IMG/VR virus record: IMGVR_UViG_3300025162_001860
Location: 1-44,455 of that record
DNA length: 44,455 nucleotides
Source: a virus
Direction: 5' to 3' (one strand)
In this document: positions 1 through 44,455 of the stretch, piece after piece
How the letters are laid out: each line of letters opens with the position of its first letter
Numbering within the stretch: position 1 is the stretch's first letter
The notes under the pieces: model-generated
Told to the model about the DNA's origin: nothing
The model's database searches: none
What the model saw: only the letters and a program-made list of their open reading frames with translations
Translations under genes and position numbers: made by a program

Positions 1-441
1 ATGGGACTATTAGACATAATAAAATATGGTGATACTAATTATGCAAAATTAAGATCCAAGAACGTTGATGTAAAAAAGGAAAATCCTTTTTTACAACAAC
101 TTATTGACGATATGTTTGAAACTCTTGATTATCACAAATCTGGAGTTGGTTTAGCGGCTCCACAAATTGGAAAAACTCTAAATTTGTTTGTAATTAAAAC
201 TCCTACATTTAAGGAGGTATTTATAAATCCTGAAATTCAATTAGATGGATTAGATATGCAAGTCAAAGAAGGTTGTTTAAGTTTTCCAAATATGGAATTT
301 GCTGTCAATAGAAAAGAAAGAGTTCAAATTAAATTTTTTGATAGAAATTGGACATATAGATACGCTGAATATAAAGAATTAATTGCAATAATCGTTCAAC
401 ACGAATATGATCACTTAAAAGGAAAATTAATAATAGATTGA
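1..441 (+). CDS. def: Peptide deformylase
   Basis: Removes the formyl group from the N-terminal methionine of new proteins; a metal-dependent cytoplasmic enzyme. All three family motifs are visible: GVGLAAPQIG near residues 48-57, EGCLSFPN (metal-binding Cys) near 90-97, and QHEYDHLKG near 133-141 with the two metal-binding His and the catalytic Glu. At 146 residues it is shorter than typical bacterial enzymes, as phage versions are, lacking the C-terminal extension. The ATG lies on the first base of the window, so an upstream start cannot be excluded, although the N-terminus aligns plausibly with the family. The next gene begins two bases after the stop. Confidence 0.95.
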   Translation: MGLLDIIKYGDTNYAKLRSKNVDVKKENPFLQQLIDDMFETLDYHKSGVGLAAPQIGKTLNLFVIKTPTFKEVFINPEIQLDGLDMQVKEGCLSFPNMEFAVNRKERVQIKFFDRNWTYRYAEYKELIAIIVQHEYDHLKGKLIID

Positions 442-442
442 A

Positions 443-715
443 ATGAAGATAGATAGAATTTTAAATAATGAATTAGAATTATTAGACATTGTTGAATGGG
501 GTGAATCAGGTGGTCTTGGTGAACCAACAGAGCCAACAGAGACAGAAATACAATCAACAGTTGGTGAAGAGTTTGTTGAATGGGCTGAAAAATATTGGAG
601 GTTAAAAGAAAATTATGATATTCCAAATAAAGAATTTGAAGAGTCTCAGTTATATGAACATATAAGAAATATCTTTATACATAAAATAGATGAAATAATT
701 AAAAAAAGGTTATGA
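443..715 (+). CDS. Unknown acidic protein, 90 aa
   Basis: I do not recognise this protein. It is acidic in the middle, with a Glu/Pro/Thr-rich stretch (residues 25-40) and an amphipathic, probably helical C-terminal half ending in Lys/Arg. It starts two bases after the deformylase stop and its TGA overlaps the ATG of the next gene, so the four genes from 1 to 1127 are read as one translationally coupled operon. Confidence 0.7.
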   Translation: MKIDRILNNELELLDIVEWGESGGLGEPTEPTETEIQSTVGEEFVEWAEKYWRLKENYDIPNKEFEESQLYEHIRNIFIHKIDEIIKKRL

Positions 716-888
716 AAACTATTGAAGAGCAACCAGAAAAAACAATTGAAGAAATAGTAATAGAAAAGCTAGAGAAAAAAGGAATTACTAAAAAATCAAA
801 ATTTCATGTTTATGATTATTTGTATAAAACAATTGTTGATATGATGAAAGATTACGAAGAAAAATTGCAAGAAAAAGATAAATGTTAG
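712..888 (+). CDS. Unknown small charged protein, 58 aa
   Basis: A short gene in the operon that begins at 1. Its ATG overlaps the TGA of the preceding gene (ATGA) and its TAG overlaps the next ATG, which supports real translation. The product is almost entirely Lys/Glu-rich helix with a short aromatic patch (FHVYDYLYK) in the middle. No recognisable domain. Confidence 0.6.
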   Translation: MKTIEEQPEKTIEEIVIEKLEKKGITKKSKFHVYDYLYKTIVDMMKDYEEKLQEKDKC

Positions 889-1127
889 ATCATATTATAG
901 ATACATATCCAGAGGAAGATATTTTAATTGCTGACGGTTTTAATGGCGCAATTATTGGCATTGATGAAAAGTCAATGAGATTAATTTATTCAGTTAAAAA
1001 ATGCATTGAGATTTTAATAATAACTGATCTTATAACAGAAGAAGAAGCAATTGAGCATTTTGAATTTAACATCGCAGGCTCATACATGGGTGAAAAAACT
1101 CCAATTTGGTGTTATGATAACTTTTAA
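882..1127 (+). CDS. Conserved phage protein of unknown function, 81 aa
   Basis: The features LIADGF-AIIGI, a central KCIEIL and a C-terminal FEFN-GSYMGEKTPIW match, from memory, a small protein family common in phages and prophages with no assigned function. The length fits that family. It overlaps the preceding gene by seven bases and the following one by fourteen. Confidence 0.75.
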   Translation: MLDHIIDTYPEEDILIADGFNGAIIGIDEKSMRLIYSVKKCIEILIITDLITEEEAIEHFEFNIAGSYMGEKTPIWCYDNF

Positions 1128-1386
1128 TCAAGATGATCTTAAATCATATCTCACAAAGAAAACAGGATATGAGGTTTTAGCGATACGCACAATTGATAAT
1201 TTTCCTATGCCTGCGGATATGGATTTTAAAATTCTAGGTAATGAAGGACCAACAATGAAAGTTGAATCAATTTGCTCAAATATTACAAATAAAACATTTT
1301 TATGGACAGAAACTGTATATTTTACAGATTTTATAAGATTTATCAGATTAAAAAAACTACACAAAATAAATAAATCTATAATCTAA
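1114..1386 (+). CDS. Unknown protein, 90 aa
   Basis: The open frame extends upstream to 1051, but the first 63 bases would lie inside the preceding conserved gene. I chose the ATG at 1114, which overlaps that gene's end by fourteen bases. The product begins MITFNQDDLKSYL and ends in a Lys/Ile-rich tail. No domain recognised. It is the last gene of the operon starting at 1. Confidence 0.55.
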   Translation: MITFNQDDLKSYLTKKTGYEVLAIRTIDNFPMPADMDFKILGNEGPTMKVESICSNITNKTFLWTETVYFTDFIRFIRLKKLHKINKSII

Positions 1387-1411
1387 ATTTTTTACTCCAA
1401 ATAAAAAAGAT

Positions 1412-1419
1412 TATATTTG
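1412..1419 (+). promoter_or_regulatory. Possible host-type -7 element (TATATTTG) with no obvious gene
   Basis: The octamer fits TAnnTTTG and is preceded by A/T-rich sequence. It points into 1420-1487, which has no convincing ORF, and then meets the convergent endonuclease gene. It may be an orphan promoter left by the endonuclease insertion, or chance. Confidence 0.3.
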
Positions 1420-1487
1420 TAGTGTATAAACCAACATTTTGGTGTTTGATGGTGAAAACTTGACAACTGGATTTACAAATAATATAA

Positions 1488-2384
1488 TTATATAATCATT
1501 TTTAAGAAATTGGTATAATTTTTATTTATAATGAAAATAAAATTATATTTGTGTTTTGATTCTTCTTCTTTTTTCAAATTTAATTCTAAATATTTTTCAT
1601 AATAGTAATCAGATTTTATTTCACAAATTAAATTATATTTAGATATATAATAATCAGAGTGATAGAAAGTTTTTTTATTCTTATAGTCAAAACTTATAGA
1701 AGGTCCTTTCTCTACAATTATATTATTTTTAAAGCAAAAATCTAAAAAATGTAATTCATATGTACCACGATAATATAAGCCTGTTTCTTGATGTAATTTA
1801 ATCCTTTTTCCACTTTTTTGTGATTTTTCAAATAAAAATTCTGATTGAGAAGGATTTGTTACACCATAATTTTTCATTAGTGTATCTTCTTTTTGTGTTT
1901 TTATAAATTGTAATTTTGAAACATTATCAGTTCCAAATTTCATAAAAACACCATCTGACATTTTATTTTGATAATTTTCATCCTTTAACCTTTCGCTTCT
2001 TATTTTTCTAATATCCTCTCGCTGAGAAATATTTTCTATTCCATATCTTTCTAAAAATGTTTCTTTTGATTTTTCCATAACTTCTTTCCGTTGCATAGGA
2101 TAATCAAAACCGTATTTTTTCATATTAGTTTCTTTAGTCTTTATTGATTTGCATTTACTACAATAATATTTATCTATCACAATTCTATTATATGTCTGAT
2201 GTGTTAGCATTTTTTCTTTACCACAAATATCACAAATTGCTGTAATTTTAGTTCTTGAATTTTCAATTAAATCCTCAATATCAATTAAAAAAGATTCACC
2301 TTTTCTAAAAGGACCATATTTTTTCATATAATGTTTAAAATTACTACTTCCTATTCTAATCATAATTTTCTTTTCTTTTATCAT
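1488..2384 (-). CDS. Putative homing endonuclease with PD-(D/E)XK/Vsr-like C-terminus
   Basis: A 298-residue free-standing endonuclease candidate. Residues about 45-90 hold a CxxC...CxxC zinc-binding pattern. The middle has repeated KYG-x-(N/D)-x-x-Q units of the kind seen in phage DNA-binding endonucleases. The C-terminus (from about 205) has YRGTYELHFLDFC, then a SDYYI...ICEIKS arrangement resembling the D...ExK core of PD-(D/E)XK or Vsr-like nucleases. It lies opposite to its neighbours, with its own late-type motif near 2436-2448 and a small hairpin (2410-2414 with 2424-2428) in the leader. The start could be 2384 or the later ATG at 2363. The target is unknown; insertion between two + strand operons is likely. 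Confidence 0.75.
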   Translation of the reverse strand: MIKEKKIMIRIGSSNFKHYMKKYGPFRKGESFLIDIEDLIENSRTKITAICDICGKEKMLTHQTYNRIVIDKYYCSKCKSIKTKETNMKKYGFDYPMQRKEVMEKSKETFLERYGIENISQREDIRKIRSERLKDENYQNKMSDGVFMKFGTDNVSKLQFIKTQKEDTLMKNYGVTNPSQSEFLFEKSQKSGKRIKLHQETGLYYRGTYELHFLDFCFKNNIIVEKGPSISFDYKNKKTFYHSDYYISKYNLICEIKSDYYYEKYLELNLKKEEESKHKYNFIFIINKNYTNFLKMII

Positions 2385-2435
2385 TTTTTTAAATTTATTT
2401 TTTTATAGGCACATCAAAAACAAATGTGATATATC

Positions 2436-2448
2436 TTATATATAAAAA
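2436..2448 (-). promoter_or_regulatory. Late-type promoter motif for the endonuclease ending at 1488
   Basis: On the - strand this reads TTTTTATATATAA, the strongest form of the second promoter motif of this window, and it points at the endonuclease start 52 bases downstream. Confidence 0.55.
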
Positions 2449-2505
2449 TTTTAAAGTCCTTTTTTAATATATAAACATAAATAATAAAAATTACTATATA
2501 TTTTT

Positions 2506-3363
2506 ATGAAAAAAATTAGAGGATGGAACGACTTTTTACTTGAATATGTTGATAATAAAGAACTTATCTATGGAATTTTCGATTGGGATGACAATTTACT
2601 AATAATGCACACACCTCTTCATTTTCAACATTTTGAAGATGGTAAATGGGTAAATAAAGATATTCTGCCACATGAATTTGCACAAATTAGAAAAAAATAT
2701 CCTGGTGATTATATGGATAATATTGAATGGAAAGGAGATGCAAAATATTCATTTATAGAATTTAGAGATTTTGGTCCAAGAGGACCAAATGCATTTATTG
2801 AAGATGTTGCTCAAACTATAAAAGATAAAAGTTTTGGTCCATCATGGGAAACATTCCTTAATACATTAAAAGAAGGTAGATTATTTGCAATTGTAACTAC
2901 AAGGGGTCACGAACCTTCAACTCTTAAAGCTGCAGTTAGGTATATCATTGAAAATATTTTAACGCCAGAAGATAGAGCAGAAATGGAGAAAAATCTTAAA
3001 AATTTCAATGAAATTTTTGGTGTTGTTACTGATGATTTAGTAACACAATACTTAAATGAATGTTACTTTATTGGTATGTTTTCACAAGCTTTCCAAGATG
3101 AATTTGGTTATAGTCCAACTGGTCCGAAATTAAATCAAGGTAAACAAGATGCTATAAATAAGTTTGTCAATTTTGTTAGAAATTTTGCAAAAAGAGTTAA
3201 AAAGCCATTAAAAGTTGGATTCTCAGATGATGATATTAATTTCTCAAATGCTGCAAAAGAATTATTTATGAAAATGGAAAAATCATTAGATTTTCCAGAA
3301 AATTTCTATGTGTTTGATACATCTAATCCTAAATTAAAAGGTGGAGTAAAAGTAAAAATATAA
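2506..3363 (+). CDS. HAD-superfamily-like hydrolase
   Basis: 285 residues. A DxD-type motif I is visible as FDWDDNL at about 26-32, a motif II-like TTRGH with Thr near 126-130, and a GFSDDDINF segment near 240-248 that fits the acidic motif IV. Together these suggest a HAD phosphatase; the substrate is unknown. The first residues, MKKIRGWNDFLLE, match an N-terminal peptide shared by about ten proteins in this window (see findings). A TTTAATATATAA motif lies about 35 bases upstream, and an intrinsic terminator follows the stop. Confidence 0.7.
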   Translation: MKKIRGWNDFLLEYVDNKELIYGIFDWDDNLLIMHTPLHFQHFEDGKWVNKDILPHEFAQIRKKYPGDYMDNIEWKGDAKYSFIEFRDFGPRGPNAFIEDVAQTIKDKSFGPSWETFLNTLKEGRLFAIVTTRGHEPSTLKAAVRYIIENILTPEDRAEMEKNLKNFNEIFGVVTDDLVTQYLNECYFIGMFSQAFQDEFGYSPTGPKLNQGKQDAINKFVNFVRNFAKRVKKPLKVGFSDDDINFSNAAKELFMKMEKSLDFPENFYVFDTSNPKLKGGVKVKI

Positions 3364-3401
3364 TTTTTTACTTTTTTATAATAGCAAATAAAAAAAGAAC
3401 T

Positions 3402-3430
3402 CTCAACAATTTGGTTTGTTGAGTTTTTTT
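3402..3430 (+). terminator. Intrinsic terminator after the HAD-like gene
   Basis: An eight-base-pair stem (3402-3409 with 3416-3423) is followed by seven T residues. Confidence 0.8.
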
Positions 3431-3433
3431 ATT

Positions 3434-3441
3434 TATCTTTG
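3434..3441 (+). promoter_or_regulatory. Host-type promoter, -7 element TATCTTTG
   Basis: A perfect TAnnTTTG element directly after a terminator, followed by GTACT as at other sites in this window. The predicted transcript starts just before the ATG at 3460. This decides the gene start, because the open frame otherwise reads back to a TTG inside the promoter itself. Confidence 0.75.
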
Positions 3442-3459
3442 TACTCTAATAAAAATATT

Positions 3460-3711
3460 ATGAAACCTTCACTTGAAAAGTCTATCGTATGTAGCAATTT
3501 AGATAATTTTAGGTTAGTTCTTAAAAAACTAACCTCACTAAATTATGTTGATACACAAGGCTCAATTTTAGATACAATAGGATTGAGTGAGTATCATTTT
3601 AATCTAGGATTGAAAGTTATTAATTTATATGATAATAAGACTGTTAAGTACGCTGCAGATTCTAAAAAATTAAAAAATACAATTAAAGATATTGAGTTTT
3701 TAAAAAAATAA
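3460..3711 (+). CDS. Unknown protein, 83 aa
   Basis: First gene of the operon driven from 3434. The start is the ATG at 3460; the upstream TTG lies within the -7 element and cannot be in the transcript. The product has a repeated Leu/Asn-rich helical character and a Lys-rich C-terminus. No domain recognised. The next gene begins two bases after the stop. Confidence 0.6.
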   Translation: MKPSLEKSIVCSNLDNFRLVLKKLTSLNYVDTQGSILDTIGLSEYHFNLGLKVINLYDNKTVKYAADSKKLKNTIKDIEFLKK

Positions 3712-3713
3712 TC

Positions 3714-4010
3714 ATGAAAATATTATATGTAGACAGTATTGAAAAATTAGATTATAATTATTTACCAACTTATAAAAAGTGTGATAATGGTAAATATTTA
3801 CAATTATGTTTAACTCAATTGAGTGATGATCTTTTGAAAGAAAATGCAGATATCTCAGATTTAGTAAAAGCAATTGAAGGTTTTTCTCAGCAAACGTTTA
3901 ATGAATTATCAAAAAAATTAAATGTAAAATTTGTTGATAATAAAGAAGAAAAAGAAGAAAAAGAAATCGCAAATAAAAAATTCAATTTATGTTTTCAAGA
4001 AAAGAAATAG
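3714..4010 (+). CDS. Unknown protein, 98 aa
   Basis: A soluble protein ending in a Glu/Lys-rich low-complexity segment (about residues 75-90). No domain recognised. It overlaps the next gene by 22 bases, which suggests translational coupling. Confidence 0.6.
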   Translation: MKILYVDSIEKLDYNYLPTYKKCDNGKYLQLCLTQLSDDLLKENADISDLVKAIEGFSQQTFNELSKKLNVKFVDNKEEKEEKEIANKKFNLCFQEKK

Positions 4011-4204
4011 TTGTCAAACTCAATAAAAAAGAAGAGCCAACACGTTACAAATTTAATATCAATGATCCTGTTTTATGCACAACGGATAATATTAAAAATG
4101 CAAAAGTGTTAAGTAGGTCTAATGTTAATGGTGAAAATTTCTATAAAATAGGAAACGAATCAGAGACAAAAATGTGTAAAGAAAAAGAATTATTAATGAG
4201 ATAA
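3989..4204 (+). CDS. Unknown small protein, possibly SH3-like beta barrel, 71 aa
   Basis: After a basic N-terminus, the stretch from about residue 18 (YKFNINDPVLC) to the end has the alternating hydrophobic pattern and NGENFYKIG turn of a small beta barrel. This is a shape impression, not a family match. It starts inside the end of the previous gene and ends 25 bases before the ligase promoter. Confidence 0.5.
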   Translation: MFSRKEIVVKLNKKEEPTRYKFNINDPVLCTTDNIKNAKVLSRSNVNGENFYKIGNESETKMCKEKELLMR

Positions 4205-4229
4205 TTTTTTTTATGTCATAACTTTTTTG

Positions 4230-4237
4230 TATCTTTG
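4230..4237 (+). promoter_or_regulatory. Host-type promoter of the DNA ligase gene, -7 element TATCTTTG
   Basis: A perfect -7 element followed by GTACT. It lies inside the open reading frame upstream of the ligase (TTG at 4227), so it shows that the real start is the ATG at 4263. Confidence 0.8.
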
Positions 4238-4262
4238 TACTATAATAAAAAAAAGATATAGT

Positions 4263-6152
4263 ATGACATTATCAGAGATTTATATTGCATTAGACAACAA
4301 AGATTTCAAAACTGTAGATGCTGAAGTCAAAAAACTTAACAAGCTTTATCGTGAAGGTAATCCCCAAATTACAGATTCAGAATATGATAGGCTTATTGAT
4401 ACAATCAAATTTGTAAATCCAGAAAGCGAAATTTTTACATCAGGAGTTATTGAAACTGTTGAAGTTGACTCTGATAGAAAAGAAACTTTGAAATACCCCA
4501 TGTTTTCTTTGGATAAAGAATCATCATTGTCAGAAATTCACAAATGGATAGTAAATAAAGGATTACCATTATCAACATTACTTGTTTGCACTTCAAAATA
4601 TGATGGTATTTCTATTTTGAAAGATGAAGATACTTGTCTTGCTTGGACAAGAGGTGATGGTGTTGAAGGAGAAACAGTTCATAAGCATTATGAGAGCCTT
4701 TTAGATAAAGGATCTAAGGTTAAAATATTCACAATTGGTGAAATGATTATTCCTAAACCAATTTTTTCATCACACAATTTTGTTAGAGATAATGGAGAGC
4801 CATTTAAAAATGCTCGGAATATGATTGCAGGTCTCAAAAATTCTGATACAATTTCAAAAGATTTAAAATATGCAAAACATATTAGATATGGCTTTGCTAG
4901 TGAGGATTTTACGAAGGACAAAACAGAGCAACTTAACTTTATTTCTGAATATTTATACCCTATACCTTATAAAGTATTTAGCGCAGATAAACTAAGCCTT
5001 GATGAATTAAATAATTTGTTTTATGAATGGGGTAAGGAATATGATATTGATGGTTTGGTTTTTGATATAAACGACAAGGATATTAGGAAGAATTTAGGTC
5101 GTGAAAGAAATAATAACCCAGCATATTCAAGAGCATTCAAAAATCCAGAATGGACCGAAAATACCGAAACTACAATTCTTGATATTGAATGGAATATATC
5201 AAAACAGGGCTATTTGAAACCTGTTGCAAATTTAATTCCAGTGGAATTAGATGGTGTCCTTGTATCAAGAGTAACATTGAATAACGCTAAATATGTGAAA
5301 GATAACAATTTAGGTGCTCAAAGTACGGTTATAATTTTAAGAAGTGGATTTGTGATACCAAAAATAATTAAAGTAACAAAGGCTACAGGATTTAAAATTC
5401 CAGAAATAGTTGGTTCAGAAATATTTTGGAATGATAATGAAGTAGAATTGTGTGTTAAAGGTACAGAAGATCAAGAAATTAAAAAAATTATATCATTTTT
5501 TGAAATTCTAAATACTGATAATGTATCTGAAGGTGTAGTTAAACAACTATACGATGCAGGGTTTAAAACTGTTAAAGAAATATTATATTTAACAAAAAAT
5601 GACTTTGAAAAATTAGATAGATTTGGTAAGAGAAAAGCAGAAATAGTATATAATTCTATAAAAAAAGCAACAACTGATGTTGATATGGCAAAACTTATGC
5701 ATAGTTCAAATCTGTTTGTTGGACTTGGTAGTAAAAAATTAGAATTGTTAGTTCATTTTACGGAAAAACCATCGTATGACGATATTATTAAAATTGAAGG
5801 ATTTTCTGACATTTCAGCAAAATCATACTTAAATAGTTATGATAAATTTTATGAATTTATTAAAGATTTGCCGATTACAATAAAATCTAAAAAAGAAGAA
5901 CAAGAAAATAATAATAGTGATATGAAAACAGATTTATCAGGAATATCAGTAGTTTTCACTGGAGTCCGTAGACAAGACTTGGTGAACGAATTGGAGTCAA
6001 GAAATGGTAAAAATTTATCAACAATTTCAAAAAATGCAACACATTTAATTTGTAAAGATCCAACATCTTCTAGTTCTAAAATGATAAAAGCAAAAGAATT
6101 AGGTATTAAAATTATGAGTGTTGAAGAATTTGAAGAATTCTTAAATGAATAG
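4263..6152 (+). CDS. ligA: NAD-dependent DNA ligase
   Basis: Seals nicks in duplex DNA using NAD+. In order: an N-terminal NMN-binding region with ITDSEYDRL near 37-45; the adenylation domain with the nucleophile Lys in SKYDGIS (Lys about 112); GEMIIPKPIF and NARNMIAG motifs; a YDIDGLVF motif; the OB fold; helix-hairpin-helix repeats near 430-470 and 495-540; and a C-terminal BRCT domain (about 558-629). The four-cysteine zinc finger normally between the OB and HhH regions is absent; only one Cys (in VELC) is left there. At 629 residues it is slightly shorter than cellular enzymes, consistent with that loss. Confidence 0.95.
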   Translation: MTLSEIYIALDNKDFKTVDAEVKKLNKLYREGNPQITDSEYDRLIDTIKFVNPESEIFTSGVIETVEVDSDRKETLKYPMFSLDKESSLSEIHKWIVNKGLPLSTLLVCTSKYDGISILKDEDTCLAWTRGDGVEGETVHKHYESLLDKGSKVKIFTIGEMIIPKPIFSSHNFVRDNGEPFKNARNMIAGLKNSDTISKDLKYAKHIRYGFASEDFTKDKTEQLNFISEYLYPIPYKVFSADKLSLDELNNLFYEWGKEYDIDGLVFDINDKDIRKNLGRERNNNPAYSRAFKNPEWTENTETTILDIEWNISKQGYLKPVANLIPVELDGVLVSRVTLNNAKYVKDNNLGAQSTVIILRSGFVIPKIIKVTKATGFKIPEIVGSEIFWNDNEVELCVKGTEDQEIKKIISFFEILNTDNVSEGVVKQLYDAGFKTVKEILYLTKNDFEKLDRFGKRKAEIVYNSIKKATTDVDMAKLMHSSNLFVGLGSKKLELLVHFTEKPSYDDIIKIEGFSDISAKSYLNSYDKFYEFIKDLPITIKSKKEEQENNNSDMKTDLSGISVVFTGVRRQDLVNELESRNGKNLSTISKNATHLICKDPTSSSSKMIKAKELGIKIMSVEEFEEFLNE

Positions 6153-6515
6153 TTAAAAAAACTCATTTAACCAATTATTTTTTAGAGAATAATTATAGGC
6201 TGACCAAGAACCATTTTTAAAACTGGATTTGGAATTATATTTTTGTGATTCTTTTTCACATATTTCTTTATTATTCCAATGACCAATTTTACTTATTTCT
6301 CTTATTGGAAAAAATTCATCTATCCAATTATTTTTTCTACACACTTCATATGCACCACTTGATTTTCTCATAAAATCAACAATTCTATTATATTTTTGTG
6401 ATTCTTCTCTACACAATTCTTTATTCCATTTATCATTTAATCCAACTCCGCCAGTTTTAGCAGTGATAACTAAAAATGAATTTCTTATAAATATAAATAT
6501 TACTGGATATGACAA
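6153..6515 (-). pseudogene. Truncated GIY-YIG endonuclease, repeat domain only
   Basis: The 120-residue frame consists of the repeat domain of a homing endonuclease: two to three units of the type W-N/T-KE-C-x3-(E/A)-x-K-Y...W-(I/L)-(D/N)-E-F-F. From AKTGGVGL (about residue 19) onward it matches the second half of the intact GIY-YIG gene at 38264-39154, which has AKTGAIGS at the same place. The GIY-YIG catalytic domain is gone. The first 18 residues are antisense to what looks like the tail of another gene, so the junction near 6460 is a recombination scar. Confidence 0.7.
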
Positions 6516-6624
6516 AAATTGTAAACAGGAAAAATATTATTGTATAAAATATAGAGACAACAAATATTATTTAAATTCTGTAAGTGATTATAGGAAGATA
6601 TTTTTTGAAAGTGTAGAAATCTAA
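6463..6624 (+). pseudogene. 3' remnant of an unknown gene
   Basis: An open frame without an ATG start, beginning near GTG 6463 and ending TAA 6622-6624. It reads as plausible coding sequence (GYDKNCKQEKYYCIKYRDNK) for about 50 residues. It abuts the truncated endonuclease in the opposite orientation. Either a gene remnant left by a deletion or chance. Confidence 0.35.
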
Positions 6625-6660
6625 AAAAACTTTTTTATTTTAATAACCTATAATTAAAAT

Positions 6661-6744
6661 GCCCAGGTGTTGAAATCGGTAGACAAGAAAGACTTAAAAT
6701 CTTTTGACCATTAGGTCGTGCGGGTTCAAGTCCCGCCCTGGGTA
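6661..6744 (+). tRNA. tRNA-Leu (anticodon UAA)
   Basis: A complete class II cloverleaf. The acceptor GCCCAGG pairs with CCTGGGT (one G-U), the D arm is TGTTGAAATCGGTAGACA, and the anticodon arm has stem AAAGA/TCTTT with loop CTTAAAA giving anticodon UAA. A long variable arm (TGACC...GGTCG) and T arm GCGGG-TTCAAGT-CCCGC follow. CCA is not encoded. It reads UUA and probably UUG, the dominant leucine codons of this A+T-rich genome. It stands alone, 37 bases after a gene remnant and four bases before a small broken gene. Confidence 0.95.
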
Positions 6745-6748
6745 CAAA

Positions 6749-6949
6749 ATGAAAGAAGTAAAACATATTAAAGGAATAAAAGTTAAAATCTTCAAAACTT
6801 CAGATTATCCAACACCATTTGGTTTATAATATGATGCAAAAAGATTTTATATACAAAAGAATAATGTGATCATTGTTGGCACATTAAATCCTGATAGTAC
6901 TATACGTATTAAATATCCAATAGAGGATGTATATATTGAAATTTTTTAA
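6749..6949 (+). pseudogene. Small gene interrupted by an in-frame TAA
   Basis: The frame starts at ATG 6749 and runs 26 codons to TAA at 6827-6829. It then stays open in the same frame for a further 39 codons (YDAKRFYIQKNNVIIVG...) to TAA at 6947-6949. The two halves read like one small beta-rich protein of 66 residues. A point mutation to a nonsense codon is the simplest reading; suppression by a phage tRNA is possible but unsupported. A terminator follows. Confidence 0.5.
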
Positions 6950-6964
6950 GTTAATATAAGTCCA

Positions 6965-6998
6965 AAAAATGGAGGTGAGAAATTGCTTCCATTTTTTT
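6965..6998 (+). terminator. Intrinsic terminator
   Basis: A nine-base-pair stem (6965-6973 with 6988-6996) whose 3' arm is itself T-rich; seven T residues run from 6992. Confidence 0.7.
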
Positions 6999-7015
6999 GT
7001 TTTAAATACTTTTCT

Positions 7016-7023
7016 TATATTTG
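7016..7023 (+). promoter_or_regulatory. Host-type promoter (TATATTTG) for the membrane protein gene
   Basis: Fits TAnnTTTG, with a TTTG at 6996-6999 as a candidate -33 element. Unlike most genes here, the downstream gene also has a strong ribosome-binding site, AGGAGG at 7042-7047, eight bases before the ATG. Confidence 0.55.
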
Positions 7024-7054
7024 AACAATAAACTAAAATTTAGGAGGATAAATT

Positions 7055-7828
7055 ATGTATTGGTTGCCAGCAATTTTTATTTTTGTAGAAATTCTTTTCT
7101 TATTCTATGTTGATAAAATGATAAGTTACACAAGTTCACTTTCTTTATATAAAAAATATAAAGATGAAAGTCTAAAAGAGTATATAACTGAGGAATATAA
7201 ACCATCATTGTCTTTTTATGGATTTGTTGGAATTTTTTTAGTCTTAGAACTTGTATATTTTTTAGTTGGGTTATTCTATCCAATTTATATAATATCAATA
7301 GTGTTTATTTTATATTATATTCTTAATATTTTTATAGATAAATTTAAAATTCCATCAACAGAAAAATTGATAAAACTTGCAAATTTGAAAAATTTTGTAG
7401 CATCAGATATAAAATTTGATAGAATGCTAAAATTAAATTCAATTAAACAAGGTGAAAATCTAATATGGTATAAGGTAAGAGTATACGCTCTTCCAATACT
7501 TAAAATTATTGCTTTTATTGGAATAATTTTAATGAGACCAGTCAATATTAAAGAACAAGTTTCTCAAAATAAATTTGGTTTTTATAAAGATGAAATAATG
7601 TTAGTGGATGAAGAGAATAAGAATGATGGTCATAAATATTCTTTTACAGTTCATGTTAAAAAAGTAGACAGATATACAAATGGAATGGTCAAAATTGAAT
7701 TGGTTAATATAGAAGTGACAAATGGTTTTGATTCAAGTAAATATGATTATCTTAAAGGTGTATTAACAAAAAAGTTTTCATCTATAAAAAAAGATTCGGA
7801 AATTGAATGGTTAGAAAGCAAAAAATAA
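7055..7828 (+). CDS. Integral membrane protein of unknown function, 257 aa
   Basis: About four hydrophobic segments: residues 3-20, 50-70, 75-95 and 150-165. A charged loop lies between the third and fourth, and a soluble C-terminal domain of about 90 residues follows. No family recognised. The start is fixed by AGGAGG eight bases upstream of the ATG. The stop overlaps the next start (TAATG), so the two genes are probably co-translated. Confidence 0.65.
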   Translation: MYWLPAIFIFVEILFLFYVDKMISYTSSLSLYKKYKDESLKEYITEEYKPSLSFYGFVGIFLVLELVYFLVGLFYPIYIISIVFILYYILNIFIDKFKIPSTEKLIKLANLKNFVASDIKFDRMLKLNSIKQGENLIWYKVRVYALPILKIIAFIGIILMRPVNIKEQVSQNKFGFYKDEIMLVDEENKNDGHKYSFTVHVKKVDRYTNGMVKIELVNIEVTNGFDSSKYDYLKGVLTKKFSSIKKDSEIEWLESKK

Positions 7829-8322
7829 TGATACCTAGACTAAGAACTATTTTAGATAAATGTGTTAATAAAAAATTCAGAAATGGATATATAACATATT
7901 TAAAATCATTGGATTATGATGAATTTGAAAAAACATTTAATCATTATTCAACAGTAATAGCGAAATTGTTAATTAAAAATAAAAAAAATAAAGTCAGAAT
8001 TTTTAGTAAAATTTGGTTCAAAATTGGAAATTTAGAATATAAATGGGAACAATTGTACAAACTGTTTTATATGACAAATCCTTATTTTGTTGATCTTGCC
8101 TTTAAAAATTTAAATATAAAAAATAATAAAAGAATAGAACTTATATCAAAGATTACAGAGCATAGAAATACATTGAATTCAATTGTTAGTAATCTAATTT
8201 CTTTAACACAAAACCCTACTCAAGAAGAAATTATAAGATTCAATTTAATTATAATTGATAGTATTTATACATCTGAAGAATTAGAAAAATTAGTGGAAGA
8301 ACTTAATAATATGCAACAATGA
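7828..8322 (+). CDS. Unknown helical protein, 164 aa
   Basis: Mostly helical and Lys/Asn/Ile-rich, with no recognisable motif. I chose the ATG at 7828, which overlaps the stop of the membrane-protein gene, rather than an earlier ATG at 7807 inside that gene. Its TGA overlaps the next ATG at 8319. Confidence 0.6.
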   Translation: MIPRLRTILDKCVNKKFRNGYITYLKSLDYDEFEKTFNHYSTVIAKLLIKNKKNKVRIFSKIWFKIGNLEYKWEQLYKLFYMTNPYFVDLAFKNLNIKNNKRIELISKITEHRNTLNSIVSNLISLTQNPTQEEIIRFNLIIIDSIYTSEELEKLVEELNNMQQ

Positions 8323-8615
8323 AAAAGATTTTAATTGGTATTTCTGGCGGAATTGCCGCTTATAAAACACTTGATATTATATCAATTTTAATAAAAAAAG
8401 GATATGATGTTCATGTAATAATGACAGACAACGCAAAGCATTTTTGTCCTGCTGATGCAGTAAATGTTATTAGTAAAGGAAACTTAAAAACTGAAACACC
8501 TGATCAAACAACTCACATAGATGAAGCTAAATGGTGTGATGTGTTTCTTTTGGTTCCAGGCACAGCAAATTCAATTGCAAAAATTGCATATGGTATAGCT
8601 GATAGCTTTTTATAA
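8319..8615 (+). pseudogene. Truncated CoaC/Dfp-like flavoprotein
   Basis: The N-terminus KKILIGISGGIAAYKTLDII and the later VPGTANSIAKIAYGIADSFL are signatures of the flavoprotein fold of phosphopantothenoylcysteine decarboxylase and its relatives. The family is normally about 180 residues; this frame ends at residue 98, just after the GIAD motif that normally continues into the active-site half. The DNA beyond the break encodes an unrelated fragment in another frame, so this looks like the 5' part of a gene cut by a deletion. A functional short protein is unlikely because the second half of the fold is missing. Confidence 0.7.
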
Positions 8616-8865
8616 TGCACATATTACTGTTGCTAGGAATGAAATACCAATAAATTTAAAAAATTGGGGCAGATTTAAAAATTGTGATATTATGTTTTTT
8701 TATAGTCCTAATATTCAAACAGATAATGTTTATTTTTGGTTAAATGTTTATTCTCCACTTTTAACATATATTAGAAAGGATTTAGGATTACCAGAAACAT
8801 CAGAATTAAGTAGACCACCAAGTGGAGAAGAGTGTTTTCATATAACAATCGGAAATTTAAAATAA
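8599..8865 (+). pseudogene. C-terminal fragment of a 2H phosphoesterase-like protein
   Basis: An open frame with no ATG at its beginning. It contains two His-x-Thr motifs, HITVAR near the start and FHITIGN near the end, about 80 residues apart. That is the signature of the 2H phosphoesterase superfamily (cyclic phosphodiesterase and LigT-type RNA enzymes). The N-terminal part is missing and the frame is fused out of phase to the truncated flavoprotein at about 8600. A terminator follows immediately. Assignment to 2H is from the motif pair only. Confidence 0.5.
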
Positions 8866-8887
8866 AAAGAGTCCACGGACTCTTTTT
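8864..8887 (+). terminator. Intrinsic terminator
   Basis: An eleven-base-pair stem (8864-8874 with 8877-8887) with a two-base loop and A and T tracts on either side; likely bidirectional. Confidence 0.8.
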
Positions 8888-8889
8888 TG

Positions 8890-8901
8890 TTTATATATAA
8901 A
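8890..8901 (+). promoter_or_regulatory. Late-type promoter motif
   Basis: TTTATATATAAA, 15 bases upstream of the ATG at 8916 and directly after a terminator. This makes it one of the clearest examples of the second promoter class. Confidence 0.6.
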
Positions 8902-8915
8902 AATAAAAACAAACA

Positions 8916-9119
8916 ATGATAAAGTATAATATTACAGTTTTTATTAGTGATGGTTCAGAATTAGTTTTGCCAGTTCAATATGAGAGTGATTATAATTTGA
9001 GAAAAGATGTAACAAGTATAGGTATTAATGGTATTTTACAAAAAGTAGATGGTGAAAATAGTTATCTATATTTTCCGCCTCATAAGATTGATAAAATTGA
9101 AGTAGAGGAAGTTAAATAG
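8916..9119 (+). CDS. Unknown small protein, 67 aa
   Basis: A predicted beta-rich protein (YNITVFISDGSELVLPV...) with a C-terminal IDKIEVEEVK. It resembles small phage proteins of unknown function. It is a single-gene unit with its own late-type promoter, and it overlaps the convergent gene by eight bases. Confidence 0.65.
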   Translation: MIKYNITVFISDGSELVLPVQYESDYNLRKDVTSIGINGILQKVDGENSYLYFPPHKIDKIEVEEVK

Positions 9120-9378
9120 CAATTTCTAATTTAGATTTTAAAGTAGTTTTTATTTTCGATATATTTAATAAATAAAAATATAAATATTGTTGTATATAAT
9201 GTTCTCTCATATCTAAATCATTACCCATTATTTTACACATATCATCGCGTAAGTCCATATAGTTTGATAATAAATCTAGAAGTTGATCTCCTGACATATT
9301 CATTAGTTCATCGAAAAAATATACTTTCATAAAAAGTAAATTTATGCGCAAAGTATTGTTTTTCGATACTTTTCGCAA
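9112..9378 (-). CDS. Unknown protein, 88 aa
   Basis: No family recognised. A TTTTTAATATATAA motif lies on the - strand around 9390-9402, which favours the start at 9378. A later ATG at 9330 (MKVYFFDEL) is a possible alternative. The C-terminal half is helical and rich in Tyr and Leu. Confidence 0.5.
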   Translation of the reverse strand: MRKVSKNNTLRINLLFMKVYFFDELMNMSGDQLLDLLSNYMDLRDDMCKIMGNDLDMREHYIQQYLYFYLLNISKIKTTLKSKLEIAI

Positions 9379-9450
9379 AATATCACTCTTATATATTAAA
9401 AATATAAACTTTCTTACAAAAAAAGATATACTAAGAAAAAAATAAATTAT

Positions 9451-9681
9451 ATGAAAGAATACTCTATTACATTGAAATTTTCATTAGAATCAAAAAAGGC
9501 TGATTATGAAGATGTTTCAGAATTTGCAGAAAAATTAACTGAAAAGATTATGAATACTGACAGTTTAGTTTTTAGTGATGGAATTGAAATAACTGAAATA
9601 ACAGTGAATGAAGTAGAAGATAATAATGATTACTTAGACTTAGACGAAGAAGAATTTTTAGACGAAGAAGAAGATTATTGA
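9451..9681 (+). CDS. Unknown acidic protein, 76 aa
   Basis: Ends in a strongly acidic tail (residues 57-76, mostly Asp and Glu). The N-terminal half alternates like beta strands (EYSITLKFSLES). No domain is recognised. A small acidic protein of this type could bind a nucleic-acid-binding partner, but nothing in the sequence shows that. Confidence 0.6.
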   Translation: MKEYSITLKFSLESKKADYEDVSEFAEKLTEKIMNTDSLVFSDGIEITEITVNEVEDNNDYLDLDEEEFLDEEEDY

Positions 9682-9714
9682 TCATCTTTTTCTAGCATAC
9701 TTCAAAATAATTAG

Positions 9715-9722
9715 TATCTTTG
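9715..9722 (+). promoter_or_regulatory. Host-type promoter of the RNA ligase gene, -7 element TATCTTTG
   Basis: A perfect -7 element followed by GTACTAAATAAA, identical in its downstream bases to the site at 24373 upstream of the RlaP-like gene. The two RNA-repair-type genes therefore appear to share timing. Confidence 0.75.
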
Positions 9723-9734
9723 TACTAAATAAAA

Positions 9735-9788
9735 ATGTTTCCTATTTTAGAAAAAATAGGTGGTGGTGATAAAATAAAAATTAATTAA
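9735..9788 (+). CDS. Possible short upstream ORF, 17 codons
   Basis: The first ATG after the 9715 promoter opens a 17-codon frame (MFPILEKIGGGDKIKIN) that ends 13 bases before the RNA ligase start. It may be a translated leader of the ligase mRNA or chance. No structure comparable to the leucine leader at 26088 is seen. Confidence 0.25.
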   Translation: MFPILEKIGGGDKIKIN

Positions 9789-9801
9789 AAAAATCACTAA
9801 A

Positions 9802-10614
9802 ATGGAAAGAAAAATGATTACGTTTCCTGAAATCGGACAATTCAGGCAAATTATTAAAGTTATCACTGATAACACAAGGTATTCTGGTAAAGACGAAAAT
9901 GGTGATGCTATTTTCGATGCTTCTAAAAGGTTACCAACCTTAACATTCACTGGCACGGTAAAATTACACGGCACAAATGCAGGTGTAACGTTAACTAAAT
10001 ATGGTGATATGTATGCTCAATCTAGAGAAAACGTAATATCAATTGAGCATGATAATGCTGGGTTTGCTTGGATGGTTGAATCTAACAAAGAAGTTTTCAA
10101 AGACTTTTTCAAAACTTTGGATATTAGAGATGCTGACTATATCACTATTTTTGGTGAATGGGCTGGTGGTAATATTCAGAAGGGTGTTGCAATCAACGGT
10201 TTGCCAAAAATGTTTGTTATTTTTGCTGTTAAATTGTCTTATGACGACGAAGCAAAAACTAACTACTTCTTAACCAACGATGAAACAAAACATTTGAAGA
10301 ATGTTGATGCAAAAATCTACAATGTCCTTGATTTTGAAAACTACACCATTGACATTGATTTTGAAAATCCACATTTGTCTCAAAACAAATTGATTGAGTT
10401 GACTATGGCTGTTGAAGCAGAATGTCCAGTTGGTAAGTATTTTTTAAATGAAGTTTTATCTAATAACATTGCATATGAGCATCAAGATAAAATTTGGTTT
10501 GAAAAAGAAAATAAATTTACCGAAGATTTAAAAAAAGATCTTGTACCTTATTTTAAGGAACTTAGGAAAAAATCTACAACTGGTGTAAATTATATTAAAT
10601 TTAATTTAAAATAA
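9802..10614 (+). CDS. RNA ligase, N-terminal half of a split gene
   Basis: The nucleotidyltransferase half of an ATP-dependent RNA ligase (Rnl2-like). The nucleophile Lys is in motif I, VKLHGTN (Lys about 54), followed by SREN near 74-77, FGEWAG near 118-122 and MFVIFAVK near 137-144. The family-typical CPVGKYF ends at residue 214. In intact relatives the EGxV and KxK motifs follow within about 20-30 residues. Here the protein instead continues with an unrelated Lys/Glu-rich tail of 56 residues and stops. The missing motifs are found at 11585-12055, beyond a GIY-YIG endonuclease gene. The start may be 9802 or the in-frame ATG at 9814. Confidence 0.88.
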   Translation: MERKMITFPEIGQFRQIIKVITDNTRYSGKDENGDAIFDASKRLPTLTFTGTVKLHGTNAGVTLTKYGDMYAQSRENVISIEHDNAGFAWMVESNKEVFKDFFKTLDIRDADYITIFGEWAGGNIQKGVAINGLPKMFVIFAVKLSYDDEAKTNYFLTNDETKHLKNVDAKIYNVLDFENYTIDIDFENPHLSQNKLIELTMAVEAECPVGKYFLNEVLSNNIAYEHQDKIWFEKENKFTEDLKKDLVPYFKELRKKSTTGVNYIKFNLK

Positions 10615-10629
10615 TTTACATTTCCACAC

Positions 10630-10677
10630 AATTCCAACATTTATATTTTTATATATAGAATAAAAAAGGTTGGAATT
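10630..10677 (+). promoter_or_regulatory. Inverted repeat enclosing a late-type promoter, upstream of a GIY-YIG gene
   Basis: AATTCCAAC at 10630-10638 is perfectly complementary to GTTGGAATT at 10669-10677, whose last base adjoins the ATG at 10678. The late-type motif TTTTTATATATAG (10646-10658) lies between the arms. Read-through RNA would fold and hide the start codon, while RNA starting at the internal promoter would lack the left arm. This is the arrangement known for T4 I-TevI. Confidence 0.65.
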
Positions 10678-11568
10678 ATGAAGGAGTATGTTACTTATAT
10701 TATAACTTATAACGGTTCAAAACTACCAAAATATTATATTGGATCAACCAGTAAATCAAAAATATCAAATGGATATCTTGGTAGTATAAAAAGTAATCGA
10801 TGGAAATCAATTTTTGAGGAAGAAATAAAAAATAATAGAAATTTATTTGAAATAAAAATATTAAATGAATTTGAAAATAGAAAAGATGCATTATTAGACG
10901 AATATAATATTCAAAAAGAATTAAATGTTGTCGAATCTACTGATTATTTTAATGAATCTTTTGCTACTGTAAATGGTTTCTTTGGAATGAATGTTGAAGG
11001 ATCATCAAATCCGATGTATGGTAAAAAAAATGAAGTTATTGCAATTAATATAAAAACAAATGAAAAATTACGAGTTAGTAAAGAAGAATTTGAAAAAAAT
11101 AATGATTTGAAAGGTGTTACATTTGGTTTATTTACTGTTGTTGATAAAAAAACAAATAAAAAAATACAAATATCCAAAGAAGAATATTATTTAAATAAAG
11201 ATAAATATATTCATCATAATAAAGATAGATATGTATCACAAGAAACTAAAAAAATATTATCAGATCAAAGAAAATGTATAACATTAGCAAGAGATATATA
11301 TGGTAATTTTTTAAGAGTTCATAAAGATGATATAAGATTTAAAACAGAAGAAATAGGAAATGCGAAATCTACATATTGTTTAATTATAGATTTAGATGGT
11401 AATGAGTATAGAACGTTTAATTTGAAAAAATTTTTTAATAAAAACAATCTTCAATTTCCTAGACCTGAAAACATTAATTCTGAAGGTGTCATAAATTTCA
11501 AAAAAATATCAAAAAAATATAAATCTACAAATGGTTGGAAAATAATAAAAAAATTTTTAACTTTATAA
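10678..11568 (+). CDS. GIY-YIG homing endonuclease inserted in the RNA ligase gene
   Basis: 296 residues. The N-terminal GIY-YIG domain shows TYIITY (GIY position) and YYIGST (YIG position), then NGYLGS. A GSSNPMYGK segment near residue 108 is a NUMOD3-type DNA-binding motif. The rest contains repeated short units (INIKTNEKLRVSKEEF, DKKTNKKIQISKEEY) typical of nuclease-associated modular DNA-binding domains. It lies between the two RNA ligase halves in the same orientation, with its own late-type promoter, so it is a free-standing mobile gene. It probably cuts ligase alleles that lack the insertion. Confidence 0.85.
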   Translation: MKEYVTYIITYNGSKLPKYYIGSTSKSKISNGYLGSIKSNRWKSIFEEEIKNNRNLFEIKILNEFENRKDALLDEYNIQKELNVVESTDYFNESFATVNGFFGMNVEGSSNPMYGKKNEVIAINIKTNEKLRVSKEEFEKNNDLKGVTFGLFTVVDKKTNKKIQISKEEYYLNKDKYIHHNKDRYVSQETKKILSDQRKCITLARDIYGNFLRVHKDDIRFKTEEIGNAKSTYCLIIDLDGNEYRTFNLKKFFNKNNLQFPRPENINSEGVINFKKISKKYKSTNGWKIIKKFLTL

Positions 11569-11584
11569 AAAAAAAATAAAAAAT

Positions 11585-12055
11585 ATGAAATACGAAATAA
11601 ATTTAACAGAATGTGGTAATGAATTTAAAATGATAGAAAAGTTAGATGAAACTATTATTTTAGATATCTCAATGATAGGAGAAGGGATAGTTTATAAAAC
11701 AGACACAGAACGTGGCACATTGAGGATGAAAGTAAAAGGTGAAAAGCATTCATCTTCAAAAGTTAAGACTCTTGCACCTGTTAATACAGAAAAAGTCAAT
11801 TCAATCAAAGAATTCGCTGAATATGCAGTAACAGAATCAAGATTAGAGCAAGGTATTGAAAAAGTGTTCACTTCTGTTAATGAACAAATGGACATCAAAA
11901 AAATGGGAGATTTCTTGAAATGGATCACCAATGATGTTATCAAAGAAGAAATGGACACTTTGAAAGACAATGGATTAGAACCAAAAGAAGTAACTAGTGC
12001 AGTTTCAAATATCGCAAGAAAGTGGTTCTTAGATAAATGGAACTTAGGAAAATAA
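11585..12055 (+). CDS. RNA ligase, C-terminal half of a split gene
   Basis: 156 residues. After a new 28-residue N-terminus it has IGEGIVYKT (motif IV, EGxV, residues 31-39), MKVKGEKHSSSKVKTLAPV (motif V lysines, 48-66) and a helical C-terminal domain ending FLDKWNLGK. These are what the protein at 9802-10614 lacks. The ATG at 11585 follows an A-rich leader, 14 bases after the endonuclease stop, so the half appears to be translated on its own. A strong terminator follows. Whether the two halves assemble into an active enzyme is inference, by analogy with the split NrdA of phage Aeh1. Confidence 0.85.
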   Translation: MKYEINLTECGNEFKMIEKLDETIILDISMIGEGIVYKTDTERGTLRMKVKGEKHSSSKVKTLAPVNTEKVNSIKEFAEYAVTESRLEQGIEKVFTSVNEQMDIKKMGDFLKWITNDVIKEEMDTLKDNGLEPKEVTSAVSNIARKWFLDKWNLGK

Positions 12056-12061
12056 ATAATG

Positions 12062-12094
12062 AAACCCATAGATTTAGTTCTATGGGTTTTTTTA
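12062..12094 (+). terminator. Intrinsic terminator after the RNA ligase operon
   Basis: An eleven-base-pair stem (12062-12072 with 12079-12089) followed by T residues. Confidence 0.8.
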
Positions 12095-12121
12095 TTTTAA
12101 AAAATTGATTATATTTACTTA

Positions 12122-12397
12122 ATGAAAGAAGAAATAATAGAAGATATAATTTATGAAACTATTTATAGATCGGCAAATTATCCCCATGTTGGTAATGATT
12201 ATGTTTTAGCATCAAATTGGATATTACACAATTATGGAATAAAAGATATTGATGCAATATGCAATCTTGCAAAATTTATAGAATTAAATTGTACATATGA
12301 TCGTAATATATCTGAAAAAGATTTTAAAATAATATTAAAGGAAATAATAAAATTAGCAAGAAAATATAAATTAGAAAAAATAGAAAATTATGAATAA
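12122..12397 (+). CDS. Unknown protein, 91 aa
   Basis: Helical, with acidic N-terminus (MKEEIIEDIIYETIY) and Lys-rich C-terminus. No family recognised. It is the first gene after a terminator and overlaps the next gene by eight bases. Confidence 0.55.
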   Translation: MKEEIIEDIIYETIYRSANYPHVGNDYVLASNWILHNYGIKDIDAICNLAKFIELNCTYDRNISEKDFKIILKEIIKLARKYKLEKIENYE

Positions 12398-12704
12398 AAA
12401 TGCAATTCTATTTGCAAAAGTAGATAGAGAAGATTATTGGGTAACTGGTGGACTTGTTTTTAAAGTTGAAAATACTTCATTTTACGAAGATGCCTATAAT
12501 GAAGTTAAGGAAAGACTTGAAACTCCAGAAATGATTGAACACATCATTGATGATAGATGTTTAGTTGATGATTTATTTGAAGGTGATGAAACTTTCAAAT
12601 TTGTAAAAACATATTGGAAGTATTCTTTGTACTTTGTTTTTGAAAATGAAGAAGGTGAACAAAGAGAATATAGAATGTCCGCTGATTTTGTATACGTTCT
12701 ATAA
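12390..12704 (+). CDS. Unknown acidic protein, 104 aa
   Basis: Aromatic and acidic, with beta-rich ends (DYWVTGGLVFKVEN and YSLYFVFENEEGEQREYRMSA). No family recognised. Its ATG lies inside the end of the previous gene. Confidence 0.6.
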   Translation: MNKNAILFAKVDREDYWVTGGLVFKVENTSFYEDAYNEVKERLETPEMIEHIIDDRCLVDDLFEGDETFKFVKTYWKYSLYFVFENEEGEQREYRMSADFVYVL

Positions 12705-12722
12705 AAAAAATAAACTTTATAA

Positions 12723-12739
12723 TTTTTTATATATAATAG
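12723..12739 (+). promoter_or_regulatory. Late-type promoter motif
   Basis: TTTTTTATATATAATAG, followed by a short AGTAAT-type simple repeat (12737-12760), 37 bases upstream of the ATG at 12776. Confidence 0.5.
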
Positions 12740-12775
12740 TAGTAATAGTAATAGTAATCACAAAAACGAATAATT

Positions 12776-13111
12776 ATGAATATTAATGAAATTTTAAATG
12801 GTACTGTAACCAACACTTCAGTCGAAGAACAGAAAGAAGTTTTAGATCAAATGAAAGAACAAAAAATATTTGATCTCACAGAAACTGAAAAAACAAATCT
12901 TATCAATTTTTTATGTGAAGAAGTGGACACTGAATTATCAGTAGATTATCTTTTTCATGTATTAGACTCTGAAATTTCTTATCCAATTGATGATGAAAAA
13001 GTTAAATCTCTTTTTGAAGATGATAGAATGAGGAAATTGAAGGATGTGATGATGGAAAAACTTCAAGATGATGAAGTCGGAGAAGTTTCAAGTGAAGAAG
13101 AAGATGTATAA
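12776..13111 (+). CDS. Unknown acidic protein, 111 aa
   Basis: Predicted all-helical and strongly acidic, ending in an Asp/Glu-rich tail (EVGEVSSEEEDV). It stands as a single-gene unit between a late-type promoter and a terminator with a UUCG loop. No function recognised. Confidence 0.6.
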   Translation: MNINEILNGTVTNTSVEEQKEVLDQMKEQKIFDLTETEKTNLINFLCEEVDTELSVDYLFHVLDSEISYPIDDEKVKSLFEDDRMRKLKDVMMEKLQDDEVGEVSSEEEDV

Positions 13112-13114
13112 ATC

Positions 13115-13141
13115 AAAAAAGGAATTTCGATTCCTTTTTTT
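13115..13141 (+). terminator. Intrinsic terminator with UUCG tetraloop
   Basis: A stem of A-tract plus GGAAT (13115-13125) pairs with ATTCC plus T-tract (13130 onward) around a TTCG loop at 13126-13129; likely bidirectional. Confidence 0.8.
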
Positions 13142-13165
13142 GTGGACTAAAAATAAAAAATATTT

Positions 13166-13414
13166 ATGAGTAAAAAATTATCGATTATTGTAAAAGGAGA
13201 TAACAATACTGGAAAATCAACTATGTTATTTCAATTAGAAAAATTATTAAAAGAAAATGGTTTTAATGTTGAATTATCATTTGATCATCATCCAGATTAC
13301 AGTGGTGAAAATTCATTTTATTTCCACCAAAAAGAAGAAAAGAATTTCAACGAGAAAATTGTTGCACTTAAACAAGATTTGACAATAACTTTAAAAGAAG
13401 AACGAATTAGATAA
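13166..13414 (+). CDS. Small P-loop protein, 82 aa
   Basis: The N-terminal beta strand and Walker A motif VKGDNNTGKST (about residues 8-18) show a P-loop NTPase fold resembling small nucleotide-kinase-like phage proteins. At 82 residues it is much shorter than a full kinase; no Walker B is obvious. It may be a minimal or truncated version. A perfect 30-base palindrome follows as terminator. Confidence 0.6.
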   Translation: MSKKLSIIVKGDNNTGKSTMLFQLEKLLKENGFNVELSFDHHPDYSGENSFYFHQKEEKNFNEKIVALKQDLTITLKEERIR

Positions 13415-13443
13415 CAATAATTTAACATTTTAATAAACAACAC

Positions 13444-13479
13444 ATTACAAAATAGTTTAAACTATTTTGTAATTTTTTA
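13444..13479 (+). terminator. 30-base perfect palindrome with T tract
   Basis: Positions 13444-13473 form a perfect inverted repeat centred on GTTTAAAC, followed by T residues. It probably works as a terminator for the P-loop gene; it could alternatively bind a dimeric protein. Confidence 0.65.
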
Positions 13480-13501
13480 ATATAATTACAAAAAAAATAA
13501 A

Positions 13502-13969
13502 ATGGAAGAAAAAGAAAGAACATTTTTTGGTAGGATAATTCACAAGATTTGGAAAAAATTTGATAAAGATGATGTATTGACAGAAGATCAACAAATAGCT
13601 TTTGATATTTTCAAAATTAATTTGGCAGATAAAAATAATGTTTTTTATTTAGATTATATTGCTGAACCTGGTGAAGAATGTAAAAAATATATCGTAACAA
13701 AATCTTATGTTCTAAATAAGGATGTTAATACTTTTATTATACTAAACTCTGGTGCTAATAAATTAATTATTGTAAATCATCAATATAAATATGATATTAC
13801 TATGCCTACCAAGACTTGTAAAATAATGGATAAGATGTTTAATGCTAAGGTTAAAGAAGAAAGAGATATAATGGAACAAGAAATTTTAAGTAATATCACA
13901 GAAAGTTTAGATATTGTATTAAAGCAATTTAAAGATAAATTAGAAAAATCTAATTCTTCTGAACAATAA
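13502..13969 (+). CDS. Unknown protein, 155 aa
   Basis: A basic aromatic N-terminus (FFGRIIHKIWKKF) could be an amphipathic helix. The middle is beta-rich and the C-terminal 50 residues are a predicted long helix. No family recognised. A bidirectional terminator separates it from the convergent endonuclease gene. Confidence 0.6.
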   Translation: MEEKERTFFGRIIHKIWKKFDKDDVLTEDQQIAFDIFKINLADKNNVFYLDYIAEPGEECKKYIVTKSYVLNKDVNTFIILNSGANKLIIVNHQYKYDITMPTKTCKIMDKMFNAKVKEERDIMEQEILSNITESLDIVLKQFKDKLEKSNSSEQ

Positions 13970-13970
13970 T

Positions 13971-13998
13971 AAAAAAAGGAACTTATATTCCTTTTTTT
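13971..13998. terminator. Bidirectional intrinsic terminator
   Basis: An A-tract/GGAA arm (13971-13981) pairs with TTCC/T-tract (13988-13998). It serves the + strand gene ending at 13969 and overlaps the last codons of the - strand gene ending at 13983. Confidence 0.75.
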
Positions 13999-15080
13999 AT
14001 TTTAAATAAAAAATCTTTCCAACCAAGCCAACCTCTATTTTTTCTATTATAATATAATTCTGGGTGATTTGGTATAATTTCTGGAATTTTATTATTTTTT
14101 ACATATTCTTTCCATATTTTTTCTGTTTTTATTTCAGATAAATTATTTTTAATCCATTCTTTTGCATCAATATAAGACAAATAATTAATACTTAATAAAT
14201 TATCTTGTTTTCGACCTGTATTAAAAAAATCGCCCCAAGTTGACCATTCTTTATAATATTGATCAGGTGCAGTAGGAATATTCTTTGGTAAATTTCGAAA
14301 TTGACTTCTTGATCTTATATTATTTTTAATCATAAACTCTTGTGATTCTTTATAAGACAAAAAAATATCTTTTTTATATTGATTGGCTATTCTTCCTGTA
14401 TTCAAAAAATCACCCCAAGATATCCAACCTCTATTTTTATAAAATCTTTCAGGTCTATTTGGTATAAAATCTGGAATTTTATTTTCTTTTGCCGATTTTT
14501 TCCATTGGATTAATGTATATATTTCTAAATTATTCTTAACCCATTCTTTTGATTCATTATAAGAAATATATTTTTGTGCTTTAATGTTATCTTGTATTCT
14601 ATTTGTTCCTAAAAAATCTCCCCAAGATATCCAACCTCTATTTAGATATGATTGTGCAGGGTCACTAGGAATATTATCTGGTAATAAATGAGTTTTTTTA
14701 TACCATTCAGTTTTACCTTTTATGTTTAATTCTTTTATATAATTTTTACAATCTACATAAGAAATAGTGTAAAATAATTTATTTCCACCCTGACCACCAT
14801 CTGTATAGTTTGTTAAATTTTTAAAATTTGAAATCCAAAATCTTTCTCTTTCTTCCCAATTATTTTCATCTACCTCTTCTATACATTTTATATTAACTTT
14901 TTTTCCATTATTAATAACACTTTTTATCCAATTTCTTTTATGTGTATTCTCACTATTTCTAAAAGATTCCAAAATATGTTCATTTAATCTTTTCACAATA
15001 TCTTGTTTATTAGTTTTTCCTATATATCTAATTTCATCATTATCATCTTCATACAATCCATAAATAAAAATTTTTTCCAT
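13983..15080 (-). CDS. GIY-YIG homing endonuclease with four RGW-SWGDFL repeats
   Basis: 365 residues. The N-terminal GIY-YIG domain (IFIYGLY...IRYIGKT, about 4-22) has downstream RLNEHI and an E at the expected catalytic distance. From about 105 the protein has four units of about 60 residues, each ending P-x-(Q/R)-x-Y...RGW-x-SWGDFL-x-T. Such repeats occur in integrase and endonuclease proteins of large phages and algal viruses and probably read DNA. It is oriented against its neighbours and has its own late-type promoter at 15101-15112. The target is not evident; the next + strand gene is clpP. Confidence 0.85.
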   Translation of the reverse strand: MEKIFIYGLYEDDNDEIRYIGKTNKQDIVKRLNEHILESFRNSENTHKRNWIKSVINNGKKVNIKCIEEVDENNWEERERFWISNFKNLTNYTDGGQGGNKLFYTISYVDCKNYIKELNIKGKTEWYKKTHLLPDNIPSDPAQSYLNRGWISWGDFLGTNRIQDNIKAQKYISYNESKEWVKNNLEIYTLIQWKKSAKENKIPDFIPNRPERFYKNRGWISWGDFLNTGRIANQYKKDIFLSYKESQEFMIKNNIRSRSQFRNLPKNIPTAPDQYYKEWSTWGDFFNTGRKQDNLLSINYLSYIDAKEWIKNNLSEIKTEKIWKEYVKNNKIPEIIPNHPELYYNRKNRGWLGWKDFLFKIKKGI

Positions 15081-15100
15081 TTTGAGTTTGTTTTTATAGG

Positions 15101-15112
15101 TATATATAAAAA
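15101..15112 (-). promoter_or_regulatory. Late-type promoter of the GIY-YIG gene
   Basis: Reads TTTTTATATATA on the - strand, 21 bases upstream of the ATG at 15080. Confidence 0.6.
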
Positions 15113-15194
15113 TATATGAGTTCTATTTTTTATTATTAAAAACTTTTATTATATTTGATAATATTATTAATAAATAAATTAAAAAATGTAAATT

Positions 15195-15860
15195 ATGAAT
15201 GAATTTGAAAAGTATGCAATTAAACATGCAGGTATAGGATCTCTTGCGTTACACAATTATCAACGTATAACAAACGAATACATCAGTCCAACAATTATTG
15301 AAGAACGACAACTAAATGTTGCACAAATGGATGTTTTTTCTCGACTAATGATGGATCGTATAATTTTTCTAGGCACTGGTATAAACGATTATGTTTCTAA
15401 CATTATCCAAGCACAACTTTTATTTTTAGAGTCTGCTGATAAATCAAAAGATATTATGATTTATGTTAATTCAGGAGGTGGAGGAGTTTCTGCAGGCTTA
15501 GCTATCTATGATACAATGCAATATGTAAAACCTGATATTGCTACAATTTGTACAGGTATGGCGGCATCTATGGCTGCAGTTCTATTGTGCGCTGGCACAG
15601 CAGGTAAAAGGAGTGCATTAAAACACTCACGAATAATGATTCATCAACCATCAGGTGGTGCAGAAGGACAATCTTCAGATATTCAAATTGCAGCTAAACA
15701 GATTCAAATTTTAAAAAATGAATTGTATGAAATTATAGCTGAACATAGTGGTAAATCTTTTGAACAAGTTGAAAAAGATAGTGATCGTGATTATTGGATG
15801 ACTTCTACTGAAGCAAAAGCATATGGTATGATCGATGAGATTTTGATTAGAACAAAATGA
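15195..15860 (+). CDS. clpP: ClpP-like serine protease
   Basis: 221 residues, the normal length for ClpP. The catalytic triad is visible: Ser about 125 in GMAASMAA, His about 150 in IMIHQPSGG, and Asp near 197-199 in DSDRDYWM. The oxyanion-hole NSGGGGVSAG segment (92-101) and the handle helix that follows are also present. It normally forms a tetradecamer fed by a Clp ATPase; none is encoded here, so it may use the host's. Some phages use ClpP-like enzymes in capsid maturation, which would fit the shared N-terminal peptides reported below, but that is inference. Overlaps the next gene by four bases. Confidence 0.9.
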   Translation: MNEFEKYAIKHAGIGSLALHNYQRITNEYISPTIIEERQLNVAQMDVFSRLMMDRIIFLGTGINDYVSNIIQAQLLFLESADKSKDIMIYVNSGGGGVSAGLAIYDTMQYVKPDIATICTGMAASMAAVLLCAGTAGKRSALKHSRIMIHQPSGGAEGQSSDIQIAAKQIQILKNELYEIIAEHSGKSFEQVEKDSDRDYWMTSTEAKAYGMIDEILIRTK

Positions 15861-16069
15861 AAAATTTTGATGATGATATTGAAGAATCACTTGATAAAGG
15901 TTATAAAAGATTAGCAATTGTAACTACAATTTGGTGTCTTATTACAACTCCAATTATATTTTTTATACCAGAAAGTGATCTTGTAATATTTGTATTCTTT
16001 TGGTTAATTTGGGCTCTTGTTGGAATTAGGTTATCTCCATGGTTGGTAGGAAAAATTTGGAAATATTAA
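15857..16069 (+). CDS. Small two-TM membrane protein, 70 aa
   Basis: Two hydrophobic segments (about residues 18-36 and 42-58) with an acidic N-terminus. The ATG overlaps the clpP stop, so it is co-translated. It could be a membrane partner of the protease, but there is no direct evidence. Confidence 0.65.
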   Translation: MKNFDDDIEESLDKGYKRLAIVTTIWCLITTPIIFFIPESDLVIFVFFWLIWALVGIRLSPWLVGKIWKY

Positions 16070-16138
16070 AATGAAAAAATATTATATAATACAGCATCAA
16101 TAAGTTAAACTAAATGTATATAATTTAATATATAAGTT

Positions 16139-16882
16139 ATGCACATTTATAAGACAACAAATTTAATAAACGGAAAAATTTATATTGGTCAAGAAAAAGG
16201 AAACAATATAAATTATTTAGGTTCTGGTAAAATACTTAAACTATCTGTAAAAAAATATGGATCAGAAAATTTTAAAAAAGAAATTTTACAAACTTGCTCT
16301 GATCAAATAGAATTAAATGAGGCTGAAGTATTTTGGATAAATAGTTCTAATTGCTTACATCCTATTGGATATAATATATGTAATGGTGCCTTTGGTGGTG
16401 ATAATTTTACAAATAATCCTAATAAAGAGATAACAAGAAAAAAACTTAGTGAAAAATCTCATGGATGGATTTTTAATAATTGGTCAGGTCGTACTCATTC
16501 AGATCAGTCAAAAGAAAAAATGAGTGAATCAAAAAAAGGAAAGGCAACAAGAGGAATAGGTTGGCATCATAGCGATAAAACTAAACAAAAATTATCAGAA
16601 AAATTTATCAACATAACATATGAAGAACGTTATGGTGTTGAAAGATCAGAAATAATAAAACAAAAAAATAGAGAAAAAAGTATAGGTAGAAGTTATGATA
16701 GAACTGACATATGTGGTGAAAATAATCCATCTAAAACTCAGGAATCTCGTAAAAAGATATCAGATAAGAAAAAAGAAAGTGATAAAATTAAGATTAAATG
16801 TGAATTTTGTAATATTGAATTTACAAAACCAAATTATATAAAATCGCACGGTAAAAATTGTAAATTATGCAAGAAAAATTAG
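16139..16882 (+). CDS. GIY-YIG homing endonuclease with NUMOD3 and zinc motif
   Basis: 247 residues. The GIY-YIG domain is at the N-terminus (HIYKTTNLINGKIYIGQ, 2-18), with a SGKIL and an E-A-E-x-F-W-I segment at the expected distance. GENNPSKTQESRKKIS near 200 is a NUMOD3-type helix-turn-helix. The C-terminus has CEFC...H...C-x2-C, a likely zinc finger. A TTTAATATATAA motif ends only five bases before the ATG. Its 3' end overlaps the next gene by 16 bases, so it sits directly against the start of a conserved phage gene. Confidence 0.85.
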   Translation: MHIYKTTNLINGKIYIGQEKGNNINYLGSGKILKLSVKKYGSENFKKEILQTCSDQIELNEAEVFWINSSNCLHPIGYNICNGAFGGDNFTNNPNKEITRKKLSEKSHGWIFNNWSGRTHSDQSKEKMSESKKGKATRGIGWHHSDKTKQKLSEKFINITYEERYGVERSEIIKQKNREKSIGRSYDRTDICGENNPSKTQESRKKISDKKKESDKIKIKCEFCNIEFTKPNYIKSHGKNCKLCKKN

Positions 16883-17385
16883 ATAATTATTTAGTAGAAA
16901 AATATCCAAAAATTTTTATAAACAGGTATAAAGGACCAATGGAGTCTTGCTTATATTTTGGTTTTGAGCACAACGATGGTTGGTTTTGGTTATTAGATCA
17001 ACTTTGTGAATCTATTCAAGGATATATTGATAATAATAATAAATATAGTTCTGAAGATAAGCAAATATCACAAGTAATTGCATCACAAGTCAAAGAGAAA
17101 TTTGGAGGACTAAATTTTTATTACTCTGGTGGTGACAATTATATTGATGGTATGGTATCAATGGTAGAACATATGTCTTATAATGTTTGTGAGTTTTGTG
17201 GATCAACTGAAAATGTTGGAAGAACATCTGGTTGGATTTATACAATTTGTAAAGATTGTTATGCTACATCAGATAAAAGAGTTTCTTCATTAAAGTGGAA
17301 AGAACATGAAGATAAGAAAACTGAAATTTGTAAAGAACTAAGAAAAATTAAACTTGATAAAATAAAACAACATGGATACGAATGA
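16867..17385 (+). CDS. Conserved phage protein with C-terminal zinc-binding motif, 172 aa
   Basis: Features such as GPMESCLYFGFEHNDGWFWLLDQLC (abridged: PMESC, DGWFWL, LDQLC), QVKEKFGGLNFYYSGGD, and CEFCG...GWIYTICKDC match a protein family often seen in phages with unknown function. The last four cysteines form a zinc-ribbon-like pair. The start at 16867 lies in the end of the GIY-YIG gene. It overlaps the next gene by 14 bases. Confidence 0.75.
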   Translation: MQEKLDNYLVEKYPKIFINRYKGPMESCLYFGFEHNDGWFWLLDQLCESIQGYIDNNNKYSSEDKQISQVIASQVKEKFGGLNFYYSGGDNYIDGMVSMVEHMSYNVCEFCGSTENVGRTSGWIYTICKDCYATSDKRVSSLKWKEHEDKKTEICKELRKIKLDKIKQHGYE

Positions 17386-17563
17386 TAAAGTAATTAGAGC
17401 ACTATTATTAATATTTGGTACATTAGGTATATTTAGTGGTGTTATGTGGACATTTACACAGCCTAATAATCCTTGGCTGTGGTTTAGTAGATTTACATCT
17501 GGTGTGTTGTTTTTAGGTATTTATGCGATTCTTAAAAAAATGAATCAATGTGGAAAAAACTAA
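17372..17563 (+). CDS. Small two-TM membrane protein, 63 aa
   Basis: Hydrophobic segments at about residues 8-28 and 36-54. It overlaps both neighbours and is directly upstream of a membrane-anchored lysozyme-like protein. A holin-like role is conceivable by size and position only. Confidence 0.6.
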   Translation: MDTNDKVIRALLLIFGTLGIFSGVMWTFTQPNNPWLWFSRFTSGVLFLGIYAILKKMNQCGKN

Positions 17564-18423
17564 ATAGTATTTTACATGATAAACACGATTATCATTTAGA
17601 TCCTACTCTAAAAAATGAAGTTGAAATATCTGACGAATTACTTCAATCAGCAATAAAATATCAAAAATATCTTTTCATAAGAAAGATTAAATACTTCTTT
17701 GAATACGATAAATTATTTTTTGTAAAATTATTTTTAAGATACTCTCTTAAATTAATTTTGATTTTATTAAGCTTAATGTTATTTGCATATTTTGTTTTAT
17801 TAGCTTTTGGTGTAGATATTAGTGTTGATGTTAAAAAAGTGCCAAAAGTAGATTATACTCAAACTCCAGTATATATTCCATCAACTGGTGATGTAAAAAA
17901 AGATTCTGCACTTATTATAGAATATAAGAAAATTGTAAATAAAAATGCCAACTATATTATATTTTATTTAAAGGATCCTTCCAAAAATTATACAATGTGG
18001 AAAGAAAATCTACATGGCATAGAATCAAATGGTTGGGAAAATCCATATGAAGCTAGAAGAGAAAATAGTCAATATTGGGGCAAATATCAATTAGGCGAAA
18101 GTGCAAGAAAAAGTATTAACCTAAAAGATATTTCTTGGGAAAAATGGAAAGATAGTCCAGAATTACAAGAAGCAGCTCTTAGAATGTGGGTTGATATATT
18201 ATATCAATATATGAAGCCAGAGATTGAAAGATTTGACGGAACATTTCTAAATGGTTGGGCTATAACAGAATCAGGAATAATTGCTATGGCGCATAATGTT
18301 GGACCAGAACCAGTTAAACAATTTTTATATAGTGGTGGTAAAAAAGTACCAAAAGATGGTAGTGATAAGGATGCAACAAGATTTTTAATTTTAGGAAATT
18401 ATAATTTAGAAATAAAGAAATGA
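17548..18423 (+). CDS. Membrane-anchored lysozyme/transglycosylase-like protein
   Basis: 291 residues. A cytoplasmic N-terminus of about 65 residues is followed by one strong membrane segment (about 68-92) and then a periplasmic domain. That domain has the pattern of a lysozyme-like fold: HGIESNGW with a candidate catalytic Glu (about 155), GKYQLGESA, ALRMWVD, and AMAHNVGPEPVKQFLYSGG. These correspond to the E, GxxQ and (A/N)YNxG-type motifs of lytic transglycosylases. A signal-anchor fits a cell-wall enzyme used late or at entry. The exact family is not certain. Confidence 0.65.
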   Translation: MWKKLNSILHDKHDYHLDPTLKNEVEISDELLQSAIKYQKYLFIRKIKYFFEYDKLFFVKLFLRYSLKLILILLSLMLFAYFVLLAFGVDISVDVKKVPKVDYTQTPVYIPSTGDVKKDSALIIEYKKIVNKNANYIIFYLKDPSKNYTMWKENLHGIESNGWENPYEARRENSQYWGKYQLGESARKSINLKDISWEKWKDSPELQEAALRMWVDILYQYMKPEIERFDGTFLNGWAITESGIIAMAHNVGPEPVKQFLYSGGKKVPKDGSDKDATRFLILGNYNLEIKK

Positions 18424-18644
18424 AAGATATTGATAAAGAAATTTTAGAATTGAAAGAAGGTCTTCTTGAAAAGTATGATATCAAAACTGATAGAGATTTG
18501 ATGCGTCAATTGAATTTAGAAGATGATGATGAAAGTAAAAAAAGAATTTACGCCTGGCTAAGATATCAATGTGCTTTCTCATATAGAGAAGGATATAATG
18601 ATGGGTATGAAGAAGGATTTGATGATGGTCAAGCAAGCGTATAA
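18420..18644 (+). CDS. Unknown acidic protein, 74 aa
   Basis: Helical N-terminus and a C-terminus with repeated Gly/Asp turns (EGYNDGYEEGFDDGQ). Overlaps the previous stop by four bases; the next gene follows immediately. Confidence 0.65.
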   Translation: MKDIDKEILELKEGLLEKYDIKTDRDLMRQLNLEDDDESKKRIYAWLRYQCAFSYREGYNDGYEEGFDDGQASV

Positions 18645-19115
18645 ATGAAAAATTACTCAAAGATATTATACAGTATTAAGCAATGTGAAGGTTGTGCTAT
18701 AACTTTTATAGTTCATCCAAATGATATTGGTGTCAATAAAGATTATATTTTATCTATACTTGAAGATTTGAAATCAGAATATAAAGTAGAGATTCAGCTT
18801 TTAGATGCAACTAATATTAAAGAAAAAACAGTCATATTTATTGAGTACAATAAAGATATTGATTTTACGAAATTGACTGAAAATCCAAACGTCATATTGA
18901 TGGTGTCAAGAAATTATCATGAAACAAGTAACACAGAAATTATTGGTAGTGTTGTAAAATACACATCTGAACTTATTTTCTTGTTAAAAAATAAAAAGTT
19001 ACAAATTTTGAAGTCCAGATTTGTACAAGAGAATGATAAAAAATTATTCGATATAAATAATGCAGTTAGAAATTTCAAATTAAAAAACCTAGAAAATGAA
19101 AGCAAAAGAGACTAA
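18645..19115 (+). CDS. Unknown alpha/beta protein, 156 aa
   Basis: Alternating hydrophobic strands (CAITFIVHPND, VEIQLLDATN, TVIFIEYN, NVILMVSRN) suggest a Rossmann-like alpha/beta fold without a visible P-loop. No family recognised. Overlaps the small basic gene that follows. Confidence 0.6.
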   Translation: MKNYSKILYSIKQCEGCAITFIVHPNDIGVNKDYILSILEDLKSEYKVEIQLLDATNIKEKTVIFIEYNKDIDFTKLTENPNVILMVSRNYHETSNTEIIGSVVKYTSELIFLLKNKKLQILKSRFVQENDKKLFDINNAVRNFKLKNLENESKRD

Positions 19116-19194
19116 AAAAGAAGCAAAAAAGGAGCCAACAAAAACTCCAAAAGAAAAGAAATTGGCAAAAAAAGCCAAAAAGGAGAAGAAATAA
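19096..19194 (+). CDS. Small Lys-rich basic protein, 32 aa
   Basis: ATG at 19096 overlaps the preceding gene by 20 bases. More than half of the 32 residues are Lys, with Ala, Glu, Pro and Thr. It resembles a nucleic-acid-binding tail and may be a small DNA- or RNA-condensing peptide; chance coding in A-rich DNA cannot be excluded. Confidence 0.4.
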   Translation: MKAKETKKEAKKEPTKTPKEKKLAKKAKKEKK

Positions 19195-19269
19195 TTTAGA
19201 ATATATCTAAATAAACTTCTGTTGTGAATTATTCTACAAACATTATTATTAATTAAAAAAACAATTTTT

Positions 19270-21108
19270 ATGAATCAAACAGTGTTAGATTTGTTGATCA
19301 CTTGGGGCTGGATTTTGCCCGTTTTATTAATGCTTGTTTTCTACAAATGGACTTTCCGTTTGTTTGGTATTTGGATTATACCAGAAGATAAGGTTGGTAT
19401 TGTAACGAAAAAATTCAAACTATTTGGTGCAAATAAAATCCTTAAAGAAGGAGAAATTTTTGCATGTAATGATGAATCTGGTATTCAGGCAGATGTGTTG
19501 AAACCAGGTGTTTATTTTTGGTATTGGCCTTGGCAATATGGAATTGACATTGAACCTCTTTTAGTTATTGAAAAAGGAAAAATTGGTTTAGTTCAAGCAG
19601 AAGGTGGAAAAGAAATCCCAGTTGGTAGAATTCTTGCTAGAAAAGTTGAATGTCAGAATTTTCAAGATGCTAAAGCATTCTTAACTAATGGTGGTCAAAA
19701 AGGTCGTCAGACTCAATTCTTAACAGCAGGTACTTATCGTATCAATCACAGACTTTTCAAAGTCACAAATTTTGATATTATAAGAATATCACCTAATACT
19801 GTTGGTATTATTACTATCCTTGATGGTGAACCGTTGGAACAAGGCTCAATCGCAGGTCCTCATGTTCTTGGACATAATAACTTTCAAGACCCTGATGCAT
19901 TCTTGAATAATGGTGGTCGTAGAGGTTTGCAAGAACAAGTTGTATTATCTGGTTCTTATAACTTCAATCCTTGGTTTGTCAATGTTGAAGAGATTCCAAT
20001 GACTGAAATTCCAATTTCAAATGCTGGTGTTGTAGTATCTTATGTTGGACCAGAAGGTATTGACTTGTCAGGTACAGATTTTATACATGGAAACATTGTA
20101 GAAAAAGGCAAAAAAGGTGTTTGGAAACAAACTCTTGATCCAGGTAAATATCCTATCAATACAAAGATTATGCGTGTTGAAGTTGTACCAACCTACAACA
20201 TTGTATTAAACTGGGCTAATGCTCGTACAGAAGCACACAACCTTGATGATAAACTTTGCACTATCACAGTTCGTTCAAAAGATGGTTTTAAATTCAACCT
20301 TGATGTTTCTCAGATTATCAACATTTCTTACACTAATGCTCCTATGGTTATTGCACGATTTGGTTCTGTTAAAAACCTGGTTTCACAGGTTCTTGAACCA
20401 ACTATTGGTAACTATTTCCGTAACAGTGCACAGGATTCAGATGTTATTGATTTCTTAGTAACTCGTTCTGAAAGACAGAAAGAAGCAAAAATGCACATTA
20501 AGAATGTTCTAGATGTATATAATGTGACTGCTGTTGATACATTGATTGGTGACATCGTTCCACCAGAAGAATTGATGAAAACATTGACTGACCGTAAAAT
20601 TGCTGGTGAGCAGGAAAAAACTTTCACCACTCAAAAGATGGCTCAGTTGACAAAACAGGATCTTGAAAAACAAACTGCTATTACAAATATGCAAGGACAA
20701 CTTATAGGTGCAGATTTAGGAGTTGAAATTTCTAAGAAAAATGCAAATGCAGCAATTGAAAGTGCAAGAGGTAAAGGTGAGTCTGTTAAAATTCAAGCCG
20801 AAGCTGAAGCTTTTCAAAAGAGAATCAATGGTGAAGCAGAAGCAAGTGCCACTCTTGCAGTAGGTACAGCAACTGCTGAAGCTTACAAATTAGCTGTTGA
20901 TGCTATGGGTAATAATAACTTTGCTCAGTTTAAGATTATGGAAGAAGTTGGTAAAAACAAGGTCAACATTATGCCACAAGTACTTATCGCTGGTGGTGGA
21001 GGCTCAAATGGCGGAGGCTCAGATGCTTCAATTGGTGCTCTTCTAGGATTTGAAATTCTAAAGAATGCAAATAGATTAACTGAAGGCAACACTTCTAAAT
21101 CAGAATAA
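19270..21108 (+). CDS. SPFH/flotillin-like membrane protein
   Basis: 612 residues. An N-terminal membrane segment (about 8-30) is followed by a long band-7-like region. Two repeats of a segment with NFQDAKAFLTNGGQKGRQ / NFQDPDAFLNNGGRRGLQ occur near 125-145 and 200-220. A classical SPFH core follows (GFKFNLDVSQIINI...VKNLVSQVLEPTIGNYFRN). After it comes an Ala/Glu-rich coiled coil (about 440-560, with EAEAFQKRINGEAEASATL) and a Gly-rich tail. Family members form ring-shaped oligomers on membranes. C-rich synonymous codons are more frequent here than in neighbours by eye, perhaps from high expression or transfer. The next gene starts two bases after the stop. Confidence 0.85.
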   Translation: MNQTVLDLLITWGWILPVLLMLVFYKWTFRLFGIWIIPEDKVGIVTKKFKLFGANKILKEGEIFACNDESGIQADVLKPGVYFWYWPWQYGIDIEPLLVIEKGKIGLVQAEGGKEIPVGRILARKVECQNFQDAKAFLTNGGQKGRQTQFLTAGTYRINHRLFKVTNFDIIRISPNTVGIITILDGEPLEQGSIAGPHVLGHNNFQDPDAFLNNGGRRGLQEQVVLSGSYNFNPWFVNVEEIPMTEIPISNAGVVVSYVGPEGIDLSGTDFIHGNIVEKGKKGVWKQTLDPGKYPINTKIMRVEVVPTYNIVLNWANARTEAHNLDDKLCTITVRSKDGFKFNLDVSQIINISYTNAPMVIARFGSVKNLVSQVLEPTIGNYFRNSAQDSDVIDFLVTRSERQKEAKMHIKNVLDVYNVTAVDTLIGDIVPPEELMKTLTDRKIAGEQEKTFTTQKMAQLTKQDLEKQTAITNMQGQLIGADLGVEISKKNANAAIESARGKGESVKIQAEAEAFQKRINGEAEASATLAVGTATAEAYKLAVDAMGNNNFAQFKIMEEVGKNKVNIMPQVLIAGGGGSNGGGSDASIGALLGFEILKNANRLTEGNTSKSE

Positions 21109-21109
21109 A

Positions 21110-21670
21110 ATGGGATATTCTACTGATTTCAATGGTTCACTTAAATTAAGTCGTCAGGCAACTGAAGAAGAAAGAGATTATATCAATCTAATTTCTGATA
21201 CACGCAGAATGAAACGTGATGTGAATAAATTGATGGAACTTTATCAAGGCAAATATGGAAATCCGTTTGCCGTTGATAATACTCCAGAATCTATTTACGG
21301 AGAATTTGGTGAATATTTTGTAAAAGATACTAGTGATTCATCTATCATTGATCATAATTGTGCACCTGGAGAATCTCATTATGGTTCACCGAAGTCAACA
21401 AAAATTGGTCAACCTGGTTTATGGTGCCAATGGGTTATTGATGAATATGGTTATGAACTTGAATGGAATGGCGCAGAAAAATTCTATAACTATATTGAAT
21501 GGTTAAAATATCTGATTGATCGTTTTTTTGAACCTTGGGGAATTAAACTCAATGGTGAAATAGAATGGCAAGGTGAAGATATTAGCGACCGTGGCAAAAT
21601 TGTAGTAATAGAAAATGTTGTTAAAATCTACGAAGTAAAATACGTTGAATCTGATGAAGATGATTATTAA
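21110..21670 (+). CDS. Conserved phage protein of unknown function, 186 aa
   Basis: The sequence MGYSTDFNGSLKL, TRRMKRDVNKL, GEYFV, QPGLWCQWVI and EKFYNYIEWLKYLI...GEIEWQGED matches a hypothetical protein widespread in phages and some bacteria. No function is assigned. It starts two bases after the flotillin-like gene and is followed by a strong terminator. Confidence 0.8.
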   Translation: MGYSTDFNGSLKLSRQATEEERDYINLISDTRRMKRDVNKLMELYQGKYGNPFAVDNTPESIYGEFGEYFVKDTSDSSIIDHNCAPGESHYGSPKSTKIGQPGLWCQWVIDEYGYELEWNGAEKFYNYIEWLKYLIDRFFEPWGIKLNGEIEWQGEDISDRGKIVVIENVVKIYEVKYVESDEDDY

Positions 21671-21708
21671 AGAGTAAATGGTTGTATTCGGCATAAACCA
21701 CTCAACCA

Positions 21709-21740
21709 GAAGCCTTCCGTATGGAAGGCTTCTTCTTTTT
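21709..21740 (+). terminator. Strong intrinsic terminator
   Basis: Ten-base-pair stem (21709-21718 with 21723-21732), four-base loop, then a T-rich tract. It closes the flotillin operon. Confidence 0.85.
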
Positions 21741-21759
21741 TAAAAAATGAGTTTTTTTA

Positions 21760-21771
21760 TTTTATATATAC
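21760..21771 (+). promoter_or_regulatory. Late-type promoter motif
   Basis: TTTTATATATAC, 21 bases upstream of the ATG at 21792 and just after a terminator. Confidence 0.6.
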
Positions 21772-21791
21772 TTAAAAAATAACTCATTAAT

Positions 21792-21938
21792 ATGAAAAAA
21801 GTAAAAACATTTGAAGCATTCTTACTTGAGTGTGGAAAAGGCGACAAACCTGAAATGAAAGAAAAGAAAGAAAAATGTACAAAGTGTGGTAAGGGTAAGA
21901 AATGTAAATGTCCAAAAGAAGAAGAAAAGGAAGATTAA
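21792..21938 (+). CDS. Small Cys-rich protein with shared N-terminal peptide, 48 aa
   Basis: Starts MKKVKTFEAFLLE, the clearest copy of the N-terminal peptide shared by about ten proteins here. The rest is Lys/Glu-rich with CTKCGKGKKCKC (about 29-40), a four-Cys metal-binding pattern. It is a single-gene unit from a late-type promoter. A role as a small packaged protein is inference. Confidence 0.65.
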   Translation: MKKVKTFEAFLLECGKGDKPEMKEKKEKCTKCGKGKKCKCPKEEEKED

Positions 21939-21989
21939 TTAATTTCTGGTATTTCTCTTTTTAGAACATTATAAATATGATAGTTTCCA
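21939..21989 (-). repeat. Diverged second copy of the methyltransferase gene's 3' end
   Basis: Read on the - strand, the 51 bases ending at TAA 21938-21940 encode NYHIYNVLKREIPEIN and a stop. The intact methyltransferase gene ends MYHIYNILLRDVPGIS at 23336-23386. Ten of sixteen residues are identical and both end at the stop. The TnpB gene lies exactly between the two copies. Confidence 0.7.
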
Positions 21990-21994
21990 ATTTC

Positions 21995-23239
21995 TTAGTT
22001 TAGAGTTATGTTAATAACTTTTGGGTTAACTACAAAACCCTCTATTCCATTTGTAAAAACATTTGGAATTGCTTTTCTTAGAATATTATAACTACCATTT
22101 ATATCAGCATTAATAGTCTGATTTGACTTGCTAATTTTGTATAAACCTCTTGATTTACGATATCCACTAAAAATATAATTATTTTTAGTGTTTTTATCGT
22201 AAATTGGTATAACATCTAAATTCAAGAAAGATGCTTTACTGGTATAACTTTCCTCTTGAATGATAACACGAATACCCTCTTTTTCGCATTTATACTCTAA
22301 CATTTGTATAAATCTACTATGTGGTATTTGAATGAAATTTTGATTGGATTTCTTTGACATTTTTGCTTCAAATTTCCAACCATCATTTTTACCAATAACT
22401 AATTTTGATATATTATTTGATACTAATGTTTTAACTATTTCTTTGCTTGCTTTATGCAAATAATTATCTACTTTATTGTTTCTTTTGTTTGTTAATGACC
22501 TTAACTTTCTGCTTGATCTTTTTTTATTTATTAACTCAAGTGTTGATTTCATCAAAGCCATTTTTTTATTATAGTATTGATTTATTGATTTTAATGGTTT
22601 ACCATTAAAAATTAATGGTTGAAATCCTTTAATATTTGAAGTAAAAGTGACCAAATTGCTCACGCCTAAATCAATAGAACCATACCTTTTATTATCTCTA
22701 ACTTGTTGTTTTTCATTAAAAGTATAGCACACTTCAATAATATACTGATCTAACCTTGGTATAATTCTGACACAATCTATTGATTCGAAGTCTTTTAATT
22801 TTGTTGTAAATTCTATATTAGTACCTGATAATTTGATTTTGCTTGCTTTATTAAATATTTTCTTTGATATTGCTTGATAATTATACGATATGATAAATCT
22901 ACCGTTTTCTTTGTTCAAATATTTAGGTTGCTCTGGTTTACCTTTATATTTTGATGGAATTTTACTATAATCTATCATTGATTTGAAAAATGACTTATAA
23001 ATCTTTTGTATCTGAATTGTGGTTGCTGTTGAAACTTTCATAGGTAATTCCTTGAAACAACCTTCAACCTTCATATAATTGAAGAGTTTATTAAGAACAT
23101 CATATTTATTTTCTTTTAAGTCTTCTTTAATTAGATACAAGGATCTATTATAGATATTTTTTGATTTAAAGCATAAATCATCACACTCTTTAAAATTTGA
23201 ATGGTATTTAGTTATTATATGTCTCTCAGTTAATTTCAA
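21995..23239 (-). CDS. tnpB: TnpB (IS200/IS605-type OrfB), RNA-guided nuclease
   Basis: 414 residues. The three RuvC acidic motifs are visible: GSIDLGVSNL (Asp about 190), QEESYTSKASF (Glu about 323) and NADINGSYNILRK (Asp about 379). Between the last two, where most TnpB proteins have a four-Cys zinc ribbon, there are no cysteines, as in one known TnpB subgroup. No TnpA transposase is present. The start is TTG at 23237-23239, with a late-type motif at 23264-23276. The omega-RNA should lie at and beyond the 3' end (around 21950-22100 on this strand) and was not resolved by eye. Intact frame, so probably active. Confidence 0.85.
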   Translation of the reverse strand: MKLTERHIITKYHSNFKECDDLCFKSKNIYNRSLYLIKEDLKENKYDVLNKLFNYMKVEGCFKELPMKVSTATTIQIQKIYKSFFKSMIDYSKIPSKYKGKPEQPKYLNKENGRFIISYNYQAISKKIFNKASKIKLSGTNIEFTTKLKDFESIDCVRIIPRLDQYIIEVCYTFNEKQQVRDNKRYGSIDLGVSNLVTFTSNIKGFQPLIFNGKPLKSINQYYNKKMALMKSTLELINKKRSSRKLRSLTNKRNNKVDNYLHKASKEIVKTLVSNNISKLVIGKNDGWKFEAKMSKKSNQNFIQIPHSRFIQMLEYKCEKEGIRVIIQEESYTSKASFLNLDVIPIYDKNTKNNYIFSGYRKSRGLYKISKSNQTINADINGSYNILRKAIPNVFTNGIEGFVVNPKVINITLN

Positions 23240-23263
23240 GTATATATACTTATTTTATACTAT

Positions 23264-23276
23264 TATATATAAATAT
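23264..23276 (-). promoter_or_regulatory. Late-type promoter motif of tnpB
   Basis: Reads TATTTATATATAA on the - strand, 25 bases upstream of the TTG start. A perfect 12-base palindrome AGTATATATACT lies nearby at 23239-23250. Confidence 0.5.
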
Positions 23277-23335
23277 AATAAAGTCAAAAAGCCTATTTTT
23301 ATACTGTTTTAACATATTTTAATATAATTTAACAA

Positions 23336-24124
23336 TTATGAAATTCCAGGAACATCTCTAAGTAATATGTTGTAAATATGATACATTTTGATCTTTAGCA
23401 TTGCTATAGTTTTTAATTCATTCTTCCAATTAATATTAGATAGAACTTTAATGATTCTATCTTTTATTTTTTCGTTATGTATCTTAATTTTATATTCTCC
23501 AGCATATCTTTTATCTTCTCTACTTAATATTTTTCCAGCACATCCAGATCCCCAATAAACCATTCTGATATCATAATCTTGAATATCATTGTAATCTTTT
23601 TTAGCATCTCTTACAATTGTAATATCATTCATTTTAAAACTTGGTTTTTTATGTAAAGTTTCACCACGTTTATAAATGTTTAAACAACAATTTATTTTTC
23701 TATCTGTAAAATATTGGAATCCAAGTTCTTCGCTATAAATTAAATCAAATTCAAATAGACTTGCATTATTATTTAATTGAGATATTGGTAATATAAAAGA
23801 AATGTAATCACCAAGTTCAACTGATTTCTTAAAAAATTTAACAACTAAATGCATTTTAGGTCCATATGGCGGATTGCCAATAATCAATCTTCCTTTTTTG
23901 TAAGGTAAGTCTAATTGTAAAAAATCTTGTTGGATTATATCTTTGTGTTCTGGTTCAATGTCATAAGCAGTACATTTTAGTTGATTTGAGAAAGAACCAT
24001 CACCAGCACTAGGTTCTACTATGTCCGTAATGTTTTCTTCACCTATGAGTTCAAAAGTCTTATCTATGCAATATTTAGATAATTCTATTGATGTATAATA
24101 TTTATCATTCTGAATTTTTGTCAT
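23336..24124 (-). CDS. N6-adenine DNA methyltransferase-like protein
   Basis: 262 residues. Class I SAM-dependent fold with motif I VEPSAGDGSF (about 35-44) and motif IV IIGNPPYG (about 82-89), the NPPY signature of amino-methyltransferases acting on adenine. The target-recognition part is short and the C-terminus ends KMYHIYNILLRDVPGIS. A TnpB element lies 97 bases downstream and is followed by a second, diverged copy of this 3' end. It overlaps the upstream gene by 20 bases. It could protect phage DNA from restriction; specificity cannot be read from the sequence. Confidence 0.85.
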   Translation of the reverse strand: MTKIQNDKYYTSIELSKYCIDKTFELIGEENITDIVEPSAGDGSFSNQLKCTAYDIEPEHKDIIQQDFLQLDLPYKKGRLIIGNPPYGPKMHLVVKFFKKSVELGDYISFILPISQLNNNASLFEFDLIYSEELGFQYFTDRKINCCLNIYKRGETLHKKPSFKMNDITIVRDAKKDYNDIQDYDIRMVYWGSGCAGKILSREDKRYAGEYKIKIHNEKIKDRIIKVLSNINWKNELKTIAMLKIKMYHIYNILLRDVPGIS

Positions 24125-24320
24125 TCAATCTATTTAATTTTTTCTTCCTAATTTGCTTAATTGTTGGAAAGAAGTATTCGTGTTCTTCTTTAAGTACTTG
24201 TGAAATTCGTCTTTCAAGGTTTTCCCACATTGTATGTTCACCTTTTCGTTCAATAACTTCATAGCATGATCTTAATGCAATATTTGCTTCTATTAAAAGT
24301 TCTCTTTCAGATTTTTCCAT
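24105..24320 (-). CDS. Conserved small protein, 71 aa
   Basis: I use the ATG at 24320 (MEKSERELLIEANIALRSC), which follows a TTTTTATATAAATA motif by about ten bases, rather than the earlier start at 24443 that would run through two promoters. Resembles a small phage family (EANIALRS...KRI...LKEEH...P-T-I-K-Q-I-R) of unknown function. Co-transcribed with the methyltransferase. Confidence 0.65.
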   Translation of the reverse strand: MEKSERELLIEANIALRSCYEVIERKGEHTMWENLERRISQVLKEEHEYFFPTIKQIRKKKLNRLNDKNSE

Positions 24321-24372
24321 ATTATATTTATATAAAAATATAATGAAAGTTTTTTTATTTGAAAAATTGTTG

Positions 24373-24380
24373 TATCTTTG
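24373..24380 (+). promoter_or_regulatory. Host-type promoter of the RlaP-like gene, -7 element TATCTTTG
   Basis: Perfect -7 element, followed by GTACTAAATAAA as upstream of the RNA ligase gene at 9715. Confidence 0.8.
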
Positions 24381-24403
24381 TACTAAATAAACATAAATAA
24401 TAA

Positions 24404-25432
24404 ATGAAAACACTTTATAGAGTAATTGTTGGTAGTCAATCATATGGAACTAATGTAGAAGGTAGTGATATTGACTACAAAGGTATTTATGCCCAAGATA
24501 CTGATGAACTAATTGGTTTCGGTTATAAAGAACAACTGAATACCAATAAAGACGATACTTCCTATGAAATTAGGAGATTTTTGGAATTGCTTGAAACTGC
24601 AAATCCAACTGTACTTGAAATGCTTTTCAGTCCAGAAGATTGTATTGTTGAAAAACATCCCGCTTTTGATATCCTTATTGAAAATAGGAAAAAATTCTTA
24701 ACCAAGAAATGTTTATTTTCTTTTGGTGGTTATGCAATTGCTCAGATCAAAAAAGCAAAAGGTCTTGATAAAAAAATGAACTGGGAGAAAGATAGAGTAA
24801 CTCGTAAAAGTCCTATTGATTTTGTTTATGCTTATATCAATGGTAAAACTGTTCCAGTTTTAGAATTCCTGAAAAGTAATTTCCTGAAGCAAGATAGATG
24901 TGGTTTAGTTGCATTAGATCACTTTAGAGATTGTTACGCATTATATCATGACTATTCTGGTGATTTACTTTATAGTGGTATTATTGCAGAAGACTCAAAT
25001 GAAGTTAGATTATCTTCAGTTCCTAAAAATCAGAGACCATTAACTGTTGTTTATTACAATAAAGATGGTTACACTATGCATTGCAAAGACTACAAAGAAT
25101 ATACTGAATGGCTGAAGAATAGAAATACTCAAAGATATGTTGACCTTGCAAGTCACGATCAACAAATTGATGGTAAAAATCTTCTACATTGCAGGAGACT
25201 TCTTGATATGGCAATGGAAATTGCACAAACTGGTGATATTCAAGTTCGTAGACCTAATGCAGAATATCTTAAAAGTATTAGGAAAGGTCTTGTTTCTCTT
25301 GAAGATATTATTTCAGATGCAGAAAGAGACATCAAATTATTGGATGATCTTTACAAAAATTCTAATCTTCCAGACAAAGTTGAAAAAGGATTTGTTAATG
25401 AATTATTACTTAAAATTAGACATACACTATGA
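24404..25432 (+). CDS. RlaP/YcgL-like nucleotidyltransferase
   Basis: 342 residues. The N-terminus has the DNA-polymerase-beta-type nucleotidyltransferase motif VGSQSYGTNVEGSDIDYKG: Gly-Ser at 10-11 and the metal-binding Asp pair about 22-24. The length and the downstream KxxxxDFVYAY, AFDHF/ALDHF and CRRLLDMA segments match the family annotated as RNA-repair-pathway nucleotidyltransferase. A third acidic residue is expected further on. Its promoter is the same type as that of the split RNA ligase, consistent with a joint role in RNA end processing. The substrate is not known. The next gene overlaps by four bases. Confidence 0.8.
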   Translation: MKTLYRVIVGSQSYGTNVEGSDIDYKGIYAQDTDELIGFGYKEQLNTNKDDTSYEIRRFLELLETANPTVLEMLFSPEDCIVEKHPAFDILIENRKKFLTKKCLFSFGGYAIAQIKKAKGLDKKMNWEKDRVTRKSPIDFVYAYINGKTVPVLEFLKSNFLKQDRCGLVALDHFRDCYALYHDYSGDLLYSGIIAEDSNEVRLSSVPKNQRPLTVVYYNKDGYTMHCKDYKEYTEWLKNRNTQRYVDLASHDQQIDGKNLLHCRRLLDMAMEIAQTGDIQVRRPNAEYLKSIRKGLVSLEDIISDAERDIKLLDDLYKNSNLPDKVEKGFVNELLLKIRHTL

Positions 25433-25722
25433 AAAAATTTTTTCTTATTGTTTTTTGTGCAATCTTATTTGCATCTTGTATTGGAGTTGAAACTTCAGTA
25501 TTTTCAACCGATAAGGTTGAAAATACTGATTATCCTGACCCACGTCCATTTGTTGTTGATAAAATAAAATCAGTAGATGACAAAAATTGCGAATATGTTA
25601 CTAATAAGTGGAATTATATTGCTACTGAATTTTTTGCAGCTCATGCTTCTTTTGTAGCAAAAAAAGGATTATTTCAAATTGGTGATACTGTTACTGTTTG
25701 TAAATATACTAAAACAAAATAA
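25429..25722 (+). CDS. Small lipoprotein, 97 aa
   Basis: Lipoprotein signal peptide: MKKFFLIVFCAILFASC with a lipobox ending at Cys 17. The mature part is about 80 residues, has two further Cys, and is not recognised. It is probably exported and lipidated by the host and may alter the cell surface, for example in superinfection exclusion (inference). ATG overlaps the stop of the nucleotidyltransferase gene. Confidence 0.75.
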   Translation: MKKFFLIVFCAILFASCIGVETSVFSTDKVENTDYPDPRPFVVDKIKSVDDKNCEYVTNKWNYIATEFFAAHASFVAKKGLFQIGDTVTVCKYTKTK

Positions 25723-25723
25723 A

Positions 25724-25945
25724 ATGATCAAAAGAATATTTGAAGTTATTATATTCATAGTTGCACTTATTTATGTGTTATGGATGGAAGTGACCACGCT
25801 AATTAGAAAAATTCTAACTCTTGTTCTGTGGCTCATAGTAAATGTTATAGACGTAGTTTTAATAATTCCGTTGTCCTTTGTGTGGACATTAACGAAGTTT
25901 ATAAACTTTACAACACAGGCTCTATTGATAGTGGGGATGCATTAA
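25724..25945 (+). CDS. Small membrane protein, 73 aa
   Basis: Two or three hydrophobic segments (about 5-22, 30-48, 50-70). I start at the ATG two bases after the lipoprotein stop, not at the earlier in-frame ATG within that gene. No family recognised. Confidence 0.6.
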   Translation: MIKRIFEVIIFIVALIYVLWMEVTTLIRKILTLVLWLIVNVIDVVLIIPLSFVWTLTKFINFTTQALLIVGMH

Positions 25946-25995
25946 TGAGAGTTATGAATCTTATTGAAAAAATATATCCAAATATGTATCAATAA
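25882..25995 (+). CDS. Possible small protein with GTG start, 37 aa
   Basis: An open frame overlapping the membrane-protein gene in another phase reads DINEVYKLYNTGSIDSGDAL and ends KIYPNMYQ. It looks like genuine coding sequence, especially beyond 25945 where no other frame is open. GTG at 25882 or ATG at 25945 are possible starts. Confidence 0.35.
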   Translation: MDINEVYKLYNTGSIDSGDALMRVMNLIEKIYPNMYQ

Positions 25996-26018
25996 TTTTT
26001 TTATTCGGAAATTAGTTG

Positions 26019-26026
26019 TATCTTTG
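26019..26026 (+). promoter_or_regulatory. Host-type promoter of the leucine leader and tRNA operon
   Basis: Perfect TATCTTTG -7 element followed by GTAC. It is the only recognisable promoter before the leader ORF at 26088, giving a leader RNA of about 50 bases ahead of the ATG. Confidence 0.8.
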
Positions 26027-26087
26027 TACAAATAAAAATAATTCAAAAATAGAATAAACTTAATAAAAAATAATAATATATAACATT

Positions 26088-26171
26088 ATGAAAACTTTCA
26101 ATAACATCAATCTAGTCCTCTTAAGCCTATTGTTACAAAACAACAGGACTGGGGAAGATACGCTATTGTGA
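26088..26171 (+). CDS. Leucine-rich leader peptide of a putative attenuator, 27 aa
   Basis: The frame ATG 26088 to TGA 26169-26171 encodes a peptide whose core is LVLLSLLLQ. Eight of 27 codons are Leu, using CTA, CTC, TTA and TTG; six lie in the 24 bases 26112-26135. The Leu codon run coincides with the 5' arm of a hairpin (26114-26119 with 26145-26150, plus an inner stem 26130-26134 with 26139-26143). Segment 26147-26154 can instead pair with 26203-26210, the 5' half of the terminator downstream. The genes beyond are tRNAs with Leu-type anticodons. This matches the layout of amino-acid biosynthesis leaders, with tRNA genes as the output. Too short to call by coding statistics; the case rests on the combined arrangement. 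Confidence 0.65.
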   Translation: MKTFNNINLVLLSLLLQNNRTGEDTLL

Positions 26172-26210
26172 GAATAAATATATAAACTCTTAAATAGATA
26201 AACCTCAGTC
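26147..26210 (+). promoter_or_regulatory. Candidate antiterminator pairing
   Basis: GACTGGGG (26147-26154) can pair along eight bases, with one G-U, with CCTCAGTC (26203-26210). This pairing excludes both the leader hairpin (which uses 26145-26150) and the terminator (which uses 26201-26209). The three structures are therefore mutually exclusive, as an attenuator needs. Confidence 0.6.
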
Positions 26211-26236
26211 AAAAACTGAGGTTTTTCTTTTTTAAA
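26201..26236 (+). terminator. Intrinsic terminator (attenuator) before the tRNA cluster
   Basis: Nine-base-pair stem (26201-26209 with 26215-26223), five-base loop and a T-rich tract to about 26233. It lies 30 bases after the leader stop and immediately before the first tRNA-like gene, with no other promoter in between. Confidence 0.85.
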
Positions 26237-26239
26237 AAT

Positions 26240-26339
26240 GTTGGATGGTGAAATTGGTAAACACGTGAGGAAAGAGAGCCTCAGCAGTAAAAAAACTAAA
26301 AAATAAAGTCTGTATGTTAGTTCGAGTCTAACTCCGATA
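26240..26339 (+). tRNA. tRNA-Leu-like gene with abnormal anticodon loop
   Basis: Acceptor TGTTGGA pairs with TCCGATA (two wobbles). The D arm TGGTGAAATTGGTAAACACG is typical of tRNA-Leu, and the T arm GTTAG-TTCGAGT-CTAAC is perfect. The middle is odd. Stem TGAGG/CCTCA encloses an eight-base loop AAAGAGAG with no U at position 33. The variable region is about 32 bases and nearly all A in its loop. The anticodon could be read as GAG (Leu). It may be a degenerate tRNA, an unusual tRNA or a tRNA-like regulatory element. Confidence 0.55.
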
Positions 26340-26361
26340 ACTAAAAAAAAAAATTATAAAT

Positions 26362-26592
26362 ATGAAATTAATAGATGTTGTAAGAAATGATAATATGGCA
26401 CATTTTAGTCATTTTTGTGGTGGTAATTTATATTACACTGTAGAAGTTGAAGGTGATACATATTTGTTTAATATAAGTACAGATCCTAATGAAGTTGGTG
26501 TCGCTGACTTTACAGCAGAAATGAAAGCTGTTACATTAATGAGATATATTAGAAAATGTATTGATAGTGAAGAATTTTATAAGATAAGATAA
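26362..26592 (+). CDS. Conserved phage protein of unknown function, 76 aa
   Basis: Contains NMAHFSHFCGGNLYYTVE and a C-terminal FTAEMKAVTLMRYIRKCI, which match a small family seen in T4-like and other large phages (…MRYIRK). Lies between the tRNA-like gene and the next tRNA, so it is probably part of the same transcript. Confidence 0.75.
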   Translation: MKLIDVVRNDNMAHFSHFCGGNLYYTVEVEGDTYLFNISTDPNEVGVADFTAEMKAVTLMRYIRKCIDSEEFYKIR

Positions 26593-26598
26593 TATCTT

Positions 26599-26678
26599 GC
26601 TCTGATGATGGAATGCAGACATGCTGGCTTAAGACACCAGTGCCGAAAGGTGTGAGGGTTCAAGTCCCTCTCGGAGTA
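26599..26678 (+). tRNA. tRNA-Leu (anticodon read as AAG)
   Basis: Class II cloverleaf. Acceptor GCTCTGA/TCGGAGT, variable arm TGCC-GAAA-GGTG, T arm GAGGG-TTCAAGT-CCCTC. Aligning the anticodon arm to the neighbouring tRNA gives stem CTGGC/ACCAG (C-A mismatch at the top) and loop TTAAGAC, anticodon AAG for CUU/CUC. Shifting by one would give UAA but breaks the stem. It starts seven bases after the previous gene's stop. Confidence 0.8.
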
Positions 26679-26686
26679 CAATAATT

Positions 26687-26773
26687 GGTCCTGTGGTGGA
26701 AAATAGGAAATACACTTTGGTTTTAAACGCCAACGCCCATAGAGGATTGAGGGTTCGAGCCCCTCCAGGATCA
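26687..26773 (+). tRNA. tRNA-Leu (anticodon UAA)
   Basis: Class II cloverleaf. Acceptor GGTCCTG/CAGGATC, anticodon stem TTGGT/GCCAA with loop TTTAAAC giving UAA, long variable arm and T arm GAGGG-TTCGAGC-CCCTC. A second UUA-reading leucine tRNA besides the one at 6661, with clearly different sequence. Confidence 0.9.
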
Positions 26774-26784
26774 CAAAAATAAAT

Positions 26785-26857
26785 GTTCCCTTAGCCCAAC
26801 GGTAGAGGCGATGGCCTTAGAAGTCATACAGTGTCAGTTCGAATCTGACAGGGAATA
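26785..26857 (+). tRNA. Class I tRNA with anticodon UAG (Leu CUA codon)
   Basis: Acceptor GTTCCCT/AGGGAAT, D arm GCCC-AACGGTAG-AGGC, anticodon stem ATGGC/GTCAT with loop CTTAGAA, five-base variable loop, T arm GTCAG-TTCGAAT-CTGAC. The anticodon UAG would read CUA (leucine), but bacterial tRNA-Leu has a long variable arm and this one does not. Its charged amino acid is therefore uncertain. Confidence 0.75.
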
Positions 26858-26863
26858 CAATAT

Positions 26864-26937
26864 GGTCGCATAGTCCAATTGGCAGCAGACATTAGGCTTA
26901 ACCCTATCCAGTGTGGATTCGAATTCCACTGCGACTA
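26864..26937 (+). tRNA. Class I tRNA with a six-base anticodon loop
   Basis: Acceptor GGTCGCA/TGCGACT, D arm GTCC/AGAC, T arm GTGGA-TTCGAAT-TCCAC. The best anticodon stem (TTAGG/CCTAT, with a T-T mismatch) leaves a loop of only six bases, CTTAAC. Reading with U33 gives UAA (Leu); without it, UUA, which would read the UAA stop codon. Either a real oddity or a one-base error in the sequence. Confidence 0.65.
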
Positions 26938-26990
26938 CAATAAATAAATAGTAATACTTATCAATTTTGTCAAAATATGACTATTAATTA

Positions 26991-27002
26991 TTTATATATA
27001 AT
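26991..27002 (+). promoter_or_regulatory. Late-type promoter of the HNH gene
   Basis: TTTATATATAAT, 13 bases before the ATG at 27015. A small inverted repeat (26947-26952 with 26980-26985) lies just upstream. Confidence 0.55.
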
Positions 27003-27014
27003 AATAAAAATATT

Positions 27015-27935
27015 ATGGTAAATAAAGAAGAATTAATAGAGATTGTAAAAAATTCTATGTCATATGCAAATGTTTGTAAGCAAATAGGTATATCATCAGT
27101 TGGTGGAAATTTTAATAAAATAAAAAAATACATTAAACTCTATGATATAAATATTGATCATTTTACTGGTCAAGGTTGGAATACTGGTGATAGATATAAA
27201 TTTTTTGGAAAATTAATACCATTAGATAAAATATTGAAAGGAGAATATCCAACATTTCCTACTAATCATTTAAGAGTAAGATTAATAAAAGAAGGAATAA
27301 AACAAGAAAAATGTGAAATATGTGGAATAACAGATTGGAATAACAAAAAAATATCTTTTCATTTAGACCATATTGATGGTGATAATACAAATCATAAATT
27401 AGATAATCTGAGAATTTTGTGTCCAAATTGCCATACTCAAACAGATACATATGGATCTAAAAAAAGAAGTAAAAAAATTTATTATTCCAGATTAGAATTG
27501 TTAAAGGCAATTTATGAATCTAAAACTTATACAGAAGTCAAGAAAAAATTAAATTTATCAAGAAATGGTGACAATGAAACTATAAAAAATATTTTATTTG
27601 AATATAATGTTAAATTTACAGAAAAAGAAAAAATACAAGATATTATATTAAAAGAAATTGAATTTGAAAATAATAAATTAAAAGAAAAAATAATTAAAAG
27701 AGTCAGAAGATCAAAAGATGAAATATCAAAAAATTATTGTGAATGTGGTAAAGAAATAACAAAAAATGCTAAACGATGTGAAATCTGTGAAAAGATAAAA
27801 CAAAGAAAAGTTAAAGATAGACCATCAAAAGAAGAATTGATTTTAATGATTAAAGATAGTAGTTTAGAAGCAGTTGGAAGGAAGTATAAAGTGTCTGGAA
27901 ATGCTGTTAAAAAATGGTTAAAATTGGCGGTGTGA
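27015..27935 (+). CDS. HNH homing endonuclease inserted in the tRNA cluster
   Basis: 306 residues. An N-terminal helix-turn-helix-like region (EELIEIVKNSMSYANVCKQIG) precedes the HNH core: CEIC near 99-102, FHLDHIDGDNTNHKLDNLRILCPNCH near 115-140, with the first H, the N and the last H and two CxxC pairs. After a helical linker come a second CxC...C-x2-C zinc motif (about 243-258) and a C-terminal helix-turn-helix (SLEAVGRKYKVSGNAVKKWLK). The stop codon lies inside the acceptor stem of the following tRNA-Leu gene, so the insertion is tight against that tRNA. Confidence 0.9.
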   Translation: MVNKEELIEIVKNSMSYANVCKQIGISSVGGNFNKIKKYIKLYDINIDHFTGQGWNTGDRYKFFGKLIPLDKILKGEYPTFPTNHLRVRLIKEGIKQEKCEICGITDWNNKKISFHLDHIDGDNTNHKLDNLRILCPNCHTQTDTYGSKKRSKKIYYSRLELLKAIYESKTYTEVKKKLNLSRNGDNETIKNILFEYNVKFTEKEKIQDIILKEIEFENNKLKEKIIKRVRRSKDEISKNYCECGKEITKNAKRCEICEKIKQRKVKDRPSKEELILMIKDSSLEAVGRKYKVSGNAVKKWLKLAV

Positions 27936-28007
27936 TGTAACTGGTAAACGTGCAACACTCAAAACGTTGTGTCGAAAGGCGTGTCGGTTCGAGTCCGATC
28001 ACCGCTA
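27926..28007 (+). tRNA. tRNA-Leu (anticodon CAA)
   Basis: Class II cloverleaf. Acceptor GGCGGTG/CACCGCT, anticodon stem CAACA/CGTTG (one A-C mismatch) with loop CTCAAAA giving CAA for UUG, variable arm GTGTC-GAAA-GGCGT, T arm GTCGG-TTCGAGT-CCGAT. Its first ten bases are also the last codons of the HNH gene. Confidence 0.85.
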
Positions 28008-28048
28008 CACTTAAATTAAACTTTTTAATTTAGATTTAATATACATAA

Positions 28049-28056
28049 TATCTTTG
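28049..28056 (+). promoter_or_regulatory. Host-type -7 element with a terminator 30 bases downstream
   Basis: Perfect TATCTTTG. The predicted transcript would begin near 28063 and meet the terminator at 28084, so it would make an RNA of only about 50 bases with no convincing ORF. Confidence 0.5.
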
Positions 28057-28083
28057 TTAAAATTAGATTGGTGGTCAGCCCCG

Positions 28084-28119
28084 AAAACGATGAAAAAATT
28101 ATTTTTCATCGTTTTTATT
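28084..28119 (+). terminator. Strong intrinsic terminator
   Basis: Fourteen-base-pair stem (28084-28097 with 28102-28115), four-base loop, then T-rich sequence. It closes the tRNA cluster. Confidence 0.85.
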
Positions 28120-28129
28120 TTATATATAC
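28118..28129 (+). promoter_or_regulatory. Late-type promoter motif
   Basis: TTTATATATACA directly after a terminator and six bases before the ATG at 28135, which fixes the start of that gene. Confidence 0.6.
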
Positions 28130-28134
28130 ATATT

Positions 28135-28347
28135 ATGAAAATTAAAAGATTCAATCAAATAAATGAAGCAGAAATTAGTCAACCACCTGGCACTAATTTA
28201 GACAAATATTATAAATGGTATAAAATGTGGTGTGATGAAAATGGGTTAGAATATAATTTTGCAACTACAGACCAAAAAAAGATTTTAGAAATAGGAACAA
28301 AATATGCAAAAGATAATGGTTTGCCAAATATTCTATATTATAAATAG
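28135..28347 (+). CDS. Small protein with shared N-terminal peptide, 70 aa
   Basis: Begins MKIKRFNQINEAE, close in form to the T4 capsid-targeting peptide. The frame is open upstream to 28054, but a terminator and promoter lie there, so ATG 28135 is the start. The rest (YYKWYKMWCDENGLEYNF...) is not recognised. Confidence 0.65.
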   Translation: MKIKRFNQINEAEISQPPGTNLDKYYKWYKMWCDENGLEYNFATTDQKKILEIGTKYAKDNGLPNILYYK

Positions 28348-28370
28348 TCCTGATTAAATCAGGATTTTTT
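28348..28370 (+). terminator. Intrinsic terminator
   Basis: Seven-base-pair stem (28348-28354 with 28358-28364) and six T residues. Confidence 0.75.
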
Positions 28371-28388
28371 ATTTTAAATAATTTTTAC

Positions 28389-28396
28389 TATCTTTG
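28389..28396 (+). promoter_or_regulatory. Host-type promoter of the HD hydrolase gene
   Basis: Perfect TATCTTTG. The first transcribed bases fall in the hairpin at 28397-28419. Confidence 0.75.
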
Positions 28397-28419
28397 TTCG
28401 TCTGGAGATTCCAGATGAA
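28397..28419 (+). repeat. Hairpin repeat, copy 1
   Basis: TTCGTCTGGA pairs with TCCAGATGAA around loop GAT. The unit recurs at 28481 with a CG in place of TG, so a G-U pair here is a G-C pair there and the stem is kept. Confidence 0.75.
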
Positions 28420-28480
28420 ATACAATCAAAAACATCATTTTTAAGTATAAAAGTCACGAATATAAACATTTTAATATAAA

Positions 28481-28502
28481 TTCGTCTGGAGATTCCAGAC
28501 GA
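28481..28502 (+). repeat. Hairpin repeat, copy 2
   Basis: Same 19-base core as copy 1, 15 bases before the ATG at 28517. The two copies bracket an untranslated leader of about 120 bases; the 60 bases between them hold no clear gene. Confidence 0.75.
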
Positions 28503-28516
28503 CAAATAAAAATTAA

Positions 28517-29074
28517 ATGATTAAGCAAGTTTTAGAATCACTAAGTTTTAAAGAATATTTTAATGGTTGTGCAGATGATTTAACTAAATGCTGGTCTGAG
28601 CCACATAGACATTTTCATACTCTAACTCATTTAGGGAAAATTCTTAAATTGATTGAAAATGATAGAGATAAATTATCAGATATTGAATATGATATTTTAA
28701 GAGTTGCCGCAATTTATCATGATATTTCTTGGTTGCCAAGAGAAGACAAATATAATATTTCTGAAAGTATTGAAAAATTTGAAAATGATTTTTATGATTT
28801 AGATTTTGTCTATAAAGATAAAATTGGTGATATTATAGACAGTACGAATAATCACAATTTCAATCATACAGATAAATTAATAAGAATGTTCAATTCATAT
28901 GATATGGATGGAATTCTAAATGGCGATCTACAAACATTGATTGAAGATGGTGATAATGTTTCAAAAGAATTCAATTTAGATATTGATTTTTTTAAAGAAA
29001 AAAGAATTGAATTTTTAGAAAAATACAAGAAATATAATCAAAATATTCAATTATGTATTGATTATTTGAGATAA
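28517..29074 (+). CDS. HD-domain metal-dependent hydrolase
   Basis: 185 residues. The HD signature is visible as FHTLTHL (His about 33-37), YHDISW (His-Asp about 70-71) and a later Asp in the YDMDGIL region. Similar to predicted HD phosphohydrolases of unknown substrate, of the type seen in nucleotide metabolism. Its mRNA starts with a hairpin duplicated just before the start codon (28397 and 28481), which suggests RNA-level control. Confidence 0.8.
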   Translation: MIKQVLESLSFKEYFNGCADDLTKCWSEPHRHFHTLTHLGKILKLIENDRDKLSDIEYDILRVAAIYHDISWLPREDKYNISESIEKFENDFYDLDFVYKDKIGDIIDSTNNHNFNHTDKLIRMFNSYDMDGILNGDLQTLIEDGDNVSKEFNLDIDFFKEKRIEFLEKYKKYNQNIQLCIDYLR

Positions 29075-29079
29075 TTCCT

Positions 29080-29087
29080 TATCTTTG
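29080..29087 (+). promoter_or_regulatory. Host-type promoter, -7 element TATCTTTG
   Basis: Perfect -7 element followed by GTACT, six bases after the HD gene and 27 bases before the ATG at 29114. Confidence 0.75.
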
Positions 29088-29113
29088 TACTCTTAATCAT
29101 TTAATAAATTATT

Positions 29114-29284
29114 ATGAATCTATTAGAAATTGAAAGCGGACTAATCAACGCAGTAGAGGAAATCATTGAAGCATTAACTGAATATGGTGATGATTCAATG
29201 GAACTACAAAACATGGATAGAGACTTAAACTATTGGGATAATTGTTTGAAAGAGTTAAATAATATTTTAATTAAAAAATCATGA
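29114..29284 (+). CDS. Small acidic protein, 56 aa
   Basis: All-helical, acidic (MNLLEIESGLINAVEEIIEAL...). First gene of the operon from the promoter at 29080. Its TGA overlaps the next ATG. No function recognised. Confidence 0.65.
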   Translation: MNLLEIESGLINAVEEIIEALTEYGDDSMELQNMDRDLNYWDNCLKELNNILIKKS

Positions 29285-29541
29285 AAATAATATTAATACC
29301 AATACTGAAATACTTTTTCACTACATTTATTGCAATATTAAATTTAATATTTACAATATTTTCTTATATCTTAATTACTCTTTGGGAATTAAAGTATATG
29401 AGTTGGGGTGAATACTTGGTATATACTTATTCGTGTGAAGTTGAATCGCCAAAAGATTCTGTTATTAATATTTTAATTAAAGAACGTTTTATTAACACAA
29501 TAAAACGTTGGATTAATTTTGAATATACAATTTTTATGTGA
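29281..29541 (+). CDS. Small membrane protein, 86 aa
   Basis: One long or two short hydrophobic segments (about 3-38), then a soluble part. Overlaps the preceding gene by four bases. No family recognised. Confidence 0.6.
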   Translation: MKIILIPILKYFFTTFIAILNLIFTIFSYILITLWELKYMSWGEYLVYTYSCEVESPKDSVINILIKERFINTIKRWINFEYTIFM

Positions 29542-29579
29542 TACGGTAACCTTTAGTAATTAATTTACGTATAAGTATT

Positions 29580-29765
29580 ATGAAAAAGAAATGTAAAACA
29601 TTAGAACAACTAACCAAGAAAGAACTGATAGCATTAGTTATTCAAATCAGACCAAAGGCAGATGCCTATGAAAGAGTTTGTGAAAAACTTGGTATTGAGA
29701 ATAATATTCTTGAAGAGTTTGAAAGAATTAAAGCATTGAAAAATATTCATTATGAACAAAATTGA
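29580..29765 (+). CDS. Small helical protein, 61 aa
   Basis: Lys/Glu-rich, starting MKKKCKTLEQLTKKELIALV. Possibly a helix-turn-helix or coiled coil by amphipathic pattern; no family. Overlaps the next gene by 14 bases. Confidence 0.6.
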   Translation: MKKKCKTLEQLTKKELIALVIQIRPKADAYERVCEKLGIENNILEEFERIKALKNIHYEQN

Positions 29766-29892
29766 GATGATTATCTTTGCAATTATAAGTGTAATTGCAC
29801 TTTTAGTAACTTTTGATTTTACTGTATATGTAATTTCATCTGCACCAAGGTCAAGTTATTTTACTAAACGGCACACTTATTTTAGACTCTAA
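29752..29892 (+). CDS. Small single-TM protein, 46 aa
   Basis: One strong membrane segment (about residues 5-28) followed by a basic tail (SSAPRSSYFTKRHTYF). The tail overlaps, in another frame, plausible coding sequence for the next protein (see next entry). Confidence 0.5.
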   Translation: MNKIEMIIFAIISVIALLVTFDFTVYVISSAPRSSYFTKRHTYFRL

Positions 29893-29929
29893 AGGACATT
29901 GTACAAATTCAGTTATTGATCATATTACT

Positions 29930-30289
29930 ATGTCATTAGATGGAGAAAAGAAGTGGATAAAAGAACTTGAAAAAGGATCATATATTGATCGTGATAAAAA
30001 AGTTTGGGATAAAGAAAAGTGTAATAGAATGCTCACCTATTTAACTAGTAAATTGGAACGTGATTATGAAATAGGTGAGTTTATACATGAAACAGAACAT
30101 TACTGTTTTGATTTAATTTTAACTAGTGAAAATACAATTTCATTGATTGATTTCGGTGAATATGATGATCTTCGTAAAGCTAGTGGTATTGATTGGAGAT
30201 GGTGTCTGAAATCAATGTATCAACTGGAGAATTGTTATTCACAAATTTTTTCAAACAAGACAACATTTATGAATTTCCAAAAGATGTAA
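29930..30289 (+). CDS. Unknown protein, 119 aa, start uncertain
   Basis: ATG at 29930 is the first in frame, but the frame is open back to about 29842 and reads like protein (GQVILLNGTLILDSKGHC). Either the true start is a non-ATG codon, or the gene is fused by frameshift to the small membrane protein upstream. The C-terminal 30 residues overlap the next gene in another frame. No domain recognised. Confidence 0.5.
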   Translation: MSLDGEKKWIKELEKGSYIDRDKKVWDKEKCNRMLTYLTSKLERDYEIGEFIHETEHYCFDLILTSENTISLIDFGEYDDLRKASGIDWRWCLKSMYQLENCYSQIFSNKTTFMNFQKM

Positions 30290-30738
30290 ATTCATATGAT
30301 TCTGAACATTCAATAAATGGAATTACTGGTCGTAATAATCTTATGCAATATTTAGCATCTCAGAATATTGGTTACGGTCAAATGGGGAATATGTCAGTTA
30401 ATGTATTTGTGAACAAAGCTGGTGATGAAATAATTATTGGTGCAGATTATGGTTATACAGAAGAAAAAGGAGAATTTACTGTTAAACATAAAGGATTTAA
30501 AAATTTGGGTTCAATTTCATTGAGTGTGTGGCGTTGGATGTGTGGAGACTTAGAAGTATTGCGTGGACATGGAGAAGTGATTCCAGACAATATCAAAGTG
30601 AACAAACAAACTGAAAATGATTACAAAGATTATATCTTGACTAAGGTTCAACCAGGCACATGGGTTATTGAACATTATTATGATTTTTTAAAAAGAGACG
30701 ATGAAGTAATTTATTCTAAATTATATTTGAAGAAATAA
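30199..30738 (+). CDS. Unknown protein, 179 aa
   Basis: Begins MVSEINVSTGELLFTNFF at ATG 30199; an upstream TTG is less likely. Contains NLMQYLASQNIGYGQMGNMSVNVFVN and QPGTWVIEHYYDFLK. Probably a globular mixed alpha/beta protein with no recognised family. A bidirectional terminator follows. Confidence 0.65.
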   Translation: MVSEINVSTGELLFTNFFKQDNIYEFPKDVNSYDSEHSINGITGRNNLMQYLASQNIGYGQMGNMSVNVFVNKAGDEIIIGADYGYTEEKGEFTVKHKGFKNLGSISLSVWRWMCGDLEVLRGHGEVIPDNIKVNKQTENDYKDYILTKVQPGTWVIEHYYDFLKRDDEVIYSKLYLKK

Positions 30739-30768
30739 AAAAGGGAGTTTTTAACTCCCTTTTTTTTC
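30737..30768. terminator. Bidirectional intrinsic terminator
   Basis: Thirteen-base-pair stem (30737-30749 with 30753-30765) with A and T tracts on both sides, between convergent genes. Confidence 0.85.
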
Positions 30769-31018
30769 ATAAGTTATATTTTATTGTTGCTATTTCATAA
30801 TCTGAAATTTCTCTAATAATATTATAAAAATCTAAATAATGATTTTTATCACCAATTAAAAATTTATATGGAGAATTAATATTCCGATTTTTTCTAATAC
30901 TTATTAGTTTTGCTATATATTTTTCACCTTTATGTTTTACAATAAAATGCTTATTAATATCAGAATCAATAAGTTGTTTTGTACTTGGTGTCATTTCAAA
31001 TGTTTTAAGAAATTTCAT
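30767..31018 (-). CDS. Small protein with shared N-terminal peptide, 83 aa
   Basis: Starts MKFLKTFEMT, a weaker copy of the shared N-terminus, then a basic beta-rich domain (HFIVKHKGEKYIAKLISI). ATG overlaps the stop of the nucleotidase gene. Last gene of the - strand operon starting near 32000. Confidence 0.6.
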   Translation of the reverse strand: MKFLKTFEMTPSTKQLIDSDINKHFIVKHKGEKYIAKLISIRKNRNINSPYKFLIGDKNHYLDFYNIIREISDYEIATIKYNL

Positions 31019-31632
31019 AAAGTTGTAGTATTCCTCAGTTTAGCAATTGCTTGTTGCATAATATCAATAGTCAAATCTTTTATTTTTGGCAAATTAAAAT
31101 CTCCACTTGAACTCTGATTCCAAGGTTGTTCTGGCTTAATACAAATTTTACTCAATGGTTTAGAATCACATACCTTTGGAGCATCATCAACCATAATATC
31201 TACATATTTCCATTTATCTTTTGCCATATCAACAAATATTATATCATCGTATTTAAATCCATATTTATCTAACCATTCTTTAGCTTTCTCTTTAGCTTCT
31301 GGTGTAATCTGATTGGTTACTATATTAAGAATGTGACCGTGTGTTTTAATGAAGTCATAGATATTATTGATGGTATTTACTGCATCAGGAAAAGGCTGTG
31401 CCAAATCAAACGTTTCAGCCTTTTTAGCTTTCATCCATTTATTTGGATCTGCTCCATCATAATTCATTTTGGTGTACCAAAACCAATCATCAACTGGAGT
31501 TACTTCATTATTTGGAAATGTTCTCTTAAATAATGTATTATATGCTTCAGTGAAGTTACTGATAGTTCCATCGATATCTATTCCTATTGTTACTTTATTT
31601 GTAAAGGTTTCGTATAATTCTAAATGTTTCAT
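31015..31632 (-). CDS. HAD-family 5'(3')-deoxyribonucleotidase-like protein
   Basis: 205 residues. After the shared N-terminus MKHLELYETF there is a HAD motif I, IGIDIDGT (about 17-24), motif II VTNQ (about 105-108), and a Lys-rich/acidic end, DKWKYVDIMVDDAP (about 137-150). These match the 5'-nucleotidase, deoxy (NT5C/YqfW-like) family that removes phosphate from nucleoside monophosphates. It may adjust nucleotide pools. Overlaps both neighbours by four bases. Confidence 0.8.
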   Translation of the reverse strand: MKHLELYETFTNKVTIGIDIDGTISNFTEAYNTLFKRTFPNNEVTPVDDWFWYTKMNYDGADPNKWMKAKKAETFDLAQPFPDAVNTINNIYDFIKTHGHILNIVTNQITPEAKEKAKEWLDKYGFKYDDIIFVDMAKDKWKYVDIMVDDAPKVCDSKPLSKICIKPEQPWNQSSSGDFNLPKIKDLTIDIMQQAIAKLRNTTTL

Positions 31633-31976
31633 ATGTTAAATTTATTTGCGGTTAATTTTATTTCTAATTCTTCTCTTGTTGGAGCAAAATCAACAATGTG
31701 GTTTGTATCAGAGTTTATATATTGTGTAATTTTACCAGGATCATCTTTGAATGGACTATAGTTATATTTAACAAGTAATTCAAACATATGCTTTAGTTCA
31801 ACTACTTCTCCTATATTATTGTTTATAACATCTTTAATTGCATCATAAGTGTTATGTACATCAAAATATTGTTCATCATTTTTATAATTTAATTGAACAA
31901 AGTCGCCAGTTCTTGGCATTCTATTTAATTCTTTTACTGATGATTCAAAATTTTCATATGTTCTTAGGTGTTTCAT
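31629..31976 (-). CDS. Unknown protein with shared N-terminal peptide, 115 aa
   Basis: Starts MKHLRTYENFESS. The rest contains RTGDFVQLNYKN, beta-rich and not recognised. First gene of the operon; a TTTTTATATATAA motif on the - strand (31994-32006) lies 18 bases upstream. Confidence 0.6.
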   Translation of the reverse strand: MKHLRTYENFESSVKELNRMPRTGDFVQLNYKNDEQYFDVHNTYDAIKDVINNNIGEVVELKHMFELLVKYNYSPFKDDPGKITQYINSDTNHIVDFAPTREELEIKLTANKFNI

Positions 31977-31993
31977 ATGTTATATTTTTTTTA

Positions 31994-32006
31994 TTATATA
32001 TAAAAA
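31994..32006 (-). promoter_or_regulatory. Late-type promoter motif
   Basis: Reads TTTTTATATATAA on the - strand, upstream of the three-gene operon 31976-30767. Confidence 0.6.
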
Positions 32007-32043
32007 TTTTTTCCTCAAAATAGAAAAATACGACTTTATTATA

Positions 32044-32057
32044 TTTATATATATAAT
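32044..32057 (+). promoter_or_regulatory. Late-type motif of the second tnpB
   Basis: TTTATATATATAAT, ending three bases before the ATG at 32060. If it is a true promoter, translation probably begins at a later ATG such as 32078. Confidence 0.45.
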
Positions 32058-32059
32058 AT

Positions 32060-33325
32060 ATGTTTTTAACTTGTAAAATGCGATTGAATAGTTTAGATAA
32101 AATTCATTACGATTTATTAAATGAAATGACCTATCTATCTAAAAATATTTATAATTCAGCATTATATGAAATAAAAAATTATTATAATTCAACCAATTCC
32201 TATATGGATTATCAAAAAACTTGGAATGTAATTAAATCAACAGATAATTATGAAAAACTACCATCACAAGTTGGGCAACAAACACTAAAAATAGCAGATA
32301 GAAATTTTAAATCTTTTTTTGCATTATTAAGAAAAAAATCAAAATATAGTAATTTTGATAGATCAATCCAACTCCCAAAATTTCTTAAAAAAGATAGTAA
32401 TTATGTCTTAATTTATACTAAACAATATATCAGAGTAAAAAACAATAAAATCCATTTATGTTTATCTAAATATCTAACAGATAAATATAAAACAAAATTA
32501 GTTATTAATTTACCAGAATATATTAAAGATAATGAAATAAAAGAAATTAGAATTTTACCAAGAAATAATTGGTTTGATTTGCATATAATTTATGATAAAA
32601 AAGAATTAGAAATAAAATCTAATGAAGAATATCTATCAGTTGATTTAGGTGTTAATAATTTAATGACTTGTGTTGATACAAAAAATAATAAATCATTTAT
32701 TATTGATGGTAAGAACTTTAAATGGAAAAACCAATTTTTTAATAAAAATCTTGCTGATAGGAAATCAAAACTAAAAAAAGTGAATAATAAACATAAATCA
32801 AATAAGATTAATAAATTATATGATGATAGAAATAATTATTTAAGTAGTAACTTTCATTTAATAAGTAAAAGAGTTGTTAATTATTGTATTGATAATAAAA
32901 TAGATAACGTGATAGTTGGATATAATAAATTATGGAAAGAGAATTCACAAATGTCTAAAAAGGTTAATCAAAATTTTGTTCAATTACCTTTTGGTAAGTT
33001 GATTAATTATATTGAGTATAAATGTAAATTAAATGGAATAAAATTTAGTACTAATGAAGAATCATATACATCAAAGTGTGATGCTCTTGCTTTAGAACCA
33101 ATAAGGAAGCAAGAAGTCTATTCTGGGGAAAGGATAGAAAGAGGGTTGTTTAAATCTTCAAATAATAAAGTAATAAATTCAGATGTAAATGGTGCTATAA
33201 ATATTTTAAGAAAAGTAAATAAATGCAAAGGTGAGTCTTTTGTGAAAAAGATAGCTGAAAGTGGTGCTGTGATTGTGCCGATAAAAATAAGACTGAAAGA
33301 TTTATCCTCAGCAACCTTTTTATAA
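32060..33325 (+). CDS. tnpB: TnpB (IS200/IS605-type OrfB), second copy
   Basis: 421 residues. RuvC motifs: VDLGVNNL (Asp about 197), NEESYTSKCDALAL (Glu about 333) and NSDVNGAINILRK (Asp about 378). No four-Cys zinc ribbon. It is only distantly similar to the copy at 21995, so the two arrived separately rather than by recent duplication. No TnpA is present. The 3' end (GESFVKKIAESGAVIVPIKIR) resembles a common TnpB ending, and the guide RNA should overlap it and run into 33326-33400. Confidence 0.85.
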   Translation: MFLTCKMRLNSLDKIHYDLLNEMTYLSKNIYNSALYEIKNYYNSTNSYMDYQKTWNVIKSTDNYEKLPSQVGQQTLKIADRNFKSFFALLRKKSKYSNFDRSIQLPKFLKKDSNYVLIYTKQYIRVKNNKIHLCLSKYLTDKYKTKLVINLPEYIKDNEIKEIRILPRNNWFDLHIIYDKKELEIKSNEEYLSVDLGVNNLMTCVDTKNNKSFIIDGKNFKWKNQFFNKNLADRKSKLKKVNNKHKSNKINKLYDDRNNYLSSNFHLISKRVVNYCIDNKIDNVIVGYNKLWKENSQMSKKVNQNFVQLPFGKLINYIEYKCKLNGIKFSTNEESYTSKCDALALEPIRKQEVYSGERIERGLFKSSNNKVINSDVNGAINILRKVNKCKGESFVKKIAESGAVIVPIKIRLKDLSSATFL

Positions 33326-33414
33326 AGAATCCTTCAAATCATAAAAGTATAACTTTGATTTTATAATTATTTATAACTTTAAAAAGTTTTTTTAATATAT
33401 AAGAAAAAAAAAGA

Positions 33415-33421
33415 AAGGAGG
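33415..33421 (+). promoter_or_regulatory. Strong ribosome-binding site AAGGAGG
   Basis: Six bases before the ATG at 33427. Such strong sites are rare in this window, where most genes have only A-rich leaders. A TTTAATATATAA motif lies upstream at 33391-33402. Confidence 0.7.
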
Positions 33422-33426
33422 CTATC

Positions 33427-33636
33427 ATGGAAAGTAAAGTAAAAAAAGATTGTTATCACTGTATTCACATTAGACCAAGCAGGAATAATAAATGTTCGGT
33501 GAAACAAATTTTAATTCAAGATGTGCACAATTTTTGTTGTGAAAATTTTCAAGTAGATACTTATTTGGCAAGACTGGAAGAGAAAAAATCAGATGAGCCC
33601 TATGAACAGAAAAACCTCCAATTGGAGGTTTTTTAG
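33427..33636 (+). CDS. Small Cys-rich protein, 69 aa
   Basis: CYHCIHIRP near residues 9-17, then C at about 23 and CC near 38-39, a possible zinc-binding arrangement. No family is recognised. The start is fixed by AAGGAGG. The last codons and the stop lie within the terminator hairpin. Confidence 0.65.
   Translation: MESKVKKDCYHCIHIRPSRNNKCSVKQILIQDVHNFCCENFQVDTYLARLEEKKSDEPYEQKNLQLEVF
33611..33634. terminator. Terminator overlapping the end of the gene
   Basis: A perfect palindrome (33611-33632) centred on AATT with A and T tracts, between convergent genes; bidirectional. Confidence 0.8.
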
Positions 33637-33638
33637 TT

Positions 33639-33944
33639 TTATTCTACTAATAATTGTTTTTTGGCTAATAATGAGTCATCTGGTAATGATTTCATTTCTA
33701 AAGAAATACTTCCACCATAACATTCACAATTAACTTTTTTATCTTTTCCAACACTAAATATAATAAATCCAGCAGATATCGGATCAAAACTTAAAAATTC
33801 TTTATGTTGATGATTTTCAGAAAAAACAATTATGGTATCTTCTTTTGTTCTAATATATTTTACTTTTCCAAAAAAATCTGATCTTTTTTTAGGTTCCTCT
33901 TTTCTACCAAACAATCCAAAATTTTCAAATTTTTCAATATTCAT
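33639..33944 (-). CDS. Unknown protein with related N-terminus, 101 aa
   Basis: Starts MNIEKFENFGLFGRKEEP, a variant of the shared N-terminal peptide. The rest is beta-rich with two Cys (NCECYGG). No family recognised. Fifteen bases after the peptidase gene. Confidence 0.6.
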   Translation of the reverse strand: MNIEKFENFGLFGRKEEPKKRSDFFGKVKYIRTKEDTIIVFSENHQHKEFLSFDPISAGFIIFSVGKDKKVNCECYGGSISLEMKSLPDDSLLAKKQLLVE

Positions 33945-33959
33945 AATTTTTCATAATTT

Positions 33960-34553
33960 TTAATCCATGTGAACTATAAGTTTACTATTATATTTCTTCT
34001 CACCTCTTACAACTACCATAACGTGATTGTTCTTAGTTTTATTATTATCATCAACATCATGCCACCTCTTTTCAAATTCATCAAAACTTAAATATGTTCT
34101 TGTGACAGAAGCTGGATCTTCAAAAAATATACAAGTATCATTATAACCAACAGCAACAACATAATGACCATCACTATAATCTTTTTCCCAATCAAGATTT
34201 CCAACAGAATAATCTCTCCAAGCCTGCATTAAAATAATTGGCGGAAATCCATCATCTATTAATTTCTTTATCTCTTTAACTGATGAGTTTCTATAAATTT
34301 CAGCATCAAATGCGAAATATTTAAATACATCAACCATTTTTGATAATTTTGTTCCGTGTTCTATGATAGTTGTTTTTTTAGTATCTAATAATTTTATTAA
34401 TTCATCTTCTCTCTTTTCAATACCATAATAAATAAGAACTTGCTGAACACAAGTGACACCACAGTCGAAATTTGATTCTTGTCGAAGGTCTGGAAAATCT
34501 AATTTTATTTTTGGTGCTAATTTTTCTAATAAGAATTCACTATAGTTTTTCAT
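33960..34553 (-). CDS. C39-like cysteine peptidase
   Basis: 197 residues. After MKNYSEFLLE (shared N-terminus with a clear LLE) there is RQESNFDCGVTCVQQVLIYYG with a Gln then the catalytic Cys (about 31), and a later DGHYVVAVGYN...FEDPA with the His (about 129) and Asp (about 145). This is the C39 bacteriocin-processing peptidase pattern. No transporter domain or membrane segment. Possibly a soluble protease that cleaves phage or host peptides. Its start overlaps the stop of an HNH endonuclease gene. Confidence 0.8.
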   Translation of the reverse strand: MKNYSEFLLEKLAPKIKLDFPDLRQESNFDCGVTCVQQVLIYYGIEKREDELIKLLDTKKTTIIEHGTKLSKMVDVFKYFAFDAEIYRNSSVKEIKKLIDDGFPPIILMQAWRDYSVGNLDWEKDYSDGHYVVAVGYNDTCIFFEDPASVTRTYLSFDEFEKRWHDVDDNNKTKNNHVMVVVRGEKKYNSKLIVHMD

Positions 34554-35446
34554 ATAAAAAGATTTTTCTTTAATTGTTGATTATTTTCAATAAAAATCAT
34601 TGATGTTTTAAATGATGTGATGCCAGATCCACTACCATTTATTTTTTTGTAATTTTCTTCTGTTAATTCTAATTTATTATCAATAACATTTTTTAATAAA
34701 TAATAAGATTTATTGTTATTATAATTAGTTAAGTTTTTCTTTCCTGTTTTTTTGCCAGTTTCAGATGATTTTAATTTAATTGTTTTTATAAATTCTGGAT
34801 TTTGCCAATTTTTAAGTAATTTTTTTTTACCAGTTTCAGATTGAATTGGTTTCATCATCTCTTTAAATTTAGGATCATTATTTAATATTGTTATATTTTC
34901 AGTTGCAGTTTTACTAACTTTTTCTCTAAAATCAGGATCTAACCATAAATTTATCATATTATTACTGCTAACATTTTTCATCATTTCTCTAAATTCAGAA
35001 TTCTTCCACAATTCAGTAATAGTTTCACTACATTTTTTTGTCATTTTTTCTATGTATTCTGGGTCTTGCCATTTTTTAAGCAAATTTTTAGTACCAGTTT
35101 TACTTTGAACAATTTTCATCATTTCTCTATATTCAGGATCATTCCACAATTTTTCGTGTAATATTTGAATATTTTTACTATGATATATTATATGATCTCT
35201 TTCTCCCATCCATTCTAAATTATCAGGATGATTATTTGTTTTATCAAAATCTTTATGATGTGTTATCCAATTATGATTCTTATTAATATTAAATTCTGGA
35301 AATTCATTTGGTGACTCACCATTAAAATGTCTATTAATTTCAGTATGAACAAATTTCCATTTATTATCAAAATATTTCAAATATCCCTTCTTATCAAGTT
35401 TATATTCGTATTGTTCGTAAAATTTCTTATATTCTTCTCTTTTCAT
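34550..35446 (-). CDS. HNH homing endonuclease
   Basis: 298 residues. The HNH core lies in the first third: VHTEINRHFNGE (about 33-44) and THHKDFDKTNNHPDNLEWM (about 62-80), the HNH_3 type. The rest consists of about five units of LW-x-DP-(E/D)-(Y/F)-REMMK, probably DNA-binding repeats. A late-type motif lies six bases upstream. The TGA overlaps the ATG of the C39 gene, so the endonuclease sits exactly at that gene's start. Confidence 0.85.
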   Translation of the reverse strand: MKREEYKKFYEQYEYKLDKKGYLKYFDNKWKFVHTEINRHFNGESPNEFPEFNINKNHNWITHHKDFDKTNNHPDNLEWMGERDHIIYHSKNIQILHEKLWNDPEYREMMKIVQSKTGTKNLLKKWQDPEYIEKMTKKCSETITELWKNSEFREMMKNVSSNNMINLWLDPDFREKVSKTATENITILNNDPKFKEMMKPIQSETGKKKLLKNWQNPEFIKTIKLKSSETGKKTGKKNLTNYNNNKSYYLLKNVIDNKLELTEENYKKINGSGSGITSFKTSMIFIENNQQLKKNLFI

Positions 35447-35451
35447 ATCTC

Positions 35452-35463
35452 TATATATAAAAA
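35452..35463 (-). promoter_or_regulatory. Late-type promoter of the HNH gene
   Basis: TTTTTATATATA on the - strand, six bases from the ATG at 35446, facing away from the similar + strand motif at 35476. Confidence 0.6.
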
Positions 35464-35475
35464 CTAATTTTTTTA

Positions 35476-35490
35476 TTTTTATATATAATA
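35476..35490 (+). promoter_or_regulatory. Late-type promoter motif
   Basis: TTTTTATATATAATA, 27 bases before the ATG at 35517. Confidence 0.6.
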
Positions 35491-35516
35491 TAGATTTTCA
35501 AAAAATAATAATAGAT

Positions 35517-36065
35517 ATGAAAAAATTAGTTAGTTTTAAAGATTTTGATTCCAATTGGAAAAATATAAAAGAAGGAGTAGATGGTGTTGAAGAAATTGTA
35601 CCAGAAGGCTTACCTGGATTACCTGAAAATGAAGATGATGCAATTGATACTATAAAAGATTTTTTAGATGATGATCCTGATGATAATATTATTGAAGCAA
35701 TGGTTAATGAACTTCGTGATGCTCTATTGGAAATGGAACAACAAGGCTTTGTAGAATCAGATTATACTGATGAATTAGATGATCAATTTGAAAATGATTG
35801 GATAGGTTGGATAAAAGCAGTTATAGAACTTCCAGATTTTCCAGAAGAAGGATTGAATAATGTTATGGCAATTATTAATAATCCTGAACCATTAGCATTT
35901 GATGAGGAAGAAGAGGAAGATGAAATTCCTGACTTTGAGGATGATGAGGATGATGTAGAATGCCCAGACTGTGATGGAACAGGACAAGATGAAGATGGAG
36001 AAGAATGTGAAAGGTGTGAAGGAGAAGGTAGAGTTTATAGACCTGATGATATTCCACCAGATTGA
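35517..36065 (+). CDS. Acidic protein with DnaJ-type zinc motifs, 182 aa
   Basis: Starts MKKLVSFKDFDSNW (shared N-terminus variant). Asp/Glu-rich throughout, with an acidic run near 128-150. The C-terminus has CPDCDGTG and CERCEGEG (about 154-172), two CxxCxGxG units as in the DnaJ zinc domain; DnaJ itself has four. No J domain. Possibly a small metal-stabilised chaperone-like or scaffold-like protein. A bidirectional terminator follows. Confidence 0.65.
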   Translation: MKKLVSFKDFDSNWKNIKEGVDGVEEIVPEGLPGLPENEDDAIDTIKDFLDDDPDDNIIEAMVNELRDALLEMEQQGFVESDYTDELDDQFENDWIGWIKAVIELPDFPEEGLNNVMAIINNPEPLAFDEEEEEDEIPDFEDDEDDVECPDCDGTGQDEDGEECERCEGEGRVYRPDDIPPD

Positions 36066-36068
36066 TAT

Positions 36069-36097
36069 AAAAAAGGAGATTAAAAATCTCCTTTTTT
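36069..36097. terminator. Bidirectional intrinsic terminator
   Basis: Twelve-base-pair stem (36069-36080 with 36086-36097), five-base loop, A and T tracts. Confidence 0.85.
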
Positions 36098-36259
36098 ATT
36101 TTCATTTAATTTACAAATTGCAATTCCAGTAATAGTATCATAAGACACAACTTCACCTATAATTTCATCAGTATTGATTTCATCAGAAACATATGCACCA
36201 ATAACATCTTCTGGATTAAGATTTTTTCCTAATTGAATTTGAATTTCCATATTATTCAT
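36080..36259 (-). CDS. Small protein, 59 aa
   Basis: MNNMEIQIQLGKNLNPEDVIGAYV..., beta-rich, unknown. I start at the ATG overlapping the stop of the upstream gene. The earlier ATG at 36286 would lie inside that gene. Confidence 0.55.
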   Translation of the reverse strand: MNNMEIQIQLGKNLNPEDVIGAYVSDEINTDEIIGEVVSYDTITGIAICKLNENKKGDF

Positions 36260-36521
36260 ATAGCATAGCAGTAAAAGTTCTATCAAAAGTTCCGTATAGA
36301 CCGCTATTTTGTATTTTTATAGGATTGATAGGAATAAACTCTAAATCTTCTAATATTGGTAAATTAGAAGATGAACTTGAGTGACCAAAATTTTTATAAG
36401 ATGAACCAGAGTATCCAACTGTTCCAGATGATCCTGACACACCAGAACATCCTACTGTGCCAGATGTTCCTGATACACCAGAACAACCGACAAATTCTTC
36501 AAACTTTTTAATATCCTTCAT
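36252..36521 (-). CDS. Gly/Ser-rich repeat protein with shared N-terminal peptide, 89 aa
   Basis: MKDIKKFEEFVGCSG followed by repeats of the type G-(V/T/S)-S-G-(T/S) over residues 12-42, with a matching 30-base imperfect DNA repeat (36410-36485). The repeat resembles collagen-like or flexible linkers in virion proteins. The C-terminal half (NLPILEDLEFIPINP...) is not recognised. Confidence 0.6.
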   Translation of the reverse strand: MKDIKKFEEFVGCSGVSGTSGTVGCSGVSGSSGTVGYSGSSYKNFGHSSSSSNLPILEDLEFIPINPIKIQNSGLYGTFDRTFTAMLYE

Positions 36522-36589
36522 AAAAACATTTTCTATTTTATAGAATTTTTTATAAAGAATGTTTCTAAATAATGAAATTTTAAAATAAA

Positions 36590-36613
36590 AAAAGTCACCA
36601 AATGGTGACTTTT
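36590..36613 (-). terminator. Intrinsic terminator after the structured RNA
   Basis: Ten-base-pair stem (36590-36599 with 36604-36613). On the - strand it is followed by seven T residues and more T-rich sequence; on the + strand the T run is only four, so - is the likely direction. Confidence 0.75.
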
Positions 36614-36614
36614 C

Positions 36615-36712
36615 AAATATACATCAAAGCTAAGTTCTGGCTTAGTGGGAGCGACCCACAGCTTCTTAGAGGACACATCCAGCTACCTTATCCTTCAGTC
36701 GGTTGTATATTT
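36615..36712 (-). ncRNA. Candidate structured RNA of unknown class
   Basis: A 98-base, relatively G+C-rich non-coding block in very A+T-rich surroundings. The ends AAATATACA (36615-36623) and TGTATATTT (36704-36712) form a perfect nine-base-pair closing helix. Inside are hairpins 36645-36649/36655-36659 (five pairs) and 36630-36634/36641-36645 (five pairs, sharing one base with the former), and other short complementarities such as AGCT at 36660 and 36681. On the - strand it starts right after the stop of the gene at 36713 and ends at a terminator. I do not recognise its class. The helices also fit the + strand, so the direction rests on the terminator. Confidence 0.55.
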
Positions 36713-37021
36713 TTAAAAAGTTGTATAAGTTTCTTCTCCAATTTTAGTTATGCTTCCATAATTATCAACTATCCAATTATATGCATCTTCAAAAGTTTCC
36801 CATCCATGATCTGGTAAATTTGGGTAAACGTCCATATCATCAACTAATGTCCAATCATCATAATATGCTTCACCTCCTTCATATTGATCATGCCAAATAA
36901 TATAATTTATTTTGCCTGTTTTTATAGATTCTACATTATTTTTGTACTTTATCAATTCGTCTTCTTGAATAGCAAAACCTTGTTCTGAATCTTTATCTAA
37001 ATTATATTTCCAATTTTTCAT
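36713..37021 (-). CDS. Unknown protein, 102 aa
   Basis: Rich in aromatic and acidic residues (IIWHDQYEGGEAYYDDWTLVDDMD) and resembling a small phage protein family without known function. Its stop codon directly adjoins the closing helix of the structured RNA candidate. Five bases after the bactofilin gene. Confidence 0.6.
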   Translation of the reverse strand: MKNWKYNLDKDSEQGFAIQEDELIKYKNNVESIKTGKINYIIWHDQYEGGEAYYDDWTLVDDMDVYPNLPDHGWETFEDAYNWIVDNYGSITKIGEETYTTF

Positions 37022-37026
37022 ATTTC

Positions 37027-37383
37027 TTATTTATTTGTTTTGCAAGTAATTGTTAATTTTGAGCCAGCCTCAACCATTAATTTAGTTGTTTCAATATCAC
37101 CATTAAATTTTGAAGTTTCTTTCAAAATTAATAATTCTGATGCTACAATTCTACCATTTACTTCACCTGAAATTTCAGCATTTTGACAATCAATTTGTCC
37201 TTCAATACTTCCAGTTGTTCCAATAGTAAGTTTGCCTTTACACGTTACATTACCTTTTAATGAGCCATCAATACGCAAATCTCCACTGGTTACAATATCC
37301 CCTTTTACTTCAGTTCCTGCACTCAGCATATTAACTGTTGGTGAAACTAATTCTTTATCTCCAAGCATAAATTTAAATCTCAT
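37027..37383 (-). CDS. Bactofilin-like cytoskeletal protein
   Basis: 118 residues. The central region (about 22-105) is a series of short beta strands with regular Gly turns: GDIVTSGDLRIDGSLKGNVTCKGKLTIG (abridged: DLRIDGSLKGNV, KLTIGTTGSIEG, ISGEVNG). This is the signature of the right-handed beta helix of bactofilins (DUF583), which polymerise into filaments without nucleotide. Length and the short flanking ends fit the family. Overlaps the MazG-NadD gene by eleven bases. A phage filament of this kind is unusual. Confidence 0.85.
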   Translation of the reverse strand: MRFKFMLGDKELVSPTVNMLSAGTEVKGDIVTSGDLRIDGSLKGNVTCKGKLTIGTTGSIEGQIDCQNAEISGEVNGRIVASELLILKETSKFNGDIETTKLMVEAGSKLTITCKTNK

Positions 37384-38260
37384 ATAATTTATTTTTTAGT
37401 ATATATTTATACACATCTTCATCAAGATAAGTTAATGTTTTTTCTCGTTTAATAATGGTATCTTTATCAAAAAACTCTCTAATTTCAGTGGAAGATACTT
37501 CTTGAATATTAGTTTCACGATTTAAGAAAATATGTGGTGGTTTCAAATACCAATCTACATCAGGATTTCTAACTACGCCTTTTCTTGGTACAACGACAAA
37601 TTGTGCTAATCTTTCAAGATCCTGATAATTAACCCATTTATCAAATGTGTTGGCATTATCCAAACCAATAATCATTGCGAATTGATATTTTTCAGTTAAT
37701 TCAGTTTCTTCTTTCAATCTCTTGAAAAAGTAATAAGTTTCACCTTTAAGATTATGTGCAATCTCATAATCAAATACTTTTATTCTTGCATCTTTTTTAG
37801 CTGCAAGTTCACACATTTTAAGCCTATGTTCTGGACTTGCCATATCCTTATTATACATATGATTATTTGCTGGCATCAACCAAACTTCGTCAAATTCACC
37901 AGAAGCATTTAATACAAATTGTGCTAGTTGAATATGTCCATTATGAATTGGATTGAATGCTCCACCCAAAATAGCAACTTTTGTTTTACGACCTAATGTT
38001 TTATATTGATCTGCTCTTGTGTCAATCTTTTTAAGAGTGTTCAAAATTAGGTCTTCAGAATTCCAACCGCTTTCAGAACAAAGTTGAGTTAAAGATGCTA
38101 ATAAATCTCCAGCTTCTTCTTTGAGATTATTGACATCCTGCCATTTCATCAATTCAAAAAACTCTCTCTGTAAATCAGACATCCGTTCTCTCAAAGGCGT
38201 GTACCCAAAATGCTCTCTAAATTTTTCATCAACTTTTTTTTGTAAATCTTTTGAGTCCAT
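37373..38260 (-). CDS. MazG-like pyrophosphohydrolase fused to NadD-like adenylyltransferase
   Basis: 295 residues. Residues about 1-90 form a MazG-like helical domain with LQREFFELMKW and KEEAGDLLASL, the ExxE...ExxD metal site. Residues about 95-295 are a nicotinate/nicotinamide mononucleotide adenylyltransferase: VAILGGAFNPIHNGHIQLA with the GxFxPxHxGH motif (about 95-110), and VSSTEIREFF with the ISSTxxR motif (about 265). The product would be NAD+ or its acid precursor. The fusion links nucleotide house-cleaning with NAD synthesis. It starts three bases after an endonuclease stop. Confidence 0.85.
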   Translation of the reverse strand: MDSKDLQKKVDEKFREHFGYTPLRERMSDLQREFFELMKWQDVNNLKEEAGDLLASLTQLCSESGWNSEDLILNTLKKIDTRADQYKTLGRKTKVAILGGAFNPIHNGHIQLAQFVLNASGEFDEVWLMPANNHMYNKDMASPEHRLKMCELAAKKDARIKVFDYEIAHNLKGETYYFFKRLKEETELTEKYQFAMIIGLDNANTFDKWVNYQDLERLAQFVVVPRKGVVRNPDVDWYLKPPHIFLNRETNIQEVSSTEIREFFDKDTIIKREKTLTYLDEDVYKYILKNKLYEI

Positions 38261-38263
38261 ATT

Positions 38264-39154
38264 TTAATTTTTATTTATTTTAGGATAAAATTCATCTAAC
38301 CATTTATTCAATCTTGATACTTTATATGCGTATGGTGATTTAATACTAAAATCGCCTCTACTTTTATATTTTAATGCATCAATTTTACATTCATCATAAG
38401 ACCAAAAATCTCTCTTTATCAACTTATTGCCCATATGCTCACATATTTCATCAAGCCATTTATTATTTAATGCGGACATATAAGCAGGTTTAGATTTTAT
38501 TGAAAATTCAAACCTTGTATTATATTTTAATGCTTCATCTTTACAATTTTCTTTTGTCCAAGTATTTCTGATATTCATATGTTCACACACTTCATCCAGC
38601 CAATCATTTAATAAACTTGATCTATATGCACTACAGCTGTTTAAACAAAAATCTATTCTTCTATTATACTTTAATGCTTCTATTCTACATTTTTCTTTTA
38701 TCCATATTTTTGTATGGCTTCCAATTGCGCCTGTTTTTGCTTTATTAAGTATATACCAATTATTTTTAATATATTTTACAACATAATCATTTTCTAATAT
38801 TTTTGCTTTATCAACATCAACATATTCTGTCAATTGCAATAACTTATATTCTTTATTTATTTTAATGTGTTCATAAACAGGACCTCTTTTTAAATGCTTA
38901 TTATTTCTTTTATCAATATTTGATGTTAATCCAATATACGCATTATTATCAGAAAATTCATAAACATAAATACACCTTTTAAATTTATTACCAATAGGTT
39001 TCATATGTGAACATATTTCATCTAAACATTTATGTCTAACATAAGCGGCAGAAAAAGCACTAACATTATTTTTTTTAAATTCATTTCTTGATTCATATTT
39101 TAATGATTCTTCTTTACATCTTTCTTTTGTCCAATAATTATTTGATTTCCTCAT
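38264..39154 (-). CDS. GIY-YIG homing endonuclease with W-KE-C repeats
   Basis: 296 residues. One repeat unit precedes the GIY-YIG core, CIYVYEFSDNNAYIGLTSNIDKR (abridged: CIYVYEF, AYIGLT, at about 61-77). Three more units of about 40 residues follow AKTGAIGS (about 139-146), each with W-x-K/Y-E/D-x-C-K/R...A-L-K-Y...W-L-D-E. The truncated gene at 6153 is a relative. The late-type motif (39176-39187) lies between two complementary segments, one of which covers the start codon (see findings). Confidence 0.85.
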   Translation of the reverse strand: MRKSNNYWTKERCKEESLKYESRNEFKKNNVSAFSAAYVRHKCLDEICSHMKPIGNKFKRCIYVYEFSDNNAYIGLTSNIDKRNNKHLKRGPVYEHIKINKEYKLLQLTEYVDVDKAKILENDYVVKYIKNNWYILNKAKTGAIGSHTKIWIKEKCRIEALKYNRRIDFCLNSCSAYRSSLLNDWLDEVCEHMNIRNTWTKENCKDEALKYNTRFEFSIKSKPAYMSALNNKWLDEICEHMGNKLIKRDFWSYDECKIDALKYKSRGDFSIKSPYAYKVSRLNKWLDEFYPKINKN

Positions 39155-39204
39155 TTTACATCATTTATTTATATCTATATATAAAAATTATATGTCTGTA
39201 AATG
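39152..39204 (-). promoter_or_regulatory. Imperfect inverted repeat enclosing a late-type promoter at a GIY-YIG start
   Basis: On the - strand, CATTTACA (39204-39197) pairs with TGTAAAATG (39160-39152) with one bulged A. The right arm includes the ATG at 39154. The motif TTTTTATATATAG (39187-39175) lies between them. The layout is the same as at 10630-10677. Confidence 0.5.
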
Positions 39205-39217
39205 GAGAATAACCAAT

Positions 39218-39481
39218 TTATTTTAAATTAAATCGTAAATATCTATCTTCTGAATAAAAATATTCTACTGTACCTTCTTGATAATCTTCAACTTCAAGAA
39301 TAAAAATTCCATCATTCATTTTAAATATTTGCATATTATCAAATGCTAAAATCTTCCTATTTACTTTACCTTTTGGTACATAAAATTCAGAATCTTTAAC
39401 TTTGAAACAGGAAATATCATTTTCTATATCCAGCATATTTAATCCTGAAATATCATAATCGTCACTTAATTCTTTTTTCAT
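39218..39481 (-). CDS. Unknown protein, 87 aa
   Basis: Acidic, beta-rich (DISCFKVKDSEFYVPKGKVN...). No family recognised. Its start overlaps the end of the next gene upstream by 20 bases. Confidence 0.6.
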   Translation of the reverse strand: MKKELSDDYDISGLNMLDIENDISCFKVKDSEFYVPKGKVNRKILAFDNMQIFKMNDGIFILEVEDYQEGTVEYFYSEDRYLRFNLK

Positions 39482-39716
39482 TTTTTTTCATTTTTATAAT
39501 TTCTAAATCTGGAAATGTTGCTAAAATAGTATCACCTTCCTCTTTTGTAATTTTTCTACAATTTCTCCAATATCTGGCTTGATCATGAACTCTATAAAAT
39601 TTACCTCTTGAATCTTCACCAACTTCAGAAATAAAGCCAACATACCAAGGATCATTTGGATCTTCATCAGACCACCTTGAAACAAATACATAGTCGTCAA
39701 CATTTATATCTCTCAT
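39462..39716 (-). CDS. Conserved small phage protein, 84 aa
   Basis: Contains VDDYVFVSRWSDEDPNDPWYVGFI and WRNCRKITKEEG, which resembles a small phage family of SH3-like appearance and unknown function. Lies between two small genes of the same operon. Confidence 0.65.
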   Translation of the reverse strand: MRDINVDDYVFVSRWSDEDPNDPWYVGFISEVGEDSRGKFYRVHDQARYWRNCRKITKEEGDTILATFPDLEIIKMKKNEKRIK

Positions 39717-39722
39717 AGTTTT

Positions 39723-39893
39723 TTATTGTAAAAATTTTTTAACAATTTCTATTGAATCTTCAACTCCCTGTGCTTTTCTCCACATAAATGATTCAAAATT
39801 ATCATTATTGTCACAAATTCTTTTTAATTCTTTTAATTCTTTTAGAATATTATTTATAACTTTATTAATTTCTGATTTTTCTATATTTTCCAT
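39723..39893 (-). CDS. Small protein, 56 aa
   Basis: Begins MENIEKSEINKVINNILKEL and ends VEDSIEIVKKFLQ. Helical, probably a coiled coil; unknown. One base separates it from the PPK2 stop, so it is co-transcribed with that gene. Confidence 0.55.
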   Translation of the reverse strand: MENIEKSEINKVINNILKELKELKRICDNNDNFESFMWRKAQGVEDSIEIVKKFLQ

Positions 39894-39894
39894 C

Positions 39895-40734
39895 TTATTC
39901 TTCTAATAATTTTTGTTTACAAACTTCTAATGCTTCGGTATGTTTAGCATCTAATTGTGGAAAAGACAAATTTAATGCTTTTAGGTTTTCAAGTAAAATT
40001 TCAGAAACAAGTAGTCTTGAAAACCATTTTTGATTTGAAGGTACAATATACCAAGGTGAATGAGTTGTGCTTGTGTTTTTTAACAAACTCTCATAAGCAT
40101 TCATATAATCATCCCAATATTGTCTTTCTTTAAGGTCTGATTCTGAAAATTTCCAATTTTTTGATTTATCATCAATACGGGCAAGTAATCTTTCTTTTTG
40201 TTCATCTTTAGAAATGTTCAAAAATAATTTAATTACAACAAATCCATTTTGAGAAAGGTATTTTTCGTAATTATTAATTTGGGTATATCGATCTTCCCAA
40301 ACACTTCCAGTAATTAAATTTTCAGGGATATTTTCATTGTGAATTAAATCGTGCACTTTAACAACCAAAACTTCTTCATAATAAGAACGGTTAAAAATAC
40401 CGATTTGTCCACGTTCTGGAAGTTTGGCACTTGCTCTCCACAAATAATCATGTTTCAATTCTGTTGAAGAAGGTTGCTTAAAACTATTAACAACCGTTCC
40501 TTGTGGATTTAATGCTGTCATAACGTGTGCAATAATACCATCTTTTCCAGCAGTATCCATTGCTTGAATAAGTATAACGACTCCATACTTAGATTCAGCA
40601 TATAGTTTTTCTTGTAATTCTGCTATTTTTTCAAGGTTTTTTTCTAACTGATCTTTATCTTTTTCCTCATTTGTATCAGTACTAACCTTTGATAAGATTA
40701 GATTTGGTCCAGCAATAAAATTTTTTATTTCCAT
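39895..40734 (-). CDS. Polyphosphate kinase 2 (PPK2) family protein
   Basis: 279 residues. Walker A AMDTAGKDGI (about 60-69), the lid-region HDYLWRASAKLPERGQIGIFNRSYYEEVLVVKVH with the Walker B-like region (about 94-127), and WKFSESDLKERQYWDDYMNAYE (about 192-213) match PPK2 class proteins that make NTPs from polyphosphate and nucleoside mono- or diphosphates. Full length. A phage PPK2 could use host polyphosphate to supply NTPs. The neighbouring MazG-NadD gene is also a nucleotide enzyme. Read from a host-type promoter at 40929. Confidence 0.9.
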   Translation of the reverse strand: MEIKNFIAGPNLILSKVSTDTNEEKDKDQLEKNLEKIAELQEKLYAESKYGVVILIQAMDTAGKDGIIAHVMTALNPQGTVVNSFKQPSSTELKHDYLWRASAKLPERGQIGIFNRSYYEEVLVVKVHDLIHNENIPENLITGSVWEDRYTQINNYEKYLSQNGFVVIKLFLNISKDEQKERLLARIDDKSKNWKFSESDLKERQYWDDYMNAYESLLKNTSTTHSPWYIVPSNQKWFSRLLVSEILLENLKALNLSFPQLDAKHTEALEVCKQKLLEE

Positions 40735-40917
40735 TTAATTAAAATTTACAATAAATTTTGTACTATCACACTTTATATCACATACTTTTTTTACTCCAAG
40801 GATTCTAAATGAATTACAATCTCTTGCAACACCAACAACATCTACTACAATAATAGTAGATACATAAGATTGCTCTTTTGGATATAAGAATAATAAAAAA
40901 AGTAATAAGATTTTCAT
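40735..40917 (-). CDS. Small exported protein, 60 aa
   Basis: N-terminal signal peptide (MKILLLFLLFLYPKEQS) and two or three Cys in the mature part. Unknown. Starts five bases after the -7 element at 40922-40929, so it may be translated from a leaderless mRNA. Confidence 0.55.
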   Translation of the reverse strand: MKILLLFLLFLYPKEQSYVSTIIVVDVVGVARDCNSFRILGVKKVCDIKCDSTKFIVNFN

Positions 40918-40921
40918 AAGG

Positions 40922-40929
40922 CAAAGATA
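40922..40929 (-). promoter_or_regulatory. Host-type promoter for the PPK2 operon
   Basis: TATCTTTG on the - strand, the only clear example of this class on that strand, five bases before the ATG at 40917. Confidence 0.65.
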
Positions 40930-40953
40930 TGAAAATAATTCTAAATAAAAAAA

Positions 40954-41298
40954 TTATACCATCATTTTATGTGCCATACACCAACCTCTTTCTGTTGGCT
41001 CAAATCTTGCTGTTGGAGAGTAAAATTTCTTATTTTCACTAAAATGCGGATCTATTGATTTTTGTTTCAATAATTTAAGTAATGTACAATTTTCATAAAA
41101 AAGTATTTTTTTACCTTCATAATTTGTACAATCCAAATATTGTATTTCTACAATTAATTTATTATCATATTCATAAGCTCTTAAAACTTTATAATTATTT
41201 GGATCTGGATTTGGATAATTTGGTGATTTTGATTCTATAACTCTTAATGGAGTTGAATCATAAGTGCTGCTACTTCTTCCAAAAGGACTTATTCCCAT
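40954..41298 (-). CDS. Conserved protein of unknown function, 114 aa
   Basis: Contains NYKVLRAYEYDNKLIVEIQYLDCTNYEGKKILFYE (abridged: YKVLRAYE, YLDCTNYEGKKI), KSIDPHF and ARFEPTERGWCMA. These match a small protein found in various bacteria and phages. Function unknown. Lies between the PPK2 operon and a small gene. Confidence 0.7.
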   Translation of the reverse strand: MGISPFGRSSSTYDSTPLRVIESKSPNYPNPDPNNYKVLRAYEYDNKLIVEIQYLDCTNYEGKKILFYENCTLLKLLKQKSIDPHFSENKKFYSPTARFEPTERGWCMAHKMMV

Positions 41299-41303
41299 AA
41301 TTT

Positions 41304-41507
41304 TTATTTATTAAGATTATTTAATTTATCTAATTTTTTTAATCTGACTTCAAGTTTAGTATAATAAAATATTGTAAGTGTGACATACCCCATATTAACG
41401 TCTACTGTTTGATGAATATCATATATTTCAATTTTTTCTGATTCTAGCCACTTATTTACTTCTTCTTCTAATTTACCTTTTGTAGTATTAAAGACTTTGC
41501 ATCTCAT
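41304..41507 (-). CDS. Small protein, 67 aa
   Basis: MRCKVFNTTKGKLEEEVNKW..., with a beta strand YVTLTIFYYTK near the middle. Resembles short proteins of unknown function that begin KVF...LE..VN.WL. No further annotation. Confidence 0.55.
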   Translation of the reverse strand: MRCKVFNTTKGKLEEEVNKWLESEKIEIYDIHQTVDVNMGYVTLTIFYYTKLEVRLKKLDKLNNLNK

Positions 41508-41564
41508 TTTGAACCATAATTTTCTATATCTTATAGTTTAAATAGTTACAAAAAGTTTAATATA

Positions 41565-42077
41565 TTATGAAAATAAATTTGTTATCGGATCAAAAAATTG
41601 TCTAATTTTATACCAAGATGCCTTATCTATTAATGTTACAACAATTTCATTATAAAAATCTTCAAAATCCTCACACACATGTAATTGTGGTGCGTCTAAT
41701 CCTGTTTGAATTTTAACTGCGGATTTACGTAAGTAATCTGGATGACAACCAACAATAATTTTTTTCTTTCTAGATTTGAAGTGAGATCCATATTCAAATA
41801 AAGTTATTGGATTTAATGATCCAACTGAAAACCAAAAACTTATAATATCAGATTCTTTTAATTTGTCGTATTCCCATTTTGTTTGAAATTCTTCGTCTGG
41901 AACTTCATTACATCTTGGATTGAAGACTATTATATCAAATTCATCAAGTCTAGATTCATTACGTAATCTATTACACAAAATATTTTGCCAATTTTCACAA
42001 TTGCTTATACCACCTGCAATAAAAAGTTTAATTCCTTTAGAATTTGTTTCGTTTGGTGCTTGTACTACTTCAACCAT
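41565..42077 (-). CDS. Nucleoside 2-deoxyribosyltransferase-like protein
   Basis: 170 residues. KLFIAGGISNCENWQ (about 17-31) and VFNPR (about 51-55) are the start of the family's Rossmann-like core. DIISFWFS and the TLFEYG segment, with the likely catalytic Glu (about 94), follow. The family exchanges bases between deoxyribonucleosides; some phage members may do something else. Upstream is a ribbon-helix-helix gene that overlaps its start. Confidence 0.75.
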   Translation of the reverse strand: MVEVVQAPNETNSKGIKLFIAGGISNCENWQNILCNRLRNESRLDEFDIIVFNPRCNEVPDEEFQTKWEYDKLKESDIISFWFSVGSLNPITLFEYGSHFKSRKKKIIVGCHPDYLRKSAVKIQTGLDAPQLHVCEDFEDFYNEIVVTLIDKASWYKIRQFFDPITNLFS

Positions 42078-42240
42078 TTCTTTTTTGGGGTTTTAATTTT
42101 TCTTCTAAAATTTCTTCTATAAATTTAGATTTATTGATATTATTTTCTTTAATATATTTAACTAATATATCGTTTAAATCAGGATTTATTGTAAATGTTA
42201 CTGATTTTTTCTTTTTCTCTTCTGGTATTTTATTTCTCAT
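42070..42240 (-). CDS. Ribbon-helix-helix protein, 56 aa
   Basis: After a basic stretch, KKKKSVTFTINPDLNDILVKYIKENN has the strand then helix-turn-helix of the Arc/MetJ/CopG family, ending SKFIEEILEEKL. A likely DNA-binding repressor dimer. It is divergent from another such gene at 42328, with a perfect inverted repeat between them. Overlaps the next gene by eight bases. Confidence 0.75.
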   Translation of the reverse strand: MRNKIPEEKKKKSVTFTINPDLNDILVKYIKENNINKSKFIEEILEEKLKPQKRNG

Positions 42241-42265
42241 TATGTTAAAAAATTGTTAATTTATT

Positions 42266-42290
42266 AAAAATGTGATAAAAACACATTTTT
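42266..42290. promoter_or_regulatory. Inverted repeat between divergent ribbon-helix-helix genes
   Basis: AAAAATGTG (42266-42274) and CACATTTTT (42282-42290) are perfectly complementary with a seven-base spacer. A plausible operator, or an overlapping terminator. A TTTTTATATATTTATATATAA block follows on the right. Confidence 0.5.
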
Positions 42291-42327
42291 TCATTTTTAT
42301 ATATTTATATATAATAATAAACAATAA

Positions 42328-42498
42328 ATGTTTATGAAAAAATGTAATGAAAAAAAGATAAAAATTTCAATAACTTTAAGACCTGAGATTTTAGAATTAT
42401 TAAACAAAGCAACATCTAACAGATCAAATTATTTAGATTGGGTATTATTAAATTATTTTGATAAAAATGGAATAGATATTAAAAAAATAAAATTATAA
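42328..42498 (+). CDS. Ribbon-helix-helix protein, 56 aa
   Basis: KKIKISITLRPEILELLNKATSNRSNYLDWVLLNYF (abridged: KISITLRPEILELLN, RSNYLDWVLL) is a ribbon-helix-helix. The start may be ATG 42328 or 42334. Upstream is a late-type motif. Its last codon is one base before the ATG of the endonuclease at 42500. Confidence 0.7.
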   Translation: MFMKKCNEKKIKISITLRPEILELLNKATSNRSNYLDWVLLNYFDKNGIDIKKIKL

Positions 42499-42499
42499 A

Positions 42500-43222
42500 A
42501 TGATAGAAGATATTATAAGATTATATACTGAAGAAAAATTATCAATATTATCAATAGGAAATAAATTAAATCTTGGTTATAAAAAAGTCAGAAATATTCT
42601 ATTAAAAAATAATGTAAAACTTAGAAAAACAAATACCACAGGATTACACAAAGCTAGTGATAAAACAAAAGAATTGATGAGACTATCTAAATTAGGTGAT
42701 AAAAATCCAATGTTTGGAAAATGCTCAGATTCAACGAAAGAGCTTCTTAAAAAATATAAAGACGAATCGCATAATGATCCTATAAAAAAAGAGAATCTTT
42801 ATAAAAAAAGTAGTCAAACTAGAATAAGCCTTGGTTTATCAAAAGGTGATAAAAATCCAATGTCAAATCCTGATATAGTAAAAAAATGGTCTATATCTAA
42901 TTATAATAACTTAAAACCAAATAAAAAAGAAATAAAATTATTTGAAATAATTGGAAAAATATCAAGTGATTTTAAATTAAATACAGAAGGTGATATTATA
43001 ATAGGAAATAAAATTCCAGATATTATTGATATTAAAAATAATAAAATAGTTGAATTATATGGTGACTATTGGCATAGAAATGATACAATAGAAGATGAAA
43101 AAGAAAGAATAAAATTGTTCAAAGAAAATAATTATGATTGTATAATAATATGGGAAAGGGAATTAAAAAATGAATTAGAAGTATATGATAAATTATTAAA
43201 ATTTATTAATATAATAATATGA
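42500..43222 (+). CDS. Vsr-like (EDxHD-type) homing endonuclease
   Basis: 240 residues. An N-terminal helix-turn-helix (LSILSIGNKLNLGYKKVRNIL) is followed by two NUMOD3-type motifs (GDKNPMFGK and GDKNPMSNP). The C-terminus is Vsr-like: KIPDIIDIKNNKIVELYGDYWHRND with D, E and W-H of the family (about 175-200), and YDCIIIWERELKN. It is packed between a ribbon-helix-helix gene and the next gene, whose ATG overlaps its stop. Confidence 0.85.
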   Translation: MIEDIIRLYTEEKLSILSIGNKLNLGYKKVRNILLKNNVKLRKTNTTGLHKASDKTKELMRLSKLGDKNPMFGKCSDSTKELLKKYKDESHNDPIKKENLYKKSSQTRISLGLSKGDKNPMSNPDIVKKWSISNYNNLKPNKKEIKLFEIIGKISSDFKLNTEGDIIIGNKIPDIIDIKNNKIVELYGDYWHRNDTIEDEKERIKLFKENNYDCIIIWERELKNELEVYDKLLKFINIII

Positions 43223-43659
43223 AATATATTAAAAGATTAAAAGAGTTATTAAATATAAATAAAGGCTTTAATGGTTGGTATTTAGATTTTATACGAATGA
43301 ATAAATATACATATTCGGACAGATATAGACACGAAACTTGGTTTTTTCCAAACATGAATAGTGCCTTTGAATTTGTCAAGCCAATTGTAAATGATTTAAA
43401 AAATAAAAATGTAAATTTTAAAATTTTTAAAAGTGTTAGAACTAAGGATGGAGGTACAGACGGTATTTGGTTATTATTCAATAATAAAAAAGATATACCA
43501 GAAGGATTTCCTATAAAACCAATATCAATACCAGAAAATTTTTATGAATTAAAATGGAAAGATAATGAAATGACTATTATAAAATTTGAACAATATTTTA
43601 ACACTAAAAAATATAAAAAATACTTATTTGATAAAAATGTAGAAAAGTATAATCTTTAA
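43219..43659 (+). CDS. Unknown protein, 146 aa
   Basis: Starts MKYIKRLKELLNI, possibly a distant form of the shared N-terminus. The rest is aromatic and basic (GWYLDFIRMNKYTYSDRYRHETWF...). Unknown. ATG overlaps the endonuclease stop. Confidence 0.6.
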   Translation: MKYIKRLKELLNINKGFNGWYLDFIRMNKYTYSDRYRHETWFFPNMNSAFEFVKPIVNDLKNKNVNFKIFKSVRTKDGGTDGIWLLFNNKKDIPEGFPIKPISIPENFYELKWKDNEMTIIKFEQYFNTKKYKKYLFDKNVEKYNL

Positions 43660-44082
43660 TCATATTTACCATAGGTGTCTTCAATTTCTTTTTTAGTTTT
43701 TCCAACCATATCATAAAATTCATCCATAGTGTGATTTCCAATACCAGGATATTCTACACCTTTTTCCTTAATTTTTACATTATATTTTTTAGAATATTCC
43801 AAAATATATTTTCTTAAAAATAGCCAACCATCAATAGAATAACCAGAAAAATTAAGTGTTTCTGTTGGATATGTTTCTGAAAAATATTTAAATAATTCTT
43901 CCAATAATCTTTTAGATACTCCTTTTCCAAAATAATCTTTATTAGTTGAGCAATAACTAATTGCATAATGATCACTTAATGACCAATATGCAACCTGACA
44001 CACACCTAAAATATCTTTGTCATTATATGCGACAATAAATCTACAAGTTTCATTAAAATTGTCGTTCTTTAATATATTTCAT
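43656..44082 (-). pseudogene. GNAT acetyltransferase-like gene, 5' end broken
   Basis: The frame from about 44072 down to 43656 encodes ETCRFIVAYNDKDILGVCQVAYW and then DYFGKGVSKRLLEELF, the acetyl-CoA-binding Q/RxxGxG/A region of GNAT enzymes (DYFGKG). The first in-frame start is GTG at 44003, which would cut off the first strands. The only nearby ATG (44082, MKYIKERQF) is in a different phase and stops at once. A single-base frameshift near 44060 would join them. The remaining protein is short for a GNAT. Confidence 0.55.
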
Positions 44083-44176
44083 AATTTTATTATTTAGATA
44101 GATTATATATTATTTTTTATTTTCAAACTATTTTAATGATTGTAGATATAATATCTATAACTAAAATAATATAAAA

Positions 44177-44455
44177 ATGGCAACAAAACTAACAAAATCA
44201 AGCTTAATAGAATATAAACCATATTCTCTTAAAAAGCAATCAAATAATGATGTGTATATTGATATTATATTTCAAGATGAAGGCATTATGACAGTACCTA
44301 AAGGTTCTGGTATCGCAATCGTTGATTTATTAAATGCTGCTTTCACAAATGGAGTTAGATTAACTTTAAAAACAATAGCAATGCCTCAAAATAGCGTAGA
44401 TTTAGAGCCAGAATTCAAACCTAGGCAAATGCCGCAAGAAGAAGAGCATCCAATA
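44177..44455 (+). CDS. Start of an unknown gene, runs off the window
   Basis: ATG 44177 opens a frame of 93 codons without a stop: MATKLTKSSLIEYKPYSLKK... ending in PRQMPQEEEHP at the edge. Codon use is less A+T-biased than in neighbours, as in highly expressed phage structural genes. Possibly the first gene of a virion module. An A-rich leader precedes it; no typical promoter seen. The 94 bases before it (44083-44176) hold nothing else recognisable. Confidence 0.6.
   Translation, partial: MATKLTKSSLIEYKPYSLKKQSNNDVYIDIIFQDEGIMTVPKGSGIAIVDLLNAAFTNGVRLTLKTIAMPQNSVDLEPEFKPRQMPQEEEHPI

Follow-up and report, generated by a model that had tools for sequence, protein, structure and literature searches.

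A locus within a 44,455-nucleotide stretch of viral DNA (hereafter the window) is very probably a ribosome-mediated transcription attenuator with a phage tRNA operon as its output, as judged from comparative sequence analysis. The first-pass annotation had read this locus as an attenuator controlling a cluster of leucine tRNA genes, a reading that is supported by the match between leaders and tRNAs in related phages, by covariation of the RNA pairings and by the placement of the control codons. The leucine attenuator is a special case of a general phage tRNA-operon attenuator. Four properties of this wider group are observed in the sequences: the attenuator anatomy, the correspondence between leader and tRNAs, a positional rule for the cognate codons, and covariation.

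Probable attenuator and tRNA operon in the window

All features lie on the plus strand. A Bacteroidota-type promoter (TAnnTTTG) is indicated by the -7 box TATCTTTG (26019–26026), and the leader peptide ORF (26088–26171; 27 codons, MKTFNNINLVLLSLLLQNNRTGEDTLL followed by the stop codon) has homologous leaders in alignments A3 and A4. Eight of its codons specify leucine: six (CTA, CTC, TTA, CTA, TTG, TTA) fall among the eight control codons CTA GTC CTC TTA AGC CTA TTG TTA (26112–26135), 12–35 nt upstream of region 2, and two (CTA, TTG) stand at the end of the ORF. In other families the equivalent zone is occupied by the codons cognate to their own tRNAs. Region 1 (AGTCCT, 26114–26119) is the exact complement of AGGACT at 26145–26150 in region 2 (AGGACTGGGG, 26145–26154). 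The antiterminator pairs GACTGGGG (26147–26154) with CCTCAGTC (26203–26210) over 8 bp including one G-U, and the terminator pairs AACCTCAGT (26201–26209) with ACTGAGGTT (region 4, 26215–26223), so that region 3 (26201–26210) can partner either region 2 or region 4. Region 4 and the following T tract form the intrinsic terminator (26215–26233). The -7 box, the leucine-rich ORF and each of the pairings described in the first-pass annotation were found at the coordinates given there. Its description of the three pairings as mutually exclusive holds for 2:3, which alone excludes both 1:2 and 3:4, but not for 1:2 and 3:4, which can coexist.

As expected of an attenuator, the predicted leader ORF lies 3′ of the promoter, its control codons precede region 2 and the terminator precedes the first gene; this complete anatomy occurs at one site only within the 44-kb window. 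None of 200 dinucleotide shuffles folds as well as the leader (z −4.3), whose 2:3 pairing is stronger than in 99.5% of shuffles. Six leucines in eight codons at 26112–26135 have a probability of ~7e-6 at the phage leucine frequency of 8.2%, a figure that is post hoc; over a wider 15-codon window the same leucine content is found in 3 of 46 decoy ORFs, and the composition of this leader alone is thus only moderately unusual.

Leucine-type tRNAs had been proposed downstream, and ARAGORN and Rfam call tRNA-Leu genes with anticodons AAG (26599–26679), UAA (26687–26774), UAG (26785–26858) and CAA (27926–28008). A further tRNA, probably also leucine-specific, has an unusual anticodon loop (GCTTAACC, 26864–26937) and is identified by Rfam alone (40.8 bits; no ARAGORN call). 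First downstream of the terminator comes a degenerate class II tRNA-like gene with no normal anticodon loop (26239–26340; Rfam RF00005, 33.9 bits; no ARAGORN call), at the position that tRNA-Cys occupies in relatives. It is followed by a gene for a 76-aa protein (26362–26592) that is conserved within the tRNA operons of relatives; a search with a three-member alignment retrieved 27 related loci (alignment A1), and a search with the window protein alone retrieved nothing. An HNH homing endonuclease gene (27015–27935), inserted within the operon, scores 20.9 bits against PF01844, just under the curated cut-off, and shows DNA similarity to phage HNH genes. The genes downstream of the terminator are tRNAs, a 76-aa protein and an HNH nuclease; they do not make the sensed amino acid, as the genes behind biosynthetic attenuators (his, trp, leu, ilv) do. 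Elsewhere, the window encodes an RNA ligase.

Proposed switch and its natural trigger

From this arrangement we infer ribosome stalling, read-through and feedback at these leaders. RNA polymerase would start at ~26030, immediately downstream of the -7 box, and the 27-codon leader would be translated by a ribosome. When charged tRNA-Leu is plentiful, the ribosome would enter region 2 and reach the stop codon, and with region 2 covered the 3:4 hairpin would form and transcription would stop near 26224–26233. When charged tRNA-Leu is short, the ribosome would stall at the leucine codons at 26112–26135; because these lie before region 2, the stalled ribosome would leave it free, and the 2:3 antiterminator could form before region 4 is synthesized, permitting read-through into the leucine tRNA genes. 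The new tRNAs would refill the sensed pool, which amounts to negative feedback. In folds of the window leader before region 4 exists, all eight 2:3 pairs form when the ribosome occupies any upstream leucine codon and none of the eight when it occupies the stop codon, the latter being partly a result of masking all upstream sequence. When the leader is folded at full length, the terminator frequently prevails although region 2 is free, which suggests that the switch depends on folding kinetics.

Related large phages carry several such predicted attenuators, and the amino acids spelled by each are those of the tRNA operon that follows it. We consider it an even proposition that large phages of several bacterial phyla use a panel of attenuators to monitor charging across all 20 tRNA families and to produce replacement tRNAs from each operon as needed, the whole acting as a sensor-effector circuit directed against host tRNA loss, including cleavage by anti-phage nucleases. 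More speculatively, the natural trigger may be demand imposed by the phage itself, decay of host tRNAs or tRNA-cleaving immunity. A real attenuator could instead sense general amino-acid starvation of the host, its purpose being neither tRNA refill nor the countering of tRNA-cleaving immunity, as classical attenuators do. We regard this as unlikely, although it retains some weight, since charging drops under starvation and tRNA loss alike and sequence cannot separate the two. Against it, additional tRNA would not raise the level of charged tRNA under plain starvation, so that relief of starvation leaves tRNAs as the output unexplained, and the RNA ligase in the window and the tRNA splicing ligase of the phage Tunturi_5 fit tRNA damage.

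Leader composition, codon placement and covariation across phages

In a sample of phages with tRNA clusters, 134 predicted attenuators were collected upstream of tRNA operons, comprising 81 distinct leaders in 21 conservative families. The composition of each leader mirrors its own downstream tRNAs, with sets such as Cys-Val-Leu, Phe-Asp-Ala-Glu, Pro-Gln-Tyr-Thr-Gly-Lys and Ser-His-Trp-Ile-Met-Asn-Arg. Across 29 leader families the cognate fraction is 0.519, compared with 0.284 ± 0.022 after permutation (z 10.5), and 92% of operon isotypes are present in their own leader (67.5% in the permutation test); out-of-frame readings of the leaders reach cognate fractions of only 0.29 and 0.26. Restricting the comparison to the control part of the leaders in the 21 stricter families gives 0.648 against 0.323 ± 0.038 with leaders and operons shuffled (0/50,000). 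At a finer level than the amino acid, codons match the anticodons only weakly (760 of 889 readable, with 705 expected). In one phage all 20 amino acids are divided exactly among four attenuators, and 52 of 55 scanned tRNAs in LR745206 and 34 of 36 in LR756502 lie under such leaders. Loss of the leucine run or the pairing in relatives that keep the tRNAs had been named as evidence against an attenuator; what relatives display is a conserved anatomy in which the leader amino acids change with the tRNA set.

The cognate codons also follow a positional rule. Their fraction is 0.65–0.84 between −45 and −10 nt relative to region 2, drops to 0.37 at −9 to −1 and is ~0.29 inside region 2, and this abrupt end ~10 nt before the antiterminator arm corresponds to one ribosome edge. 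In 64 of 74 leaders the stop codon lies 20–29 nt upstream of the terminator stem. These regularities bear on whether the leader peptide itself acts, as a nascent arrest peptide or a small protein whose function dictates its composition. Within families N-terminal motifs such as MKTINNI and MRTFNNIFDF are indeed shared, but leaders without common sequence follow the same rule of composition and position, and what they match is the tRNA inventory and not a motif, making an acting peptide very unlikely. Extremely unlikely is an attenuator directed at the protein-coding genes of the operon (those for the 76-aa protein and the HNH nuclease), the tRNAs being mere passengers: even though the 76-aa family is present in many of the operons and the first gene 3′ of the terminator is sometimes a degenerate tRNA, the leader set tracks the tRNAs of each operon even where the protein genes differ or are absent, as with the Gln-only leader that precedes three tRNA-Gln genes and the Glu-Tyr leader that precedes tRNA-Glu and tRNA-Tyr.

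Dedicated promoters are a recurrent feature, with a -7 box at most 130 nt upstream of 71 of the 81 distinct leaders (mean of 4.2 in shuffles) and TTG 17–26 nt upstream of the -7 box in 60 leaders (0.3 in shuffles). Testing the pairings across relatives, as the first-pass annotation had proposed, bore out two of the three. The summed 2:3 complementarity across families is 530 (shuffles: mean 377, maximum 411), and covariation scores are 0.396 vs. 0.283 for 2:3 and 0.407 vs. 0.219 for 3:4 (0/500 each), with slid controls much lower. The 1:2 pairing, the candidate protector or pause hairpin, in contrast does not reach significance across families (348 vs. 327, shuffle maximum 361) and is absent from the no-ribosome fold snapshot of the window, so that read-through may be the default for a leader that is not translated. 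That a chance short ORF merely neighbours an ordinary terminator of the upstream gene, the tRNAs having no attenuator, is barely credible: any AT-rich genome has many short leucine-rich ORFs, and the decoys equally rich in leucine make the point for the window taken alone, but the permutation test already contradicts this explanation, and the anatomy recurs before 134 tRNA operons with dedicated promoters, covarying pairings and a composition that follows the tRNA set.

Relation to known systems and distribution among phages

Leader-peptide transcription attenuators are known from the amino-acid operons his, trp, leu, ilv and thr and from pheST, and some have multi-amino-acid leaders, such as ilvGMEDA (Leu, Val, Ile) and thr (Thr, Ile). 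The phage attenuators resemble them in having a short leader ORF whose control codons are placed closely upstream of region 2, an antiterminator 2:3 that excludes the intrinsic terminator 3:4, and a stop codon shortly before the terminator. Ribosome-mediated attenuation is thus a known kind of mechanism; the tRNA output and the inventory logic are new. The phage attenuators differ from all of these in their output, tRNA genes in place of biosynthetic enzymes or a synthetase, and in their occurrence in phages; one leader can list as many as a dozen amino acids or more, and the attenuators of one phage genome can divide all 20 among them. T-box riboswitches, which control aminoacyl-tRNA synthetase and related genes, likewise sense tRNA charging and control transcription, as the phage attenuators would. 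T-box RNA, however, binds uncharged tRNA directly and needs no leader peptide, whereas the phage attenuator has a coding leader; Rfam gave no T-box match in the window, nor in a low-threshold search of the leader, where the matches returned were attributable to chance only.

For decades, two explanations of phage tRNA genes have been debated, codon compensation and replacement of cleaved tRNAs. If phages sense the charged pool of the same tRNAs that they encode, these genes would be conditional supplies, produced when a shortage arises, and the leader sequence would record the shortages that each phage has been selected to overcome. Phage tRNA clusters have been proposed to counter tRNA-cleaving defences (eLife 2023, PMC10264068), and evasion of a retron by phage tRNAs has been described (PMC11555353). 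Going by title and abstract, these works have phage tRNAs replacing host tRNAs lost or cleaved in infection, as the tRNAs behind the attenuators would, and their subject is the encoded tRNA repertoire and tRNA resistance. In the open-access full-text literature we came across no previous account of charging-dependent regulation of phage tRNA genes or, in agreement with the first-pass annotation, of an attenuator with phage tRNA genes as output. As far as this search extends, these would be the first attenuator family with a tRNA product, and their leaders would give natural multi-codon sensors of tRNA charging.

The search method used found none of the leader families in 84,980 bacterial and archaeal genomes, which argues against a simple host origin of these families, although hosts may carry divergent ones. 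Among viral contigs, the DNA pattern of the 3′ part of the leader had a single match, which lay within an apparent coding gene and is irrelevant.

Predicted tRNA-operon attenuators are present in phages from several phyla of bacteria, including cultured ones that were picked without reference to leader similarity and infect hosts of other phyla. A scan of T4, T5 and RaK2 found no leader before their tRNAs, and PTm1 has no tRNAs. No leader was detectable at some tRNA clusters, namely the second cluster of Bacillus phage G and parts of Lak-C1, L024 and L037. An ORF of XacN1 (MLITAKASFAVPVAVTISRPHGMT) before Ala, Val, His, Ser and Arg tRNAs is suggestive only, and no clear terminator was found there. 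Cultured carriers are Tunturi_5 (Acidobacteriota), Bacillus phage G, Caulobacter phage CcrColossus and Agrobacterium phage Atu_ph07, and the purpose of phage tRNAs would be directly testable in the first three. In Bacillus phage G the predicted attenuator is at gp86, and the antiterminators of CcrColossus and Atu_ph07 comprise 11 and 9 bp, respectively.

The predicted attenuator in the window

Every element that the first-pass annotation had named ahead of the tRNA genes was found where it had been placed in the window, a linear fragment of 44,455 bases from an IMG/VR virus record with 74% A+T. A -7 box (TATCTTTG, 26019-26026) precedes a leader ORF with eight Leu codons (MKTFNNINLVLLSLLLQNNRTGEDTLL and stop, 26088-26171), followed by a terminator (arms at 26201-26209 and 26215-26223, regions 3 and 4, with a T tract). 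Region 2 can instead form an antiterminator with region 3 (GACTGGGG, 26147-26154, with CCTCAGTC, 26203-26210). The whole-leader fold has a z of -4.3 against dinucleotide shuffles, and the site is the sole one in the window that combines terminator, leader ORF and antiterminator. The leucine tRNAs proposed 3' of the leader were borne out, with anticodons AAG, UAA, UAG and CAA, and an additional tRNA lies at 26864-26937.

Six Leu codons (26112-26135) start 14-35 nt 5' of region 2. In a pre-region-4 fold snapshot of the window's RNA, a ribosome at any of six upstream Leu codons leaves 2:3 fully paired; with the ribosome at the stop codon, 2:3 is lost and 3:4 formed. A ribosome-free snapshot likewise favours 2:3, so untranslated leader RNA may, as a prediction of the model, read through. 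Such read-through would set this leader apart from classical attenuators with a strong 1:2 hairpin. The 1:2 pairing that had been proposed here (AGTCCT/AGGACT) is present in the window but is not significant over families.

Immediately 3' of the terminator lies a degenerate class II tRNA (26239-26340, Rfam 33.9 bits) without U33 or a normal anticodon loop, at a site occupied by tRNA-Cys in relatives. Its decay may have altered the amino-acid set of the leader, or the element may act as a processing signal.

Leaders as inventories of the tRNAs that follow

Related phage contigs were reached through the upstream nucleotidyltransferase gene (24404-25432), and four of them (L005, L007, L009 and L012) carry tRNA clusters with a promoter box, short ORF and terminator 5' of the first tRNA, for example leader MKTINNILVLNLCLLLVVVSFGLC before Cys, Val, Leu and Leu. 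The protein encoded within the operon (26362-26592; alignment A1), used as query, gave 27 further loci. In the same phages, second operons with tRNAs for Phe, Glu, Asp and Ala follow leaders such as MRTLTNIFDFAFFAAEADESLGRSTIVIS; a search with this leader class gave 30 loci, and tRNA regions from large phage records were added. A fixed pipeline applied to all loci (terminator no more than 420 nt 5' of a tRNA; an ORF that opens with ATG, spans 14-45 codons and stops close to the terminator; antiterminator picked as the best by complementarity alone) yielded 134 attenuators with 81 distinct leaders.

Across the collection, leaders spell the amino acids carried by their downstream tRNAs: MTTTQQIQQQQINQTD precedes three tRNA-Gln, MKTINNTSKSSSRSSSMSEIRLYS Arg and Ser, MNTITNIASYESYYEEGNLV... 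Glu and Tyr, MKTINVNIAPVNPQPQDQDP... Pro and Asp, and MTTNSTHKNFSKSHKWFSNQ... His, Phe, Trp and Lys. Because part of the collection was recruited by leader similarity, the match was tested on families with the leader-operon pairing shuffled. The mean cognate fraction over 29 leader families was 0.519 compared with 0.284 ± 0.022 (z 10.5), and out-of-frame fractions were 0.29 and 0.26. Restricted to the part before region 2, it was 0.648 compared with 0.323 ± 0.038 in 21 single-linkage families, a value reached by none of 50,000 shuffles.

The cognate share of codons is 0.65-0.84 between -45 and -10 nt relative to region 2, 0.37 in the final 9 nt before it and about 0.29 within it. As region 2 was picked blind to codons, this break is independent evidence. 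Given the size of the ribosome footprint, it sits at the point where the front edge of a ribosome, stalled on a codon in the A site, would just spare region 2. In 64 of 74 leaders, the stop codon lies 20-29 nt 5' of the stem of the terminator.

Summed 2:3 complementarity over families was 530, with shuffles at 411 or below. Among 25 aligned leaders of the Cys-Val-Leu class, with the window's own among them, the 2:3 helix scored 0.396 for covariation (0.283 shuffled) with double changes in 6 of 8 pairs, its arm inside the leader ORF being conserved partly for coding, and the 3:4 helix scored 0.407 (0.219 shuffled) with double changes in 11 of 12. These measures fell when the pairing partners were shifted one to three columns.

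The sequence TAnnTTTG, the Bacteroidota -7 box, occurs within 130 nt 5' of 71 of the 81 leaders (4.2 in shuffles), in 60 together with a TTG at -33-like spacing (0.3 in shuffles). Most collected tRNA operons thus probably have their own promoter and, since these boxes are of Bacteroidota type, the phages probably infect Bacteroidota.

Occurrence among phages

On the 306-kb contig G011, four operons ({Cys, Val, Leu}; {Phe, Glu, Asp, Ala}; {Pro, Gln, Tyr, Thr, Gly, Lys}; {Ser, His, Trp, Ile, Met, Asn, Arg}) together cover all 20 amino acids, each exactly once. In scanned regions of the huge phages LR745206 and LR756502, 52 of 55 and 34 of 36 tRNAs lie under such leaders. Among cultured phages, Tunturi_5 (Acidobacteriota host) has three attenuators, the third annotated merely as hypothetical gp308; PMC11924767 gives 43 tRNAs for this phage, with no mention of attenuation or leaders. 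In Bacillus phage G, gp86 (58381-58515, MMKCSWFEFDTDFTDVFYCEYTFYSLYTF...) lies ahead of Cys, Asp, Phe, Tyr, Glu, Thr and Ser tRNAs plus one annotated as Trp. The Caulobacter phage CcrColossus leader MMTYRNNVRQIRVRQFNLAGR..., with an 11-bp antiterminator (CTTGGCGGGCC/GGCCCGCCAGG, throughout one G-U or better), precedes Val, Ile, Gln, Asn and Arg, and MTFSTHKPSTLKPATGAASLAHASLL... ahead of Pro, Lys, Leu, His, Ala and Ser is probably a second attenuator. Agrobacterium phage Atu_ph07 gp469 (9-bp antiterminator, CCGGTTCCG/CGGAACCGG) precedes Ala, Arg, Phe, Pro, Ile, Tyr, Trp, Met, Glu, Val and Gln. These cultured-phage leaders outscore all 46 decoy ORFs preceding other terminators, except that Atu_ph07 is equalled by one. 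Scans of T4, T5 and RaK2 found no such leaders, and a search of 84,980 prokaryote genomes for two leader classes gave none.

Prevotella phage Lak-C1 has a possible single leader, weaker than the others (MRQFNNIYKNNVDIYADSFNWYEQVRCAC, L102 3481-3594, reverse strand), before a long mixed tRNA array. In Xanthomonas phage XacN1, the ORF MLITAKASFAVPVAVTISRPHGMT (L133 5483-5557), without a clear intrinsic terminator, precedes Ala, Val, His, Ser and Arg tRNAs and is possibly a related design. Possible suppressor tRNA genes, whose anticodons (TCA, CTA, TTA) correspond to stop codons, occur in large attenuator-bearing and other jumbo phages, some within attenuated operons (L107 5367, L085 6805, L106 5607, L125 9433, L132 8048 and 8131).

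Proposed mechanism and sensed state

Anatomy, leader-tRNA matching, codon placement and covariation are direct observations; stalling, read-through and feedback are predicted from sequence. A stall at any listed codon would free region 2 and block the terminator, letting polymerase reach the tRNA genes; charging of the newly made tRNA would relieve the stall and shut the gate. The mechanism is that of classical ribosome-mediated attenuators. New, to our knowledge, are tRNA as the output, leaders that resemble inventories, a split of all amino acids among attenuators, and the presence of such attenuators in phages; we found no description of attenuated phage tRNA genes in the open-licence full-text literature, a scope that could miss a subscription-journal report.

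Extra tRNA is useful only when tRNA rather than amino acid limits, which favours tRNA demand or loss, through phage codon usage, host tRNA decay or anticodon nucleases, over starvation as the sensed state. An RNA ligase in the window (phrog_548, 9802-10614), which may repair cleaved tRNA, and a Tunturi_5 tRNA ligase agree with tRNA demand or loss without separating it from starvation.

Other genes in the window encode an NAD-dependent DNA ligase (4227-6152), a TnpB/OrfB-like IS605 protein (32060-33325) and a separate transposase (21995-23239). HNH and homing endonuclease genes lie at 27015-27935, 16139-16882 and 10678-11568, and at 14534-15028 in L012; some sit among the operon's tRNA genes, and one in L012 seems to split a tRNA-Leu-like gene. 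A short palindrome is repeated at 28400-28420 and 28480-28502 (CTGGAGATTCCAG context), 5' of a gene at 28517.
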